Source: Actinokineospora diospyrosa
Lineage (GTDB): Bacteria; Actinomycetota; Actinomycetes; Mycobacteriales; Pseudonocardiaceae
Length of the DNA stretch: 64,000 nucleotides
Assembly (NCBI RefSeq): GCF_024171925.1
Contig: NZ_JAMTCO010000007.1
Span: 372,001-436,000 of the forward strand
Reading direction: 5' to 3'
Below the pieces are notes generated by a model, which saw only the letters and a list, made by a program, of their open reading frames with translations, was not told where the DNA came from and did not search any database. Below, in pieces: positions 1 to 64,000 of the stretch (position 1 is the first letter of the stretch; every line of letters begins with the position of its first letter). Both the position numbers and the translations under genes were made by a program.

Positions 1-1441
<1,441 letters not shown>

Positions 1442-1455
<14 letters not shown>

Positions 1456-1486
1456 GGCGGAGAAGCAGGAGGAGAGCGCGAGCCAC
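1442..1486 (-). CDS. leuL: leu leader peptide, 14 aa with five consecutive Leu codons
   Basis: Fourteen-codon frame GTG...TGA reading VARALLLLLRRDGV, placed 75 nt upstream of leuA on the same strand. The Leu run (CTC CTC CTG CTT CTC) is what a ribosome-mediated attenuator needs: stalling at low charged tRNA-Leu would change folding of the RNA behind it. A -10 box TAGGCT ends 6 nt before the GTG, so the peptide is probably translated from a leaderless mRNA. The stop codon lies inside the loop side of the first downstream hairpin. Leader-peptide control of leuA is known in actinobacteria; here it is read directly from the sequence. Confidence 0.85.
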
Positions 1487-1492
1487 GCCGCC

Positions 1493-1498
1493 AGCCTA
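1493..1498 (-). promoter_or_regulatory. -10 box of leuL-leuA
   Basis: TAGGCT on the minus strand ends 6 nt before the leader GTG, the spacing expected of a leaderless transcript. No convincing -35 was found. Confidence 0.5.
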
Positions 1499-1514
1499 AC
1501 CACAAGCGCGCGGC

Positions 1515-1538
1515 GATGTGGAATCCACGGTCCACATC
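1515..1538. promoter_or_regulatory. inverted repeat upstream of leuA promoter
   Basis: GATGTGGA, 8-nt spacer, TCCACATC: a perfect 8-bp inverted repeat just upstream of the putative -10 box, where a regulator would overlap the -35 region. The regulator is unknown. Confidence 0.4.
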
Positions 1539-1606
1539 GTGGGCCCGGCTCGCGTTGGGCCGTTCGGAGTAGTTACGGTCGCCCTGGTCAGGGGCACTTT
1601 CCAGGC

Positions 1607-1903
1607 ATGGCAACTCGTAGATGGCACGGCACCAGCACCCGCGGGTCCGCTGCCCGGATCATCACCGGTATCGGTGCTCTCTTCGCGATCATCGAGGTTC
1701 TCTACATCCTGTTGGTCGTGCTCGGGGCGAACACCGCGAACGCGTTCGTCCGCTTCATCGCCTCGATCGCCGAACCCCTCGCGCTGTTCTTCCCCGGGTT
1801 GTTCCCGATCGACAACTACACCGCCGCGGTTGTCGTCAACTACGGCCTGGCCGCGGTGTTCTGGCTCGTGGTGACCGGGCTCATCGCCCGGTTGCTCCGC
1901 TGA
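1607..1903 (+). CDS. small membrane protein, 98 aa (paralogue of next gene)
   Basis: Not assignable to a characterised family. ATG at 1607, preceded at some distance by AGGGG. A basic N-terminus (MATRRWHGTSTRGSAAR) leads into hydrophobic segments at about residues 18-40 and 68-95, separated by an amphipathic stretch containing FFPGLFPIDN. The C-terminal motif NYGLAAVFWL is repeated in the next gene as NYGIAAVVWL. The two genes are 5 nt apart, share layout and are almost certainly a tandem duplicate. Divergent from leuA. Confidence 0.7.
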   Translation: MATRRWHGTSTRGSAARIITGIGALFAIIEVLYILLVVLGANTANAFVRFIASIAEPLALFFPGLFPIDNYTAAVVVNYGLAAVFWLVVTGLIARLLR

Positions 1904-1908
1904 CCGAG

Positions 1909-2250
1909 GTGGCCGGTCCGGACACCCGGCGCCGTGGGCGAAACCTGTCCACGGCCGCCGGGGTCCTGGCCGGTGCCGTCCGCTGGATCGGCCTCGTCGC
2001 CGCGGCGGTCCTGGTCGCGCACGTGGTGCTGGTCATGGCGGACGCCAGTCGTGCCAACATGATCACCGCCGAGGTGCGCGCCGTGGCCGGGGCGCTGGCG
2101 CTGGTCTTCAAGAACCTGTTCACCCTCGAGGACGTCAAGCTCGCCGTCCTCATCAACTACGGCATCGCCGCGGTCGTCTGGCTGGCGGTGTCCTCAATGG
2201 TCGCCAAGTTCATCCGTCGAGTTGGAACGGCTCGCCCCACTTCCCGGTGA
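1909..2250 (+). CDS. small membrane protein, 113 aa (paralogue of previous gene)
   Basis: GTG start at 1909, 5 nt after the preceding stop, so probably co-transcribed. Two hydrophobic segments (about residues 20-42 and 83-105) flank FKNLFTLEDVKLAVLINYG, which aligns with FPGLFPIDNYTAAVVVNYG of the upstream protein. The function is unknown. The last 41 nt overlap the convergent nitroreductase gene tail to tail, so the C-terminal residues serve as coding sequence on both strands. Confidence 0.65.
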   Translation: MAGPDTRRRGRNLSTAAGVLAGAVRWIGLVAAAVLVAHVVLVMADASRANMITAEVRAVAGALALVFKNLFTLEDVKLAVLINYGIAAVVWLAVSSMVAKFIRRVGTARPTSR

Positions 2251-2791
2251 AAGCCGTCTCCGTTACCGAGATCCGTTGCCTGGGCGCGATTTCACGAGCC
2301 CGCTTCGACTCAGGCAACAGGTCCGGTGACCCAAGCGTCCCGACCGCGATGGCTGTAAGAGGCCGGATCGAGTCCGGTAGCCCGAACTCCGCTGATACCC
2401 CTGCCGTGTCGAATCCGGCCATCTGGTGCGCGACGAGTCCTTCGGCTACCGCCTGCAGAACCAGGTTCTGCGCCGCAAGACCCACCCCGTACTCGGCGTA
2501 AGGGACCTCGCCCTTCTCGTTCGCGGTCTCCGCACAGGCCACCAAGAGCGCGCCGGCGTTGCTGGCCCAAGCCTGGTTGCCCGGCGCCAAGAGCGCGAGG
2601 ATCCGGTCGAAGGTGTCCGTGCCGCGCGGTCCAACGAGGAATCGGGCGGGCTGGGTGTTGCCGTAAGAGGGTGCCCAACGCGCGGCTTCCACCAGTCGCT
2701 GAAGGGCCTCTTGCGACACCACGCCGTCCGGGTCGAGAGCGCGGGGGCTCCACCGGTCCCGGATCAGCGGGTGCAACTCGTCAAATCGCAT
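2210..2791 (-). CDS. nitroreductase family protein
   Basis: FMN-dependent NAD(P)H oxidoreductase family, 193 aa, single domain as usual. The N-terminal WSPRALDPDGVV and RWAPSYGNTQPARF are typical FMN/substrate-binding stretches, and the glycine-rich YAEYGVGLAAQNLVLQA helix is conserved in the family. The substrate cannot be told from sequence. The ATG overlaps the end of the upstream mannosyltransferase gene by 11 nt, indicating translational coupling. The 3' end overlaps the convergent small membrane protein gene by 41 nt. Confidence 0.85.
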   Translation of the reverse strand: MRFDELHPLIRDRWSPRALDPDGVVSQEALQRLVEAARWAPSYGNTQPARFLVGPRGTDTFDRILALLAPGNQAWASNAGALLVACAETANEKGEVPYAEYGVGLAAQNLVLQAVAEGLVAHQMAGFDTAGVSAEFGLPDSIRPLTAIAVGTLGSPDLLPESKRAREIAPRQRISVTETAFTGKWGEPFQLDG

Positions 2792-4001
2792 ATCCCCACG
2801 CTGTCACAGCGTAGGCACCGAACCACGACCCGGTCAGCGCGAACGCCGCGACGGACAGCACCATCGTCGAGGTGCGCCGCTTCGCCAGGGCCAGCGCGAT
2901 CGGCACCAGCAGCGCGATCGCGGGCACCATCAGCCGGACCTTGGAGTTCATCAGGCCGTTGGAGCACAGGTCCATCACCAGCACACCCGCCGTGTAGACC
3001 AGCAGTGGCCACTCGACCCGGCGGCGGACCGCGATCGCGAACAGCGCCAGCGCCGCCACGATCATCCCGACCGTGGCCACCTCCAGCACCGACCGGCCGT
3101 CGGCGAGCACGTCCAGGCCGAACTTCACCGTCGCCGCGCCCCCGTCGAACCCGGAGTCCCAGCCGCGCTCCTGCAGGGCGAACCAGCCGTTCCACTCGCC
3201 GGTCCTGGTCCCCACCCAGGCCAGGTACAGCACCAGGCCGAACGGCGCGATCGCCGCGCCGACCCACGGCCGCCAGCCGTCGCGCCGCTTGACGATCGCC
3301 ACGACCGCGGCGACCCCGACGGCCAGGATGAGCGCCGCCGCGGTCGGGCGCACCAGCCCGGCGACCGCGCACGCCAGCCCGGCCTCCAGCCACTGCCGCT
3401 GCAGCAGGAACACCAGCGCCCACACCGCGAACGCGCAGAACATCGCCTCCGAGTAGGCCATCGACAGCACGATCGACATCGGCGACCCGGCGAACAGCGC
3501 CACCAGCACCAGCCCGACCGTGCGCGACCCGCCGCGGATGATCGTGCCCAGCCGGGTCAGCCCGTAGGCGCACACCACGCCGAACGCGATGGTCACCGCC
3601 AACGCCGAGGGCACCAGCCGGAACCCCAGGTCGTGCACCCAGCCGACCAGCGTCGGGTACCCGGGGAAGAACGCCAGCGGGGTCTCCGCGCTGCGCTTGC
3701 CGAACGCGTCGACCAGGCTCGGCGGCACCCCGGCGTACCCGTTGGCCGCGATGGAGAGGAACCACTGCCCGTCCCACGAGCGCAGCGCGTCACTGGCCGA
3801 GGACCCGTTGCGCCCGGACATCCAGCTCAGCGCGAGCAGACCGACCTCGCGCACCCCGAGGAACACCAGGGCGGGCGCGAGCAGCCGCAGCAGCCGCGGT
3901 GGGTTGAGCCGTGCGCGCAACCCCCGACCGCTCGACCCGGCGGCTTCAGGCACCTCATCGACGGCCTCGACGGCCGTGCTCGTCACGTCCGTGGCGGACA
4001 C
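2781..4001 (-). CDS. PIG-V-like membrane mannosyltransferase
   Basis: Polytopic membrane glycosyltransferase resembling GPI mannosyltransferase 2/PIG-V and actinobacterial polyprenyl-phosphate-mannose enzymes. About nine hydrophobic segments are visible. The SWDGQWFLSIAANGY motif after the first segment, followed by FFPGYPTLV, is the family hallmark (acidic catalytic residue plus lumenal loop). Start chosen at GTG 4001 because GGGGAGGG lies 6 nt before it; a GTG at 4022 would add seven residues. Likely role: mannosylation of a lipid or cell-wall component. The acceptor is unknown. Confidence 0.75.
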   Translation of the reverse strand: MSATDVTSTAVEAVDEVPEAAGSSGRGLRARLNPPRLLRLLAPALVFLGVREVGLLALSWMSGRNGSSASDALRSWDGQWFLSIAANGYAGVPPSLVDAFGKRSAETPLAFFPGYPTLVGWVHDLGFRLVPSALAVTIAFGVVCAYGLTRLGTIIRGGSRTVGLVLVALFAGSPMSIVLSMAYSEAMFCAFAVWALVFLLQRQWLEAGLACAVAGLVRPTAAALILAVGVAAVVAIVKRRDGWRPWVGAAIAPFGLVLYLAWVGTRTGEWNGWFALQERGWDSGFDGGAATVKFGLDVLADGRSVLEVATVGMIVAALALFAIAVRRRVEWPLLVYTAGVLVMDLCSNGLMNSKVRLMVPAIALLVPIALALAKRRTSTMVLSVAAFALTGSWFGAYAVTAWGYAI

Positions 4002-4105
4002 CGGCGACCCTCCCCGACTCACTGGCTCGGCGTGCCAACCCTAGCCGCACCGGCAGCGCAGTGGCGGGTGCCACATGAGCCCCGGAAACCGCGTGATGGC
4101 GCAGG

Positions 4106-4111
4106 TAGGCT
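4106..4111 (+). promoter_or_regulatory. candidate -10 box of ask-asd
   Basis: TAGGCT, the commonest -10 form in this window, about 77 nt upstream of the ask start. No clear -35, so this is tentative. Confidence 0.35.
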
Positions 4112-4187
4112 CACCCGACAGACGCAAGTGCGCGGCGCCTCGCTCCTCGAGGGACCCGCGCACTCGGCATGAGGAGGTTGCACGCAA

Positions 4188-5452
<1,265 letters not shown>

Positions 5453-5453
<1 letters not shown>

Positions 5454-6517
5454 TGGCCGGACCTGTTCTCGCCCTGGTCGGCGCCACCGGCGCCGTGGGC
5501 ACCGTGATGATCGACATCCTCAACGGCAGGCAGTCCTGGCCGTGGGGCGAGGTGCGGCTGATCGCCTCACCGCGCTCGGCGGGCAAGAAGATCACCGTGC
5601 GCGGCGAGGAGCTGACCGTGCTCGCGCTGGCGCCCGAGGTGTTCGACGGCGTCGACGTGGCCATGTTCGACGTGCCCGACGAGGTCTCCGCCCAGTGGGC
5701 GCCGATCGCGGCCGAGCGCGGCGCGGTGGCGGTCGACAACTCCGGCGCGTTCCGGATGGACGACGACGTGCCGCTGGTGGTTCCGGAGGTCAACAACGAC
5801 AAGGTGGGCGCGCGGCCGCGGGGGATCATCGCGAACCCGAACTGCACGACCCTGTCGATGATGGCCGCGCTCGGCGCGTTGCACCGCGAGTTCGAGCTCA
5901 AGGAACTGGTCGTCGCCTCGTACCAGGCGGCGTCCGGCGCGGGCCAGGACGGCATCGACCGGCTCTACGCCGAGTACGCCGCCGTCGCGGGCAAGGAGGT
6001 CGGCAACCGCGTCGGCGACGTCCGCGAGGCCCTCGCCGCGGCCGGGCTGTCGCAGGAGGACTCGCCGTTCCCGGCGCCGCTGGCGCTCAACGTCGTGCCG
6101 TGGGCGGGCTCGCTCAAGGCGGACGGTTGGGCCAGCGAGGAGCTCAAGGTCCGCAACGAGGCCCGCAAGATCCTCGGCATCCCGGACCTGAAGGTGTCGG
6201 CGACCTGCGTGCGGGTCCCGGTGGTCACGACCCACTCGCTGGCCGTGCACGCCACCTTCGCCCGCCCGGTGACCGTGGCCCAGGCGCACGAGATCTTCGC
6301 CGCGCAGCCGTCCATCGTGCTGGTCGACGACCCGGCCGCCGGGAAGTTCCCGACCCCGGCCGATGTCGTCGGCGGTGACCCGACCTACGTCGGTCGGGTC
6401 CGCCAGGCGCTGGACTTCCCGAACGCGCTGGACTTCTTCGTGTGCGGGGACAACCTGCGCAAGGGTGCGGCGCTGAACACCTACGAGATCGCCGAGACCA
6501 TCGCGGCGGCCCTGTAA
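5453..6517 (+). CDS. asd: aspartate-semialdehyde dehydrogenase
   Basis: Reduces beta-aspartyl phosphate to aspartate semialdehyde with NADPH. 354 aa, normal length. The N-terminal GATGAVG (residues 10-16) is the NADP-binding loop, ANPNCTT carries the catalytic Cys131, and the conserved basic segment RVPVVTTHS lies in the C-terminal catalytic domain. The ATG shares its first base with the ask TGA stop, so the two enzymes are translationally coupled and catalyse consecutive steps. A strong hairpin terminator follows. Confidence 0.97.
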
Positions 6518-6527
6518 TCCGTAGGTT

Positions 6528-6558
6528 CAGGGGCGGTCCCGGTGTGGGACCGCCCCTG
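6528..6558. terminator. bidirectional terminator between asd and the convergent MFS gene
   Basis: Perfect 13-bp stem CAGGGGCGGTCCC / GGGACCGCCCCTG with a 5-nt loop, 11 nt after the asd stop. Confidence 0.8.
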
Positions 6559-6566
6559 AGTCGTCT

Positions 6567-7742
6567 CTAGACCGCTACCGGTTCCTTGACCGACCGCCCC
6601 GCGCCGAGGAGCCAGGCCACGGCCGCGATCGCGACCCCGCCCATGCCCGCCACGGCGAAACCCCAGGCGGGGGAGGTGTGGTCGACGACGAACCCGATGC
6701 TGGGGGCCCCGATCGAGGCCCCCAGGGTGAACGCCGAGCTCTGCAGCCCGGTCGCCGCGCCGCGCATCGACACCGGGGCCAGCCGCGCGACCTCCTCACC
6801 CGTGGTGGCCACCGTCGGCGCGCAGAGGGCACTGCTGGGCACCAGCGCGAGCGCGAGCAGCCACCACTCGCCGACGAAGAGCGCCGCCGGGATGGTCAGC
6901 ACCCCGAGCAGACCCATCAGCACGACCTGCGGCAGCGACCGCCGCACCGCGCCGTGGACCAGGCCGCCCGCCGCCGAGGCGGTGCAGATGACCACGACCA
7001 GCAGCCCGGTCCAGTCCAGCTGCCCGTTCGCCCGCAGCGCCGCGACCATGGTCACGTCCACGCCGGCCAGGATGAACACCGCGCCGCCGCCGACGACGAG
7101 CACGCCGATGAACTTGGGCGTCAGCCACTCCCGGCGCGGCAGCCGCGCCGTGTCCGCCTTCTCGTGGTCGGCGCGCACCCTCGGGTTGAACACCGCGATG
7201 AGCAGGCCGACGACCACGACCGCGCAGCCGAGGCCGGTCGTCGCCGCCTGCGGGGAGAGCTGGGTGGCCAGCAGCACCGCGAGCGCGGGGCCGACCATGT
7301 AGCTCAGCTCCACCGAGATCGAGTCCATCGAGAACGCCGTGCGCCGCAGCTCCTCGGGCACCATCGCGGCGATGGCCTGCCTGGCGATGGACATCGTGGG
7401 CAGCGCGAGCAGGCCGAAGAAGAACGCGGTCCCCAGCAGCACCGGGTACGACATGAACCGGGCGGTCAACCAGAACGCGCCCTCGCACGCGGTGGCCAGC
7501 AGGATCATCGGCCGCAGCCCGATGCGGTCCACGACGTGGCCCATCAGCGGCGCGCCGACCGCGACCCCGATCGTGCCGACACCGCCGACCAGGCCCGCGG
7601 CGCCGTAGCTGCCGCCGAGGCCGACCGCGACGAGCAGGGTGAGCACCATGGAGGTGGCGGCGAGCGGGATCCGGGCGAAGAACATCAACACCATCAGCGC
7701 GCGAACGCCCGGTAGGCCGAGCATCCGGCGGAACTGCTGCAT
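6567..7742 (-). CDS. MFS transporter
   Basis: Major facilitator superfamily protein of about 391 aa with roughly twelve hydrophobic segments and the loop 2-3 motif GHVVDRIGLRPM, a good match to the MFS signature GxxxDRxGRR. The substrate is unknown. Start placed at ATG 7742 (MQQFRRMLGL); a GTG at 7760 is an alternative that would add six residues. Convergent with asd across a shared terminator and divergent from the catalase gene. Confidence 0.8.
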   Translation of the reverse strand: MQQFRRMLGLPGVRALMVLMFFARIPLAATSMVLTLLVAVGLGGSYGAAGLVGGVGTIGVAVGAPLMGHVVDRIGLRPMILLATACEGAFWLTARFMSYPVLLGTAFFFGLLALPTMSIARQAIAAMVPEELRRTAFSMDSISVELSYMVGPALAVLLATQLSPQAATTGLGCAVVVVGLLIAVFNPRVRADHEKADTARLPRREWLTPKFIGVLVVGGGAVFILAGVDVTMVAALRANGQLDWTGLLVVVICTASAAGGLVHGAVRRSLPQVVLMGLLGVLTIPAALFVGEWWLLALALVPSSALCAPTVATTGEEVARLAPVSMRGAATGLQSSAFTLGASIGAPSIGFVVDHTSPAWGFAVAGMGGVAIAAVAWLLGAGRSVKEPVAV

Positions 7743-7801
7743 GCCCCGATGCCACCCCACTCCACCCGGCGGGTCAACCGATTAACCACTACCGTGAGTT
7801 T

Positions 7802-7818
7802 TCTGGACTGACTCCAGA
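7802..7818. promoter_or_regulatory. inverted repeat upstream of katA
   Basis: TCTGGA, 5-nt spacer, TCCAGA in the promoter region of the catalase gene, about 60 nt before its start. Possible operator for a redox regulator; no regulator gene is adjacent. Confidence 0.35.
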
Positions 7819-7875
7819 TACGGCGGCCGTCGTGCCGCCGGGTCGTGCCACCACCACGAGCAGCCGGAGGAAACC

Positions 7876-9324
7876 ATGGCTTCCAGCCGACCCACCACCA
7901 ACAACGTGGGCATCCCCGTTGGCAGCGACAACGACTCGTTGACCCTTGGCGCTAACGGTCCGATCTTGCTGCAAGACCACTACCTGATCGAGAAGAACGC
8001 ACAGTTCAACCGGGAGCGAGTACCCGAGCGGGTCGTGCACGCCAAGGGCGGCGGCGCGTTCGGCTTCCTCGAGGTGACCGAGGACATCAGCCAGTTCACC
8101 AAGGCCGCGGTGTTCCAGCCGGGCACCCGAACCGAGAGCGTGATCCGGTTCTCCTCGGTCGCGGGCGAGAACGGGTCCCCGGACACCTGGCGCGACCCGC
8201 GAGGGTTCGCGGTGAAGCTCTACACGACCGAGGGGAACTACGACCTCGTCGGCAACAACACCCCGGTCTTCTTCGTGCGGGACCCGATCAAGTTCCCCGA
8301 CTTCATCCGCTCGCAGAAGCGCCGGGCCGACAACCACCTGCGCGACGCCGACATGCAGTGGGACTTCTGGACGCTGCGCACCGAGTCCGCGCACCAGGTG
8401 ACCTGGCTGATGGGCGACCGGGGCATCCCGTCGACCTGGCGGGAGATGAACGGCTACGGCTCGCACACCTACCTGTGGGAGAACGCGGGCGGCGAGAAGT
8501 TCTGGATCAAGTACCACTTCAAGACCGACCAGGGCATCGGCTACCTCGCCCAAGCCGACGCCGACCGGATCGCGGGGGAGGACGCCGATCACTACATCCG
8601 CGACCTGTTCAACACCATCAAGGCGGGCAACCACCCGAGCTGGACCTTGTACGTCCAGGTCATGCCTTACACCGACGCCGCGGACTACCGCTTCAACCCG
8701 TTCGACCTGACGAAGGTGTGGCCGCACGGCGACTACCCGCTGATCAAGGTCGGCCGCTACGTCCTCGACCGCAACCCGGAGAACTACTTCGCCCAGGTAG
8801 AGCAGGCCGCCTTCGAGCCGTCCAACTTCGTGCCCGGTATCGGCCCGTCGCCGGACAAGATGCTGCAAGGTCGCCTCTTCGCCTACCCGGACGCGCACCG
8901 CTACCGGATCGGCACGAACTACGCCCAGCTCCCGGTCAACGCGGCCAAGGCGCCGGTGAACAGCTACGCCAAGGACGGCGCGATGCGGTACGCCAACCCC
9001 GGCGACCCGGTGTACGCGCCGAACTCTTACGGCGGCCCCCACGCTGACGCCTCTTACGCGGGGGAGACCGTGGCGAACTACGGCATCGAGGACGAGGTCA
9101 TCCGCTCGGCCTACCGGCTGCACAGCGAGGATGACGACTGGGGGCAGCCGGGCACCCTGGTGCGCACCGTCTTGGACGACGCGCAGCGCGAACGCTTGGT
9201 GGCCAACATCGTCGGCCACGCCTCGGCCGACGTCAGCCCGCCGGTCCTGCAGCGAGTGATCGAGTACTGGCGCAATGTCGACAAGGCCCTCGGCGACAAG
9301 GTGGCCGAGGGGTTGGCGAAGTAA
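7876..9324 (+). CDS. katA: haem catalase, small-subunit (clade 3) type
   Basis: Disproportionates hydrogen peroxide in the cytosol. 482 aa, typical of small-subunit monofunctional catalases. Visible active-site features: ERVVHAKGGGAFG with distal His55, FSSVAGE, the GNNTPVFFVRDP strand with the distal Asn (residue 127 or 128), and RLFAYPDAHRYRIG with proximal haem ligand Tyr337. The ATG is preceded by GGAGGAAACC. No catR/fur-type regulator gene is adjacent, unlike many actinobacterial catalase loci. A terminator follows directly. Confidence 0.97.
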   Translation: MASSRPTTNNVGIPVGSDNDSLTLGANGPILLQDHYLIEKNAQFNRERVPERVVHAKGGGAFGFLEVTEDISQFTKAAVFQPGTRTESVIRFSSVAGENGSPDTWRDPRGFAVKLYTTEGNYDLVGNNTPVFFVRDPIKFPDFIRSQKRRADNHLRDADMQWDFWTLRTESAHQVTWLMGDRGIPSTWREMNGYGSHTYLWENAGGEKFWIKYHFKTDQGIGYLAQADADRIAGEDADHYIRDLFNTIKAGNHPSWTLYVQVMPYTDAADYRFNPFDLTKVWPHGDYPLIKVGRYVLDRNPENYFAQVEQAAFEPSNFVPGIGPSPDKMLQGRLFAYPDAHRYRIGTNYAQLPVNAAKAPVNSYAKDGAMRYANPGDPVYAPNSYGGPHADASYAGETVANYGIEDEVIRSAYRLHSEDDDWGQPGTLVRTVLDDAQRERLVANIVGHASADVSPPVLQRVIEYWRNVDKALGDKVAEGLAK

Positions 9325-9341
9325 GCACCTCGGGGAACCTT

Positions 9342-9373
9342 GGGCCCGACCTGTCACCCGACCGGTCGGGCCC
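9342..9373 (+). terminator. katA terminator
   Basis: Stem GGGCCCGACC / GGTCGGGCCC (10 bp) with a 12-nt loop, 17 nt after the katA stop. Confidence 0.7.
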
Positions 9374-9585
9374 TCGGTCAATCCGCCCCGAATGTGCGAC
9401 GTCCGCCCCGCTGTCGGGGTATGGGGTGGCCCGGCTCACGCACTGCGATGGCCATCTTCACGTTCGGTGACGGCCGCTCACTCTTCGGCTACTGCGATGG
9501 AATTCAAACCGCTAACGCTCCGCTTGATCGCCTCTTGCCCGTTCGGGCAGAAATGGTTTTCTCGGCCTTTCCCCGGTACTGAGTT

Positions 9586-9618
9586 GGTTGTCCACACCAT
9601 GGACAACCGACAAGGAGA
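9586..9618 (+). promoter_or_regulatory. hairpin abutting the ribosome binding site of the Gly/Leu-repeat gene
   Basis: GGTTGTCCA, loop CACCA, TGGACAACC: a perfect 9-bp stem ending 3 nt before the Shine-Dalgarno AAGGAGA (9612-9618). The left arm plus loop contains TTGTCCACA, the actinobacterial DnaA-box sequence, which may be coincidental. The rest of the ~250-nt upstream gap shows no gene. Confidence 0.5.
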
Positions 9619-9624
9619 AACCCG

Positions 9625-10290
9625 ATGAACAAGATCGCTCGTTTCGTCGCCGCGGGAGTCGCGGGTAGTCTTCTCGCCCTCGGTAGTGCCGGAATGGCAC
9701 AGGCTGAAACAGCCACCATCTCCTCGGCGTCCGTCGAGCGGATCATGACCGCTGACAGCGCGTTGCAGTCAGCCGTCGCCAACCAGGACCTCGCAGGGGT
9801 CCAGACCGCTTTCGCCGACCTGCGCTCCTCCCTGGCCCAGTCCGGGGACGAGACAGCCCTCAAGCTCGACGCCGCGCTCGGTGAGCTCGAGCGCATCGTT
9901 CCCGGACTGCCCATCCCCGACCTCGGTGGTCTGACCGGCGGTCTCCCCGGGTTGCCGGGTGGTCTGCCGGGTGGCTTGCCCGGTCTGAGCGGCTTGCAGG
10001 GTCTGATCAACACCATCACCAACCTGCTGACCTCGCTGCTCGGTGGCCTGCCGCTGGTCGGTGGCCTGACCGGCGGTCTCACCGGCGGTGGCCTGCCCGG
10101 TCTCGGCGCGCTGACCGGTCTGCTCGGTGGCGTGCCGCTGGTCGGTGGCCTGACCGGCGGCCTGACCGGTGGCTCGACCGCCGGTGCGGCCGGTGGCCTC
10201 GGTGGCCTGCTCGGCGGTCTGCCGGGTGGCAGCCTGCTGTCCGGTCTGCTGGGTGGCCTGCCGCTCGTCGGTGGCCTGCTCGGGCACTGA
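9625..10290 (+). CDS. secreted Gly/Leu-rich repeat protein
   Basis: Unrecognised family. 221 aa with a clear signal peptide (residues 1-27, cleavage after AQA), a short helical region to about residue 95, then a low-complexity tail made almost only of Gly, Leu, Pro, Val and Thr. The tail contains three copies of LLGG(L/V)PLVGGL, encoded by near-identical ~45-bp DNA repeats starting near 10036, 10120 and 10246. Such tails suggest a cell-surface or hydrophobic assembly role, but there is no chaplin signature and no functional assignment is made. Flanked by terminators, so monocistronic. Confidence 0.75.
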   Translation: MNKIARFVAAGVAGSLLALGSAGMAQAETATISSASVERIMTADSALQSAVANQDLAGVQTAFADLRSSLAQSGDETALKLDAALGELERIVPGLPIPDLGGLTGGLPGLPGGLPGGLPGLSGLQGLINTITNLLTSLLGGLPLVGGLTGGLTGGGLPGLGALTGLLGGVPLVGGLTGGLTGGSTAGAAGGLGGLLGGLPGGSLLSGLLGGLPLVGGLLGH

Positions 10291-10315
10291 GTGCCGACCT
10301 GCTAGCAACACCGAA

Positions 10316-10338
10316 GTACCCGTAGTACCCGTAGTACC
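10316..10338 (+). repeat. 9-nt tandem repeat
   Basis: GTACCCGTA twice followed by GTACC, between the repeat-protein gene and its terminator. Confidence 0.7.
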
Positions 10339-10365
10339 TGGTGTGTGCCGATAGTGGCACCGAGA

Positions 10366-10413
10366 GCCGGTAATCCGATCCAGTCTCGGATCGGATTACC
10401 GGCCTCTTTATTT
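10366..10413 (+). terminator. strong intrinsic terminator
   Basis: Perfect 16-bp stem GCCGGTAATCCGATCC / GGATCGGATTACCGGC with a 6-nt loop, followed by a T-rich tail CTCTTTATTT. Confidence 0.92.
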
Positions 10414-10490
10414 CACGCTTTGCCCAAACTCGCGGCAGGTTTAACGGCCTTGGTGAATTCTTGCGCAGGCCGGTGCATCGCCGGGGTCAA

Positions 10491-11159
10491 TCAGCCGCCG
10501 GTGGAATGCCAGTGCGTGGTGTACGCGGCGGCCTCGGCGGCCAGCCACGCGTCGAGGTTGTCCAGATTGGTGCTGCGCGATAGCCGGTATTCCTTCGCCC
10601 GGCGGAGGTCGACCACCAGCGGCTCGGCGCCCGCCAGCAGGTCGGCCGCGCACACCGCCAGCAGCCGCAGCGCCGCGTTCGCCCCGTCGCGGGTCAGCGG
10701 CGCCTCCTTCAGGTGGAACAGCACGACCTGCAGCCCGCCGGAGCGCCCGCGCACGGCCAGGTGCGGCGCCACCGTCAACTCCAGACCGCCGACCCGCAGG
10801 ATCGTCGCCGCGCAGTCCACCGGCGTCAGCCGGGCCTTGCGCCACCACGCGAGGAACCCCGCCGCGACCTCCTCGTACGCCCGCGGCTGCCCGGTCAGCT
10901 CTGCCGCGGCAACCGCTTCGGCCAGCACCGCCGCCGGGTCCTGCGCGCGCGCCGCGACCTCGATCGCGGCGAGGATCGGCTGGTAGAAGATCCGCCCGTA
11001 GTGGTCCGGCACGCCTTCGCGCTCGTGCGCCGCGGTGACGATCTCGGTGCGCCTGGACCGCCCGCCCGCCGCGTACTCGGCGAACGCCGTCGCGCTCGCC
11101 ACCACCGCGCCTGCCCGGTGCTCCGCCACGTCCACCCCTGTTCCCGCCGTCGTGCCCAT
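10491..11159 (-). CDS. conserved hypothetical protein, 222 aa
   Basis: No family recognised. Soluble, Ala-rich and mostly helical by composition. The middle holds HYGRIFYQPILAAIEVAAR and later GGLQVVLFHLKEAPLTRDGANAALRLLAVCA. Start set at ATG 11159 because GAGGGAGGG lies 5 nt upstream; the frame stays open for 18 more codons. A TAAGAT -10-like box lies about 35 nt upstream of that start. No operon partner: the next minus-strand gene begins upstream at 11912 but ends 45 nt before this frame opens. Confidence 0.6.
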   Translation of the reverse strand: MGTTAGTGVDVAEHRAGAVVASATAFAEYAAGGRSRRTEIVTAAHEREGVPDHYGRIFYQPILAAIEVAARAQDPAAVLAEAVAAAELTGQPRAYEEVAAGFLAWWRKARLTPVDCAATILRVGGLELTVAPHLAVRGRSGGLQVVLFHLKEAPLTRDGANAALRLLAVCAADLLAGAEPLVVDLRRAKEYRLSRSTNLDNLDAWLAAEAAAYTTHWHSTGG

Positions 11160-11258
11160 CACGGCCCTCCCTCGGTCGGTGTCGATCTCAATCTTACCGC
11201 CGGGGTATGACACAAGTGTTCGAATCGTGGGGCCTGACCTGCGCGGATTCGGCCGGTT

Positions 11259-11912
11259 TCAGATCTCGCGGAAGGTCGCGGCGACCTTCTCGAGCGCGGG
11301 GGCCGCGCTGCCGCGGCGCGACTCCAGCGTCCAGGTGATCACCTGGTGGTACCGCCGCTCGCCGTTGACGAGGGTGAACCAGAAGACGCACGGCTCGCCC
11401 TCGAACACCCCGGAGACCTCGTAGCGCACCGCCTCCCGGGTGCCGATCCGCACCGGCGTCGGCTGGCCGACCTTGGGGGTGTCGAACGGCATCTCCGCCA
11501 TCAGCAGGATCGCGGTGTCCTCGTAGTCGGCGAAGTCGCTGAAGTCGGCCTTCTCGTCGGTGAGCACCATGAGGTAGCGCTCCTGGAAGACCTGCCCGTA
11601 GGTGAGCACGGCGTTCTCGCCGCGGTAGTCCTCCGGCAGCTCCCGCCAGTCCACGGGCAGGTCGAGTGCGCTGTGGCCGTCGATGGTCTTGACCTGGGTG
11701 ACCCGGGTCTCCTCGGCGCGCTGCACGGGGGGTTCGCCCGACGAGGTGTCGATCGCCAGCCAGACGACCGCGCCCGCCAGCACGACCAGGACGACGCCCA
11801 GCACCGCCCACACCCAGGGCCAACGCCGCTTGGGTGGCGCGGGAGGGATGGGTGGGAAGATCGAGGGCAGCGCTCGATCGGGCTGCTCAGCCGCCCAGGG
11901 CTGCTCGGACAT
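11259..11912 (-). CDS. single-pass membrane protein with extracytoplasmic domain, 217 aa
   Basis: Unrecognised function. The N-terminal ~30 residues are Pro-rich and cytoplasmic, followed by KRR and one transmembrane segment (about residues 32-54, WPWVWAVLGVVLVVLAGAVVWLA). About 160 residues follow outside, with repeated aromatic/acidic positions (YGQVFQERYLMVLTDEKADF, EPCVFWFTLVNGERRYHQV). The layout resembles many small actinobacterial exported proteins. Divergent from the S9 peptidase gene with an 83-nt gap. Confidence 0.65.
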   Translation of the reverse strand: MSEQPWAAEQPDRALPSIFPPIPPAPPKRRWPWVWAVLGVVLVVLAGAVVWLAIDTSSGEPPVQRAEETRVTQVKTIDGHSALDLPVDWRELPEDYRGENAVLTYGQVFQERYLMVLTDEKADFSDFADYEDTAILLMAEMPFDTPKVGQPTPVRIGTREAVRYEVSGVFEGEPCVFWFTLVNGERRYHQVITWTLESRRGSAAPALEKVAATFREI

Positions 11913-11982
11913 CGCGACACCGCCCCCAGGCCAGGTGTGTTCCCCGCACCGATCAGCGGGCGACGCCAGTCTAGCGGCCTGG

Positions 11983-11988
11983 CAGGAT
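11983..11988 (+). promoter_or_regulatory. -10 box of the S9 peptidase gene
   Basis: CAGGAT, 7 nt before the GTG start at 11996; no Shine-Dalgarno, so the mRNA is probably leaderless. Confidence 0.45.
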
Positions 11989-11995
11989 CGCTCAG

Positions 11996-13837
11996 GTGAG
12001 CACTCATCCAGTCGCCGAGGTACCGGACCACCTGTTCGCCGACGACCGGGCCGAGGCCCGCTGGCGGGCGCGCTTCCACGCCGCCCGGGTCAGCCTGCCC
12101 GACTGGGCGCTGCAGGCGCCGGACCGCACCGTGTACATCTCCAACGCCAGCGGGGTGTGGGAGGTCTACGCGTGGGACCGCGCCACCGACACGCACCGGC
12201 AGGTCACCGACCGGCCCAACGGCACCCTGCACGCCACGGTCTCACCGGACGGTGAGCAGATCTGGTGGTTCGCCGACACCGACGGCGACGAGTTCGGCAC
12301 CTGGGTGGCCGAGCCGTTCGCGGGGCGCCCGGTGGACGCCGAGGCCGAGCCCGGCGTCGTGGGCGCGAAGGCGGGATACCCGGCGGGCCTGGAGATCGGC
12401 GACGAGGTGAGCGTCGTAGGCGTCGCCGACGACGACGGCACGACGATCTACCTATCGCGCGGTGGCGCTGAGGCCGAGGTGATCTACCAGAACGAGCACG
12501 ACGGCGGTGTCGCCGCGCTCTCTTACGACGAGACCCTCTTGGCGATCGCCCACTCCGAACACGGCGACAACCGCCACCCGGCGCTGCGCGTTCTGTCTGT
12601 CGCTGATGGCTCTACCGTCGCCGAGAAGTGGGACGGCAAGGGCAAGGGTCTTAGCGGTATCTCGTTCAGCCCGGTCTCCGGTGACACCAGGCTCTTGGTA
12701 CTGCACGAGCGCCGAGGCCGCGAGGAACTGCTGATCTGGGACGTCGCTGCGGACACCGAGCAGGAGATCGTGCTCGACCTGCCTGGCGAGGTCGACGCTG
12801 ACTGGTACACCGATGGCACAGCGCTGTTGGTCGCGCACACCCATCAGGCGCGCAACACGCTGCACCGCTATGACATCGCTACCGGCACTTTGTCTACATT
12901 GGATACTCCGCCTGGGACGATCGGGTCGGCGCACACCCGCCCGGACGGCACGGTCGAGTACTCCTGGTCCAACGCTGCCGAGCCGTTCGCGGTCCGCGCT
13001 CTGTTCGGCGACGGCACCGATCGGATCCTTCTTACGCCGCCTGGCGACCGCGCCCCCTCTAGTGCCTCGCTGACAGATGCGTTCGTTGAGACCGAGAACG
13101 GCACCGTGCACGCGTTGATCGCCCGCCCGGTCGATGCGCCTGAGGGTCCGCTGCCGACGGTCTTCACGCTGCACGGCGGGCCACACGCGGCGGACGAAGA
13201 CCGGTTCTCCGCCTATCGCGCCATGTGGGTCGATGCCGGGTTCGCCGTTGTTCACGTGAACTACCGGGGATCCACCGGCTATGGCTCTGCCTGGCGTGAC
13301 GCGATCGAAGGCAGGCCTGGGCTTACCGAGTTGGCCGACGTTGCCGCCGTGCACGAGTGGGCAGTGTCATCTGGCGTTGCTGACCCTGCCCGCTGCGTGG
13401 TGAACGGCGCATCGTGGGGCGGCTACCTGGTCCTGTTGGCGCTAGGCACGCAGCCGGACCTGTGGGCTGCTGGCGTCGCCGGTGTACCTGTCGCGGACTA
13501 CCTGGCCGCCTACGAAGACGAGATGGAGCCCCTCCGCGCGTTCGACAGGGCCCTCTTCGGAGGTTCCCCTGCCGAGGTCGGGGCGCTCTACGAGGAATGC
13601 TCCCCGATCACCTACGTCGACCAGGTACGCGTACCGGTGCTCGTACTCGCGGGCGAGAACGACCCGCGCTGCCCCATCCGCCAGATCGACAACTACCTCG
13701 ACAGGCTCGCCGCGCGTGACCAGCCCTACGAGGTCTATCGCTACGACGCGGGCCACGGGTCGTTGGTGGTGGCCGAGACGATCAAGCAGTCGCTGATCGA
13801 AGTCCACTTCGCACTACGGGCCCTCAAGCTCCGCTAG
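11996..13837 (+). CDS. prolyl oligopeptidase family serine peptidase (S9)
   Basis: 613 aa. The N-terminal half has beta-propeller-like repeats (VYISNASGVWEVYAWD, ATVSPDGEQIWWF). The C-terminal alpha/beta-hydrolase domain starts near residue 370 with TVFTLHGGPHA. The catalytic triad is visible: Ser473 in NGASWGGYL, Asp556 in LAGENDPR, His587 in YDAGHGSL. No signal peptide, so probably a cytosolic acylaminoacyl-peptidase or dipeptidyl-peptidase type enzyme. GTG start at 11996 without a Shine-Dalgarno. Ends at a hairpin shared with the convergent FMN reductase gene. Confidence 0.9.
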   Translation: MSTHPVAEVPDHLFADDRAEARWRARFHAARVSLPDWALQAPDRTVYISNASGVWEVYAWDRATDTHRQVTDRPNGTLHATVSPDGEQIWWFADTDGDEFGTWVAEPFAGRPVDAEAEPGVVGAKAGYPAGLEIGDEVSVVGVADDDGTTIYLSRGGAEAEVIYQNEHDGGVAALSYDETLLAIAHSEHGDNRHPALRVLSVADGSTVAEKWDGKGKGLSGISFSPVSGDTRLLVLHERRGREELLIWDVAADTEQEIVLDLPGEVDADWYTDGTALLVAHTHQARNTLHRYDIATGTLSTLDTPPGTIGSAHTRPDGTVEYSWSNAAEPFAVRALFGDGTDRILLTPPGDRAPSSASLTDAFVETENGTVHALIARPVDAPEGPLPTVFTLHGGPHAADEDRFSAYRAMWVDAGFAVVHVNYRGSTGYGSAWRDAIEGRPGLTELADVAAVHEWAVSSGVADPARCVVNGASWGGYLVLLALGTQPDLWAAGVAGVPVADYLAAYEDEMEPLRAFDRALFGGSPAEVGALYEECSPITYVDQVRVPVLVLAGENDPRCPIRQIDNYLDRLAARDQPYEVYRYDAGHGSLVVAETIKQSLIEVHFALRALKLR

Positions 13838-13844
13838 AGCTGGC

Positions 13845-13872
13845 GCGGCCGGCCCCTCGCGGGGTCGGCCGC
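13845..13872. terminator. bidirectional terminator
   Basis: Stem GCGGCCGGCCCC / GGGGTCGGCCGC (12 bp including one G-U) with a 4-nt loop between two convergent stop codons. Confidence 0.75.
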
Positions 13873-14430
13873 TCAGGCCCGAGCTAACGCGAACTCGGCG
13901 ACCTGCAGCCCGATGGTCCGCAGGGTGGTCGGCACGCTCTCGTCGGTGCAGCCGCCCGCCGCGTCGAACTTGGTGTGGATCGAGTTGACCGCCGCGCCTA
14001 GCGGGGTCGGCCAGCCGCGTAGGGCGTGGGTGACCGCGCGTAGTGCGGTCAGCGTGTTCACTGCCGCCTGCCAGCCCGCCGCGGTCGCCACGCACCCGAC
14101 GGCACGGCCGTCGAGGTACACGCGCTCGTCCTCGCGCAGGTCCTCCACGTAGTCGAGGGCGTTCTTGACCAGGCCGGACACGGTCCCGTGGTAGCCGGGG
14201 GAGACGAGGATGACCCCGTCGGCCTCCCGCAGCTCGTCGACCAGCCTGCGGGCGGCGTCGGTGCGCTCGGGCACGCCGGGGTCGTAGAAGGGCAGCACGA
14301 GGTCGGCGCCCGACAGCGCGGTCGTCTTGGCGCCCGCCTCCGCGGCACCGGCGAGCGCGATGCGCAGCGCCCGCTCGGACTGCGAGTCCGGGCGCAGGGA
14401 CCCGCCGATTCCCACCACAGTGACCGTCAC
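13873..14430 (-). CDS. NADPH-dependent FMN reductase family flavoprotein
   Basis: 185 aa flavodoxin-like fold of the SsuE/azoreductase superfamily. GIGGSLRPDSQSER at residues 7-20 is the phosphate-binding loop for FMN, and SPGYHGTVSGLVKNALDY matches the P-Y-x-G-x-x-x-G-x-x-K-N-A-x-D-x motif that binds the flavin ring. It probably supplies reduced flavin to a partner enzyme or reduces quinone-like substrates; the partner is not evident. GTG start at 14430 with an AAGGAT box (14437-14442) 6 nt upstream, suggesting a leaderless mRNA. Confidence 0.88.
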   Translation of the reverse strand: MTVTVVGIGGSLRPDSQSERALRIALAGAAEAGAKTTALSGADLVLPFYDPGVPERTDAARRLVDELREADGVILVSPGYHGTVSGLVKNALDYVEDLREDERVYLDGRAVGCVATAAGWQAAVNTLTALRAVTHALRGWPTPLGAAVNSIHTKFDAAGGCTDESVPTTLRTIGLQVAEFALARA

Positions 14431-14436
14431 CGGACC

Positions 14437-14442
14437 ATCCTT
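14437..14442 (-). promoter_or_regulatory. -10 box of the FMN reductase gene
   Basis: AAGGAT on the minus strand, 6 nt before the GTG at 14430. Confidence 0.4.
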
Positions 14443-14488
14443 TCATCGCTGGGGTGACGGTACGACCTCCATCACGGTGGAGGTCCAC

Positions 14489-15592
14489 ATGGCGTTGCCC
14501 ACTTGCCTACTGGGAAGTAACGTGGAGTCGGTGCTGCTCGACGCGATCCCGACCCGGGTGCTGGCCGCCGCTGTGCGCGCCCTCTTCGCCCTGCCCCGTC
14601 CGCTCCGCCGCCTCATCGCAGGCAGGCCCATCCAGGTCGACGGCCAAGAGCTGGCCTTGGACGCCCAGTTCCTCTTGACGCTGAACCGCCTGGCCACCGG
14701 CGACGGTCTTACCGCCCGCGAGCCCGTGAAGTCCCGGGCCGACATGGTGTCCTCGACCCGCCTTATCGGAGGGACACCAATCGAGCCGGTAGCCGTAAGA
14801 GACCTAGACCTCGACGGCATCCCCGCCCGCCTCTACACGCCCCCGTCGGCGAACGACAACGCCCCGCTTCTCCTCTTCTTCCACGGCGGCGGCTGGGTCA
14901 TCGGCAACCTAGACACCCACGACAACCCTTGTCGCTTCATCGCCAAGCACGCCGAAGTAAAGGTCCTCTCCGTCGACTACCGCCTAGCGCCCGAACACCC
15001 CTACCCGGCCGCGGTGGAGGACGCCCTAGCCGCCTTCAACTACGCCGTCAAACACGCCGAGTCCCTAGGCATCGACCCGACCCGAATAGCCCTAGGCGGC
15101 GACTCCGCAGGCGGCAACCTGGCAGCCGTAACTGCCCAGCAGGCCGCTCTTACCCCAGGCCCCAAACCCGCCTTCCAACTCCTCTTCTACCCCGGCACCG
15201 ACGCGACAGTCCGCCGCCGCAGCCGCGACCTCTTCGCCACCGGCTACCTCCTAACCGACAGAGACATCGACTGGTTCCTGAACCACTACGGCCCAGACCA
15301 CTCCACCCGCGCCGACCCCCGCTTCTCCCCTCTACGCGCCCAAGACCTGACAAGCCTCCCCCCGGCCTACATAGCCACCGCAGGCTTCGACCCCCTCCGC
15401 GACGAAGGCGAGGCCTACGCAAACGCCCTCCGAGCAGCCCAAACCCCCGTGATCCTCTCCCGCCACCCCGACCTAATCCACGGCTACATCAACTTCCTCG
15501 CCGCAGGCCCCCGCTTCACCCAAGCCCTCCTGGAAGCCACCGCCACCCTCAAAGCCGCCCTCACCTTCTCGCCCAAAGATCCCCGGCGGTAA
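14489..15592 (+). CDS. HSL-family alpha/beta-hydrolase (esterase/lipase)
   Basis: Carboxylesterase of the hormone-sensitive lipase family, 367 aa. HGGG at 132-135 forms the oxyanion hole, GDSAGG carries nucleophile Ser206, DPLRDEG has Asp301 and IHGYIN has His331. An unusual N-terminal ~90 residues precede the fold. ATG at 14489 with GGTGGAGG just upstream. From the middle on, codon choice drifts to C-rich codons with CTA and CCT, unlike the neighbours, which may mark different ancestry. It ends 27 nt before the convergent S-2TM-beta gene, with no clear terminator. Confidence 0.9.
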   Translation: MALPTCLLGSNVESVLLDAIPTRVLAAAVRALFALPRPLRRLIAGRPIQVDGQELALDAQFLLTLNRLATGDGLTAREPVKSRADMVSSTRLIGGTPIEPVAVRDLDLDGIPARLYTPPSANDNAPLLLFFHGGGWVIGNLDTHDNPCRFIAKHAEVKVLSVDYRLAPEHPYPAAVEDALAAFNYAVKHAESLGIDPTRIALGGDSAGGNLAAVTAQQAALTPGPKPAFQLLFYPGTDATVRRRSRDLFATGYLLTDRDIDWFLNHYGPDHSTRADPRFSPLRAQDLTSLPPAYIATAGFDPLRDEGEAYANALRAAQTPVILSRHPDLIHGYINFLAAGPRFTQALLEATATLKAALTFSPKDPRR

Positions 15593-15619
15593 AGGCGGAG
15601 GAGGGTCTATCCGGGCTCC

Positions 15620-16261
15620 CTAGGAGAAGGTCGCCCACTTGCTCAGGGGTAGAAGGCCCTGAGCTTCTTTGATCGAGGTGCAGTGCTTTTTATCGATGTG
15701 GCGCAGGGTTATGCGCCCGCGATTCCCGTCGTTGGTCCAATACGCGCCCCTGAGTTCGTCTTTGCCGTACAGGCGTAGCTCGCCCGCGCCCTGTTGGTGG
15801 CCTGATCCGGGAGTGAACTCTCTGCGTAGCATGTAGACGTATGAGACCAGCACGGATCCGCTGTCAATTTGAGTTATTAGGTTGGCGACCTGAGACGAAC
15901 CTTCCATGCCCTGCGTGTAGCTCTGTATGGTTACGGTCAGGAGGGTTTGCCGGATCACGAAGATGATCGGAATTGTCGTCGTGCCTTCCTGATTTTGTGG
16001 CACCCAGTTCGACTCCAAGTGGCCTGTCCATGTTCCCGCGATACGCGGGCGTTCGAAGATGAGTCGAAGCAGCCGCCACTTCCAGCCCCATTTCGCGTAT
16101 GTGGCCCAGAACAGGGTGGTCGCAGTAACGGCGAGAGTGGCTCTGCGCAATGTGTGCAGGCCGATTTGCCAAGAATCGATCAACCATACCTGTAACGCCA
16201 AGGTGCCGAGTGCCACGATGGCGGTGGTAACCGCGAACCTTTTGAGGTCAGCTGCGCTCAA
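15620..16261 (-). CDS. S-2TM-beta (Cap15-like) membrane effector, 213 aa
   Basis: Two N-terminal transmembrane segments (about residues 8-28 and 40-60) are followed by a beta-rich domain starting RPRIAGTWTGHLESNW (71-86). It continues FVIRQTLLTVTIQ (101-113), EGSSQVANLI, LVSYVYMLRREFTPGSGHQQGAGEL and LRGAYWTNDGNRGRITL (170-186). This order matches the SMODS-associated 2TM beta-barrel family that includes the CBASS effector Cap15 and the 2TM-beta effector of mCpol-linked systems. There the barrel binds a cyclic dinucleotide and the helices act on the inner membrane. The start is inferred as TTG 16261, overlapping the upstream TGA by 3 nt (TTGA), so translation is coupled to the DAC-like gene. 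Confidence 0.82.
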   Translation of the reverse strand: MSAADLKRFAVTTAIVALGTLALQVWLIDSWQIGLHTLRRATLAVTATTLFWATYAKWGWKWRLLRLIFERPRIAGTWTGHLESNWVPQNQEGTTTIPIIFVIRQTLLTVTIQSYTQGMEGSSQVANLITQIDSGSVLVSYVYMLRREFTPGSGHQQGAGELRLYGKDELRGAYWTNDGNRGRITLRHIDKKHCTSIKEAQGLLPLSKWATFS

Positions 16262-16746
16262 GGCAAGCGCCTCGCAGCCCCCGGCGTTGCGGTGTCGAAT
16301 CGAATGCGGCCTTCCTTGTAAACCACGATTCGACCGCTTTGGCTGATCGCAACGGCGAGTTCGATGCTGGGGGCCAGGGATGTCAGCAGCGCTGACATGT
16401 TCCTCGCGCCGACGGCTGTCCCGGTGATGATCGAAGTGACGCCTTCGGGGATCGGAGGTGAGACGAACTGGCATATGTGTGTCAGTTCCAGGCAGTCCGC
16501 CCGAATCAGGTGGAACCCGTCATGGAACGGGCTGGATTTGTCGGCCAGCGGGGTCAGTAGCTCGGCGCTTTCGGTCGAGTCGCGCACGGAGATGGAGACA
16601 AGTTCGTTCTCGACCATTCGAACAGTGGGCAGGCGCAAGGGCGGCGAGTACAGGATCAGGCCAATCCCGGAGAACTGGTCGGTCTTCTGCTTGACGATCG
16701 CCTGCGCCAGTTCCAAGGCCCAGTCGTCAAGGTCGTCTTGGCTCAT
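16258..16746 (-). CDS. degenerate DAC-fold (diadenylate cyclase-like) protein, 162 aa
   Basis: Compact protein aligning along its length with DisA/CdaA cyclase domains. FSGIGLILYSPPLRLP (25-40) corresponds to the RIGALL strand and SPFHDGF (72-78) to TPLHDGA. GTAVGARNMSAL (109-120) corresponds to GTRHRAA, and ELAVAISQSGRIVVYKEGRI (129-148) to the LVIAISQ strand and hairpin. The metal-binding Asp of DGA is kept (Asp76) but RHR has become R115-N-M, so classic c-di-AMP synthesis is doubtful. It may make another product, bind a nucleotide, or be inactive. First gene of a two-gene operon with the S-2TM-beta effector. ATG at 16746 without a strong Shine-Dalgarno. Confidence 0.72.
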   Translation of the reverse strand: MSQDDLDDWALELAQAIVKQKTDQFSGIGLILYSPPLRLPTVRMVENELVSISVRDSTESAELLTPLADKSSPFHDGFHLIRADCLELTHICQFVSPPIPEGVTSIITGTAVGARNMSALLTSLAPSIELAVAISQSGRIVVYKEGRIRFDTATPGAARRLP

Positions 16747-16776
16747 GCTGGACCCATCTTCGCCTGTCGTGGATCA

Positions 16777-16788
16777 AGTTGTACAACT
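16777..16788. promoter_or_regulatory. 12-bp palindrome upstream of the DAC/S-2TM-beta operon
   Basis: AGTTGTACAACT, a perfect palindrome centred about 36 nt before the DAC-like start codon, where it would overlap a promoter. Possible operator; no regulator gene is in the cassette. Confidence 0.4.
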
Positions 16789-16877
16789 ATCCTGCGGCGT
16801 TTCGGAGCGTGAGAACGCCGGAGACGGGATTATTGCCTAGTCGCTGACGCGTTGGACTTGCCCTGTGCGTGTTCGGC

Positions 16878-17219
16878 TCAGCGGGTGGCCTGGCTGGTTC
16901 GCGCGATGAAGAAGGCTTGGCGGGCTAGGCGCGAGATGCCGATGAGGGTGGCGGTGCCGAATTGGATCTCTACGGTGCGCCAGCCCACGGAGCGGATGGT
17001 CAGTAGGCCGGTGAGGACGACTGCGGCCGTGACCGCGCCGAGTACGCCCACCCGGGCAAAGTAGCCGGACGTGGGTTTGTCGCCGCCATGCAGTTGCCAG
17101 TCGGACCATTCCTGGCGGGCTTTGGCCAGCTGGACCCCCGATACTGCGATCAGGCTCAGCAGTGCGGGTGCGGCGAAGCCCATCGACAGGATCAGGAGCA
17201 GTTCCCCGGTGGTGAACAC
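16878..17219 (-). CDS. small membrane protein, 113 aa
   Basis: Unrecognised. Hydrophobic segments at about residues 6-30 and 54-75, with a charged loop (KARQEWSDWQLHGGDKP) between and a basic tail. The start lies 3 nt after the yqeY stop, so it is co-transcribed with yqeY. It is followed by about 130 nt without a gene before the DAC-like gene on the same strand, so read-through into that cassette is possible but not implied. Confidence 0.65.
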   Translation of the reverse strand: MFTTGELLLILSMGFAAPALLSLIAVSGVQLAKARQEWSDWQLHGGDKPTSGYFARVGVLGAVTAAVVLTGLLTIRSVGWRTVEIQFGTATLIGISRLARQAFFIARTSQATR

Positions 17220-17222
17220 AGG

Positions 17223-17693
17223 TCAGCCGGTCAGTTTGGCCTTGACCACCGCAGCGACCCTCCCGCCGTCGGCGCGGCCTGCGATCTTGGCGTTGGCGGC
17301 CTTCATGACCTGTCCCATCTGGCGCGGGCCGGGAGCTTCACCCAGTTGGGTGGTGACCTCAGCGACGGCCTCGTCCACGAAGGCCGCGATCTCGGCGTCG
17401 TCGAGCTGCTTGGGCAGGTAGGTGTTGAGGACCTCGGCCTCGTCCAGCTCCAGCTGGGCCTGCTCGGCCCGACCGGCGCCGGAGAACGCCTCGGCGGCCT
17501 CCTTGCGCTTGCGGACCTCGCGCGCCAGCACCTTGAGGACCTCGTCGTCGGTCAGCTCGCGGGCCTCGGTGCCTGCGACCTCCTCGGTCGTGACCGCCGC
17601 CAACGCCATGCGCAGGGTCGCGAGCCGGGTCTTCTCCCGGTTCTTCATCGCGGAGGTGAGGTCTGCCTGGAGTCGGTTCTTAAGCTCGGCCAT
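17223..17693 (-). CDS. GatB/YqeY domain protein
   Basis: 156 aa, the normal length for stand-alone YqeY proteins, which share the C-terminal tRNA-binding tail domain of the amidotransferase subunit GatB. Visible features: N-terminal MAELKNRLQADLTSAMKNREKTRLATLRM, the conserved YLPKQL (residues 93-98), and the C-terminal MGQVMKAANAKIAGRADG motif. The cellular role is not well established. Divergent from the phosphoesterase gene (57 nt apart), an arrangement kept in several actinobacteria next to ponA2. Confidence 0.9.
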   Translation of the reverse strand: MAELKNRLQADLTSAMKNREKTRLATLRMALAAVTTEEVAGTEARELTDDEVLKVLAREVRKRKEAAEAFSGAGRAEQAQLELDEAEVLNTYLPKQLDDAEIAAFVDEAVAEVTTQLGEAPGPRQMGQVMKAANAKIAGRADGGRVAAVVKAKLTG

Positions 17694-17737
17694 GGGTGGA
17701 ACAGTACTGATCGTTCAGCCCTGTCGCGGCGAACCCG

Positions 17738-17743
17738 TACGCT
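17738..17743 (+). promoter_or_regulatory. -10 box of the metallophosphoesterase gene
   Basis: TACGCT, 7 nt before the GTG at 17751; no Shine-Dalgarno, consistent with a leaderless mRNA. Confidence 0.5.
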
Positions 17744-17750
17744 CGTGGGT

Positions 17751-18716
17751 GTGAGTGACGTAGTGAGGACCCTCAGTCGCATCGCCATCGGCACCACCGC
17801 ACTGGGCGTGGCGACCATCGCCTATGCGGCTGGCTATGAGCGAACCCGCTGGACGCTGCGCCAGGCGACCCTGCCCGTGCTCGCTGAGGGTGCCCGGCCG
17901 CTGCGCATCCTGCACATCTCGGACCTGCACATGCTGCCCGGGCAGAAGTCGAAGCAGCGCTGGGTGGCCGCGCTGGACGAGCTCAACCCCGACCTGGTCG
18001 TCAACACGGGCGATAACCTCGCCCACAAGCAGGCAGTGCCAGCTGTCGTGCGCGCCCTAGGTCCACTGTTGAACCGGCCTGGTGTGTTCGTCTTCGGCAG
18101 CAACGACTACTACGCGCCTAAGCCGAAGAACCCCGCGCGCTATCTGTTCCCCTCTAACAAGCGCATCCACGGCATCCCGCTGCCCTGGAAGGACCTTCGT
18201 GCCGCGATGCTTGAGCGCGGCTGGATCGACCTAACGCACAACCGCACCCTCTTCACCGTCGACGGCCGCACCATCGCTGCCGCAGGCGTGGACGACCCCC
18301 ACCTCCGTCGCGACCGTTACGACGACATCGCGGGCAAGCCCGACAGGCAGGCGACGCTCCGACTCGGGGTTACGCACTCGCCCGAGCCCCGCGTGCTGGA
18401 CCGGTTCGCCGAGGACGGGTACGACCTGGTGCTGGCCGGGCACACGCACGGCGGACAGCTGCGGATCCCGGGGTACGGCGCCCTGGTCACCAACTGCGAA
18501 CTGGACCGGGGACGAGCCCGCGGCAGCTCCCGCTGGGGCTCCCACACCTGGCTCCACGTTTCGGCGGGTCTGGGAACGTCGCCGTATGCGCCCGTGCGGT
18601 TCGCGTGCCCGCCAGAAGCCAGCCTGCTGACCCTCGTACCGCGCCTGACCAGCTCAGACCCGGCGCTGGACGGCTCTAAGGGAGCCCGGTTCGGAGCCAG
18701 TGCACGGGTCCGTTAG
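17751..18716 (+). CDS. calcineurin-like metallophosphoesterase, membrane-anchored
   Basis: 321 aa. An N-terminal hydrophobic segment (about residues 10-27) anchors a metallophosphoesterase domain. The metal motifs are in order: ISDLH (56-60), NTGDNL (85-90), GSND in place of the usual GNHD, and AGHTHGGQ near residue 230. It resembles the YkuE/YaeI family of membrane-associated phosphodiesterases acting on lipid or cell-wall phosphates. Start set at GTG 17751 from the -10 box position. Ends 20 nt before tRNA-Pro. Confidence 0.87.
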
Positions 18717-18736
18717 ACTTCTCCCCGTTCCACTTT

Positions 18737-18811
<75 letters not shown>

Positions 18812-18813
18812 AC

Positions 18814-18855
18814 AGATCAGGCCCTGTTCGCAGTGATGCGGACAGGGCCTGATCT
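18814..18855 (+). terminator. terminator after tRNA-Pro
   Basis: Stem AGATCAGGCCCTGT / ACAGGGCCTGATCT (14 bp) followed by TGTT, starting 4 nt after the tRNA. Confidence 0.85.
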
Positions 18856-18937
18856 TGTTCGTGGGCAACAACCCCGGGCGACAACAGTGCCAAAAAGAAC
18901 GGAGGGGCCTCAGTGAGGCCCCTCCGGCAAAGCAAAG

Positions 18938-19849
18938 TCAGCTGCGGTTGTCCGGGGGCTGTAGTGGCACCCCGTTGACCATCGTCGAGCTGTTCGCCTC
19001 GTGCCAGTCGAACGGGGGCCCCTCGGTCGGGCCCAGGTCGCCCTGCCAGTCGGTTGCTGGGGTGTCCGTCTGTTCGCGGCGGGCCAGTTCTTCCTGGAGT
19101 TGGCGCAGCAGGCCGAGTTCCTGGTCGTTGAGCGACTCGTCGACCGGGTCTTCCTTGGTCCAGGTTTCCGCTACCTTCGACGCCGCCTTGACGATGGGGG
19201 CGGGTGGGGTGCGGGGGACCAGTACCTCGGTGGCGTAGCGCATCGCGGTGTGGTGGTAGTCGGTTGGTTCGGTGCCGTCGCGGAGGACCTCGACGGAGGC
19301 GGTGAGGCCTGCGCGGCGGAGGGCGTGTTCCACCCGGTACGCGGTCGCGGCCGCGGAGCCGGTTGGGCCTACGCCGATCAGGACCACCCGGTGCGGGACC
19401 GCGCCGGTCGCTGCGCCGGACGGGGTCAGGCGCCAGACGGACCAGACGGCGCGGATGTCGGGGAGGGCGTCGAGGACCCGGTTGATCGCCTCGGCGACAC
19501 CTTGTTCCGCGCCGACGCCGTCGACCTTGCCCGCGCCGAAGCGGTGGCGGGTCATGACCTCCGGTTCGACCAGCCGCAGCCGCTCGACCACCGACGGGTC
19601 GGCGTTGGCGGCGGCGAACAGGGCGAGCAGTTCCTCGCGCTCGCCCTTGCTCACCCCGACCGGGCCGGACACCAGGCAGCCCGCGATCAACTCCAGCGCC
19701 CGGTCGACCTCGGCCGAGGCCAGCAGCTCCCTGGCGTCGGCGAGCGCGTCGTCGTCCAACCTGCCCGCGAGGACCAGCAGGATGTCGTGCACGCGGACCG
19801 GCAGCGCCACCCCCGCCCACGAACCCTTGCCTGGCGAGACCTGCGTCAC
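18938..19849 (-). CDS. conserved hypothetical protein, 303 aa (paralogue of neighbour)
   Basis: No characterised family recognised. The N-terminal LLVLAGRLDDDALADARELLA and a central VPHRVVLIGVGPTGSAAATAYRVEHALRRAG align with LLLRLAGRLNDRQLWRFRDWLA and ARVVLVTTTGDAPRLAGELQRVLRALG of the next gene upstream. In both, a V-x-R-V-V-L strand is followed by a T/EVLxxGTExxxYH segment (VEVLRDGTEPTDYHH), which looks like a nucleotide- or sugar-binding fold. The C-terminal ~80 residues are Pro/Glu-rich and unique to this copy. GTG start at 19849 with GAGAGGGGA upstream. Confidence 0.6.
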   Translation of the reverse strand: MTQVSPGKGSWAGVALPVRVHDILLVLAGRLDDDALADARELLASAEVDRALELIAGCLVSGPVGVSKGEREELLALFAAANADPSVVERLRLVEPEVMTRHRFGAGKVDGVGAEQGVAEAINRVLDALPDIRAVWSVWRLTPSGAATGAVPHRVVLIGVGPTGSAAATAYRVEHALRRAGLTASVEVLRDGTEPTDYHHTAMRYATEVLVPRTPPAPIVKAASKVAETWTKEDPVDESLNDQELGLLRQLQEELARREQTDTPATDWQGDLGPTEGPPFDWHEANSSTMVNGVPLQPPDNRS

Positions 19850-19874
19850 GTTCTGTCCCCTCTCGTGCGAGCGC

Positions 19875-20465
19875 CTAGCTGGGAACCAGGTGGCCCTCGG
19901 CGACCAGCGGTTCCGAGGCCGCCAACGCGGCCTGGTGGTACCTCGGCAACTCGGTGCCGACGGGCAGCACCTCGACCGCGGGCTCGTAGGTGCCCAGAGC
20001 CCGCAGCACCCGCTGCAGCTCCCCGGCCAGCCTCGGTGCGTCACCGGTCGTGGTGACCAGCACGACCCGGGCGACCGGCCCGGTAGTACGTCCCCTGCGC
20101 CAGCTCGACCGCGCCTCGACCACCTCGGGTCGACCACGCAGCATCGCGCTGAGCACCACGGCGACCGAATCGCCCATGCTCACCCATTCGGGCGACTCTG
20201 CGGAGAAGGTGTAGTCGAGTTCGCCGATTTCGTCCACCCACGCGAGCGCGTTGAGCTTCTCCGCGTCCGCCCCGTGACCCATCAGGGCGCTGACCGCGAT
20301 CCGGTACTCCTCCGGCGTGATCGCCACCCGCTCGCGCAGCAGGGTCAGCGGCAGCGCCCTGGCCACGGCGTCGACCGCGTCGGCGGCCAGCCAGTCGCGG
20401 AAGCGCCACAGCTGGCGGTCGTTGAGCCTGCCCGCCAGGCGCAGCAGGAGTTCGTGGGCGCTCAC
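19875..20465 (-). CDS. conserved hypothetical protein, 196 aa (paralogue of neighbour)
   Basis: Shares fold and motifs with the 303-aa protein encoded just downstream, including VEVLPVGTELPRYHQAAL against VEVLRDGTEPTDYHHTAM, so the pair arose by duplication. Function unknown. GTG start overlaps the ridA stop by 4 nt (GTGA), placing it in the operon DUF4177 - ridA - this gene - paralogue. Confidence 0.6.
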   Translation of the reverse strand: MSAHELLLRLAGRLNDRQLWRFRDWLAADAVDAVARALPLTLLRERVAITPEEYRIAVSALMGHGADAEKLNALAWVDEIGELDYTFSAESPEWVSMGDSVAVVLSAMLRGRPEVVEARSSWRRGRTTGPVARVVLVTTTGDAPRLAGELQRVLRALGTYEPAVEVLPVGTELPRYHQAALAASEPLVAEGHLVPS

Positions 20466-20917
20466 GCGACCTCCACGGTCAGCTCGACCTCCACCGGCAC
20501 CCCGCGCGGCAGCTCGCTCACCCCGACCGCGGAGCGCGCGTGCACGCCCGCCTCGCCGAAGACCTCGGCCAGGAAGTCCGACGCGCCGTTGAGCACCGCG
20601 GGCTGGCCGGTGAACCCCTCGGCGGAGGCGACGTACCCGACGACCTTGACCACGCGCACCACGGCGTCCAGGCCGACCAGGTTGTCGATCGCGGCGAGGG
20701 CGTTGAGCGCGGCCACCCTCGACAGCTGCTGCGCCTCCTCCGGGCTCACCTCGGCGCCGACCTTGCCGGTCGCCAGCGGCTCACCGCCGACCACGGGCAG
20801 CTGGCCCGCGGTGAACACCAGCGACCCGGAGCGGGACGCGGGCACGTAAGACCCGATGGGGGCCGCGACCGGGGGGAGTTCCACACCCAGGTCGGCCAAT
20901 CGCGCGCGCCAGCTCAT
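20462..20917 (-). CDS. RidA/YjgF family protein
   Basis: 151 aa, the length of the actinobacterial Rv3678c-type RidA. RidA enzymes hydrolyse reactive enamine/imine intermediates from PLP enzymes, forming trimers with the active site at subunit interfaces. The N-terminal strand SGSLVFTAGQLPVVGGEPLATGK is characteristic, as are ALNALAAIDNLVG and the C-terminal ARSAVGVSELPRGVPVEVELTVEVA. The Arg of the active-site Arg-x-x-V-x-V block is conserved as ARSAVGV. Lies between DUF4177 and the paralogous pair, all tightly spaced. Confidence 0.9.
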   Translation of the reverse strand: MSWRARLADLGVELPPVAAPIGSYVPASRSGSLVFTAGQLPVVGGEPLATGKVGAEVSPEEAQQLSRVAALNALAAIDNLVGLDAVVRVVKVVGYVASAEGFTGQPAVLNGASDFLAEVFGEAGVHARSAVGVSELPRGVPVEVELTVEVA

Positions 20918-20918
20918 C

Positions 20919-21086
20919 TCACGCCCCCTTGGGGCGCTTGAGGTACGCGACCAGCTGCTCGCCGGTCGGCCCGGGCAGCACCGAGACCAGCTCCCAGCCG
21001 TCCTCGCCCCACTGGTCGAGGATCTGCTTGGTCGCGTGGATCAGCAGCGGCACGGTGGCGTACTCCCACTTGGTCAACTCAGCCAA
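20919..21086 (-). CDS. DUF4177 family small protein, 55 aa
   Basis: Short gene reading MAELTKWEYATVPLLIHATK from TTG 21086, with GGTGAGGGA upstream. WEYATVPL, DQWGEDGWELV and the end LVAYLKRP are the DUF4177 pattern. The stop lies 1 nt before the ridA ATG, so the two are co-translated, as in mycobacteria where a similar small gene precedes the RidA gene. A TTG five codons later is a possible alternative start. Function unknown. Confidence 0.85.
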   Translation of the reverse strand: MAELTKWEYATVPLLIHATKQILDQWGEDGWELVSVLPGPTGEQLVAYLKRPKGA

Positions 21087-21204
21087 GGCCGGTCCCTCAC
21101 CTCGTCGCAGGTCGACCCGGTCGACCGACCAGGTCGGGGCTCACCCTAGCCGTTGACAGCCCGTGAAGACCCGCACGTCGCCGCGTGAGGCGCCGGGTGA
21201 TCGG

Positions 21205-21210
21205 TACCGT
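21205..21210 (+). promoter_or_regulatory. -10 box of the 82-aa membrane protein gene
   Basis: TACCGT, 6 nt before the ATG at 21217; no Shine-Dalgarno. Confidence 0.5.
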
Positions 21211-21216
21211 TGCGCC

Positions 21217-21465
21217 ATGGAGTCCTGGCGGGTCATCGCCACCGCGCTGCTCGGCGTCGCGGGGCTGGTGCTGGTGCTGCTGGCGATGGCCAAGGTGCGC
21301 GACCGGACCGGGCGTTCCGGCACGGTCGCCATCGCGGGCGCGGTCGCCTTCACCCTGCTGGTCGTGCTGGGTGTGTTGACCATCACCGTGCTGCCCGCCG
21401 GGGTCGTCTGGGGCGCGGTGATCGTGGTCGGTGTGGTCGCGTCCGCGCTGCTCCTGGTGGGTTGA
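21217..21465 (+). CDS. small membrane protein, 82 aa
   Basis: Three hydrophobic stretches (about residues 5-22, 34-55 and 58-80) separated by a short basic loop KVRDRTGRSG. No characterised homologue recognised. The ATG at 21217 is chosen because a -10 box sits 6 nt upstream and the open frame before it has no other signal. Divergent from the DUF4177-ridA operon and upstream of the ArsA pair. Confidence 0.6.
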   Translation: MESWRVIATALLGVAGLVLVLLAMAKVRDRTGRSGTVAIAGAVAFTLLVVLGVLTITVLPAGVVWGAVIVVGVVASALLLVG

Positions 21466-21516
21466 GGCGGCGCTGATCACCCGGTACTCGGGGGGCGGGG
21501 CGGGTAACCGGGCATT

Positions 21517-21522
21517 TACGCT
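21517..21522 (+). promoter_or_regulatory. -10 box of the ArsA-pair operon
   Basis: TACGCT; a GTG follows after 6 nt (21529) and an ATG after 3 nt (21526). The 6-nt spacing favours the GTG as leaderless start. Confidence 0.5.
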
Positions 21523-21528
21523 GAAATG

Positions 21529-22533
21529 GTGACCACCCCTGTCGTCGGCTGGACCGAGCAGATCGCCCGCGCGCGGCTGCACGTGGTGACCGGCAAGGGC
21601 GGGACCGGCAAGTCCACTGTGGCTGGCGCGCTGGCGTTGGCGCTGGCCACCGGCGGTAAGCGGGTCCTGCTGGTGGAGGTGGAGGGCAGGCAGGGCATCG
21701 CGGCGCTGTTCGACACGCAGCCGCTGCCCTACTCCGAGGAGAAGGTGGCCTCCGCGCCCGGCGGCGGCGAGGTGCGCGCGCTGCACGTGGACGTCGAGGC
21801 GGCGCTGCTGGAGTACCTGTCGATGTTCTACAACCTGGGTTTCGCGGGCCGCACGCTGCGCAAGATGGGCGCCATCGAGTTCGCCACGACCCTGGCGCCC
21901 GGCCTGCGCGACGTGCTGCTCACCGGGAAGATCAAGGAGTGCGTGACCCGCACCGACGACACCGGCAGGCACGTGTACGACGCGGTGGTGGTGGACGCCC
22001 CGCCGACCGGCCGGATCGTGAAGTTCCTCGACGTCACCAAGGCCATGGCCGACCTGGCCAAGGTGGGGCCGATCAAGGGGCAGAGCGACGGCGTCGTGCG
22101 GCTGCTGCACTCCGGTGACACCGCTGTGCACCTGGTGACCCTGCTCGAGGAGATGCCGGTGCGCGAGACCATCGAGGCAGTCGAAGAGCTCGACGGTGCG
22201 GATTTGCGACCGGGGGCGATCCTGCTCAACCGCGTCCGTCCACCCCGGCTGCCCGCACGTTCGGTTACCGCTGCCGCCGACGGCAGGGTCGACGCTTCCC
22301 GGGTACGCGCGGGGCTGCAGGCGGCAGGGCTAGCTCTGTCCGAGGGTGTCCTCGATGGACTGGTCGAAGAGACCGTGGAGCACGCCATCCGCGTCCAAGC
22401 CGAGCAGCGTGCCCGCGAACAGTTGGCCGAGATCGATCTGCCCGCGGTAGAGCTACCGGAGCAGGTTGACGGTATCGACGTAGGCACGCTCTACGAGCTA
22501 GCCGAGGTGCTTGTGGACCAGGGGGTCAGGTGA
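21529..22533 (+). CDS. ArsA/GET3-like ATPase, first of a pair
   Basis: 334 aa P-loop ATPase of the anion-transporting ATPase family, orthologous by position to Rv3679. The deviant Walker [10 protein letters not shown] lies near residue 21, and the switch region DAPPTG near residue 155. It partners the next gene. In mycobacteria the two form a heterodimeric ATPase linked to stress tolerance; no arsenite pump gene is present here, so arsenic export is unlikely. The stop overlaps the next start by 4 nt (GTGA). Confidence 0.88.
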
Positions 22534-23651
22534 GCCCCTTGGAGATAGACACGCTCATCGACGACCCCGACACCCGGGTGATCGTCTGTTGTGGCTCCGG
22601 TGGCGTAGGTAAGACCACCACAGCCGCGTCTATAGCGGTCCGAGCCGCCGAGCGCGGTCGTGCGACCGTGGTGTTGACCATCGACCCGGCCCGCCGCCTT
22701 GCCCAGGCGCTAGGGCTCGCCGAACTGGGCAACGTGCCGCGCGAGGTCAGCGTCGCCGGGTTCGAACCCAAGGGCTCGCTTAGCGCGATGATGCTGGACA
22801 TGCGCCGCACCTTCGACGACATGGTGATCGCGCACGCGGGGGAGAAGCGCGCGGAAGAGGTGCTGGCCAACCCGTTCTACCGGACCATCTCCTCGTCGTT
22901 CTCCGGCACCCAGGAGTACATGGCGATGGAGAAGCTCGGCCAACTCGCCGCCGACGGCACCTGGGACCTGATCGTCGTCGACACCCCGCCGTCGCGGTCG
23001 GCGCTCGACTTCCTCGACGCGCCGCAGCGGCTGTCCACCGCGCTCGACGGCCGCATGATCAAGCTGCTCACCGCGCCTGCCCGCGCGGGCGGTTGGGGTA
23101 TCCGCAAGGTGGTCAGCGCCGGGTTCGGCCTGTTCGCCAAGGCCGTGTCGACCATCGTCGGCGGTCAGTTGCTCGCCGACGCGTCCGCGTTCGTGCAGGC
23201 CTTCGACGGCATGTTCGGCGGCTTCCGCGAGCGCGCCCGCAAGACCTACGAACTGCTGCGCTCCTCCGGTACCGCGTTCGTCGTGGTCGCCGCCCCGGAG
23301 CCGGACGCGCTGCGCGAGGCCAGCTACTTCGTCGAGCGGCTCGCTGAAGAGTCCATGCCGCTGGCCGGGTTGGTCGTCAACCGGACCCACCCGGTGCTGG
23401 CCCAGCTCCCGGCCGCCAAAGCCCTCGGTGCCGCGGAGAACCTGGAGGCCAGCGGCGGCGCCCCGCTGGCGGCGGCGGTGCTGCGCCTGCACGCCGACCG
23501 GGTCGCCCTCGCCCAGCGCGAGCGCCGGTTGATCGCCCGGTTCACCAAGGCGCACCCGGCGGTCTCCCTCGCCCACGTCCCGGCGCTCGCCGCGGACGTG
23601 CACGACCTGGCGGGCCTGCGCGACATCGGTGACCAACTCGCGGGCGGCTGA
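22530..23651 (+). CDS. ArsA/GET3-like ATPase, second of a pair
   Basis: 373 aa, position of Rv3680. Walker [10 protein letters not shown] near residue 23, [11 protein letters not shown], and [17 protein letters not shown] as switch II. The fold continues with a helical region ([24 protein letters not shown]) typical of the ArsA/GET3 client-interacting part. GTG start embedded in the upstream stop, so equimolar synthesis of the two ATPases is expected. About 200 nt without a gene follow before the convergent whiB4. Confidence 0.9.
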
Positions 23652-23857
23652 CCCAGGGCACGACAGGTCGACGATCGTCCCCGGCGGGAACCGGGACATC
23701 GCGGCAGACCCCCCACCGCTGATATCTCGATCCCGCCGGGTTTCGATCGCATTGGCGAACGCTCCCGGGCTGGCCGTGCACTGACCGGACACCAGCCCTC
23801 GGCCGGGCAGCCCTCACCCGCGCGACGGCACCCAGCCGCCGCGAGGGGTCGGGCTGA

Positions 23858-24169
23858 TCAACCGACCTGGGCGTCGATGTCGTCGTAGAGGTGCCTGCGG
23901 CGGGCGTCGTCGAGCAGGTCGCGCCACGAGAGCACGTCCGGCCTGCGGCGCAGCAGCGCTCGGCGCTCCCGCTCGGTCATCCCACCCCACACACCGAACT
24001 CGATGCGGTTGTCCAGTGCCTCGGCCAGGCACTCGGTGCGGACCGGGCACGCGATGCAGACCATCTTGGCCTTGCGCTGCTCGGCACCCCGGACGAAAAG
24101 CCCGTCGGGGTCTTCGTCCCGGCACGTGGCCCGGACCCGCCAATCGGCCTGCTGAGTTTCGAGATGCAT
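23858..24169 (-). CDS. whiB4: WhiB-family iron-sulfur regulator (WhiB4 type)
   Basis: 103 aa. Four Cys ligands for a [4Fe-4S] cluster are present: one in RATCRDEDPDGLF and the C-x2-C-x5-C group in MVCIACPVRTEC. The WhiB turn GVWGGMTERERR is intact, followed by a basic C-terminal segment RRALLRRRP for DNA contact. Assignment to the WhiB4 group rests on synteny with the ArsA pair and ponA2, as in mycobacteria, where WhiB4 is a redox sensor. ATG at 24169 with GGTGGGGG immediately upstream. Confidence 0.92.
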   Translation of the reverse strand: MHLETQQADWRVRATCRDEDPDGLFVRGAEQRKAKMVCIACPVRTECLAEALDNRIEFGVWGGMTERERRALLRRRPDVLSWRDLLDDARRRHLYDDIDAQVG

Positions 24170-24408
24170 ATCCCCCACCCCTGTCGTCGTCGCGACCCTG
24201 AAACCCGATACCCCCCGGTACCGGTGCCTTCCAGCTCCACCTGCGGACCTGTTCGGCGCTGTCGTGAGACGTTGACGAACTTTACTGGGTCCCGGTTCCA
24301 TCGAACACGCCGACGGACGCAGGTGTTACAGAAAGTCAATACGCCAGGTGGTGTCGTCCGAACGGCACTTCGCGTGACGGTTTCACGGTGGTCCGACCGG
24401 GTCACGCG

Positions 24409-24414
24409 TAGGCT
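24409..24414 (+). promoter_or_regulatory. -10 box of ponA2
   Basis: TAGGCT, 7 nt before the GTG at 24422; no Shine-Dalgarno, so the mRNA is probably leaderless. Confidence 0.5.
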
Positions 24415-24421
24415 GGTCCCC

Positions 24422-26932
24422 GTGCGTGTGGGAGACAGCCTGTTGAAACTTCTCGGCCTCTGCCTGCTCGCCGGGGTCCTCGTCGCCGGGATGATGTTCC
24501 CGATCGTGGGTGCCCTCGGCGTGGCCTCGAACCGGGCGAGCGACACGATCGACAGCGTTTCCGCTGATCTCGTGTCCACCCCGCAACCGCTGATCACCAC
24601 GATCACCGACAGCGCGGGCACCCCGATCGCCTCGCTGTACGACCAGTACCGCATCCCGGTCACCGCCGAGCAGATCTCGCCGACGATGAAGGCGGCGCTG
24701 ATCTCGGTCGAGGACCGCCGGTTCTACGAGCACCACGGCGTGGACTGGAAGGGCACCATCCGCGCGGCGATCTCCAACCAGTCCGGCGGTGACGTGCAGG
24801 GCGCCTCGACGCTGACCCAGCAGTACGTCAAGAACTACCTGATCAACGTGGTCAACCGGGACAACAAGACCGAGCAGTCCAAGGCCCAGGAGCAGACCGT
24901 CGCGCGCAAGCTGCGCGAGGCGCGGATCGCCATCCAGCTCGAGCAGAAGATGAGCAAGGAAGAGATCCTCACCGGCTACCTCAACGTGGTCGAGTTCGCC
25001 TACGAGGTCTACGGCATCGGCGCGGCGGCCAGCGCGTACTTCGGCACCAGCCCGGACAAGCTCACCGTGGCCCAGGCGGCGCTGCTGGCGGGCGCGGTGA
25101 ACAACCCCGTGCTCTACAACCCGTGGCGCAAGCCGACCGAGTCGCTGCAGCGGCGCAACTTCGTGATCGACAAGATGGTCGAGAACCAGAAGCTGTCCGC
25201 GGACGTGGCCACGGCGGCGAAGAAGGAGCCGCTCGGCATCCTGCCCACGCCGAAGAAGCCCGCCGCGAACTGCGTCGGGGCGGGCCCGCAGTACGGCTTC
25301 TACTGCCAGTACGTCTTCGAGTACCTGGCCAAGCTCGGGTTCACCGACGACCAGATCAAGACCGGCGGCTACACGATCAAGACGAGCTTCGACGCGAAGG
25401 CCACCCAGATGGCCAAGGAGGCGGTCGAGGCGGAGGTGCCCAAGACGCAGCCGGGCATCGCGAACACGATGGCCGTCGTAGCCCCCGGCAAGGAGCGCCA
25501 CCAGGTGCTGGCCCTGGTCGCCAACCGCGACTACGGCCTCGACCCCGGTGCGGGCCAGACCACCTACGGCCTGCCGAGCCGGATCGCCAACAAGTTCGGC
25601 GCGGGCTCCATCTTCAAGATCTTCACCGCGGCCGCCTACCTGGAGAAGGGCGGCGGCATCAACAACATCGTGGACGTGCCGGACACGTTCACCTCCAACG
25701 TCTTCACCGGCGGCGGCAAGACCTGCCCGCGCACCCCGGCGCCCAACGACGGCGACACCCGGTTGTACTGCCTGAAGAACGGCGGCAAGTACCCGGACAA
25801 GATGCCGCTCACCGACGCCCTGGCCACCTCCCCGAACACCGCGTTCGTCCAGCTCGAGGAGCGGATCGGGATGGCCCCGGTCGTCGACATGGCCAGCAGG
25901 CTCGGCCTGCGCGACACGATGGCCTCCAGCATGGGCGGCGTCGACCCGGACCCCAGCCGGACCGAGGCGGAGTACCGGCTCAGCCAGAACGACTTCTTCA
26001 AGCCCAGCGGCAACAGCGCGGGCAAGGCGTCGTTCACCCTCGGCCCCGGCCCGGTGAGCACCCTCGAACTCGCCAACGTCGCGGCCACGCTGGTCAGCGG
26101 CGGTGTGTGGTGCCCGCCATCGCCGCTGCTGGAGGTGCTCGACCGCAACGGCAAGGCCGTGGACGTCAACGAGCAGCCCTGCGAGCAGGCGATCGCCGAA
26201 CCGCTGGCGAACACGCTGGTCACCGGCCTGTCGAAGGACGACCAGATCGCGGGCGGCACCTCCCGGCTCGCCGCGCAGGCGGTCGGCTGGGACCGGCCGA
26301 TGATGGGCAAGACCGGCACCACCCAGGAGCACAAGTCCGCCGGGTTCGTCGGCGCCACCCCGCAGTACGCCGCCGCGGTGCTGACCTTCAACGACAGCCC
26401 CAAGCCGCAGGGCATCTGCGACTACGACCCACCGCGGCTGTGCGGCACCAACGGCAACATCTACGGCGGCAAGGTGCCCGCGCGCACCTGGTTCGCGATG
26501 ATGAAGCGCTACATGGAGGGCGTCCCCAGGGCGGAGTTGCCCCTCATCGACCCGCGCTACGTCGACGGCGGCCCGGAGATCAAGGTCCCGGACGTGATCA
26601 ACCTCAGCCAGGAGGACGCGACCAGGACCCTGCAGGACGCGGGCTACAAGGTCGTCGTCAAGGACCGCAACGACGCGCGCAAGAAGGGCACCGTCGTCGG
26701 CCAGTCGCCGCGCGGGGCCGCGTTGATCGGCGAGACGATCACGCTGCAGGTGAGCACCGGGTACGTGCCGCCGCCGCGCACGACCGACCCGTCGATCCCA
26801 CCGCCCGGCACGACCGACATCCCCGGTCCGGGTACCGGCGGGGGCGGTGGTGGGGGCGGCACCCCGGGCCGACCGGGCAACGGCGGTAGGCCCGGTGATC
26901 CGACCTTCACGATCATCCCGCCGATTCCCTAG
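24422..26932 (+). CDS. ponA2: class A penicillin-binding protein (PonA2 type) with C-terminal PASTA domain
   Basis: Bifunctional peptidoglycan synthase at the membrane, 836 aa. A transmembrane segment (about residues 8-33) is followed by a GT51 glycosyltransferase with Glu97 in SVEDRRFYEHHGVD. The transpeptidase has Ser396 (SIFK), SPN at 470-472 and KTG at 630-632. A PASTA domain (about 718-779) and a Pro/Gly-rich tail end the protein. GTG 24422 is chosen from the -10 box spacing, although the frame is open far upstream. Divergent from whiB4, terminated by a strong hairpin. Confidence 0.95.
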   Translation: MRVGDSLLKLLGLCLLAGVLVAGMMFPIVGALGVASNRASDTIDSVSADLVSTPQPLITTITDSAGTPIASLYDQYRIPVTAEQISPTMKAALISVEDRRFYEHHGVDWKGTIRAAISNQSGGDVQGASTLTQQYVKNYLINVVNRDNKTEQSKAQEQTVARKLREARIAIQLEQKMSKEEILTGYLNVVEFAYEVYGIGAAASAYFGTSPDKLTVAQAALLAGAVNNPVLYNPWRKPTESLQRRNFVIDKMVENQKLSADVATAAKKEPLGILPTPKKPAANCVGAGPQYGFYCQYVFEYLAKLGFTDDQIKTGGYTIKTSFDAKATQMAKEAVEAEVPKTQPGIANTMAVVAPGKERHQVLALVANRDYGLDPGAGQTTYGLPSRIANKFGAGSIFKIFTAAAYLEKGGGINNIVDVPDTFTSNVFTGGGKTCPRTPAPNDGDTRLYCLKNGGKYPDKMPLTDALATSPNTAFVQLEERIGMAPVVDMASRLGLRDTMASSMGGVDPDPSRTEAEYRLSQNDFFKPSGNSAGKASFTLGPGPVSTLELANVAATLVSGGVWCPPSPLLEVLDRNGKAVDVNEQPCEQAIAEPLANTLVTGLSKDDQIAGGTSRLAAQAVGWDRPMMGKTGTTQEHKSAGFVGATPQYAAAVLTFNDSPKPQGICDYDPPRLCGTNGNIYGGKVPARTWFAMMKRYMEGVPRAELPLIDPRYVDGGPEIKVPDVINLSQEDATRTLQDAGYKVVVKDRNDARKKGTVVGQSPRGAALIGETITLQVSTGYVPPPRTTDPSIPPPGTTDIPGPGTGGGGGGGGTPGRPGNGGRPGDPTFTIIPPIP

Positions 26933-26937
26933 CTGAT

Positions 26938-26971
26938 GAGACCGCCGGGCCGCTGTTGGCCCGGCGGTCTC
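26938..26971. terminator. bidirectional terminator between ponA2 and the MBL gene
   Basis: Perfect 13-bp stem GAGACCGCCGGGC / GCCCGGCGGTCTC with an 8-nt loop between two convergent stops. Confidence 0.85.
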
Positions 26972-26975
26972 GTGC

Positions 26976-27773
26976 TTAAGGCTGCCCGCGCAGGTACTCC
27001 AGTTGTGCCCGGACCGACCACTCGGCGGGCGCCCACAGCGACTGGTCGACGTCGGCGTACACGACCTCGACGATCTGGCGTGGGGTGGCTGAGGGGCCCA
27101 GTTGCGCCAGAGCGCCCCGAATCTGGTCTAGGCGTTGTTCTCGGTGGGCCAGGTACTCCTGGACGACAGCGACGAGATCCGGGAGATCTGGGCCGTGTCC
27201 GGGTAGTACTGCCGTGCCCGGCTTACGCCCCGCGAGTGTCTTCAGTGCGTCGAGGTAAGAGCCCAGTTCGCCGTCGGGTGGGGAGATGACCGTGGTGCCC
27301 CGGCCGAGGATGGTGTCGCCGGTCAGCACGGCAGAGCTACCTGCGTGATCGATGGCGAAGCAGATCGAGTCAGCTGAGTGCCCCGGGGTGTGTAGGACCT
27401 CTAGGTCCAGCCCGGCAAGCTGGAGGATGTCGCCGTCGCGCAGGGGTCCTTCACCGCGGCACAGGTCGGGGTCAAACGCGCGCACGGGTGCGTTGGCCCT
27501 CTCCGCCAGCCAGGTAGCGCCACCGACATGATCAGCGTGGTGGTGGGTGATCAGGATGGACTCGATCTCCCCGGCCTCGGCCAAGACGCGCTGCAGGTGG
27601 GGCAGGTCCTCTTCGCCGGGGTCGACGACGATCGAACGGGTCGAGTCCGGTGCCCGCAGCAACCAGGTGTTGGTGCCATCGAGCGTCATCGGGCCGGGGT
27701 TGTCTTCAAGAACGACGCTCGCGAACGGCGTCACTTGGCGCGAAACACCGTAGGCGGGGTGGGACATCGACAC
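26976..27773 (-). CDS. metallo-beta-lactamase fold hydrolase
   Basis: 265 aa, ortholog by position of Rv3677c. The zinc-binding motif THHHADHVGG is intact, with HTPGHSADS, TGDTILG and PGHGPD supplying the remaining ligands. A C-terminal winged-helix-like region (RGALAQLGPSATPRQIVEVVYADVD) resembles the LACTB2/glyoxalase II-like endoribonuclease-type MBL proteins. Function is therefore a thioester- or RNA-cleaving hydrolase; which one is not decidable. Start at GTG 27773, with an ATG two codons later as alternative. Divergent from the NUDIX gene. Confidence 0.88.
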   Translation of the reverse strand: MSMSHPAYGVSRQVTPFASVVLEDNPGPMTLDGTNTWLLRAPDSTRSIVVDPGEEDLPHLQRVLAEAGEIESILITHHHADHVGGATWLAERANAPVRAFDPDLCRGEGPLRDGDILQLAGLDLEVLHTPGHSADSICFAIDHAGSSAVLTGDTILGRGTTVISPPDGELGSYLDALKTLAGRKPGTAVLPGHGPDLPDLVAVVQEYLAHREQRLDQIRGALAQLGPSATPRQIVEVVYADVDQSLWAPAEWSVRAQLEYLRGQP

Positions 27774-27819
27774 TCCGTTCGGTGGCGGGTTGTTCGGCCG
27801 ACCCGACAGTAACCCCGGT

Positions 27820-27825
27820 TAAGGT
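27820..27825 (+). promoter_or_regulatory. -10 box of the NUDIX gene
   Basis: TAAGGT, 6 nt before the GTG at 27832; no Shine-Dalgarno. Confidence 0.5.
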
Positions 27826-27831
27826 CGCACC

Positions 27832-28641
27832 GTGCCCGAGTTGCCTGACGAGATGGTCCTGCCGGAGGGGTTCGCCCCGCCGGACGCGCCCTATCCGCCT
27901 GTCGTCCCACGAGACGCCGCCACCGTCATGCTCGTCCGCGACGGGGCGACCGGACTGGAGGTCTTCCTCCTGCGCCGCGTCATGGGCATGGCCTTCGCGG
28001 GCGGTATGACCGTCTTCCCCGGCGGCGGCGTGGACAAGCGCGACGCGGACACCACCATCCGCTGGCACGGCGAGCCCCCGTCGTGGTGGGCGGCCCGCTT
28101 CCGCTGCGACGAGTCCCTCGCCCGGGCCCTCGTCTGCGCGGCGGTCCGCGAGACCTTCGAGGAGTCCGGCGTCCTGCTCGCAGGCCCGGACGGGGCCGGC
28201 GTCGTCTCCGACACCCGTCCGTTCCACGCGGCCCGCCAGGCCCTGGTCGACCGCGAGTACTCCTTCGCCGAGTTCCTGGCCGCCAACGACCTCGTCCTGC
28301 GCGCGGACCTGCTGCGGCCGTGGTCCAACTGGGTCACCCCGGTCCCGGAGCCCCGGCGCTACGACACCCGCTTCTTCCTCGCGTCCATGCCCACCGGCCA
28401 GCAGGCGGACGGCGCCACGACCGAGGCCGAGGACGCGATCTGGCAGACCCCGGCCACGGCCATGTCCGACTGGAAGACCGGGAGCCGGGCACTGCTCCCG
28501 CCGACCTGGATGACGCTGGCCGAGCTGGACGAGGCCGGGTCCGTGGCCGCCGCCGTCGCCGCGGAGCGCGTGATCGAGAAGACGACGCCCGAGATCATTC
28601 GCGACGGCGACAAGCTCCGGGTGGTCCTCACCAAGGAGTAG
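27832..28641 (+). CDS. NUDIX hydrolase (NUDT19-like)
   Basis: 269 aa. The strand VPRDAATVMLVRDG opens the NUDIX fold. FAGGMTVFPGGGVDKRD precedes an interrupted NUDIX box in which about 35 residues separate the GG part from CAAVRETFEESGVLL (REx2EExG). This split box is typical of the NUDT7/NUDT19 coenzyme-A-diphosphatase-like branch. The substrate (CoA ester or nucleotide sugar) is not certain. Divergently paired with the MBL gene, as in many actinobacteria, which suggests a shared metabolic context. Confidence 0.88.
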   Translation: MPELPDEMVLPEGFAPPDAPYPPVVPRDAATVMLVRDGATGLEVFLLRRVMGMAFAGGMTVFPGGGVDKRDADTTIRWHGEPPSWWAARFRCDESLARALVCAAVRETFEESGVLLAGPDGAGVVSDTRPFHAARQALVDREYSFAEFLAANDLVLRADLLRPWSNWVTPVPEPRRYDTRFFLASMPTGQQADGATTEAEDAIWQTPATAMSDWKTGSRALLPPTWMTLAELDEAGSVAAAVAAERVIEKTTPEIIRDGDKLRVVLTKE

Positions 28642-28834
28642 CGGCCGATCCGCTGTGGACGCTGAGAGCACCGGGTCCGTGCGGGCCGTCGACGGAGAGC
28701 GGCCTGGCTGAGGCGCGCATCGTCGGGCTCGTTGTCCGGATCGACCACGTGCCTGCCAATGCGGCTTGAGCAGGCCTGGGCAAGATCAGCGCGGACAGGG
28801 GTGGGTCGGGCTGTCCTGGCCGGGTGGGGTGCCC

Positions 28835-28840
28835 CAGGAT
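28835..28840 (+). promoter_or_regulatory. -10 box of the Gfo/Idh oxidoreductase gene
   Basis: CAGGAT, 6 nt before the ATG at 28847; no Shine-Dalgarno. Confidence 0.4.
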
Positions 28841-28846
28841 GGGCGC

Positions 28847-29731
28847 ATGAGTGGCGTGCTGCGGGTCGGGTTGGTCGGAGCGGGGCCGTGGGCGACGACG
28901 GTCCACGGGCCGGGGTTGCTCGCGCACCCCGGGGTTGAGCTGACGGCGGTGTGGGCTCGTCGGCCGGAGGCCGCGGCTGCCCTGGGCGCACCGGTCGTGG
29001 GGGAGTTCACCGAGTTGCTGGAGCGGGTGGACGCCGTGGCGTTCGCCGTTCCCCCGGGCGTGCAGGAGGGGCTGGCGATCCGGGCCGCCGAGGCGGGCAA
29101 GCACGTGATCCTGGAGAAGCCGGTCGCCGGTGATCTCGCCGGGGCGCAGCGCGTGGCCGCCGCGGTGGAGCAGGCCGGGGTCGCCTCGATCGTGGTGTTC
29201 ATCCGGCGGTTCGCGCCTGAGGTCGTGCAGTGGCTGGCCCAGATCGAGGCCCACGACGGCTGGGCGGGCGCGAGCGCGCGCTGGCTCTCCGGCGCGCTCC
29301 TGGGCGGCGCGTACTCGCACTCGGCGTGGCGACACGCGGGCGGCGCGCTCGCCGACATCGGGCCGCACGTGGTCGACCTGCTCGACGCCGCGCTCGGCCC
29401 GGTCACCGACGTCCTCGCCGCGCACCGGGGCGAGCCGGACATCTGGCAGCTGGTGCTCCAGCACGAGGGCGGCCGCACCAGCACCGCCACCCTCTCGATG
29501 GCGCTCCCAACCCGCCCCACCGTCACCGACCTGGCCGTCTACGGCGTCAACGACCTCGCCTACCTGGAGCTGTCCGGCCGCGCGACACCCGCGCCCGACG
29601 CCTACGCCCAACTGCTCGACGAGTTCGTCGAACTGGTCAACACCGGGCAAACGACACACCGGGTCGACGTCACCCGAGGCGTGCACATCCAGCGCGTCCT
29701 CGACAAGGCCCTCCGCTTGGCCACCGGCTGA
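28847..29731 (+). CDS. Gfo/Idh/MocA family oxidoreductase
   Basis: 294 aa NAD(P)-dependent dehydrogenase of the glucose-fructose oxidoreductase family. Rossmann GLVGAGPWATTVHGP at the N-terminus, AVPPGVQEGLAIRAAEAGKHVILEKPVA with the conserved catalytic-type EKP, and GGALADIGPHVVDLLDAALG in the C-terminal alpha/beta domain. The substrate is unknown. Start at ATG 28847 from the -10 box spacing. The 205 nt before it show no gene. Confidence 0.88.
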   Translation: MSGVLRVGLVGAGPWATTVHGPGLLAHPGVELTAVWARRPEAAAALGAPVVGEFTELLERVDAVAFAVPPGVQEGLAIRAAEAGKHVILEKPVAGDLAGAQRVAAAVEQAGVASIVVFIRRFAPEVVQWLAQIEAHDGWAGASARWLSGALLGGAYSHSAWRHAGGALADIGPHVVDLLDAALGPVTDVLAAHRGEPDIWQLVLQHEGGRTSTATLSMALPTRPTVTDLAVYGVNDLAYLELSGRATPAPDAYAQLLDEFVELVNTGQTTHRVDVTRGVHIQRVLDKALRLATG

Positions 29732-29762
29732 GGCGCTCGCGGCCGGACCGAACAGGTCGCCC

Positions 29763-29906
29763 ATGATCGGTCGGAACGCGGAGCTGGCCGCCCTGCTCGG
29801 CGCCGCGCGGGACATGCCGTCGGTGGTCTTCGTGGAGGGTGCGCGGGAGGGGCAAGATCAGGTCACCGAGTCCGCCGCCGCCCGGGCGCGTGGGTGGTCC
29901 GGCTAG
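29763..29906 (+). pseudogene. remnant of a LuxR-type/STAND ATPase N-terminus
   Basis: 47-codon frame starting MIGRNAELAALLGAARDMP, which resembles the opening of large AAA/LuxR-family regulators (GRDAELA...VVLVEGEAGIGKSRL). After VVFVEG the P-loop is lost in this frame; a GGCAAG (Gly-Lys) in the +1 frame suggests a frameshift within the Walker A. The rest of the ~900-residue gene is absent and the frame runs into the convergent beta-clamp gene. Best read as a decayed fragment; chance similarity cannot be excluded. Confidence 0.5.
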
Positions 29907-31000
29907 GCCTTGGGCGGCAGCATCGGCATCAGGATGTACCGCAGCTCCACCTCCCCGGGGTCGACAGCGGTGAGCACCGTCGCGCGCATGCCCGGTTGGA
30001 TCGCCAGCTCCACCCGCTGACCGGCGAACGGCCGCAGGGCGTCCAGCAGGTACCGCGACTGGTACGCCGGGCTGGTGCGGCCGCCGGATACCGTGGTTTT
30101 GACCGACTCCTCGGCCTCGCCCGCGTTCTGGTCGGTCGCCCGCAGCCGCACCTCGGAGTCGCCCACCTCCAGCTTCACCACGCCCCTGGCGTCGCTGTAG
30201 AGGGCTACCCGCCGGGTGGCCGCGGCCAGCGCGTCCGCGTCCACCACCACTCGGGTGTCCACATCGGACAGGGCGAGCTTGGTCTCGCTCAGGTACGTCC
30301 CGTCCAGCACCGCGGTGGTCACCGCGGTCTGGCCCCAGCTCGCCGCGAACTGGTTGGCCGCGGCCACCAGCCGCACCTGGCCCACGCCCGACACCTGCTT
30401 GGCCACCTCGACCAGCAGCGTCGCCGGGACCATCACGTCGACCTCGCCGTCGGCCGCCCACGGCAGGCTGGCGATGGCCATCCGGTACCGGTCGGTCGCG
30501 CGCAGGACGAGCCTGTCGTCCTCGGACCGCAGCCGGACGCCGGTGAACACGGGGAGGGCCTCGTCGCGTGCCGCCGTGCTGGCGACGGTCGACAGGGCGG
30601 TCGCCAGCGAAGCGCCGGAGACCACCCCGCCGGAGCCGCTGACCGAGGTCACGCCCGGGTGCAGTGTGTGGTCGAGCAGCGGCAGCGCGAACCGGGCGCC
30701 TTCGGCCCGGATCGCCAGCCGGTTGCCCTCGACCACCAGCCGGACCTCGGGCTCGGTCAACGCCCGCAGCGTCTCGGCCAGCGGTTTCGCGGGCACCAGG
30801 ACCTGGCCGTCGGTGTGCACCAGCGCCGGGCACGACACCCGTGCGGTGCGTTCCCGGTCGCTCGCGCCCAGCTCGACCCCGGCCGCGGTCGCCGTCAGCA
30901 GGACGCCGCTGAGCACGGGGTCGACGAGCTTGCCCGGGACGAGTCGTACGAGGTCAGCGGCCGCCGCGGCGAGCGCTGCGGTGGGGGCGGTGAGGTCCAT
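29903..31000 (-). CDS. DNA polymerase III beta-clamp paralogue (DnaN-like)
   Basis: 365 aa with the three-fold repeated clamp fold: LVSGVLLTATAAGVELGASD-like first domain, LPVFTGVRLRSEDDRLVLRATDRYRMA in the second and YLLDALRPFAGQRVELAI in the third. It ends RYILMPMLPPKA, close to the canonical YLxMPxRL terminus of DnaN. It is not next to dnaA, recF or gyrB, so it is likely a second, diverged clamp. Second dnaN copies occur in other actinomycetes, in some cases as resistance determinants against clamp-binding antibiotics. ATG at 31000 chosen. Confidence 0.85.
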   Translation of the reverse strand: MDLTAPTAALAAAAADLVRLVPGKLVDPVLSGVLLTATAAGVELGASDRERTARVSCPALVHTDGQVLVPAKPLAETLRALTEPEVRLVVEGNRLAIRAEGARFALPLLDHTLHPGVTSVSGSGGVVSGASLATALSTVASTAARDEALPVFTGVRLRSEDDRLVLRATDRYRMAIASLPWAADGEVDVMVPATLLVEVAKQVSGVGQVRLVAAANQFAASWGQTAVTTAVLDGTYLSETKLALSDVDTRVVVDADALAAATRRVALYSDARGVVKLEVGDSEVRLRATDQNAGEAEESVKTTVSGGRTSPAYQSRYLLDALRPFAGQRVELAIQPGMRATVLTAVDPGEVELRYILMPMLPPKA

Positions 31001-31055
31001 GCGGTGAAGGTAGTGGCTGGGACCGACAGGCGGCGGAAGTTGTCCACAGGCCCGA

Positions 31056-32294
31056 TCAGGCCATGGCGGGCACCGCTCGCGGGTTCGGCGCGGCGGCGAC
31101 GCTGACCGTCGCCCGGCGGGCGTAGACCACCGCGGCGAAGGCGAGTCCCACACCGGTCGCCACCAGGTACGACGACCAGATGCCCACGTGCTCCACCAGC
31201 TGCCCGCTCACCAGCTGCCCCAGCGCCAGGCCCAGGGTGACCGCGGTGATGATCCAGCCGAACGCCTCGGTGGCCGAGCTCGACGGCGCGACCAGGTCGA
31301 TCGCCGCCGAGTGCGTGGTGGCCTGCGGGGTCACCATGGTGCCGACCAGCAGCAACGCCACCGCCAGCCACACCAGGGTGGTGGGGATCGCCAGCACCGC
31401 GACCAGCACGGCGAACGCGGCGAGCAGCGCCGACAGCCGCAGGTTCAGCGCCCGCGGCCACGGCCGGATCCCGTAGACCACGCCGAACAGCACCGAGCTG
31501 ATCGACAGCAGCCCCAGCAGCAGCCCGCCCGCGGGGGTGTTGCCCGCCGCGGTCGCCGCCGCGGGCACCGCCACCTCGACGAACCCGATCACCGCGCCGA
31601 AGCCCATCGCGGCGATCGCGAGGGTGCGCATGCCCGGGTAGGCCAGCGGCCCGAGCAGGCCGGACGAGTGCTCGACCGGCTCCGGGCGGTGCGTGCGGAT
31701 GGTGTGCGTCATGGCGAACCACACGCTGCCCAAGATCATGCACAGCGCGGCGGCCGCGAGCCCGGTCCCCGGCCACGGCAGCGCGATCAGCAGGCCCGAG
31801 ATGGCGGGGCCGAGGATGAAGAAGACCTCCATGCTGATCGCCTCGTAGGCCAGCGCCGCGTCGCGGATCGGCCCTACGGGGGTGACCCGCGTCCACATCG
31901 TTCGCGAGGCGGAGGCAACCACCGGCTCGGTAGTGCCAACAGCGACACCTAGCACTACCAGCAGCGCGGTAGGTGCCCCTGACTCGGTCGCCACGATGGT
32001 CAGCCCGACGAACACGCCGAAGAGGGCCGTGGTGATCAGCAGCGGAACGGCGGCGCCGACCCGGTCCATGATCCGACCCTGCCCGACCGACCCGATGGCC
32101 AGCCCGATCAGGGTGCCCGCCGACACCAGGCTCGCCGTGGCGTAGGACCCGGTGGTCTCGCGGATGTAGAGCAGCATCGAGAAGCCCACCATGGCCACCG
32201 GGAGCCTGCCCAGCACCGAGGCGAGCGCGGGCCCCCGAGCGCCCGGGGTGGTGAGGGCAGCGCGGTAGTCGGCGAGACCGGCGGAGTGGGACAT
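31056..32294 (-). CDS. MFS transporter
   Basis: 412 aa, about twelve hydrophobic segments. The loop 2-3 motif is SVGQGRIMDRVGAAVPL, and the N-terminal domain holds GLAIGSVGQG. No substrate assignment. ATG at 32294 is 7 nt downstream of a -10 box (CATACT, 32307-32302 on the minus strand), suggesting a leaderless mRNA. A 14-bp palindrome lies between the -10 and the expected -35, so expression is probably controlled by a repressor, as in drug exporters. Confidence 0.82.
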   Translation of the reverse strand: MSHSAGLADYRAALTTPGARGPALASVLGRLPVAMVGFSMLLYIRETTGSYATASLVSAGTLIGLAIGSVGQGRIMDRVGAAVPLLITTALFGVFVGLTIVATESGAPTALLVVLGVAVGTTEPVVASASRTMWTRVTPVGPIRDAALAYEAISMEVFFILGPAISGLLIALPWPGTGLAAAALCMILGSVWFAMTHTIRTHRPEPVEHSSGLLGPLAYPGMRTLAIAAMGFGAVIGFVEVAVPAAATAAGNTPAGGLLLGLLSISSVLFGVVYGIRPWPRALNLRLSALLAAFAVLVAVLAIPTTLVWLAVALLLVGTMVTPQATTHSAAIDLVAPSSSATEAFGWIITAVTLGLALGQLVSGQLVEHVGIWSSYLVATGVGLAFAAVVYARRATVSVAAAPNPRAVPAMA

Positions 32295-32295
32295 G

Positions 32296-32332
32296 CGTAC
32301 CAGTATGCATTTTCCGGTACGGCCGTACCAGT
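32296..32332. promoter_or_regulatory. operator/promoter region of the MFS gene
   Basis: Perfect 14-bp palindrome GGTACGGCCGTACC (32316-32329) plus a 9-nt direct repeat CGTACCAGT at 32296-32304 and 32324-32332. The repeats cover the -10 box and the -35/-10 spacer of the minus-strand MFS promoter. Confidence 0.6.
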
Positions 32333-32660
32333 AATTTCCCGGTGGTTTCCGCCACCGCCCTGTGGGGTATGTCTCGGTTGCGTAACAGTGACGGGGATTC
32401 TCCGTGAACCGAGGCAACGCGAGCGGGACGAGGTGAGTCCTTGAGGGTGAAACCACTTGAGGATGGGGTGGGGAACCGTGCGATGGTTGCCCGAGTGGGT
32501 ACCCCCACCACGAGTTCCCTCCGGAAGCGGGTCGGGGCCTGGTCCGGAGGGCGGGGAGCGTGAGCCGTCGGGGGATGGTTCACGCGACAGCGGGAGGTCG
32601 GTGCGCCGCGTCGGGGGCGGCGCCCGGCCTCTCGTCGCATGACAGCGCTTAAAGCGACAA
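32333..32660 (+). other. 328-nt gap with strong RNA-folding potential, no credible gene
   Basis: No coding frame looks real. On the plus strand CCCTCCGGA (32517-32525) pairs with TCCGGAGGG (32543-32551), and CGTGAGCC (32559-32566) with GGTTCACG (32577-32584). A terminator-like hairpin follows at 32661. Candidate independent RNA, or a long untranslated region, but not matched to a known RNA family. Confidence 0.35.
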
Positions 32661-32693
32661 GAAGGCCCGGTCCTCAGTGGACCGGGCCTTCTC
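32661..32693. terminator. terminator 3' of crp (bidirectional stem)
   Basis: Perfect 14-bp stem AGAAGGCCCGGTCC / GGACCGGGCCTTCT with a 5-nt loop, 11 nt beyond the crp stop on the minus strand. Confidence 0.82.
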
Positions 32694-32704
32694 GTGTGTT
32701 AGCT

Positions 32705-33379
32705 CTACCGCGCGCGTCGCGCCAACCGCTCCGGGTCGAGGATCAGCACGCTCTTGCCTTCCAACCTCAGCCAGCCGCGGTGGGCGAAGTCGGCGAGGGC
32801 CTTGTTGACGGTCTCCCGGGAGGCGCCGACGTACTGGGCGATCTCCTCCTGGGTGAGGTCGTGGGTGACCCGCAGCAGCCCGGCCTCCTGGCTGCCGAAC
32901 CGCTGCGCCAGCTGCAGCAGCGCCTTGGCCACCCGGCCCGGCACGTCGGTGAAGATCAGGTCGGCCAGCATGCCGTTGGTGCGCCGCAACCGGCGGGCGA
33001 TCACCCGCAGCAGCTGCTCGGCGATCTCCGGGCGGGTCGCGATCCACTGCCGCAGCGCGGGCCGGTCCATGGTGACCGCGCGGACCTCGGTGACCGTGGT
33101 CGCGGTGGACGTGCGCGGGCCCGGGTCGAAGATCGACAGCTCGCCGAACATGTCCGACGGGCCGAAGATGCCCAGCAGGTTCTCCCTGCCGTCCGGGCTC
33201 TTGCGGCCCAGCTTCACCTTGCCGGACTGGATGATGTAGAGCCGGTCCCCCGGTTCGCCCTCGGCGAAGATCACGTGCCCCCGCGGGAACTCCACGGCTT
33301 CCAGCGTTTGAGCGAGCGCTTCGGCCGCGGCCGGCTCGACCCCTTGGAAGATGCCCGCGCGGGCCAGGGTCTCATCCAC
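32705..33379 (-). CDS. crp: cAMP receptor protein family transcription regulator
   Basis: 224 aa, the length of mycobacterial Crp (Rv3676), with which it also shares position next to nth. The cyclic-nucleotide-binding domain (about residues 1-120) contains [17 protein letters not shown], with Glu80 and Arg89-Thr90 contacting cAMP. The C-terminal helix-turn-helix is [30 protein letters not shown]. Start fixed at GTG 33379 by AGGAGGA upstream and by the length match; the open frame extends 40 codons further. Global regulator in the family. Confidence 0.95.
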
Positions 33380-33543
33380 CTCGGTCCTCCTGTTTCCACC
33401 CGACGTCAGCGCATTCCCGCGACGTCGATCACGACACACAGTGTAGGGCGTGGCCCGGGGATCTCCCGTCGGCTCGCCGCCGTGGTGGCCCAAGACCACC
33501 CGCGACGTGCCTGCTCACGCACCCAGCCGCATGACCTTAGCGC

Positions 33544-33792
33544 CTAGGCCCCGCCCCGGCGACCGCGCTTGGCGGCCCGGCCACCCAGCCTGCGCAGCCG
33601 GAACAGCTCGAGCGCCCGACCGATGCCGTGCCCGTAGAGGGCCCGCACCTCGTCCGGCCGCGCCGACTCGAGGAACTCCTCGACGTCGGTCTCCTGCACG
33701 GCGACGTGCCGCAGCCGGGCTTCCACGCGCTCCATGAACAGCGCGAAGAACATGATCACTAAAGGTACCGCGAACACGAACCAGACAGCCAT
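33544..33792 (-). CDS. small membrane protein, 82 aa
   Basis: One transmembrane segment (about residues 3-20, VWFVFAVPLVIMFFALF) followed by a charged cytoplasmic tail with ETDVEEFLESARPDEVRALYGHGIGRALELFRLRRLGGRAAKR-like character and a very basic end. Conserved-looking but uncharacterised. Lies between crp and the divergent nth. Confidence 0.65.
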   Translation of the reverse strand: MAVWFVFAVPLVIMFFALFMERVEARLRHVAVQETDVEEFLESARPDEVRALYGHGIGRALELFRLRRLGGRAAKRGRRGGA

Positions 33793-33916
33793 GTGTCGTC
33801 GATCCTCGCTCCGTAGCCGCTACCGCCTAGCCGACCCCGGGGTTCCGCCTCCGGTCCCGGTGCCGGTGTCACCCTGGTTGACGTCTGGGGCACATTTGGG
33901 GTTGTCCGACGGCCCG

Positions 33917-33922
33917 TAGGCT
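33917..33922 (+). promoter_or_regulatory. -10 box of the nth operon
   Basis: TAGGCT, 6 nt before the GTG at 33929; no Shine-Dalgarno, consistent with a leaderless four-gene mRNA. Confidence 0.5.
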
Positions 33923-33928
33923 AGCGAG

Positions 33929-34729
33929 GTGCCGCCGACCACCCGACGCCCGCCCCAGCCAGCAGCCGAGGAGACCGGACGCGACCTAGGACTGACCAGG
34001 CGGGTGCGCAGGATGACCCGCGCGCTCGCCGAGGGGTACCCGGACGCACATTGTGAGTTGGACTTCACGAACCCGTTAGAGCTGGCTGTGGCCACGATCC
34101 TGTCGGCGCAATGCACCGATGTGCGGGTCAACCTGACCACGCCCGCCCTCTTCGCGCGATACCGGACCGCCGCCGACTACGCGGCCGCCGACCGTGCCGA
34201 GCTCGAGGAGTTCATCCGCCCGACGGGCTTCTACCGCAACAAGACGACCTCGCTCATCGGTCTCGGTGCCGCGCTCGTAGAGAGCCACGGGGGCGAGGTC
34301 CCCGGGAAGCTCGAGGAGCTGGTGAAGCTACCGGGCATCGGCCGCAAAACGGCCAACGTGATCCTCGGCAACGCTTTCGGCGTGCCCGGTATCACTGTGG
34401 ACACCCACTTCGGCAGGCTCGTCCGCCGCTGGGGATGGACGGAAGAGGAAGACCCGGTCAAGGTCGAGCACGCGATCGGCGCTCTAGTCCCGCGCAAGGA
34501 CTGGACGATGCTGTCGCACTGGGTCATCTTCCACGGCCGTCGCGTCTGCCACGCCCGCAAGCCCGCCTGCGGAGCCTGCCTGCTCTATCGCGACTGCCCG
34601 TCTTTCGGTGATGGACCTACCGAGCCCGAGCAGGCCGCGAAGCTCGTCAAGGGTGTCGAGGCACCCCACCTGATCTCACTCGCGGAGCGGACCCGCGACG
34701 GCTACCGGCCGGGGAAGCCGACCGGGTGA
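33929..34729 (+). CDS. nth: endonuclease III (DNA glycosylase/AP lyase)
   Basis: Removes oxidised pyrimidines from DNA. 266 aa. The helix-hairpin-helix [11 protein letters not shown] holds catalytic Lys140, and VDTHFGR holds Asp158. The C-terminal [4Fe-4S] ligands are in [17 protein letters not shown] (C-x6/7-C-x2-C-x5-C type). GTG start from the -10 box. First gene of the operon nth - thioredoxin - NUDIX - marP, each junction overlapping by 4 nt, the same order as Rv3674c-Rv3671c. Confidence 0.96.
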
Positions 34730-35328
34730 CCACGACCGCGAGGTGGGTGCTGGTGGCGGTGATCCTCGTGGTCGCCGCGACCGTGGCGTTGTGGCCGCGC
34801 GGCTCGGATCCCGCGCCGGCGCGGCCGGGGCCGGACCTCACCGCCGAGCGCACGGCGGCCGCCCTGAAGCCGTGCCCCACCGGCTCCGGTGCCCCTGGCC
34901 TGGCGGAGGCCAGCGCCGAGTGCCTGTCCGACGGAACGCGGGTCACCGCGGGCAACGTGTTCGGGGGGCGACCCGTCCTGGTCAACGTGTGGGCGACTTG
35001 GTGCATGCCGTGCCGCGATGAACTCCCGCTGCTCGCTGAGTACGCGGCGGGTCCAGGCGCGGTCGAGGTCATCGGGGTCGCTGTGCAGAGCTCGGACAAG
35101 GACGCGCTAGAGCTCCTGGCCGCACTCGGCGTGCGGTTCCCGAACCTGCTAGACCGTGACGGGCAGGTTCAACGCGGGCTGCGGGTGCCAGACGCCCTCC
35201 CGGCCTCTTACCTTGTCGCAGCGGACGGCACGGCCACGTTGATCACGCAGCCACGGTTGTTCCGGTCGGTCGACGATGTCCGCTCGGCTGTGGACAGCCA
35301 TGTCAGCCACGTCGGAGGGGGCCGATGA
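34726..35328 (+). CDS. membrane-anchored TlpA-like thioredoxin
   Basis: 200 aa. An N-terminal signal anchor (about residues 7-24) places the domain outside the membrane. The thioredoxin fold contains [15 protein letters not shown] with redox-active CMPC, and the cis-Pro region appears as [13 protein letters not shown]. Two further Cys (KPCPTG and AECLSDG, about residues 49 and 65) may form a second disulfide. Likely a periplasmic-side thiol-disulfide oxidoreductase. It could serve MarP, whose two Cys are encoded in the same operon, but that link is inference. Confidence 0.88.
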
Positions 35329-36014
35329 GCACGCATGGACCGCTGGTGGACCCGGTAGGGCTACCGGACTGGCTCAGTCCTGTCGTCGCCGCGACCGCCA
35401 ACCTGGACTTAGGTCTGTGGCGTCGGTTCGCTGCTCCTGGCCCGGGCTCTCGTGATGCCGCTGTGCTGATGCTGCTCGGCGAGACTGCCGAAGACGGCCC
35501 GGACCTGCTCTTCCAGCTCCGCGCCGACACCGGCGGCAACCACTCCGGCCAGGTCGCCTTCCCCGGCGGCGGCGCCGAGCCGGGCGACGACGGACCGGTG
35601 GGCACCGCTGTGCGGGAGGCGGTCGAAGAGACCGGCTTGGACCCGTCCGGGGTCCGCCCGGTCGCGTTGCTGCCCAGGCTGCACGTGCCCGTCTCCGGGT
35701 TCGACGTGACGCCGGTCTTGGCGCACTGGGAGCACCCGAGCCCGGTGCACGCGGTCGACGCGGCCGAGACGCAGGCCGTCGCCCGGATCCCGATCGCGCA
35801 CCTGGCCGACCCGGCGAACCGGTTCCGGGTGTCGCACCCGCGCGGCTACGTCGGCCCCGCCTTCGCCGCCCCGGGCATGCTGATCTGGGGTTTCACCGCC
35901 GGTCTGCTGACCATGCTGCTCGCCGTCGGCGGCTGGGAACGGCCCTGGGACGCCGGTGACGTGCGGGACTTGGACCGGGCCTGGCGCGAGGTCGGTTCGG
36001 GGGTCCAGTCGTGA
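35325..36014 (+). CDS. NUDIX hydrolase, CoA pyrophosphatase type
   Basis: 229 aa, position of Rv3672c. The NUDIX box is complete: GGGAEPGDDGPVGTAVREAVEETGL (about residues 84-108). The upstream segment LLFQLRADTGGNHSGQVAFPGGG matches the CoA-diphosphatase (NUDT7/8, YeaB) signature, in which the substrate is coenzyme A or its derivatives. ATG overlaps the thioredoxin stop by 4 nt and the stop overlaps marP by 4 nt. Confidence 0.9.
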   Translation: MSTHGPLVDPVGLPDWLSPVVAATANLDLGLWRRFAAPGPGSRDAAVLMLLGETAEDGPDLLFQLRADTGGNHSGQVAFPGGGAEPGDDGPVGTAVREAVEETGLDPSGVRPVALLPRLHVPVSGFDVTPVLAHWEHPSPVHAVDAAETQAVARIPIAHLADPANRFRVSHPRGYVGPAFAAPGMLIWGFTAGLLTMLLAVGGWERPWDAGDVRDLDRAWREVGSGVQS

Positions 36015-37195
36015 ACTGGGTGGACGTGCTGGTGATCGCCCTGGCCGTGCTGGCCGCGGTGTCCGGGGCCCGCCAGGGCGTGGTGACCGCGCTGCCCGCG
36101 TTCATCGGGGTGCTGATCGGTGCCATCGCGGGCATCAAGCTGGCGCCGCTGGTGGTCAAGCAGATCGACTCGACGCCGACCAGGGTGGCCTTCGCGGTGG
36201 CGGTGTTCGTGCTGCTGGTGGCCCTCGGCGAGACGTTCGGGGTGTGGATCGGTCGCACGATCCGGCAGAAGATCTCCTCGCCGAAGCTGGCCGGGGTGGA
36301 CAGCGCGCTCGGCGCTGTCGTGCAGGGCGTCGTCGTGTTCGTGGTGGCGTGGCTGATCGCGCTGCCGTTGACCACCGTCGGCGGGTTGCCCGGCCTGGCG
36401 TCGGCCATCAACAACTCCGCGGTGCTCGGTGGCGTCAACGACGTCATGCCGCAGGCTGCGCGTGGGCTGCCTAACGAGCTGCGTCAACTGCTGGACGTCT
36501 CCGGGTTCCCGGCTGCGGTCGACCCGTTCGACCGGACGCCGAACAAGGAGGTAGACCCGCCTGACCCGGCGTTGCAGGCCAGCGCTGTGGTGCAGCGGGT
36601 GCGCCCGAGCGTGCTGAAGATCAACGCCAAGGCGCCGTCGTGCGAGCGGGCGCTGGAGGGCAGTGGGTTCGTGATCGCCCCGCAGCGGGTGATGACCAAC
36701 GCGCACGTGGTCGCTGGCGCCGATGAGGTCAGCGTGGAGGCCGGTGACCGGACCTTGCGCGCCACAGTCGTGCACTACGACCCCGCCACCGACTTGGCCG
36801 TCCTGAGCGTGCCCGCTCTTAGGGCTGATGCCTTGCCGTTCGCGCCAGGTGATGCCGCTAGCGGCCAAGACGGCATCGTGCTGGGTTATCCGCTCGACGG
36901 TCCTTACACCGCCGCAGCGGCGCGCATCCGGGACCGCATCCCGCTGCGAGGCCCGGACATCTACGACGCGAACACGGTCGTACGGGACGTGTTCACGCTG
37001 CGCGCCAAGGTCCTAAGCGGGAACTCCGGTGGCCCTGTGGTCAACCCGAACGGCGAGGTCATCGGCGTCGTGTTCGGCGCGGCAGTGGACAACTCGGAGA
37101 CCGGGTACGCCCTGACCGCCGCTGAGGTGCGCTCCGAGGTCGGCGAGGCCCCCTCGCTGCGCGAGCCGGTCGGCACCGGTCGCTGTTCTAGCTAG
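36011..37195 (+). CDS. marP: membrane serine protease MarP (CvpA + trypsin-like domain)
   Basis: 394 aa. Four transmembrane segments in the N-terminal ~150 residues (colicin-V-production CvpA type) lead to an extracytoplasmic chymotrypsin-like protease. Catalytic triad: His232 (TNAHVV), Asp261 (PATDLAVL) and Ser339 (GNSGGPV). Cys211 and Cys392 sit where the M. tuberculosis enzyme has its regulatory disulfide. In mycobacteria MarP supports acid resistance by activating a peptidoglycan hydrolase. Last gene of the nth operon; its stop codon lies inside a terminator stem. Confidence 0.95.
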   Translation: MNWVDVLVIALAVLAAVSGARQGVVTALPAFIGVLIGAIAGIKLAPLVVKQIDSTPTRVAFAVAVFVLLVALGETFGVWIGRTIRQKISSPKLAGVDSALGAVVQGVVVFVVAWLIALPLTTVGGLPGLASAINNSAVLGGVNDVMPQAARGLPNELRQLLDVSGFPAAVDPFDRTPNKEVDPPDPALQASAVVQRVRPSVLKINAKAPSCERALEGSGFVIAPQRVMTNAHVVAGADEVSVEAGDRTLRATVVHYDPATDLAVLSVPALRADALPFAPGDAASGQDGIVLGYPLDGPYTAAAARIRDRIPLRGPDIYDANTVVRDVFTLRAKVLSGNSGGPVVNPNGEVIGVVFGAAVDNSETGYALTAAEVRSEVGEAPSLREPVGTGRCSS

Positions 37196-37224
37196 TGGTC
37201 GACGTTCTGGGTCGAGCCACTAGC
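37191..37224. terminator. bidirectional terminator containing both convergent stop codons
   Basis: GCTAGTGG (37191-37198) pairs with CCACTAGC (37217-37224). The marP stop (TAG, 37193-37195) and the stop of the opposing gene (37222-37220) are both inside the arms. Confidence 0.7.
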
Positions 37225-38149
37225 CCTTCACGAAGGCGGTCAGCAAGGCGCTGGCCGTCTCCGGAGCCTCTTCGTGCGGGAAGTGCCCGACCTTTGGCAA
37301 CTCGTGCGTCTCGGTAGAGCCACCGATCCACGGCGTGGAAGCAGCGCGGGTACGGGGAAGGACGCAGGGGTCGTCAGCGCCGTAGAGCTGTAGGACAGGG
37401 GCCTCGATCTTGCGACCGAGCGCCTCAGTGAACCGGCGTCCGTCGCTGCGCACCTGAGAGCGCACCGCCCACCGCAGGTATTCGAGGGAACTGTGCGCGG
37501 TGCCGGGAACCAGCATCGCGGTCCGGTAGCGCCGTGCGGCTTCCGGGAGCTCGTTCCAGTACTTGCCCGACCAGGAACGCAGGCGGTCTTCGATCAGGGC
37601 GGCACCGTCGTTGGTGAGCCGTCGCTCCGGCACCATGGGCAGCTGAGCGGTGAACAGGTGCTTCACCGCTCGGGCCTGATTTCGTGGGGTCCTGCGCAAA
37701 GCGGTGCGGCGGATTTGTCCTCTTAGGGCAAGAGGGTGCGGGGCTGAGAAGGTCGCCAATGACTGCACAACGCGCGGGTGCAGTGCGGCGACAGTCCAGG
37801 CCAACAGGCCACCCCAGTCGTGCCCCACCAGATGCGCCTTGGGTTCACCGAGCGACTTCACCAGCCCGGCGACGTCACCCGCCAGTGTCCAGGCGTCGTA
37901 CCCGCGGGGAGGCTTGTCCGAGTCGCCGTAGCCGCGCAGGTCGACGGCGACCGCGCGGAACCCGGCGTCGCCCAGCGCGCTCAGCTGGTGGCGCCAAGAC
38001 CACCAGAAACCACCGAACCCGTGCAGCAGCAGCACGAGCGGGCCTTCGCCGGTCTCGGCCACGTGCAGCCGGATGCCGTTCGCGTAGACGTCGCGGTGCG
38101 CCCACGGGCCATCGATGCGGACGCTCGACGGGTCCGGGCGGGCGGGCAC
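37220..38149 (-). CDS. epoxide-hydrolase-like alpha/beta-hydrolase (EphE position)
   Basis: 309 aa. HGFGGFWWSW near residue 43 is the HGxP-like oxyanion segment, GHDWGG near residue 109 holds the Asp nucleophile of epoxide hydrolases/dehalogenases, and VGHFPHEEAP the catalytic His. Position next to marP equals Rv3670 (EphE). Whether it acts on epoxides is inferred from the Asp nucleophile. Confidence 0.87.
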   Translation of the reverse strand: MPARPDPSSVRIDGPWAHRDVYANGIRLHVAETGEGPLVLLLHGFGGFWWSWRHQLSALGDAGFRAVAVDLRGYGDSDKPPRGYDAWTLAGDVAGLVKSLGEPKAHLVGHDWGGLLAWTVAALHPRVVQSLATFSAPHPLALRGQIRRTALRRTPRNQARAVKHLFTAQLPMVPERRLTNDGAALIEDRLRSWSGKYWNELPEAARRYRTAMLVPGTAHSSLEYLRWAVRSQVRSDGRRFTEALGRKIEAPVLQLYGADDPCVLPRTRAASTPWIGGSTETHELPKVGHFPHEEAPETASALLTAFVKG

Positions 38150-38159
38150 GACGGGTCGC

Positions 38160-38663
38160 TCAGGGCTGGGGTTCGCCGCGGTGGGTCAACGCGGCAGCGG
38201 TGTCCTTCACCGTGGAGATCGTGCGCTCCGGCGCCCGCAGCGACTTGAGCTTGCGGAAGCCGAGGAACGCGAAGAGGACGGCGACCAGCAGCATCAGCAC
38301 GAACACGCCACCGAAGGCGATCGAGCGCAGCACACCGAGGTCGGCGATCAGTTCGGCGAGGGCGAAGAACAGGAAGAACGAGCTGTAGAGCAGCACGGTC
38401 AGCGCGATGATGAAGAAGACGCTGCCCTTGATCCCCTTCTTCACCTCCTTGGTGACCTCGGACTTGGCCAGCTCCACCTCGGCCCGCACCAGGGTCGACA
38501 GGTGGGTGGTGGCGTCCTTGACCAGGTGTCCGATGGACTGCTCGCCCGCCGCCGCGATGGCGCGGTCGTCAGCGAGGGGGATCGAGGGGACTTGCGGCAG
38601 CCCCGAACCGTCTGCTTTTCCGTGCGCGCTGGTCACCTGCGTCATCGTGCCATGCTCGGTCAT
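38160..38663 (-). CDS. phage-holin-family (DUF1469-type) membrane protein
   Basis: 167 aa. The N-terminal ~50 residues are polar, followed by an amphipathic helix SIGHLVKDATTHLSTLVRAEVELAKSEV and two transmembrane segments (about residues 80-102 and 113-135). This is the actinobacterial holin superfamily III layout found next to ephE in mycobacteria (Rv3669). Despite the family name, no lysis role is implied. ATG overlaps the nhaA stop by 4 nt, so it is translated after nhaA. An ATG six codons in is an alternative start. Confidence 0.83.
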   Translation of the reverse strand: MTEHGTMTQVTSAHGKADGSGLPQVPSIPLADDRAIAAAGEQSIGHLVKDATTHLSTLVRAEVELAKSEVTKEVKKGIKGSVFFIIALTVLLYSSFFLFFALAELIADLGVLRSIAFGGVFVLMLLVAVLFAFLGFRKLKSLRAPERTISTVKDTAAALTHRGEPQP

Positions 38664-39889
38664 CGGGGGCCGGGCGGGCGGTCCCCCGCCGCGTTTCGCC
38701 GGTGCGCCCGGCCACGTCGGATGAGCAGTCCCGCGGCCACGAGCGAGGCCACCATGGACGCGATCAGGACTCCCGCCTTGGCCAACTCGGCGTCCGGCCC
38801 GCTTAGCGACAACTCCGCGATGAGCAGGCTGACGGTGAACCCGACGCCACCCAGCACCGCCACCGCGGCCAGGTCGCGTTTGCCCAGGTCAGCGGGCAAA
38901 ACGGCCACCTTGAGGCGTACCGCGAGCAAGGCAGTTCCGGCGATCCCGACGAACTTGCCCACGACAAGACCGACGAAGACCGCCAAGACCAAGCGGTCAC
39001 CGGCGAGCTTGCCGAGCACCTCAGCCCCGATAGGCACACCAGCCGCGAACAGGGCAAAGACAGGCACGGCGACCGCAGCCGACCATGGCTGGAGGCGGTG
39101 CTCCAAGCGGAGCGCGGGCGCCTCTTTCTCGTAGGGGTCTTTCCGGACTCGGGTCAGCAAGGCCAGTGCCACCCCCGCGAGCGTCGCGTGGACGCCGGAG
39201 GAGTGCACTGCGACCCATACCGCGATCGCGAGCGGTACATAGATCCACGCGGAGGTGACCCGGCGGCGTTGGAGGTACCAGTACCCAACGAGCAGAAGCA
39301 CTGCCACGCCTGCCGCGACCAGGTTGAACGAACTGGTGAACAGGACGGCGATTAGCAAGATCGCACCCAGGTCGTCCACCACGGCGAGGCTGAGGAGGAA
39401 CACTCGAGCGCTGTTGGGCATACCTGAGCCAGTCAGCGCCAACACACCCAGCGCGAATGCGATGTCAGTTGCCACGGGTACCGCCCACACGGCGCTCGCG
39501 CGTGGATCCCCCCAAGCGATGGTCAGCGCTACGAGTGCAGGCACGACCATGCCGCCGATCGCCGCGATCACCGGCAAAAGAGCCGACTTGAAGTCGGACA
39601 GCTCGCCCAACACCAACTCGCGCTTGAGCTCCAAACCGGCGACGAAGAAGAAGATCGCCAGCAATCCATCCTTGGCCCACTCACCGACAGTCAGATCCAA
39701 GTGCAGAACGTGCGGACCGATCACTGCGTCCCGCACCCCGGTGTAGAAGCCGGACAGCGGGGAGTTCGCCAGCACAAGGGCAACTGCGGCAGCGGCTAGC
39801 AGCACCATCCCGCCGACGGTCTCGGTTCGCAGATAGCGGGCGAACTCGCTAAGCACGTTTGGGGCTGAAGGGCGGCGGCGGTGCGGCAA
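38660..39889 (-). CDS. nhaA: Na+/H+ antiporter NhaA
   Basis: 409 aa, about twelve transmembrane segments. Conserved family blocks: FFFVAGLELKRE, PVATDIAFALGVLAL, and SLAVVDDLGAI with the paired Asp residues that bind Na+/H+. Exports sodium in exchange for protons for pH and salt homeostasis. TTG start with AGGAGT 5 nt upstream. The C-terminus is basic (RRGRAHRRNAAGDRPPG). Operon with the holin-like gene. Confidence 0.93.
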   Translation of the reverse strand: MPHRRRPSAPNVLSEFARYLRTETVGGMVLLAAAAVALVLANSPLSGFYTGVRDAVIGPHVLHLDLTVGEWAKDGLLAIFFFVAGLELKRELVLGELSDFKSALLPVIAAIGGMVVPALVALTIAWGDPRASAVWAVPVATDIAFALGVLALTGSGMPNSARVFLLSLAVVDDLGAILLIAVLFTSSFNLVAAGVAVLLLVGYWYLQRRRVTSAWIYVPLAIAVWVAVHSSGVHATLAGVALALLTRVRKDPYEKEAPALRLEHRLQPWSAAVAVPVFALFAAGVPIGAEVLGKLAGDRLVLAVFVGLVVGKFVGIAGTALLAVRLKVAVLPADLGKRDLAAVAVLGGVGFTVSLLIAELSLSGPDAELAKAGVLIASMVASLVAAGLLIRRGRAHRRNAAGDRPPGPR

Positions 39890-39970
39890 GGGCTACTCCT
39901 AGGCATGGCTGATCTACCTTGCCGACCAGACTTCCCGGCGCACCTAGTGAGGAGCCTAACCCGCCGCGCG

Positions 39971-40699
39971 CTATCCCACCGTTACGCCGAACAGCACGCC
40001 GACGTAGTAGGTCGCGACCATCGCCAAGACGCCTACGACCACATTGCGCGTCACTGCTCGCCTGGCTTGGGCTCCGCCTAACCGGGCACTGACGTACCCG
40101 GTTAGAACCAGGCCGACGATCACCGCCGCCATGCAGACCCCAACGCGGGCGGTCACCGGCGGCAGCGCAATCGCCACGAGCGGGATAAGAGCGCCGACCG
40201 CGAACGACAGGAACGACGCCCAGGCCGCCTGCCACGGGTTGGTGAGGTTGTCCGGATCGATCTGCAGCTCGGCCTCGGCGTGCGCGTGCAGCGGGTCCTT
40301 CAAGGTCAGCTCGTGCGCGACTTGCTCGGCCAGCTCGGGGGACAGGCCCTTCTGCTGGTAGATGTCGGCCAACTCGCGCTCCTCGGCCTCCGGCATCTCC
40401 AGCAGCTCGCGCTCCTCTTTGCGCAGTGCCGCCAGCTCGGTGTCGCGCTGGGTGCTGACCGACACGTACTCGCCCCCGGCCATCGATAGCGCGCCCGCCA
40501 CCAGCCCGGCGACCCCGGCGGCCAGGATCGCGGTGCGGTCCGCGGTGGCCCCGGCGACACCCACCACGAGGCCCGCGGTCGAGATGATGCCGTCGTTGGC
40601 GCCGAGCACACCGGCGCGCAGCCAGTTCAGCCGTCCGGCCAGTCCGTTGTGGTGCGGCTCACCCTCGTGCGGGACCAAGGCGTCGCTGTCGGTGCTCAC
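39971..40699 (-). CDS. VIT-family (VIT1/CCC1-like) membrane transporter
   Basis: 242 aa. Five transmembrane helices with RLNWLRAGVLGANDGIISTAGLVVGVAGA at the start, the VIT1/CCC1 signature, and MAGGEYVSVSTQRDTE. A cytoplasmic helical insertion with many Glu (KEERELLEMPEAEERELADIY) matches the metal-binding domain of VIT1. Likely exports or sequesters Fe2+/Mn2+. GTG start. Divergent from the acyltransferase gene. Confidence 0.88.
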   Translation of the reverse strand: MSTDSDALVPHEGEPHHNGLAGRLNWLRAGVLGANDGIISTAGLVVGVAGATADRTAILAAGVAGLVAGALSMAGGEYVSVSTQRDTELAALRKEERELLEMPEAEERELADIYQQKGLSPELAEQVAHELTLKDPLHAHAEAELQIDPDNLTNPWQAAWASFLSFAVGALIPLVAIALPPVTARVGVCMAAVIVGLVLTGYVSARLGGAQARRAVTRNVVVGVLAMVATYYVGVLFGVTVG

Positions 40700-40768
40700 C
40701 CGGGCATTCTCCGCTCAACCCGGGTGGTTCCTCCAAGACCTGTCGGTCCGATGACCGAAGATTGTGGT

Positions 40769-41506
40769 GTGTCTGACTCGAGCAAACCCATGCCGACGTG
40801 GCGTGCCGTCGCCTTGATGTTCCGGGTACCCCGCCGCGGCAGGGGGTTCTGGTTCAGCCTGGCCATCGATCTGATCTGGCCGTTGCTCGCCGTGTTCACC
40901 CGGCTACGGTTCCGCGGCGCGGAGAAGCTGCCGAAGTCCGGTGGGGTCGTGCTCGCGTCGAACCACCTGTCCTTCGCTGACCCGGTGACCGTGACCGCGT
41001 ACTCCTTGGCCGCCGGTCGCATCCCGCGCTACCTGGCGAAGGCGAGCCTGTGGCGCGTCCCGATCCTGGGCAAAGTCCTTACCGGAGGCGGGCACATCCC
41101 CGTCGAGCGCAACACGGCTCAAGCGCGGCACGCCTACCTCGGCGCGGTTAAAGCGATCGAGGGCGGCGAGTGCGTGATGTTCTTCCCTGAGGCGGGGTTC
41201 TCCGACGACCAAGACCACTGGCCGTCACGGCGGGTCAAGAACGGCGTCGCTCGAGTGGCGCTGGAGACCGGTGCTCCGGTGATCCCTGTCGTGAACTGGG
41301 GGACGCACAGGCTCTTGCCCGCGACCGCCAAGTTCCCCAAGTTGTTCCCCCGCAAGACGATCGACATCGTCGCGGGAGACCCGGTAGACCTATCCGACCT
41401 GTCTGGCACTGACCGGGAGTCCATCGAAGAGGCGATGAAGCGCATCATGCACGCCATCACCGAACTCCTGGCCACCCTGCGCAACGAGGCGCCCCCCACC
41501 CGGTGA
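40769..41506 (+). CDS. 1-acyl-sn-glycerol-3-phosphate acyltransferase family (PlsC-like)
   Basis: 245 aa. The HX4D motif is ASNHLSFADP, followed by GGGHIPVERNT (substrate block) and FFPEAGFSDD (FPEG-like block III), in the PlsC order. Membrane-associated phospholipid synthesis enzyme by family. GTG 40769 is preferred because an AAGATT -10-like box lies 5 nt upstream; ATG 40751 would add six residues. Confidence 0.85.
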   Translation: MSDSSKPMPTWRAVALMFRVPRRGRGFWFSLAIDLIWPLLAVFTRLRFRGAEKLPKSGGVVLASNHLSFADPVTVTAYSLAAGRIPRYLAKASLWRVPILGKVLTGGGHIPVERNTAQARHAYLGAVKAIEGGECVMFFPEAGFSDDQDHWPSRRVKNGVARVALETGAPVIPVVNWGTHRLLPATAKFPKLFPRKTIDIVAGDPVDLSDLSGTDRESIEEAMKRIMHAITELLATLRNEAPPTR

Positions 41507-41524
41507 CCGGGTAAGAGGCGCCTC
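41486..41524. terminator. terminator-like hairpin between convergent acyltransferase and acs genes
   Basis: GAGGCGCC (41486-41493) pairs with GGCGCCTC (41517-41524); an inner ACCCGGT / ACCGGGT stem stacks on it. The left arm overlaps the last codons of the acyltransferase gene. Confidence 0.5.
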
Positions 41525-41540
41525 GAACGCTATAGAGCGG

Positions 41541-43517
41541 TCAGTCCTCGGAGGTGTTGGTCTTCAGCCCGCTGCTGATCAGGTCCATGACCGCCGAGTC
41601 CGCGAGCGTGGTGGTGTCGCCGATCGCCCGGTTCTCCGCCACGTCGCGCAGCAACCGGCGCATGATCTTGCCGCTGCGGGTCTTGGGCAGCTCGTTGACG
41701 ATCAGGATCTGCCTCGGCTTGGCGATCGGGCCGATCTCGCTCGCCACGTGGTCGCGCAGGGTCTTCACCGTGTCGTCGGCCGCCTTCGCCGAGCCGCGCA
41801 GGATGACGAACGCGACGATGCCCTGACCGGTGGTCGGGTCGCTCGCGCCGACCACCGCGGCCTCGGCCACCGTCGGGTGCGACACCAGCGCCGACTCGAC
41901 CTCGGTGGTGGAGATGCGGTGCCCGGAGACGTTCATCACGTCGTCCACCCGGCCCAGCAGCCAGATGTCGCCGTCCGCGTCGTACTTCGCGCCGTCACCG
42001 GCGAAGTAGAAGCCCAGGTCGGCGAAGCGCGACCAGTAGGTGTCGCGGTAGCGGTCGTTGTCGCCCCAGATGCCGCGCAGCATCGACGGCCACGGCTCGT
42101 CGAGCACCAGGTAGCCCCCGCCGCCGTGCGCGACCTCGTTGCCCTGGTCGTCGACGACCTTCGCCGAGATGCCCGGCAGCGGCTTCTGCGCCGAACCCGG
42201 CTTCGTGTGCGTCACCCCGGGCAGCGGGCTGATCATGATCGCGCCGGTCTCGGTCTGCCACCAGGTGTCCACGATCGGGGTCCGGTTGGCGCCGACGTTC
42301 TCCCGGTACCAGATCCACGCCTCGGGGTTGATCGGCTCTCCTACGCTACCGAGCACGCGCAGGCTCGACAGGTCGTAGCGCGCCGGGATGTCCGCGCCCC
42401 ACTTCATGAACGTCCGGATGAGCGTCGGCGCCGTGTAGTAAATCGACACCTTGTGCTCTTGGATGATCTCCCAGTGTCGACCTTCGTGCGGGGTGTTGGG
42501 CGTTCCCTCGTAGACCACCTGGGTCACACCGTTGGACAGCGGCCCGTAGACGATGTAGGAGTGCCCGGTGATCCAGCCGATGTCGGCCGTGCACCAGTAG
42601 ACGTCGGTCTCCGGCTTGAGGTCGAAGACGGCGTGGTGGGTGTAAGAGGCCTGGGTGAGGTAACCGCCCGAGGTGTGCAGGATTCCCTTGGGGTTACCGG
42701 TGGTCCCGCTCGTGTAGAGGATGAACAGCGGGTGCTCGGCGTCGAAGGCCTCCGCCGCGTGCGTCTCCGCCTGGCGATCCACCAGGTCGTGCCACCACAC
42801 GTCGCGGCCCTCGGTCCAGTTGACGTCACCGCCGGTGCGCCGGACCACGAGCACGTGCTCGATGGACGGGGTGTGCGCGGTGGCCTCGTCGGTGTTGTCC
42901 TTCATCGGGGCCGGGGCGCCGCGCCGGTACTGCCCGTCGGAGGTGATCAGCAGCCGGGCCTGGGCGTCGTCGATGCGCGAGCGCAGCGCCGTGGAGGAGA
43001 ACCCGCCGAACACAACGCTGTGCACCAGGCCGAGCCGGGCGCAGGCGAGCATCGAGTAGATCGCCTCGGGGACCATCGGCATCTGGATGGCGACCCGGTC
43101 ACCGGCCCGCAGGCCCAGCTCGCTGAGCGCGTTCGCGGTCTTGCTGACCTCGCGCAGCAGGTCGGCGTAGGTGATCGTCCGGCTGTCGCCGGGCTCGCCG
43201 ACCCAGTGGATCGCGACCCGGTCACCCAGACCGGCCTCGACGTGACGATCGACACAGTTGGCTGCCACGTTGAGCTTGCCGCCGACGAACCACTTGGCGA
43301 ACGGCGCGTCGTCCCAGTCGAGCACCCGCTCCCAGCGGGTGTCCCAGGTCAGCCGCTCGGCCTGCTCGGCCCAGAACGCCTCCCGGTCGGCGCTGCCCTG
43401 CTCGTAGGCAGCCGCCCCGACGTTGGCCGCCGCGCTGAACCCGTCGCTCGGGGCGAACACCCGGCTCTCCGTCGACAGGTTGTCCAGCGTCGGTGTCTGA
43501 CCGGACTGCTCGGTCAT
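41541..43517 (-). CDS. acsA: acetyl-CoA synthetase
   Basis: Activates acetate to acetyl-CoA via acetyl-AMP. 658 aa, full length for AMP-forming Acs. YTSGTTGNPKG is the nucleotide-binding P-loop, TWWQTETGAIMISPLPG the acyl-adenylate site, and PKTRSGKIMRRLLRD the C-terminal catalytic Lys motif that is usually the target of regulatory acetylation. ATG preceded by GAGGAGGT. Position equals Rv3667. A DasR-like sequence lies about 110 nt upstream. Confidence 0.97.
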   Translation of the reverse strand: MTEQSGQTPTLDNLSTESRVFAPSDGFSAAANVGAAAYEQGSADREAFWAEQAERLTWDTRWERVLDWDDAPFAKWFVGGKLNVAANCVDRHVEAGLGDRVAIHWVGEPGDSRTITYADLLREVSKTANALSELGLRAGDRVAIQMPMVPEAIYSMLACARLGLVHSVVFGGFSSTALRSRIDDAQARLLITSDGQYRRGAPAPMKDNTDEATAHTPSIEHVLVVRRTGGDVNWTEGRDVWWHDLVDRQAETHAAEAFDAEHPLFILYTSGTTGNPKGILHTSGGYLTQASYTHHAVFDLKPETDVYWCTADIGWITGHSYIVYGPLSNGVTQVVYEGTPNTPHEGRHWEIIQEHKVSIYYTAPTLIRTFMKWGADIPARYDLSSLRVLGSVGEPINPEAWIWYRENVGANRTPIVDTWWQTETGAIMISPLPGVTHTKPGSAQKPLPGISAKVVDDQGNEVAHGGGGYLVLDEPWPSMLRGIWGDNDRYRDTYWSRFADLGFYFAGDGAKYDADGDIWLLGRVDDVMNVSGHRISTTEVESALVSHPTVAEAAVVGASDPTTGQGIVAFVILRGSAKAADDTVKTLRDHVASEIGPIAKPRQILIVNELPKTRSGKIMRRLLRDVAENRAIGDTTTLADSAVMDLISSGLKTNTSED

Positions 43518-43618
43518 GGACCTGACCTCCTCGGTGAATATCCGGTTCTCCCGGCGGGCGCGGCGGTTGTCGAGAGGAATCTAGTGCTCCGCGCGCCCGC
43601 CCGACAGTCCGACACCGC

Positions 43619-43634
43619 ATAGGTATAGACCAGT
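43619..43634. promoter_or_regulatory. DasR-site-like sequence upstream of acsA
   Basis: On the minus strand ACTGGTCTATACCTAT matches the DasR-responsive element ACTGGTCTAGACCACT at 13 of 16 positions, about 100 nt before the acsA start. A functional site is inference; no dasR is in the window. Confidence 0.35.
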
Positions 43635-43800
43635 AACGCCCTCTTCCGAGTTCGTCCGATCGGTGGGTATCTGCTCCGTTCGGCTGTCCTCTTCCGATTC
43701 TGCGGAAAGTAGCCTGGTGGGGACGTACCGTGGTCGGCGGTGATCCGGACAGGAGATGGCCGAGCAGGCGCGAGAGAGTCGGATGTCGGGTGGGGGGACG

Positions 43801-44988
43801 ATGGGTGGGCGCTCACCGCTGGCGGGACCGGAGTTCCGGGCCCTGTGGGTCGCCGAGGCGCAGTCGGTCGCCGGTGACCAGCTCGCCAGGGTCGCCATCT
43901 CGGTCTTGGTCTACCAGCGCACCTCGTCCGCCGCGCTCACCGCGCTGACCTACGCGCTCACGTTCCTGCCCGACATCGTCGCCGGGCCGCTGCTGTCCGG
44001 TCTCGCCGACCGCTTCCCGCGCCGCGAGGTGATGGCCGCCGCCGCGCTCAGCCAGGCGCTGTTCGTCGCCGTGATGGCCATCCCGGGCGCCCCAATCTGG
44101 CTCGTCGCCGCGTGCGTCGCGCTGGAGGCGGCCGCGCAGGCGCCGTTCAAGGCGGCGCAGACCGCACACGCGCGGGTACTGCTCGGCAACGAGCACTTGG
44201 CCGCCGGGCAGGCGCGGTTGACGACGCTGCGCGAGGTGGGCCAGCTCGCCGGGCTCGCGGGCGCCGCGGCCGTCGTCGGGCTGCTGGGGACCACACCCGC
44301 GCTCATCATCGACGCGGCCACGTTCGTCGCGTCGGCCGCGCTGTTGCGGTTCGGGCTGCGGCCCCGGCCCGCCGCCAGGACCGCCGCCGTCGCCGGGGAC
44401 GGTGTACTTCAACCGGATCGCCGTAGGCGCGCGGTGGTAGCCCTATCGCTGTTCGCCGCGCTGACTGTGTTGCCACACGGGTTGGTAGTACCTCTGGTGC
44501 ACGAACTCGGCGCGCCCATTTGGACTGTGGGGTTGCTGCTCGCAGCGGATCCGCTTGGCCTCGTCGTCGGTGCTTACGTCTTCTGCCGGGCTGGCAGACC
44601 GCGGGACGCGCAACACGCGCTGATCGCCCCGCTGGCACTGGTCTGCCTGGGTGCGCTGGTCTTCTTCGCCGCTCGCCCGCACCCGGTGCTCGCGGCGTTG
44701 CTGTTGGGGATCTCCGGACTCGGCGCCGCTTACCAGATCCTCGCCAAGTCGGCCTATGTCGAAATGCTCCCGGACGCGGTCACCGGGCGCGCCACCGGCC
44801 TGGTCCGAACCGGCCTGCGTGCAGGGCAGGGCCTGTCGGTGCTGGTCGGTGGCCTACTCGCCGAAGCTCTCGGTTCCGCTTCGCTGACCATCGCGCTGGC
44901 CGGTGTGGTCGGGACCATAGGCTGCGCGATAGCGGGCTTCGTCTGGCACCAGGGGAGGTCCGCGGTACCGAGGGAGGCGGTGGCATGA
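43801..44988 (+). CDS. MFS transporter
   Basis: About 395 aa with twelve hydrophobic segments. GPEFRALWVAEAQSVAGDQLARVAISVLVYQRT opens a fold like EntS/macrolide-efflux type MFS proteins, and SGLADRFPRREVMAAA is the loop 2-3 motif. Three start codons are possible in frame (43756, 43783, 43801); 43801 is chosen because a G-rich Shine-Dalgarno precedes it and the fold begins directly after. Divergent from acsA. Confidence 0.82.
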   Translation: MGGRSPLAGPEFRALWVAEAQSVAGDQLARVAISVLVYQRTSSAALTALTYALTFLPDIVAGPLLSGLADRFPRREVMAAAALSQALFVAVMAIPGAPIWLVAACVALEAAAQAPFKAAQTAHARVLLGNEHLAAGQARLTTLREVGQLAGLAGAAAVVGLLGTTPALIIDAATFVASAALLRFGLRPRPAARTAAVAGDGVLQPDRRRRAVVALSLFAALTVLPHGLVVPLVHELGAPIWTVGLLLAADPLGLVVGAYVFCRAGRPRDAQHALIAPLALVCLGALVFFAARPHPVLAALLLGISGLGAAYQILAKSAYVEMLPDAVTGRATGLVRTGLRAGQGLSVLVGGLLAEALGSASLTIALAGVVGTIGCAIAGFVWHQGRSAVPREAVA

Positions 44989-44992
44989 CCCA

Positions 44993-45010
44993 GGATCAGT
45001 ACTCGCGGTT
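44993..45010 (+). repeat. 18-bp direct repeat, copy 1
   Basis: GGATCAGTACTCGCGGTT, identical to 45091-45108; both copies encode DQYSR in their own frame. Confidence 0.85.
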
Positions 45011-45090
45011 GCGCATCGCGGCTTCCTCCTCGACGGATAGGGCTGCTGGATCGACTTGGACTCAGGTGGGGGCCTCGCCCCGCACCGCCG

Positions 45091-45108
45091 GGATCAGTAC
45101 TCGCGGTT
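45091..45108 (+). repeat. 18-bp direct repeat, copy 2
   Basis: GGATCAGTACTCGCGGTT, identical to 44993-45010, in the gap before the diguanylate cyclase gene. Confidence 0.85.
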
Positions 45109-45205
45109 CCGCACGGTTATACCTCCCTCTCGGGTCCGGGGGGACCGAACGTACCCCGCCCGCCGCGGGTCACGTTAAGTGTCCCGTCTGTCGCAAAGGG
45201 GGACA

Positions 45206-46597
45206 ATGCCCAGTCTGACAAGTCCCCGGGGCTCCCGCTTGTCCGGCATCCCCCTACCGCGCCGGATAAGGGGCCTCGACCTCCTGGCCCACACGACCAC
45301 CTCCGGTTTCGCGTGGATCGTGGCGACCGAGGTGGCGATCTTCGCATGGGCGGTGGTCGGCGCGGTGTCGGCCGGATGGCCGGATTCCCTTTCGCTGCGG
45401 CTGTTCGCGCTGCTCACGGCGTTCGCGATACTGCACATGGAGGCAACCCGACCGGCGGAAGAACGACGCAGGGCCGCGCATCTGGCCGGTGAGCACATCG
45501 ACCACACGGGGGTATGGACGGCGGCGGGTGCCCTGGTACTGCCGATCCCGCTCGTCGTGGTGCTCGTCCTGGTCATCCGGGTGCGCCGGTATTTCATCGC
45601 CCGGAAACCGCCCGGACGCTACGTGTTCACCACTTTCGCCATCACCTCGTCCGCTTTGGCCGCCCAGGCGCTGGCCACCGCGACCCCGTTGCACAACTGG
45701 GTGCGCGGCGCGTCGGTCGAGCCGAACCAGGTCCTGCTGGCCACGATCACGGTGGCGGCCGCGTTCGGCGTGTACTACCTCTCGCAGACCGTGGTGATCG
45801 GCATCGCGCGTGGACTGCGCGGCGACTGGTCGTGGGTGTCGATCCTGGGCAACCGCAAGGAGAACGCGGACCTGGCGATCACGCTGTGCCTCGGCTTGAT
45901 CGCGGCCTGGGGCGCCGGTGTCGCTTATGGCCTGCTGCTTGCGGCTTTATCGGTCGTTGTCGTCGGCTATACGCGGCACACGCAGCGCATTGAGCAGTTG
46001 GAAGTGGAACGCGACCGGCTGGAGGTGGACGCGCTGCACGACCCGTTGACGGGCTTGGCGAACCAGCGCGGTTTCAACCCGGCCGCCACCCTCGCGCTTG
46101 TGGCCGACCAGGCCCGCCGCCGCCCGACCGCGGTGATGATGTTCGACCTGGATCGGTTCAAACAGGTCAACTCCCGGTTAGGCCATTTAGGCGCGAACGA
46201 GGTTCTTAAGGCGCTCGCGGGGGTCTTACGCACCAGCGTCCGCCGCGACGACCTCGTGTGCCGCTGGGGCGGCGAAGAGTTCTCGGTACTCCTACCTAGT
46301 ACTTCCCGAGCGGACGCGTGGGCGATCGCGGAGCGCATAAGAGGTGCGGTCGAGGCGATGACGGTGGAGCTGACGAAAGCGGCTGGCGGGCGTACCGAAC
46401 TGGTTGGTGACTTCACCATCTCCGGCGGTATCGCGTTATCGCCCGAGCACGGGACCGATTTAGCAACCTTGCAGGAGTACGCCGACCAAGCCCTGGCGAA
46501 GGCGAAGGACGGCGGTCGCAACCAGATCCGGGTCACGCCGTCGGTACCGCTACCTGGTCCCCGAACGAACCGCGAGCGGACCCTGGACCCGAGCTAG
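45206..46597 (+). CDS. membrane-bound GGDEF diguanylate cyclase
   Basis: 463 aa. The N-terminal ~250 residues hold about six transmembrane segments, followed by a short coiled coil (RHTQRIEQLEVERDRLEVD) and a GGDEF domain. The active-site signature is GGEEF (355-359), and DLDRFKQVNSRLGHLGAN precedes it. RRDD five residues before GGEEF is an intact RxxD inhibitory site, so product feedback is expected. There is no EAL domain. Makes c-di-GMP from GTP in response to an unknown membrane signal. ATG 45206 with AAGGGGGAC just upstream. Confidence 0.93.
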   Translation: MPSLTSPRGSRLSGIPLPRRIRGLDLLAHTTTSGFAWIVATEVAIFAWAVVGAVSAGWPDSLSLRLFALLTAFAILHMEATRPAEERRRAAHLAGEHIDHTGVWTAAGALVLPIPLVVVLVLVIRVRRYFIARKPPGRYVFTTFAITSSALAAQALATATPLHNWVRGASVEPNQVLLATITVAAAFGVYYLSQTVVIGIARGLRGDWSWVSILGNRKENADLAITLCLGLIAAWGAGVAYGLLLAALSVVVVGYTRHTQRIEQLEVERDRLEVDALHDPLTGLANQRGFNPAATLALVADQARRRPTAVMMFDLDRFKQVNSRLGHLGANEVLKALAGVLRTSVRRDDLVCRWGGEEFSVLLPSTSRADAWAIAERIRGAVEAMTVELTKAAGGRTELVGDFTISGGIALSPEHGTDLATLQEYADQALAKAKDGGRNQIRVTPSVPLPGPRTNRERTLDPS

Positions 46598-46616
46598 CGG
46601 TCCGCGAACCCGCCGG

Positions 46617-46622
46617 TAGTGT
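46617..46622 (+). promoter_or_regulatory. -10 box of the Fic-like gene
   Basis: TAGTGT, 7 nt before the GTG at 46630; no Shine-Dalgarno. Confidence 0.45.
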
Positions 46623-46629
46623 CGCTGAC

Positions 46630-47358
46630 GTGACCGATCCGTTGGCTCCGTTGTTGGACCTGCCCGGTGTCGCCGACGCTGTTGAGAAGGCCCGGAACGC
46701 GGTTGCCGAGGTACACCGGCATCCCACGAACCGCCGCGGTTGGCCCGCTACTGCTGCCGAGGCTTCCGTCCGCGCCGCCCGTGCGTCTGCTGTTTTGGAC
46801 GGTGGCCCTGCCGACATCCCTGAAGACGGCGAGGTAACCGACCCGGTGTTGGCTGGCGCGCTGCGAGTTGGTGAAGCACTCGGGCCTCTGCTGCCGACGT
46901 GGGAGCGCGCGCCGATGCAAGCGTTGGCCCGGTTGCACGTCCTCGCTGCGGCTGATCTGGTCCACAGTGACCACTTGGGCAGGCCCCGCCCCGGTCTGGG
47001 AGTCACAAGCAGGCTGGACTTGCTCGCTGGTTTCGTTGCCGGTGGTTCGAAGGTGCCCGGCCCTGTCTTGGCCGCGATCGTCCACGGTGAACTTCTCGCT
47101 CTTATGCCGTTCGGCGCAGCCGACGGTGTAGTCGCCCGCGCCGCAGCTCGCCTTACGTTGATCGGCACCGGCTTGGACCAGAAGGGGCTCGCCGTCCCTG
47201 AGGTCGCTTTCCTTCGCCAGGCGAACGTCTACCGTGCCAAGGCAGCTGCATTCGCCTCCGGTGACCCTGACGGCGTCACCGAGTGGATTGTGTACAGCTG
47301 CCAGGCAATCGAAGCCGGCGCGCGCGAGGCGACCGGGATCGCCGACGCCGCGGGCTGA
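46630..47358 (+). CDS. degenerate Fic-like protein, 242 aa
   Basis: All-helical protein whose centre resembles a Fic domain. ARASAVLDGG fits the N-terminal inhibitory-helix region, and VHGELLALMPFGAADGVVARAAARL (about residues 156-180) aligns with the Fic motif HxFxxIHPFxxGNGRxxR. The catalytic His of HPF is Met here and the GNGR block is altered, so AMP-transfer activity is unlikely. Similar proteins, often labelled oxidoreductase, occur at this locus in other actinobacteria. Its stop abuts the convergent murQ stop. Confidence 0.6.
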   Translation: MTDPLAPLLDLPGVADAVEKARNAVAEVHRHPTNRRGWPATAAEASVRAARASAVLDGGPADIPEDGEVTDPVLAGALRVGEALGPLLPTWERAPMQALARLHVLAAADLVHSDHLGRPRPGLGVTSRLDLLAGFVAGGSKVPGPVLAAIVHGELLALMPFGAADGVVARAAARLTLIGTGLDQKGLAVPEVAFLRQANVYRAKAAAFASGDPDGVTEWIVYSCQAIEAGAREATGIADAAG

Positions 47359-48291
47359 TCAGTACGCGTGCGCCCCGGCTCCGAGAAGCCCTAGCGCTCG
47401 GCGGACGTGCCCGCTGGACTCCGCGAGCGCCCACGCCGCCTCCCTGATGTCCACACCGGACAGCAGGTGCACCATGGCCACCTTGAGGTCACCGTGCGCG
47501 GCCAGTAGCGCGGCCGTGCACTCCTGTTGCCCGGAACCCGTCGCCTCACGCAAGATCCGTAGGCTCCTACCGCGCAGCTTGGCGTTGGTGGCGCGCATGC
47601 TGACCATGAGGTTGGAGTACGTGCGACCCATCTTGACCATGACGGCGGTGGAGAACGTGGTCAGCAGGATCTTCTGCGCGGTGCCCGCCTTCATCCGGGT
47701 CGACCCGGAGATGGCTTCCGGGCCGGTGTCCACAGCGATCACCAGGTCGATGCCGGGTGCGCGAGCGGCATCGGGGTTGTTGGACACCAGCGCGGTCGCT
47801 GCGCCGATCCGGTGGGCCTCCGCGAGCGCCCCCAACACATAAGGGGTGCGGCCAGAGGCAGTTAGGCCTAGCACGAAGTCGCCGGGCCGGGCATCGCGAC
47901 GCATCTCGGCCGCCCCGGCAAGCTCATCGTCTTCTGCACCCTCGACGGCTTCCCGCAGGGCGGTAGGGCCACCTGCGTGGTGGACCAAGAACCAGTCGTC
48001 GGGGACGTTGTAGGTGGGCATCAGCTCTGCAGCGTCCAAGGTCGCCAACCGACCGGACGTCCCCGCGCCGACGTAATGCACGCGGTGGCCTGCTTGTAGC
48101 GCCTCGGTGGCCATGTCCACCGCCCTGCTCAACTGCGGCAGAGCGGCGGCGACGGCCGTAGGCACCAACTGGTCCTCGGAGTTGATGGTGCGCAGGATCT
48201 CGAGCGTGCACATCCGATCGATGTCCTTGGTGCGCGGGTTGCGCCGCTCGGTCGGGGAATCCACGTGGACCGACTGTCGTGGCACGGTCAT
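47359..48291 (-). CDS. murQ: N-acetylmuramic acid 6-phosphate etherase
   Basis: Cleaves the lactyl ether of MurNAc-6-P to GlcNAc-6-P and lactate. 310 aa SIS-domain protein. GAGTSGRLATLDAAELMPTYNVPDDW contains the sugar-phosphate-binding loop and a catalytic Glu. DTGPEAISGSTRMKAGTAQK and the helical C-terminal part with RALGLLGAGA are MurQ-specific. Last gene of the recycling cluster, 43 nt after murR. Confidence 0.95.
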   Translation of the reverse strand: MTVPRQSVHVDSPTERRNPRTKDIDRMCTLEILRTINSEDQLVPTAVAAALPQLSRAVDMATEALQAGHRVHYVGAGTSGRLATLDAAELMPTYNVPDDWFLVHHAGGPTALREAVEGAEDDELAGAAEMRRDARPGDFVLGLTASGRTPYVLGALAEAHRIGAATALVSNNPDAARAPGIDLVIAVDTGPEAISGSTRMKAGTAQKILLTTFSTAVMVKMGRTYSNLMVSMRATNAKLRGRSLRILREATGSGQQECTAALLAAHGDLKVAMVHLLSGVDIREAAWALAESSGHVRRALGLLGAGAHAY

Positions 48292-48334
48292 CTCAGTTCC
48301 CCCTCCCCGGAGCGGTTCACCCGCGCACCCGGTC

Positions 48335-49267
48335 TCATTTCCCGGTCTCCCGCGGCTTGCGCCGCCCGTCGTGCCTGGTCTCCAGCCGGTGCGTGCCGAC
48401 CGCGTCCCTGGTCGAGTCCAGCGCCCGGATCGACTGGTCCAGGTGCCGCTGGGCGACCCCGATGAACAGGCAGTCGACGACGGTCAGCTGCGCGATGCGG
48501 CTGGCGGTCGCCCCGGAGCGGAACGTGGTCTCCCTGGCCGCGGTGGTGAGCACCAGGTCGGCCACCTCGGCGATCGGGGACGTCGGGTAGTTGGTCAGCG
48601 CGACCGTGGTCGCGCCGTGTTCGCGGGCGGTGCGCAGCGCCTCGACGGTGTCCGCGGTGGCGCCGGTGTGCGAGATCGCCACCGCCACGTCACCGGGGCC
48701 GAGCACCGCGGCCGAGGTCAGCATGATGTGCGTGTCGTTCCAGGCGAAGCTCACCCGGCCGATCCGGTGCAGCTTCTGCTGCAGGTCGGCGGCGACGAAC
48801 GCACTGGCGCCCACCCCGTAGACGTCGGTCCGGCCCGCGGTGGCGACCGCGTCGACGACCTTGGCGAGCACCTCGATGTCCAGCTGCTCGGCTGTCTCCT
48901 CGACTGCTCGGGCGTCGGCGAAGGTGACCTTGCCGACGACGGTCTTCAGGTCGTCGTCGGACTCGATCTCACCGCCGAGGTCCCGGTCGGCGCGCGCGGC
49001 GGTGCGAGCCGTGTCGGCGGCAAGCGCGATCCGCAGCTCGGGGTAGCCCCCGACGCCGATCGCCTTGCAGAACCGGGTCACGGTTGTCTCGCTGGTGCCT
49101 GCGGCCTCGGCTACCTCGGTGATGCTGCGCCGCGCCACGGTGGACGGGCTGTCGAGCACGACCTTGGCCACCCGCTGCTCCGCACGGGCTAGGCCGGGCA
49201 GGAGCGAGCGAATGCGGACCAGTGGGCTTGACTCGCTGTGTTCTGCTGTCATTTGACTCGCACTCAC
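48335..49267 (-). CDS. murR: RpiR/MurR-family transcription regulator
   Basis: 310 aa. The N-terminal RpiR helix-turn-helix (SITEVAEAAGTSETTVTRFCKAIG, about residues 48-71) is followed by a SIS sugar-phosphate sensor domain (YGVGASAFVAADLQQKLHRIG, SHTGATADTVEAL). By family and position it should repress the cluster and respond to MurNAc-6-P or a related sugar phosphate. GTG 49267 is chosen because a full promoter sits 6 nt upstream; ATG 49252 is an alternative. Confidence 0.9.
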   Translation of the reverse strand: MSASQMTAEHSESSPLVRIRSLLPGLARAEQRVAKVVLDSPSTVARRSITEVAEAAGTSETTVTRFCKAIGVGGYPELRIALAADTARTAARADRDLGGEIESDDDLKTVVGKVTFADARAVEETAEQLDIEVLAKVVDAVATAGRTDVYGVGASAFVAADLQQKLHRIGRVSFAWNDTHIMLTSAAVLGPGDVAVAISHTGATADTVEALRTAREHGATTVALTNYPTSPIAEVADLVLTTAARETTFRSGATASRIAQLTVVDCLFIGVAQRHLDQSIRALDSTRDAVGTHRLETRHDGRRKPRETGK

Positions 49268-49273
49268 GTGGGA

Positions 49274-49302
49274 AACTTACTAACAGTTACAAGGTAGTAC
49301 AA
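49274..49302 (-). promoter_or_regulatory. promoter of murR-murQ
   Basis: -35 TTGTAC (49302-49297), 17-nt spacer, -10 TAAGTT (49279-49274), then 6 nt to the GTG of murR. TTAC/GTAA half-sites in the spacer may serve MurR. This allows murRQ to be transcribed apart from the upstream hydrolase genes. Confidence 0.65.
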
Positions 49303-49419
49303 GGCGGTGCATGACATCTGGCGGCAACGCTACCCAAATGTGTCCGTACCGGTCGTCGCCCCTGGTGGGGGCTTGCTCACCGCATCGCTGGACGAACGCG
49401 GATTGTTAGCACCCAAAGG

Positions 49420-51096
49420 TCAACGAGTTTTGGCTGCCCACCCGAGCGGGCGTATCAAGTGGGGTTGTTTCTCACCGTTGAGTAGGTTTCGACCACTCTG
49501 AGTGACGAGAATTCGATCAATCGTGACCCCTCGCCCGGTGTAGCGACTGTCTGTGACATACCGCCACCGAAATGTCACATGCGCCCCGACCGGGGCGATT
49601 GCGTTGACTGTCCACCAACTGCGGTGCCCAGAACCGGACAAAGCGGCTACTTCCCCCGCGGGTGCGCCCGGTCCCGAGGCCCGCACGGGCACCGCTCGCC
49701 ACGTCTCGCCCGACCCCGCCTCGAGTAAGAGGCCGTCGTTCGGATCAGTGTCGACGAACACGTCGAACCGGACGGTCACCTCGCCGCGCGCGGCGAGCGG
49801 GGGAGTGAGCAGTGTCGCGCCACCGGTGGCGGTGTACCAGGCCGTTGGACCCTGGCGCGGTCGCACAGCGAGTGCTCGGGCCAGCGCGGTCGCCAAGGTC
49901 TCCCGCGCGGAGTTGATCGAACCGTTGGTGCGCACGGGGTGCACCCGGTTGGTCAGCCGGATCGCGATGGACCGGGACGCCGGGTCGAGCACGAGCGAGG
50001 TGCCGGTGTAGCCGGTGTGCCCGGCGGTTCGGGGGCCGGAGAGGCCGCCCATGTACCAGCGCTGGTCGAGCTCGAAGCCGAGCCCGTGGGCGTTACCCGG
50101 GTAGGCGGCGTTGTGGTTGGTCAACATTTCCCGGACGGTGGCCTCCCGCAGGATGCGCTTGCCCCTGTAGATGCCGCCGTTGAGGATCGTCTGCCCCAAG
50201 ACGGCGAGGTCCTTGGCCGTGGAGAAGATGCCCGCGTGCCCGGCAACCCCGCCGAGCGACCAAGCGTTCTCGTCATGGACCTCGCCCCGGACCATCCCGC
50301 GGACGGGCGCTGTCTGGAACTCGGTGGCGGCGATCCTGCCTCGCTTGTCAGCCGAGGGGTTGTACCCGGTGTCCGTTAGCCCTAACGGCGTGGTGATCCT
50401 TTTGGCGACCACTACGTCCAACGGTTCACCGCTAAGTCGCTCGACCAGCACCCCGAGGGTGATGAGGTTCAGGTCGGAGTAGGTATAGACGCTTCCCGGT
50501 GGCGCTGCCGGCGCGCGGTCCATGACTGCCTTGATCCGGGCCGGCTTGTCTGGCCAGTCGCTCCAGAGAGGGATGAACGGCTCTAGACCCGATGTGTGGG
50601 TCAGCAGCTGTTTGACGGTGATCGTCTCTTTGCCGTTGACACCGAACTCCGGCAGATAAGACGCCACTCGCTCGTCCACGGCGACCTTGCCGTCCTCGAC
50701 CAGCCCTAGGACGGCGATAGAGGTGAACAGTTTGCTCACCGACGCCACGTCGAAGATGGTGTCCGGCCGCATGGGCACTTGTTGGTCGCTGGGCAGTTCG
50801 GCAGTGGCATCTGCGTACCGGACAGCCTTACCGGTCGCAGTCAGATCGACGGTGACACCGTCGTGGGCGAGTAGGGACACAGCGCCTGGGAAGAGGGGGC
50901 TGTTGGCGATCGTGGTCTTAGCCTCCGCGATGGGGGCGGGGTCTAGACCGGCCGACTCAGGGCTACCTACGTGCAGAACGGTCGTTGGTGGGGAGAACCC
51001 GGGCATAGGGACGTCGAACCGGCCCTGTGGCCCTACCGCCGCGCCTCCCGTCGTGACCGCCAAGACCGCCATAGCCGCTCCTAGCTGCACGAACAC
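49420..51096 (-). CDS. exported beta-lactamase-fold hydrolase, AmiE/YbbE-like
   Basis: 558 aa. Hydrophobic N-terminal signal (about residues 1-20), then a serine beta-lactamase-type domain with S119-x-x-K (SVSK), TYSDLN (YxN-like) and HTGYTG. A ~130-residue C-terminal beta-rich extension ends the protein. In Bacillus the N-acetylmuramyl-L-alanine amidase AmiE of this fold is encoded with nagZ, namZ, murQ and murR; the same context here supports removal of stem peptide from MurNAc. Alternatively a D-aminopeptidase or esterase. 15 nt downstream of namZ. Confidence 0.8.
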   Translation of the reverse strand: MFVQLGAAMAVLAVTTGGAAVGPQGRFDVPMPGFSPPTTVLHVGSPESAGLDPAPIAEAKTTIANSPLFPGAVSLLAHDGVTVDLTATGKAVRYADATAELPSDQQVPMRPDTIFDVASVSKLFTSIAVLGLVEDGKVAVDERVASYLPEFGVNGKETITVKQLLTHTSGLEPFIPLWSDWPDKPARIKAVMDRAPAAPPGSVYTYSDLNLITLGVLVERLSGEPLDVVVAKRITTPLGLTDTGYNPSADKRGRIAATEFQTAPVRGMVRGEVHDENAWSLGGVAGHAGIFSTAKDLAVLGQTILNGGIYRGKRILREATVREMLTNHNAAYPGNAHGLGFELDQRWYMGGLSGPRTAGHTGYTGTSLVLDPASRSIAIRLTNRVHPVRTNGSINSARETLATALARALAVRPRQGPTAWYTATGGATLLTPPLAARGEVTVRFDVFVDTDPNDGLLLEAGSGETWRAVPVRASGPGAPAGEVAALSGSGHRSWWTVNAIAPVGAHVTFRWRYVTDSRYTGRGVTIDRILVTQSGRNLLNGEKQPHLIRPLGWAAKTR

Positions 51097-51111
51097 CGCC
51101 TGTTCTCCTCA

Positions 51112-52344
51112 CTACTGATACAGCAGGTAGGGGCGGCGCAGTCGCCGGAAGCCCGCGATCTCCGGCTCCCACGCCCCGATGACCTCGCCTGCGCTCGCCC
51201 CCGCGGACACCATCTGCCGCAGTCGATCGGATCCCGAGAGCTTGTCGATGTAGTTGTCCGCCCGCCAGGCAAACACCTCCGGGTAGACCTGCCGGGCTGC
51301 GACGATCATCGCCACGGCGGTGCCTATCGCGTCGAATCGGCGGGGGTCGGTGATGTGGACCTGCACGCCTCCGCACACCAGGCCGGTGAACTTGCCGAAC
51401 GTCGGTTGGAAGTAGGCCTCCCGCAGCCGCGCGCCGTGCACCGCGCCCACGGCCTCGACCCACCGCCAGTCGATGCCGGGAGCGCCGATGATCTCGAACG
51501 GGCGGGTCGTGCCCCTGCCCTCGGACAGGACGGTCCCCTCGAACAGGCCGGTGCCCGGGTAGACCAGGGCGGTCGTGTCGGTCGGCATGTTCGGGCTCGG
51601 CAGCACCCAGGTCAGGCCGGTTGACGCGTGGAGGTGGTCCCGCCGCCAGCCGCGCACCCGCACCACGTCCAGGGCCCGCAAGCGCTTGCCCGCGTCGCCG
51701 GTCAAATACTCCCCGTCGAATAGCCCTGCCAGTTCGCCGACGGTCATGCCGTGCCGCTGGGCGATCGGCTTGCGGCCGATAGCCGAGGCGTACGCAGGGT
51801 CCAAGACCGGGCCGGAAGCGTCACCGCCGATCGGGTTGGGCCGGTCAAGCACCAGGAACCCGGCGTCGACGAGCGCGGCGGCGTGCATCGCGTAGTAGAG
51901 CGTCCAGATGTAGGTGTAGAACCGCGCACCGACGTCCGCGATGTCGAACCCGATGAGGTCGACGCCTGCCTTGGCGAACTGGCCTGCCAGTTGTTCTGGG
52001 GTCTTGCCGTAAGAGTCGTAGACCGGGATGCCGGTGCGCGGATCCAGGTAGTCACCTTCAGAGCCGCCGGCCTGGGCAGTGCCCCGGAAGCCGTGTTCTG
52101 GGCCGAACACCGCCGTAGGCCGCATGTCAGCGGCAACCATGGCATCCACGATGTGCGTGCCGTCCCTGGTAACTGCCGTCGGGTTCGCCACCACCCCTAC
52201 CCGGTGACCGCGCAGGCGGTCCCACCGTTGGTCGGCAAGAACATCTGCGCCAGGGAGCACCGGCGTGGGTTTCGAGAGGCTCGTGGGAGTGGAGATAAGA
52301 GGAACAGACAGGGTCGACGCTGCGAGGAACTGTCGCCTGTCCAT
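51112..52344 (-). CDS. namZ: exo-beta-N-acetylmuramidase NamZ (DUF1343, GH171)
   Basis: Releases MurNAc from non-reducing ends of peptidoglycan fragments. 410 aa. N-terminal MDRRQFLAASTL is a Tat-like signal (RR followed by a hydrophobic stretch). Family blocks: VGVVANPTAVTRDGTHIVD, FGPEHGFRGTAQAG, LIGFDIADVGARFYTYIWTL, LDRPNPIGG and LPSPNMPTDTTALVYPG. Exported enzyme acting after NagZ-type removal of GlcNAc. Starts 4 nt after the nagZ stop, so the two glycosidases are co-translated. Confidence 0.93.
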   Translation of the reverse strand: MDRRQFLAASTLSVPLISTPTSLSKPTPVLPGADVLADQRWDRLRGHRVGVVANPTAVTRDGTHIVDAMVAADMRPTAVFGPEHGFRGTAQAGGSEGDYLDPRTGIPVYDSYGKTPEQLAGQFAKAGVDLIGFDIADVGARFYTYIWTLYYAMHAAALVDAGFLVLDRPNPIGGDASGPVLDPAYASAIGRKPIAQRHGMTVGELAGLFDGEYLTGDAGKRLRALDVVRVRGWRRDHLHASTGLTWVLPSPNMPTDTTALVYPGTGLFEGTVLSEGRGTTRPFEIIGAPGIDWRWVEAVGAVHGARLREAYFQPTFGKFTGLVCGGVQVHITDPRRFDAIGTAVAMIVAARQVYPEVFAWRADNYIDKLSGSDRLRQMVSAGASAGEVIGAWEPEIAGFRRLRRPYLLYQ

Positions 52345-52348
52345 CGCG

Positions 52349-54211
52349 CTACCAGGTCAGGCCGTGGTTATAGGGATACAGCGGCAACGCCGGGTCGTTT
52401 TGTAGGTAGACGTCCACCGGCAGCTTCCCGCGCGGGGAGACTTCCCCGAACAAGACCCGGGCGAGGGACTCAAGAGACACAGCCCGCCACGAGTAGGTCG
52501 CTACCCAGTTCGGCGCGGCAGCGAACCCCGGGTCGTAAGGCGCCTGAGTCGCCACCGCAACGACCGGAACCCCGGTTCGCACCAACTCCGCGACCAATGT
52601 CTGCTGCTCGGTGTTGGCTGCCAGGTTGTTGGTCAACACCACCACGAGGTTGGTGTCCTTGGCCGCCGCGACGGCCTGGTCGACCAGGGCCTTGGCCGGG
52701 CGGGTCCCGGTCGGGATCGAGGTCGCGGTCGAACCGCGCGTGCCGATCGTGGCTGCCAGCGTGTTGGGGGAGTTGTCCGGGTTCGACGGGTCGCCCACGC
52801 CGGTCACCAGAACCCGCCCCGGCGCGGCGCGCAGGGGCAGCGTCCCGTCGTTCGCGAGGACCGTCACCGTCCGGTCCGTCAGTCGCTGGATCGCCGCCTT
52901 GTGCTGCGGCGCGCCCACGAGACGGCCGACCGTGCGTTCATCCACCAGTGGCTGCGACACGATCCCGCGCTTCCACTTCAGTGTCAGGATCCGTCGCACG
53001 CTCTCATCGATCCGGCTCTCGGTAAGCCTGCCTGCGCGGACAGCGGCAAGCACCGATTCCCTTGCCAGAGCTAGATCAGGTGGCATCAGCAACTGGTCGA
53101 CACCGGCCTCTAGCGCCAGCACCGGGATCTCCGCGTCGCCGAACATCTCGCGCACGCCCTGCATCCCAAGGGAGTCGGTGACGATGACGCCACCGAAGCC
53201 GAGCTCGTCCCGCAGCAGCCCGGTGATGATCGGCCGCGACACCGTGGCAGGTACGCCTGACGGGTCCAAACTGGGGAACTGGATGTGCGCCGTCATTATC
53301 GAGTCGACGCCCGCTTCGATGGCGGCCCGGAACGGCGGTAGATCTACCGCACGCCACTGCTGCGCGGTCCGGGTGATCGCGGGCAGGCCGGTGTGGCTGT
53401 CAGTCGCGGCATCACCATGGCCTGGGAAGTGCTTGGCCGACGCTGACACCGTGTCGGCAGGCTTGCCGCTGGCCTGGTAGCCCCGCACCTGCGCGGTCAC
53501 CATGTCGGCTGCCAGGTCTGGGCGTGCCGAGAAGGACCGGGCGCCGATCACCGGGTTGCGGGCGTTGGAGTTCACGTCGGCCACCGGCGCGAAGTTCTGA
53601 TTGACGCCCATCGCACGCAACTCGTTGGCGTTCACGCTCGCCAGCGTCCGCGCGTCGGCCGCACTACGTCCCGCGCCTATAGCCATCGAGCTTGGGAACT
53701 CTGTCGCGGGCGCAGGCACCCTGGTGACGTTCCCGCCCTCTTGGTCTATGGACACGATCAGCGGCAGGTTGGGCGCGGCGTTGAGCGCGGCCCGCTGCAG
53801 ACCGTTGGAGAACGCAGCGAGCTGGAGCGGGCTGTCGACGTTGTCCGTACCCGAGTTGTTGAAGTAGATGACGCCACCGACCTGGTAGCGCTGCACGACC
53901 TCGGCAGGGGTGTCGACGCCGTAGCGCTGCCGGTTGGTCGGGTGGACCTCGGCCGCCGACTTGCCCCAGACGGTCGCCACGAACAGCTGCCCGACCTTCT
54001 GCTCCAGCGTCATCCGCCGCATCCGCGTGTCCACCCAGGTGGCCATCAGGGCCTCCTGGCCCAGCTGGGGCCGGGGCGGGGTGGTGGCGCCGTCCTCGGG
54101 CGCCGCGGTGGACGCGGGCGTGACGACCAGGGGGATGGTGAGGGCAGTGGCGGCGCAGGTGCAGGCCGCGGCGACTGCGGTGAGCGACCAGCGGAGGGCG
54201 CGAGTGGGCAC
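52349..54211 (-). CDS. nagZ: exported beta-N-acetylglucosaminidase (GH3, NagZ)
   Basis: 620 aa with signal peptide (about residues 1-36). The GH3 N-terminal domain contains IDQEGGNVTRVP, the NagZ motif SAKHFPGHGDAATDSHTGLP carrying the catalytic His-Asp dyad, and VTDSLGMQGV with the nucleophile Asp. A C-terminal GH3 domain (about residues 420-620) follows. Removes GlcNAc from peptidoglycan pieces outside the cell. GTG start with GGGAGACGG upstream and a good promoter. First gene of the recycling cluster. Confidence 0.94.
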   Translation of the reverse strand: MPTRALRWSLTAVAAACTCAATALTIPLVVTPASTAAPEDGATTPPRPQLGQEALMATWVDTRMRRMTLEQKVGQLFVATVWGKSAAEVHPTNRQRYGVDTPAEVVQRYQVGGVIYFNNSGTDNVDSPLQLAAFSNGLQRAALNAAPNLPLIVSIDQEGGNVTRVPAPATEFPSSMAIGAGRSAADARTLASVNANELRAMGVNQNFAPVADVNSNARNPVIGARSFSARPDLAADMVTAQVRGYQASGKPADTVSASAKHFPGHGDAATDSHTGLPAITRTAQQWRAVDLPPFRAAIEAGVDSIMTAHIQFPSLDPSGVPATVSRPIITGLLRDELGFGGVIVTDSLGMQGVREMFGDAEIPVLALEAGVDQLLMPPDLALARESVLAAVRAGRLTESRIDESVRRILTLKWKRGIVSQPLVDERTVGRLVGAPQHKAAIQRLTDRTVTVLANDGTLPLRAAPGRVLVTGVGDPSNPDNSPNTLAATIGTRGSTATSIPTGTRPAKALVDQAVAAAKDTNLVVVLTNNLAANTEQQTLVAELVRTGVPVVAVATQAPYDPGFAAAPNWVATYSWRAVSLESLARVLFGEVSPRGKLPVDVYLQNDPALPLYPYNHGLTW

Positions 54212-54262
54212 TGCCGTCTCCCGAGTCGTGAGTTCTTCACCACAAGCAGGGTTACCACGGTG

Positions 54263-54292
54263 AAGTTACCCACAGCCGGGAGCGGTGGTCAA
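54263..54292 (-). promoter_or_regulatory. promoter of nagZ
   Basis: -35 TTGACC (54292-54287), 18-nt spacer, -10 TAACTT (54268-54263). Two GTTACC/GTAAC units in and beside the -10 recall the half-sites at the murR promoter and may be MurR targets. Confidence 0.6.
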
Positions 54293-54305
54293 CGTGTGGA
54301 AACGA

Positions 54306-54344
54306 TTTGGGCGGTCCCGCTCACGTGGAGCGGGACCGCCCAAA
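54306..54344 (-). terminator. terminator of the Ms1-like RNA
   Basis: Perfect 17-bp stem TTTGGGCGGTCCCGCTC / GAGCGGGACCGCCCAAA with a 5-nt loop, followed on the minus strand by TCGTTTCC. Confidence 0.88.
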
Positions 54345-54553
54345 GTCGCGGCGCGAATCACTCGGTTTACCAAGCGTGCAACTGAAGTCGTACCTACCTG
54401 GCCTCGGCGTCCGGCGTCCCGGTACGCAGTCCCTTGACGACATGCCTCCCGCGGCGTGCTGCGCGTGGGTGCTCCGGTGTTCGCGCACGGAGCCCGCTCG
54501 GGGTGGATCGGAGCTTCTCTTCGCTCCGCCCCTGGCCGAACCGGGGTCCGCAC
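54306..54553 (-). ncRNA. Ms1-like (6S-like) RNA, about 248 nt
   Basis: Non-coding stretch with its own sigma-70-type promoter (TTGAAG-17-TAGAAA) and a terminator made of a perfect 17-bp stem (54306-54322 / 54328-54344). Inside, CGGAGC / GCTCCG forms a local hairpin. In M. tuberculosis the RNA-polymerase-binding RNA Ms1 (MTS2823, about 300 nt) lies beside Rv3661, the ortholog of the HAD gene next door. Size, strand relation and position agree; the long central duplex of Ms1 was not worked out by hand. Confidence 0.72.
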
Positions 54554-54558
54554 CACCC

Positions 54559-54587
54559 TTTCTACCCAGTGAGGAAGGTCACTTCAA
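54559..54587 (-). promoter_or_regulatory. promoter of the Ms1-like RNA
   Basis: -35 TTGAAG (54587-54582), exactly 17 nt, -10 TAGAAA (54564-54559). The best housekeeping promoter in the window. Confidence 0.75.
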
Positions 54588-54711
54588 GGGCACTTTCGTG
54601 TGCACCGGTCAAGGTCGGCGCAAGCGTCGACCGCGACGCCCGGTGCGCGTAGGCTGCGCGACCTCCCCCGGTCGGTGCGGGTGACATCCCTTGTGCGACC
54701 CGGGAAACTGA

Positions 54712-55536
54712 TCACTTCCGCCGTCGCCGGTGCAGTCCGTACCAAGCGGCACCCGCGGTGGCCACCGCGCCGAGCCCGATCGCGGTCACCGCGACGGCCG
54801 TCCCGGACGGCGCGTGCAAGCGCGAGCGCAGCGACACCGGCTTGGTGAAGGTGAGCACCGGCCACTCCCGCTCGCCCGCCAGTTTGCGCAGCCCCCGGTC
54901 CGGGTTGACCACCGACGGCTTGCCGACCGCCTCCAGCATCGGCAGGTCGGTGCTGGAATCGGAGTAGGCGTGGCTGGCCGCGAGGTCGTAGCCGTTGCGG
55001 TCGGCGAGCTCGCGGATCGCGGTCGCCTTGTTGGGGCCGTAGCAGTAGAAGTCGATCTCGCCGGTGTAGCGGCCGTCCACGGCGACCATCCTGGTGCCGA
55101 CGCTGTGCGTCGCCCCGATCATCAGCGCGATCGGGGTGACGATCTCCTCGCCGGAGGCCGACACCACCACCACGTCGTGCCCGTCGGCCTTGTGCGCGGC
55201 GACCAGTTCGGCCGCCTCCGCGTAGACGAGCGGGTCGACGATGTCGTGCAGCGTCTCCTCCACGATGGACCGGACCTGCTCGACGTCCCAGCCCTCGCAC
55301 AACGCGGTCAGGTGCGCGCGCATCCGCTCGACCTGGTCGGCGTCCGCGCCGGAGGAGGCGAACACGAACTGCGCGTAGGCGCTCTTGAGCACGCCGCGCC
55401 GGTTGATCAGGCCACCCTGGAAGAACGGCCTGCTGAAGGCCAACGCGCTCGACTTGGCGATCACCGTCTTGTCGAGGTCGAAGAAGGCCGCCACCCGGCC
55501 GGGCTGGGGCGCTGCCTGCGCGCCGGAGTCGCTCAC
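54712..55536 (-). CDS. HAD-superfamily phosphatase (subfamily IB), SerB-like, with C-terminal membrane anchor
   Basis: 274 aa. FFDLDKTVIAKSS (DxDxT nucleophile motif), VVSASGEEIV (motif II Ser) and YSDSSTDLPMLEAVG (motif IV) define a subfamily IB phosphatase such as phosphoserine phosphatase. A hydrophobic segment near residues 248-268 and a basic tail HRRRRK suggest membrane attachment, unlike classical SerB. Ortholog by position of Rv3661. GTG 55536 lies 6 nt after a TATGCT box. Confidence 0.9.
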   Translation of the reverse strand: MSDSGAQAAPQPGRVAAFFDLDKTVIAKSSALAFSRPFFQGGLINRRGVLKSAYAQFVFASSGADADQVERMRAHLTALCEGWDVEQVRSIVEETLHDIVDPLVYAEAAELVAAHKADGHDVVVVSASGEEIVTPIALMIGATHSVGTRMVAVDGRYTGEIDFYCYGPNKATAIRELADRNGYDLAASHAYSDSSTDLPMLEAVGKPSVVNPDRGLRKLAGEREWPVLTFTKPVSLRSRLHAPSGTAVAVTAIGLGAVATAGAAWYGLHRRRRK

Positions 55537-55542
55537 CGGGCC

Positions 55543-55548
55543 AGCATA
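55543..55548 (-). promoter_or_regulatory. -10 box of the HAD phosphatase gene
   Basis: TATGCT on the minus strand, 6 nt before the GTG at 55536. Confidence 0.55.
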
Positions 55549-55756
55549 GGAGCCGTGCGGCCGCGGGCGGGGGACGCGGCCACCGGTGGCTGGTTGCCCG
55601 GATGTCGCCCGATGCCGTGGAAAGCGCACGTGGACACTCGGCTGAGCGGTGGTCGCGCTCGCGGTTACCGGTCACGGACGGGACAAGTCCGAACTCGGCA
55701 GGGTGTCTTCTGCCGTATGTGGCCATCGAGTGGCGTCGAGGGGATACAGTATGGCT

Positions 55757-55845
55757 ACCCGGCCTTCGAGCCGGGCCGGTTCAGTCCGACCCCCCGGGGC
55801 TGAACCCGTTGACGACCCCCGCCCCTCCCCCCTGGCGGGGGTCGT
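55757..55845 (+). ncRNA. 6C RNA (B11-like)
   Basis: Two hairpins with C-run loops, the definition of the actinobacterial 6C RNA. GGTTCAG (55778-55784) pairs with CTGAACC (55800-55806) around a loop with six C; ACGACCCCCGCC (55812-55823) pairs with GGCGGGGGTCGT (55834-55845) around CCTCCCCCCT. A small CCGGC / GCCGG hairpin leads. TACAGT at 55745-55750 is a suitable -10. In M. tuberculosis B11/6C lies between Rv3660c (ssd) and Rv3661, exactly as here. Confidence 0.92.
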
Positions 55846-56034
55846 CCCATTTCCGGGTGAGGCAGCCCCCTCCAGCTTGCCCTAGGCCACCGACAGTCTG
55901 CCGCCGCGACCCGCCCGACAACTGCCAGTTATCCACAACGCGGTCGACCATCCACAGTCTGACCTGGCCTCTTTCGGTCCTTCCCAGTTTCACCAGATTC
56001 TGGTCACAGCCCCGGTGAACGACGAGGAGGAGCT

Positions 56035-57096
56035 GTGAACCGACCGACTGCCTGGCTGCGCGCGGACCCCGTGCTCGAGCACGTGCTGCGGCTGTGCGCC
56101 GCCGCTGGGACCGAGCCCGACCAGGCTGGCCGACTGGCCGATGTGCGGGCCCGCTGGCCGAGCGCGCCGTTGATCCTGCTGGACGACCGTGCGCTGGTCA
56201 CCTGCGCCGAAGCGGGCCTGCCCAGACGCGGCGGGGTCGTGCTGGTCGTCGCGGGCACACCACCGCCGGGCTGTTGGGAACACGCGGTCCGCCTCGGTGT
56301 CGAGCAGGTCGTCTCGCTGCCGGAGGACGAACCGTGGTTGGCCGCCGCGCTGGCCGACGCGACCGAGGCCCCAGCGGGGACCGAGGGCCGCGTGCTCGCT
56401 GTCCTCGGTGGTCAGGGCGGTGCGGGAGCGTCGGTTTTCGCCACCGCTGTCGCCCTCGCCGCTGTTGGGACCGGCACCAACGCACTGCTCGTCGACTGCG
56501 ACCCGCTCGGTGGTGGGCTGGATCTGTTGCTGGGCGCGGAAGGCGAGCCGGGGTTGCGGTGGCCGGACGTCCGGTTGCGTTCGGGGCGGGTGCCGGTGTC
56601 CAGCCTGCACGCGTCCCTGCCCGGTAGGACCAAGGGCAAATCCCGGCTGACGCTGCTGTCTGGTGCGAGAGAAGGCGATGGGCCGTCGTCAGATGCGGTC
56701 ATCGCGGTGATGGAGGCAGGCAAACGGGCTGGGGAGACAGTGGTTTGCGACCTGCCGCGCACGCCGGATCCCACAAGTCGGGCAGTCTTCGATCGGGCAG
56801 ATCTAACGGTTGTTGTCGTCCCTGCCGAGCTCCGTGCCGCCGCAGCGACTCGTCGTTTGACCAAATACCTTGCTTCTCAAGGTATCCACCCGTCCCTGGT
56901 TGTTCGTAGCGCACCGCACCTCCGTCCAACAGACATCGCCAGGGCGGTAGATCTACCTCTACTGGCTACATACCGTCGCGACCCGGGTCTACCGGCCCGC
57001 CTCAACGGAGGCGTCTTTCCCTTGCGTGGCTCACTATTCCGGGCTAGTAACACCGTTCTGCGTGCACTAAAGGCGGGCGTCGGTCATGACCGTTGA
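56035..57096 (+). CDS. ssd: septum-site-determining-like protein Ssd / CpaE-like MinD-family ATPase
   Basis: 353 aa. An N-terminal receiver-like region (about residues 1-110) precedes a MinD/ParA-type domain. The P-loop reads LGGQGGAGAS (about residues 123-132): both signature lysines of the deviant Walker A are missing, as is usual for CpaE/Ssd proteins, so nucleotide hydrolysis is doubtful. DCDPLGGGLDLLLG is the following switch region. In pilus systems CpaE localises the secretion machinery. GTG with GAGGAGGAG upstream. First gene of the tad operon; it overlaps tadA by 11 nt. Confidence 0.9.
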   Translation: MNRPTAWLRADPVLEHVLRLCAAAGTEPDQAGRLADVRARWPSAPLILLDDRALVTCAEAGLPRRGGVVLVVAGTPPPGCWEHAVRLGVEQVVSLPEDEPWLAAALADATEAPAGTEGRVLAVLGGQGGAGASVFATAVALAAVGTGTNALLVDCDPLGGGLDLLLGAEGEPGLRWPDVRLRSGRVPVSSLHASLPGRTKGKSRLTLLSGAREGDGPSSDAVIAVMEAGKRAGETVVCDLPRTPDPTSRAVFDRADLTVVVVPAELRAAAATRRLTKYLASQGIHPSLVVRSAPHLRPTDIARAVDLPLLATYRRDPGLPARLNGGVFPLRGSLFRASNTVLRALKAGVGHDR

Positions 57097-58222
57097 CTTG
57101 GTGGACCGGGTCCGGCGCCGGTTGGTTGGCGGAGGAATCGATGCGTCGCCCGCAGCGGTTGCCGACGCCGTAAGAGCTGAGGTCGGTGTCGTAGGAGACG
57201 CGGATGTCCTGTCAGCGCTTACCCTGCTGCGGCAGGAGTTCGTTGGTGCTGGACCGCTTGAGCCGTTGCTGCGAGACAGCGGTACCACCGACGTGTTGGT
57301 GACCGCGCCCGATCAGGTCTGGGTCGATGGCGCGGCCGGGTTGCACCGAACGGGCGTCCGCTTCTCCGACGAAGACGCCGTCCGCCGCTTGGCTCAACGG
57401 CTGGCCACAGCGGCCGGACGGCGCCTCGACGACGCACAGCCCCATGTGGACGGTTGGTTGCCGGGTGGGCAGGTGCGGTTGCACGCCGTTCTCCCGCCGA
57501 TCGCCGAACACACCTGCATCTCGTTGCGCGTCCTCCGGCCCGCGAATCACCGGCTGGCTGATCTCCAGGCACTCGGCACCTTTGACGCGGAGATCCACCA
57601 ACTGCTCGGCGCGATCATCAGCGCCCGGCTGTCCTTCCTCATCACCGGTGGCACCGGCGCGGGTAAGTCGACCCTCTTGGCCGCTCTGCTCGCCGCTGTC
57701 CCCAGTCGTGAACGCATCATCTGTGTCGAAGACGCGGGCGAGCTCCACCCCGACCACCCGCAGTTCATCCGTTTGGTCAGCCGCCCACCCAACATCGAGG
57801 GCGCTGGCGAGATCACCCTTCGCGACCTGGTCCGCCAAGGCCTGCGCATGCGCCCCGACCGCATCATCGTCGGTGAGGTCCGCGGCCCAGAGGTGATCGA
57901 CCTTCTTACGTCCCTCAACACAGGCCATGACGGCGGCGCTGGCACCGTTCACGCCAACTCACCACAAGAGTTGCCTGCGCGGCTAGAGGCACTAGCCGCG
58001 CTAGGTGGGCTCGACAGGCCTGCTCTGCACAGTCAGCTTTCCGCCGCTGTCCACTTGGTCCTCCACATGCGCCGCGACCCCACTCCAACTCTTAGCGAGA
58101 TCGCCCTACTAGCTCGAACCCACACCACTGTCACAACACGGACTGCTTGGCGCAGCGGAGCCTGGACCGATCGCCCGGCTCTTACCGCCCTGCTCACCTC
58201 TAGGGGTGTGTCATGGCCCTAG
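57086..58222 (+). CDS. tadA: Tad secretion ATPase (CpaF family)
   Basis: Hexameric ATPase powering assembly of Flp/Tad pili, on the cytoplasmic membrane face. 378 aa. N-terminal helical region, then the secretion-ATPase core: Walker A GGTGAGKST (188-196), CVEDAGEL (Asp box), RPDRIIVGEVRGPEVID (Walker B region with Glu) and NTGHDGGAGTVHANS (His box). It partners TadB/TadC encoded next; all junctions overlap. Confidence 0.95.
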   Translation: MTVDLVDRVRRRLVGGGIDASPAAVADAVRAEVGVVGDADVLSALTLLRQEFVGAGPLEPLLRDSGTTDVLVTAPDQVWVDGAAGLHRTGVRFSDEDAVRRLAQRLATAAGRRLDDAQPHVDGWLPGGQVRLHAVLPPIAEHTCISLRVLRPANHRLADLQALGTFDAEIHQLLGAIISARLSFLITGGTGAGKSTLLAALLAAVPSRERIICVEDAGELHPDHPQFIRLVSRPPNIEGAGEITLRDLVRQGLRMRPDRIIVGEVRGPEVIDLLTSLNTGHDGGAGTVHANSPQELPARLEALAALGGLDRPALHSQLSAAVHLVLHMRRDPTPTLSEIALLARTHTTVTTRTAWRSGAWTDRPALTALLTSRGVSWP

Positions 58223-58965
58223 TGCTGGTCGCACTCGCGGTACTCGTGTGGCCGTCTATGCAGCCCACCCGGCGGTTGCGCGCTCTGGCGGCAGCACCAC
58301 GTGCGCGATGGCGGATATCGCGCCCCGCGGTCATCGTGATCGTGCTGCTAGTCGTGGCCGCTTGGTTCGCGCTGGGGCCGGGAGGCGGTGTTGCGGCTGT
58401 CGTCGTGGGAGTCGCGCTCTGGTATCAGCGGCGGGCAGGGCTCCGGCTGCGAACTCGACTGGCTGAGTCCGAGGAGCTCAGCGAGGCCGTCGCCGGCCTT
58501 GTCGGGGAGTTGACCACCGGAGCGCATCCAGTCACCGCTGCCGAACAGACCGCTCAAGATCTCACCCCACCGGCCGCGCGCAGCCTGCAAGCGATCGCGA
58601 CCGCGGCTCGCCTGGGCGGCGACGTCGAGATCAGCCCACCGGAGCTGCAGCGAGCGTGGCGGCTCGCTAACCGCCACGGGATACCCCTCGCTGCCAGTCT
58701 CGCCGCAGTCGCGCGCGACCTTGCTCATCGAGTTCGATTCAGCAGAGGGGTGCTGGCGAAACTAGCCGGTCCACAAACCAGTGCCGCTGTCCTGTCAGGG
58801 CTACCTGTGGTCGGGCTGGCTCTGGGCGAGGCCATCGGCGCCCAGCCGCTAGCCACCCTTAAGTCGACCCCGATTGGCCAAGCCCTGTTGGTCCTAGGCG
58901 CCACCTTCACCGCCCTCGGTCTTCTCTGGACCAACCACATCATCAACCGCGCAGTGCCGACATGA
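58213..58965 (+). CDS. tadB: Tad pilus inner-membrane protein TadB
   Basis: 250 aa. Hydrophobic segments near residues 1-15 and 32-60, a GspF-type helical domain (ESEELSEAVAGLVGELTTGAHPVTAAEQTA) and two C-terminal segments (about residues 190-212 and 222-245). With TadC forms the platform on which TadA works. Overlaps tadA by 10 nt and tadC by 4 nt. A short ALVLVALAVLVWPSMQP start follows ATG 58213. Confidence 0.88.
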   Translation: MALVLVALAVLVWPSMQPTRRLRALAAAPRARWRISRPAVIVIVLLVVAAWFALGPGGGVAAVVVGVALWYQRRAGLRLRTRLAESEELSEAVAGLVGELTTGAHPVTAAEQTAQDLTPPAARSLQAIATAARLGGDVEISPPELQRAWRLANRHGIPLAASLAAVARDLAHRVRFSRGVLAKLAGPQTSAAVLSGLPVVGLALGEAIGAQPLATLKSTPIGQALLVLGATFTALGLLWTNHIINRAVPT

Positions 58966-59513
58966 CCTTCAGCCTCCTGCTCCTAGCCGCAGCCCTTCTG
59001 ATCATCACTCCATCCAGGCGGCAGCGGTTCCGCCGAGTCATGGGCCTTGTGCCCCCTCGAAAACGGCGGCCCTCCAAACCACGCAAGGTCGACGCACTTC
59101 GCCTTGCCGCGACCTGGGATCTACTCGCCGCCTGCCTCCAGGCAGGGCTGCCAGTCCCGACAGCCATATCAGCGGTAAGCGAAGACCTCTCATCACTACG
59201 TGACGTCGCCGAGCAGTTGGCCCTAGGTGCCGATCCACGGCAAGCCTGGGCTGCAGCCCTCGACTGCCCACACACCAAAGACTTAGCCAGAGCAGCCCGT
59301 CGCACCGCACGATCCGGCGCCGGACTCGCAGAGGTGGCCGCCCGCCTAGCCGCTGAGGTTCGCGACCAGGTCGAGCAACAAGCCGAAGCCCGGGCCCAAC
59401 GAGCCTCGGTGCTCATCACCCTCCCCCTGGGCCTCTGCTACCTCCCCGCCTTCTTGACCCTGGGCGTCCTCCCAGTCGTCCTAGGCCTGACCGCCCGAAC
59501 GTTTGACCTATGA
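58962..59513 (+). CDS. tadC: Tad pilus inner-membrane protein TadC
   Basis: 183 aa GspF-domain protein, shorter than proteobacterial TadC but normal for actinobacterial tight clusters. N-terminal segment MTFSLLLLAAALLI, then the helical domain ATWDLLAACLQAGLPVPTAISAVSEDL and the C-terminal transmembrane pair (about residues 148-178). Couples to tadB and the pilin gene by 4-nt overlaps. Confidence 0.87.
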   Translation: MTFSLLLLAAALLIITPSRRQRFRRVMGLVPPRKRRPSKPRKVDALRLAATWDLLAACLQAGLPVPTAISAVSEDLSSLRDVAEQLALGADPRQAWAAALDCPHTKDLARAARRTARSGAGLAEVAARLAAEVRDQVEQQAEARAQRASVLITLPLGLCYLPAFLTLGVLPVVLGLTARTFDL

Positions 59514-59755
59514 CCGTCCGCATCTCAGTACCGGAGGTTCCTGTGCACAGCCTTGTCCACGCCCTTGACGACAGCACTGACAGCACCGACAGCACCGACA
59601 GCACAGTCGATGGGGACAGAGGCTCGATCTCCATCGAGTTCGCGCTCATCACCTTGTGTGCCGCAGCGCTTGCTGGCGTGCTCGTCGCCGTTGTCACCAG
59701 CAGTTCGGTTTCCGCAGCCCTGGCTCAACTCATCGCGGACGCGTTGTCGCCATGA
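59510..59755 (+). CDS. Flp-type pilin-like protein (DUF4244), 81 aa
   Basis: Candidate major pilin. An N-terminal polar leader contains the repeat TDSTDSTDST, then GDRGSISIEFALITLCAAALAGVLVAVVTS. The Gly-x-x-x-Glu spacing before a ~20-residue hydrophobic helix is that of type IV/Flp prepilins, with processing before SISIEF. The residues after the helix are few, as in Flp pilins. Overlaps tadC and the TadE-like gene by 4 nt each. Confidence 0.82.
   Translation: MTVRISVPEVPVHSLVHALDDSTDSTDSTDSTVDGDRGSISIEFALITLCAAALAGVLVAVVTSSSVSAALAQLIADALSP
59570..59605 (+). repeat. 9-nt tandem repeat inside the pilin gene
   Basis: Four copies of GACAGCAC(T/C/A) encode the DST repeats of the pilin leader region. 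Copy-number change would keep the frame and lengthen or shorten the leader. Confidence 0.8.
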
Positions 59756-60075
59756 CCGACGACGGATCGGTGACGGTTGAGGCGGCACTGGTCATTGGCG
59801 CGATCGTGGCCGTGCTGTTGCTCGGGGTCATGGGTGTCGCTGCCGCTGCGGACCACGTGCGGTGTGTCGACGCTGCCCGGGAGGCCGCGCGGTTGACGGC
59901 TCGCGGTGAGGTCGAGCGCGCGCGATCAGCGGCCAGGACCATCGCACCTCATGACGCGACGATTGAGATCCGCGTGGATCGCGATGAGGTCGCAGTAACC
60001 GTGCACAGCACCCGCGGCCTCTTACCGGTCCACGGCGACGCCTACGCCGTGGTCGAGCCCGGCGCGGCGCCATGA
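59752..60075 (+). CDS. TadE-like minor pilin, 107 aa
   Basis: MTDDGSVTVEAALVIGAIVAVLLLGVMGV is a class of TadE N-terminus: short leader, Gly-Ser-Val-Thr-Val-Glu processing region with Glu5, and one transmembrane helix. The small extracytoplasmic domain follows, with CVDAAREAARLTARGE typical of TadE. ATG chosen at the ATGA overlap with the pilin stop. Corresponds to Rv3655c. Confidence 0.85.
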   Translation: MTDDGSVTVEAALVIGAIVAVLLLGVMGVAAAADHVRCVDAAREAARLTARGEVERARSAARTIAPHDATIEIRVDRDEVAVTVHSTRGLLPVHGDAYAVVEPGAAP

Positions 60076-60428
60076 CCGATGACGGCGGGTTCGCGACGGT
60101 TTTCGCCGCCTGGGTGATCACCGGGCTGCTGTCACTGGTACTCATGGTCATGACGGTCGCGGGTGCGGTCAGCGCCCGGCACCGCGCCGAGAGCGCCGCC
60201 GACCTCGGTGCGCTCGCCGCCGCCGCGCACGTGCTCGACGGGCGGGCCTGCGCCCGGGCCAGGTGGGTCGTCGAGCGGGCGGGTGCCGAACTCGTCGGGT
60301 GTGCGGTGAGCGGTTGGGACGCCACGGTCGAGGTGGCCGTCCGACCGGCCGCGCTGATCGGCCCCGCCAGGGCCACGGCCCGCGCCGGGCCGGTCGTCGA
60401 CGGCCAAGCGGTCGACCTCGAACGGTGA
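60072..60428 (+). CDS. TadE/TadG-like protein, 118 aa (Rv3654c-like)
   Basis: MTDDGGFATVFAAWVITGLLSLVLMVMTVAGAVSARHRAESAADLGALAAA begins with a pilin-like leader and helix, followed by the A-E-S-A-A-D-L-x-A-L-A-A-A block seen in TadG/TadE-like secretion-neighbourhood proteins. Overlaps the TadE-like gene by 4 nt and ends the pilus operon. Confidence 0.82.
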   Translation: MTDDGGFATVFAAWVITGLLSLVLMVMTVAGAVSARHRAESAADLGALAAAAHVLDGRACARARWVVERAGAELVGCAVSGWDATVEVAVRPAALIGPARATARAGPVVDGQAVDLER

Positions 60429-60740
60429 ACGGCATCACAACTCGGTGTCGTCCGGCCGGGAGCCGCTGATGATCACTGGCCGTGTCGGTCGACGTTTCCG
60501 CAGGTGGTGGCACCGCTAAACACGTCTCAACGGTTCGCTGTACGGCCACGTGGCGGCCCCGCTGGGGTGCGTGCGGGCGTCGAGGTGACCGGTTCGCCGA
60601 GTTTCGCCGCTCCGGTCGGATGACAGGTCATTTACCTCGCCAGAGCGACCAGTTGTCGACAGCGAGTTTCGTACGGCGTCCCCGATGCCGTTGAGTGAGT
60701 TGTAGGGCGCTGAACCCGGCGCCCGCACCCCGAGGAGGCA
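60429..60740. other. 312-nt gap without a gene
   Basis: Between the pilus operon and the prim-pol gene. No coding frame, strong terminator or repeat stands out. The end must hold the promoter of the prim-pol gene, but no convincing -10/-35 pair was identified. Confidence 0.4.
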
Positions 60741-61373
60741 GTGCCCGAGATGTTGGGAACCGTGAGGTCGGACAACTGGCGGCGAGCGTTCCGCGTCGAG
60801 CTGCGCGCCGAGGCGATCGGCCTCGCGTTCCGCGGCTGGCCGGTGCTGCCGGGGACCTACCCGGTGGCGGGCCACTGGGCCGGTCGCGACGGTTCCGAGG
60901 ACAGCAGCGGCCCGGTGCCGGTGCACGCGGACTGGCAGGACCGGACCGGCACCCAGCCGGAGCAGGTCGCCACCTGGTGGACCGGTCAGCCCTACAGCCT
61001 GCTGCTGGCCACCGGCCTCGGCTACGACGCCATCGAGGTCGGCGACGAGCTCGGCCGCGGCGCCGCCCGCGTCCTGCGGTCGGTCGGGTTGCCGGTGCCG
61101 ATCATCGCCACCCCCGAGCACCGCTGGTTCTTCCTCACCCGCACCGGCTCCGGCCTCGCCCCCGAGCTCGCCGCCAACCCCGACATCACCCTGCGCGGCG
61201 CAGGCGACTGGATCACCCTGCCGCCCAGCCCGTTCCAGCACGGTGTCGTGCACTGGCGGGTCAAGCCCGAGGTGTGCGGTTGGCAGATCCCGAGCACCGA
61301 GACCGTGCAGGACGCCCTCCTGGACGCCATGCACAGCAACACCCGCCACCTGGTGACCACCGCCCGCGACTGA
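60741..61373 (+). CDS. bifunctional DNA primase/polymerase (prim-pol) domain protein, 210 aa
   Basis: Stand-alone N-terminal prim-pol domain of the kind common in actinobacterial chromosomes. FRGWPVLPGTYP (about residues 30-41), an acidic metal-site region near HADWQDRTGTQPEQVATWW, LLLATGLGYDAIEV (the usual NxGVxTGxxSGLxVxDxD region, diverged) and RWFFLTRTGSGL. The canonical DxD is not evident (AIEVGDE instead), so polymerase activity is uncertain. GTG with GAGGAGG upstream. Confidence 0.75.
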   Translation: MPEMLGTVRSDNWRRAFRVELRAEAIGLAFRGWPVLPGTYPVAGHWAGRDGSEDSSGPVPVHADWQDRTGTQPEQVATWWTGQPYSLLLATGLGYDAIEVGDELGRGAARVLRSVGLPVPIIATPEHRWFFLTRTGSGLAPELAANPDITLRGAGDWITLPPSPFQHGVVHWRVKPEVCGWQIPSTETVQDALLDAMHSNTRHLVTTARD

Positions 61374-61728
61374 TCCACCGACCACCACCCGTGGTTCGAC
61401 CGGGACCACCGCCCACCCGCCCGGGCGCCCGGTCAACCACACCCAGCCTGTCCACCGGACCGACGCCGTACTCCCGCCCGAGTGCGTCGCCCACCGGACA
61501 GGCAGCCAGCCGAGTAACGCTGGAGCCTCCGGACTCCCGCGCAGCGTCACGGAACAGGGACAACGGCCTAGCCGTCCAGTCGACACCCCGCCCCGGGATG
61601 ACCACCCTGCACCGGCACCAACCCGCCTCCTGGTGCCACCCCGCAGGACAGGTACTCCCCGTCGACGGTCCCGCGCACACAGTCCGCTGACCAACCGCGG
61701 TAGCAGCCCGAAGCCCCGTCTCGGCGGC

Positions 61729-61789
61729 ATGCGGCGCGCCGGGAAGCGCAACCGGTCCTCGACCGGTTGCCCCCGGCGCGCTGCCGCAT
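61729..61789. repeat. long imperfect hairpin
   Basis: ATGCGGC, CGCCGGG and GCAACCGGT (61729-61756) pair in order with ACCGGTTGC, CCCGGCG and GCCGCAT (61762-61789), a 23-bp stem with small bulges and a 5-nt loop. Confidence 0.75.
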
Positions 61790-61824
61790 CCGGACCCCGC
61801 ACAGCCCCAGCGCCCCCGCGCGAC

Positions 61825-61865
61825 CGGCTCGAGCCTGCGATAAAGAGCTTCGCAGGCTCGAGCCG
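61825..61865. repeat. 15-bp perfect hairpin
   Basis: CGGCTCGAGCCTGCG (61825-61839) and CGCAGGCTCGAGCCG (61851-61865) with an 11-nt loop. Could terminate transcription from either side. Confidence 0.8.
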
Positions 61866-62106
61866 ATCCCACTGGCCCGCGCACAGGTCGGGCTGACACC
61901 GCAAGTCCCAACCGCCGTCGAGCCGAAGCGGATGTGCTGACACCAGCCACTTCTGCGAGCGGTGGCTGCGGCAGGTGGGCTGGGTGAAGAGATCGGCCTG
62001 GCATCAGTGCCCCCAGCCACTGACAGCTGGCCGTGCAGTCGAGATGGAGAGCCGAACTGCTTCTGTGCCGGCACGGCAGTCGTGCTGTCCGCCCCACCCA
62101 CAGTGC

Positions 62107-62312
62107 CAGCCCGTGGACACTCGGACCCGCCGGTGCCAACCCAGCCCCCGCCGGGTCGCCCCAACCCACCTACTCAGCCCCTGGACACTCGGACCCGTCG
62201 GTGCCAGCCCGCCCTCCGTCAGGTCCGCCTCAGCCCACCTTCCCAGCGCCTGGACAGTCGGAAGATCCGGTGCCATCTCAGCCCGCTCTCGGTTGCCCTG
62301 CCAACCCAGCCC
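62107..62312 (+). pseudogene. decayed proline-rich 69-bp repeats
   Basis: Three imperfect units beginning CAGCCCGTGG (62107), CAGCCCCTGG (62175) and CAGCGCCTGG (62244). Units 2 and 3 read APGHSDPSVPARPPSGPPQP and APGQSEDPVPSQPALG in one frame; unit 1 is 68 bp long, so its RGHSDPPVPTQPPPG reads in another frame. A coding repeat with a 1-bp deletion fits best. No intact gene surrounds it. Confidence 0.5.
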
Positions 62313-62340
62313 GGCGGCCGTCGGAGTCGCTGGTGCCAGG

Positions 62341-62486
62341 TGCTCGATGGGGTGGACCTGTTTTGTGTGGGGGGACGGCACCCGTAGCGTCGTTCAGCGG
62401 CAGGGCCTGCTTTTGGGCCCCTGCTTTGCGGTTCTGCCACGGGTGTCGTAGGGGCCCCGCACAAAACAGGTCCACCCCATCGAGCA
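62341..62486. repeat. 146-bp palindromic element
   Basis: Terminal arms of 32 bp (62341-62372 and 62455-62486) are complementary with a single T/C mismatch (a G-U pair in RNA). Inner stems ACGGCACCCGT / ACGGGTGTCGT and GGCAGGGCC / GGTTCTGCC extend it almost to the centre. No ORF and no clear target-site duplication. MITE-like, cruciform or long-hairpin RNA. Confidence 0.85.
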
Positions 62487-62603
62487 AAGCTCGAAAATCG
62501 CGGATCGGGCGCCGAGCTCGCCGCCAGGCGACGAGGCCGTCCACCGGAGCCGAAGGCGGAGGCCCGAATCCCTTGCCCCGCATCCCCAACCCCGGCCTAC
62601 GCC

Positions 62604-62880
62604 AAGATCAACCTGATCGAAAGCCCCCAAATACACAGCTTACCGCGCAGCACCACCAACCCGGGAGCGCCAAGCAGCACCCTGTGGACAACCACAACCG
62701 TTGTGGACAACCAAACGCCCCACCGCAGCCACCCACAACGAGAACCCGCCCCACCAAAGATCAACTAATCAAGAAGCCCCCGATATACAGCCTACCAACG
62801 GGAACCGGCCAAACGACAGCAGCAACCAGCAGCCTGTGGACAACAGAAGACGTTGTGGATAAACAGATCCAAGCCTCTAC
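62604..62880. repeat. tandem ~152-bp repeat with four DnaA boxes
   Basis: Two diverged copies start AAGATCAAC at 62604 and 62757 and share AAGCCCCC, TACA(C)AGC, AGCA and CCTGTGGACAAC. Each carries two DnaA-box sequences in the same orientation, 19 bp apart: TGTGGACAA at 62683-62691 and 62702-62710, TGTGGACAA at 62835-62843 and TGTGGATAA at 62854-62862 (reverse complements TTGTCCACA and TTATCCACA). Locally less GC-rich than the surroundings. Confidence 0.8.
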
Positions 62881-64000
62881 AGCGCCCCCACCCGCAACGC
62901 CTGCACTGCAACCCGCAGAACCTTCAAAGCCCCACCCTTGTTCAACGGCTCATTCCCGTTCCCACACTTAGGCGACTGCACACACGACGGACACCCTTCA
63001 GGGCATTCGCAAGCGGCGATCGCCGAATGGGTAGCTGTCAGCCATGGGAGCAGCGCCGCGTGGCCTCGGTCCGCGAAGCCCGCACCTCCCGGATGGCCGT
63101 CGTGGACGAAGATTGTGGGTTGGGCGGTGTCGGGGTGTTGTGCGGTTGAGACGCCGCCTATGTCCCAGCGGTCGCAGGTGGCGAAGAGGGGGAGGAGGCC
63201 TATTGCGGCGTGTTCGGCGGCGTGGAGGGAGCCGGGGATTTCGTTGCGGGCCAGGCCTGCTGCGTAGAGCAGGTCGGGGTCGATGGTGTACCAGACGGCG
63301 CGGGTGTTGAGGGTTTGTTCTGGTAGGTCTAGGGGCACCTGGTCGAGGATTTGGCCTGATGGCAACCGGCGGAGGTAGGCGACTACTTGGGAGGTCACGG
63401 CGACCTCGCCGAGGCACACGGTCACGCCGCCGTAAGAGTCCTGCGACAGCGTCGACAGCACCGAGATGTCCACGATCTCGCGCGGGGAGGTAGTCCAATC
63501 AGGACTCTCTGCGTGCACCAATGCCAAGAGGCCGTCCAAGTCCAGTTCGTCGACCACGTATGACCGGCCCTGGTGTAGGTAGAGCGCCCCTTCATGCACG
63601 GTCGAGCAGGCCCTGCCTTGTCCTACCGTCCCCAGCATCCGCCCCGAGTCGGCTTCCACAACAGCGACTTGTTCGCCACCAGAGCCGCGGATATCGACCT
63701 CAGCGTGCGGGCGGTCCTTAGAGGTCCAGTACCACCCGTTGGGCCGCTTGCGGACCGTCCCCGTCGAAACCAGCGAGTCGAGGACTGCGCGAGCCCCCTC
63801 GCCGAAGGCCGGTAGGTCTGACTCCGTAAGAGGCAGTTCCGCGGCGGCGCAGGCCAGTTGCGGTGCCAAGACATACGGGTTGCCCGGGTCGGTGACGGTT
63901 GCCTCTACCGGCTTGTCCAGGATCGCCTCGGGGTGATGCACCAGGTACGTGTCCAACGGGTCGTCCCGTGCGACGAACACGACCAGCGCCGAATCGCCCG
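62877..64000 (-). CDS. DEAD/DEAH-box helicase with DUF1998 domain, C-terminal part (runs off the right edge)
   Basis: About 374 C-terminal residues are visible. The frame includes TYLVHHPEAILDKPVEATVTDPGNPYVLAPQLACAA, the junction after the helicase core in MrfA/Rv3649-type DNA helicases. The DUF1998 metal-binding cluster CECPEGCPSCVQSPKCGNGNEPLNK follows near the end. MrfA-type proteins take part in mitomycin-type DNA repair. The helicase motifs lie outside the window. The stop is 15 nt from the last DnaA box. Confidence 0.92.
   Translation of the reverse strand, partial: GDSALVVFVARDDPLDTYLVHHPEAILDKPVEATVTDPGNPYVLAPQLACAAAELPLTESDLPAFGEGARAVLDSLVSTGTVRKRPNGWYWTSKDRPHAEVDIRGSGGEQVAVVEADSGRMLGTVGQGRACSTVHEGALYLHQGRSYVVDELDLDGLLALVHAESPDWTTSPREIVDISVLSTLSQDSYGGVTVCLGEVAVTSQVVAYLRRLPSGQILDQVPLDLPEQTLNTRAVWYTIDPDLLYAAGLARNEIPGSLHAAEHAAIGLLPLFATCDRWDIGGVSTAQHPDTAQPTIFVHDGHPGGAGFADRGHAALLPWLTATHSAIAACECPEGCPSCVQSPKCGNGNEPLNKGGALKVLRVAVQALRVGAL

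Follow-up and report, generated by a model that had tools for sequence, protein, structure and literature searches.

A two-gene locus in a genus-variable insert

The window, a stretch of 64,000 nucleotides from Actinokineospora diospyrosa, contains two adjacent genes encoding a PanS-like protein with a diadenylate cyclase (DAC) fold and a putative membrane effector (Table 1). The TTG start of the effector gene and the PanS stop overlap by 4 nt, and the two-gene arrangement noted in the first-pass annotation is confirmed. A nearby 113-aa ORF was considered as a component of the system and dropped, given that it had no homologue at the PanS loci searched. As it also lies in the genus-variable stretch, we conclude that it is probably a passenger outside the system.

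Table 1. Coordinates of the gene pair, its parts and its surroundings in the window
Feature	Coordinates	Strand
Genus-variable insert, between an alpha/beta hydrolase gene and yqeY	15562..17220	.
Effector with two TM helices and a Cap15-type beta-barrel, 213 aa, TTG start	15620..16261	-
Cap15-like nucleotide-receptor barrel of the effector, residues 70-190	15692..16054	-
Two long effector helices, residues 3-61, putative transmembrane	16079..16255	-
PanS-like DAC-fold protein, 162 aa	16258..16746	-
GARNMSA motif at the place of GTRHRAA (retains the first Arg but neither the His nor the second Arg)	16390..16410	-
HDGFH motif in the position of the DAC DGA motif (Ala changed to Phe, Asp retained)	16510..16524	-
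Small membrane-protein-like ORF, 113 aa, on the yqeY-proximal side of the pair	16878..17219	-

The host genome is 8.1 Mb in size (99.96% complete, 2.73% contaminated). Genus relatives align to the window up to about position 15561 and again from about 17221, and one of them (G007) has 362 bp between the same flanks. Another relative (G003) carries a different insert at the hydrolase-yqeY spot (L040, 1841-3236), comprising a Crp-like regulator, an 88-aa ORF and a 140-aa ORF, which suggests that this spot is an integration hot spot. No direct repeat of 14 bases with at least 13 matches was found flanking the insert (starts 15541-15640 versus 16741-17240). PanS was detected in a single genome at each level, among 16 genomes of the genus, 396 sampled from the phylum and 397 from the order (for the last two, at most nine candidates per genome scored, among the matches listed); in every case this was the A. 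diospyrosa genome itself. The first-pass annotation had read the low local GC as a hint of acquisition, and of 629 stretches of 1.1 kb in the window, the one with the pair, inside the variable insert, does have the lowest GC (rank 1). By these signs it was apparently acquired horizontally.

Identity and active site of PanS

The top PDB sequence match of the window PanS was 37jy chain A, named “Panoptoo PanS synthase” (E 8.5e-9 for the single sequence). Against a 17-row PanS profile, in which the row L025 is close to 37jy, the E-value was 1.7e-46. Residues 2-147 of 37jy are identical to a plasmid protein of Rhizobium etli Mim1, which has 26% identity to the window PanS and shares its HDGFH and GxR...A motifs. 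Downstream of the R. etli PanS gene lie a Cap15-barrel gene and, beyond it, genes annotated as CBASS phospholipase, cGAMP synthase, ThiF and Mov34. The window PanS is predicted to have a DAC fold. 37jy was absent among the Foldseek matches listed (PDB copy to April 2026), so the link between the two proteins is sequence-based, and on that basis the window PanS is a homologue of 37jy over the DAC domain. Two weak profile matches, 4yde (a farnesyltransferase construct, E 0.0044) and CT263, were taken as chance.

A full-text literature search found no publication on Panoptoo. The name occurs as a PDB molecule name only, and we therefore infer what it means. The statement in the first-pass annotation that no system of this kind was known needs revision, as 37jy is a homologue and passages of PMC13092281 report a CBASS-associated DAC that is needed for defense.

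The residues invariant in a 17-member PanS alignment are F24, G26, S71, H74-H78, P96, G112, R114, A118 and S122 (residue 1 is the second of the ORF). In DACs, the DGA, RHR and SEE motifs have functional roles. Compared with DAC structures, the Asp of DGA (in HDG) and the first Arg of RHR (in GxR) are kept in all 17 aligned PanS proteins, and the Ala of DGA is replaced by Phe. At the second Arg of RHR, all 17 have a hydrophobic or aromatic side chain instead (M, L, V, Y or F). Of SEE, the Ser is usual (14/17), unlike the two Glu. The window PanS itself has HDGF and GARNM in place of the canonical DGA and (T)RHR, with only the Asp and the first Arg in common. The presence of HDGFH in L011-L025 is by construction, because it was part of the genome scan pattern (S[DPA][FY]HDGFH); it also occurs in 7/7 members of an alignment (A1) found without a motif pattern. 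The Shewanella PanS (L007), which is outside the 17-member set, has an Arg at the second RHR position.

Since the second Arg is replaced in all 17 proteins, the altered RHR is, judging from this alignment, a family-wide trait and not the decay of a single gene. The label “degenerate” given to the protein in the first-pass annotation is thus misleading. Because RHR lacks its His and second Arg, and SEE both Glu, synthesis by the window PanS is putative, and the RHR and SEE changes would be compatible with an altered product. The protein is minimal, and no sensor domain is visible in it.

The effector and its co-divergence with PanS

The predicted fold of the effector consists of two helices and a Cap15 barrel. 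CBASS Cap15 was the best fold match, and a sequence search with the effector profile matched no other solved structure (E up to 1). Structure prediction returned both folds that the first-pass annotation had proposed, the DAC fold and the Cap15-type S-2TM-beta effector.

Pairwise distances of PanS and effector proteins are correlated (Mantel r 0.81, 0/10000 permutations, n=20 pairs). For the trees we excluded L002, with which L017 shares the same scores, and L006, a near copy of L005. The PanS tree groups the window with Rugamonas (96/96) and then with a Flavobacteriales MAG (83/92); several branches, including that of the window, are long, and so the deeper order is unsure. The effector tree also places the window, Rugamonas and the Flavobacteriales MAG together (95/97), with Rugamonas closest to the MAG (85/79), and CBASS Cap15 proteins fall between two groups of PanS partners.

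On a Mesorhizobium ciceri plasmid (L003, 5404-6846), PanS is paired with a protein in which a Cap15 receptor barrel and a PNP_UDP phosphorylase domain are fused. This ORF begins close to the barrel and apparently lacks transmembrane helices; it appears to represent an effector swap beside a CBASS.

Conservation of the pair and its CBASS neighborhood

Scanning of genomes yielded 15 confirmed PanS loci from 67 pattern matches, all from Proteobacteria except for one Flavobacteriales MAG. A Cap15-type effector gene directly follows PanS at 14 of these loci (the exception is L018), although the one at L024 lies at a contig end and is missing the end of its barrel. The same arrangement was found at seven of the eight plasmid or viral loci examined. 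The expectation that the two genes would be kept together elsewhere is thus borne out.

A CD-NTase is encoded within 10 kb of PanS at 12 of the 15 genome loci (all but L011, L018 and L024), as detected by an HMM whose seeds came from just four plasmid loci, an association with CBASS that supports the first-pass reading. The neighborhood HMMs were seeded from L002-L005, L007 and L008, so that L009 and L011-L025 alone are independent of them; of these, L017 has the same scores as the seed L002, and L025 closely resembles a further seed. Three of the CD-NTases (L008, L019 and L020) were checked, and all matched PADLOC cyclase models. Searching whole genomes with the CD-NTase profile A6 gave matches in the same 12 of 15 genomes at the coordinates of the PanS loci (matched by hand), plus one weaker match away from PanS in G412. 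Nine of the 13 A6 rows come from PanS loci and its matches there are largely by construction, so the profile serves here as evidence of absence elsewhere. It replaced PF18144 (SMODS) as the CBASS marker. PF18144 misses many DncV-like enzymes and was found in 5 of the 15 PanS genomes; it revealed CD-NTase-like genes away from PanS in G415, G421 (below the cut-off) and G425.

Among plasmid loci, five of seven have a CBASS beside the pair (L002, L003, L005, L006 and L008). The HMM found no CD-NTase near L004, L007, L009, L011, L018 or L024; a partial one at L007 came to light afterwards. The plasmid sampling comprised 7 of the 14 records in one listing (one of eight for Acinetobacter) and 4 further records of the 15 in another (L054-L057). 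On the Shewanella baltica plasmid (L007, 3763-6049), a CBASS Cap15 gene and a CD-NTase gene reduced to its C-terminal half are directly upstream of the PanS-2TM pair, with IS66 genes upstream.

One viral contig locus (L009) was confirmed from 31 pattern matches in an alignment scan of IMG/VR, and a single-protein scan of the viral contigs found no relatives. L009 (652-9011) has the PanS-2TM pair on a stretch that also encodes a tyrosine integrase and a DUF927 protein. Given the integrase, the pair may travel on integrative elements. The R. etli PanS had no match in the phage collection, and Edaphovirga DNA had none in E. coli genomes (a DNA-level search).

Two PanS-like genes without a 2TM effector, from Marinobacter (L018, 2849-9900) and Azospirillum (L004, 976-6847), occur in similar operons. 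Pfam identified a glycosyltransferase, an alpha/beta hydrolase, a class IV aminotransferase and a UDP-sugar dehydrogenase in the L018 operon, and the gene content at L004 looks the same. This points to a possible non-immune role of the PanS family.

No CBASS cyclase was found in the window, or in the host genome using A6 (DncV-like) and PF18144 (SMODS). A SAVED search of the host genome carries no weight, as no control matched. A search for canonical DACs (PF02457) was positive in 11 of 14 control genomes and negative in the host genome; it also missed the window PanS, so the absence covers canonical DACs only. The host may therefore lack c-di-AMP. The Rugamonas genome also had no CBASS match (A6), and its pair lies between genes that we take, from their sequences, to be lgt-like and EVE-domain-like.

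A probable guard mechanism and its alternatives

Panoptes is described in passages of two reports as a system in which OptS (mCpol) constitutively makes a cyclic dinucleotide that restrains the toxic S-2TM-beta effector OptE, phage anti-CBASS proteins release the effector, and CBASS is often adjacent (PMC12657218, PMC12657230). By analogy, we consider it probable (about 0.68) that the A. diospyrosa pair is a Panoptoo-type guard, in which a decoy nucleotide restrains the effector. PanS would make a cyclic nucleotide constitutively, and the effector would stay inactive with this nucleotide bound in its Cap15-like barrel. Phage factors that destroy or soak up cyclic nucleotides to disarm CBASS-like immunity would also deplete the decoy ligand. 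Upon its loss the effector would assemble and rupture the inner membrane, so that the infection ends. It is from the analogy that we infer the product, its constitutive synthesis, its inhibitory effect and the damage to the membrane; the sign of regulation is not readable from sequence. The predicted folds, the pairing, the co-divergence, the CBASS linkage elsewhere and the signs of horizontal acquisition support a guard. On the other side, the host has no CBASS by two profiles, so the usual neighbor is absent, and CBASS Cap15 proteins are intermixed with PanS partners in the effector tree. The PanS loci elsewhere at which the HMM found no CD-NTase, and the altered RHR and SEE residues, also count against it.

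The missing CBASS and the effector tree would both suit positive signaling as in CBASS, with PanS silent until infection and its nucleotide then activating the effector, as CD-NTases do with Cap15. That CBASS Cap15 is the sole solved sequence match and the best fold match of the effector also favors this alternative, which we regard as rather unlikely because a CD-NTase accompanies PanS at most genome loci, as is often the case for Panoptes, the PDB name echoes Panoptes, and PanS has no visible sensor domain.

A catalytically dead PanS, acting as a nucleotide-holding sensor or as an antitoxin that binds the effector directly to hold it in check, is more doubtful still. Consistent with it, the family as a whole has lost both Glu of SEE and the second RHR Arg, and the gene overlap and co-divergence would fit a physical complex. 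However, the Asp and the first Arg are invariant (the Asp also in the pattern-free set A1), the PDB name of 37jy calls it a synthase, and the Cap15 barrel is a nucleotide receptor. A signaling or metabolic pair outside immunity, like the PanS-like genes in the biosynthetic-looking operons of L004 and L018, is very improbable, as those genes lack the effector that the window pair has, and the latter is in a variable, low-GC insert.

The idea of an immune module that combines a DAC with an S-2TM-beta effector, raised in the first-pass annotation, is well supported, and the pair is probably an anti-phage alarm of the Panoptoo kind. If it is such a guard, we tentatively suggest that a CBASS-free Panoptoo branch (the window and Rugamonas) could be a self-contained trap. 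In this host, where no canonical DAC was detected, PanS would then make the only cyclic nucleotide of this type in the cell, a product other than 3',3'-c-di-AMP given the changed RHR/SEE site, and its removal by a phage enzyme or sponge of any kind would spring the effector, whatever other immunity the cell has. A DAC-based guard without a detected CBASS makes it possible to ask whether guards of this type shield only CBASS or respond whenever a phage attacks cyclic nucleotides, and which product a DAC makes when its phosphate-binding motif is rewritten.

Comparison with known systems

The window PanS has the fold and the HDG motif in common with DisA, CdaA and CdaM, whereas it differs from those enzymes at the Ala of DGA, at both Glu of SEE and at the second RHR Arg. 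The effector resembles that of CBASS with Cap15 in its barrel and two helices, but the partner in CBASS is a CD-NTase encoded in the operon, and none was detected with the window pair.

Passages of PMC13092281 (Science 2026) describe DS-2, found with DefensePredictor and composed of a phospholipase, a cGAS and a DAC. Mutation of two predicted catalytic residues of the DAC abolished defense, DAC homologues were next to CBASS in 15 of 30 cases, and an earlier bioinformatic note of the DAC-CBASS association is credited to a 2023 paper (PMC13092281). DS-2, set beside PanS here by description only, likewise ties a DAC to CBASS; it differs as a three-gene form for which those passages name no 2TM gene.

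Panoptoo, for which 37jy and its locus stand here, is like the window pair in having a homologous DAC-domain PanS with HDGFH and GxR...A and a Cap15-type 2TM gene directly downstream. The R. etli locus also has an adjacent CBASS, a feature that is common but perhaps not defining, and none was detected with the window pair; the window PanS belongs to its own branch with Rugamonas and the Flavobacteriales MAG, apart from 37jy. Panoptes, as described in the passages cited above, also consists of two genes, a synthase and an S-2TM-beta effector, and is CBASS-associated, but its synthase is a Cas10-like polymerase (mCpol), where the window pair has a DAC fold in the synthase position. The shared effector family, the two-gene layout and the CBASS association argue for Panoptes logic with a DAC-fold synthase. 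The window copy is unusual in that its host is an actinobacterium and apparently lacks the usual partner defense system. Our results suggest that Panoptes logic has a second, DAC-based synthase that has now reached an actinobacterium, and that it is possible without a detectable CBASS.
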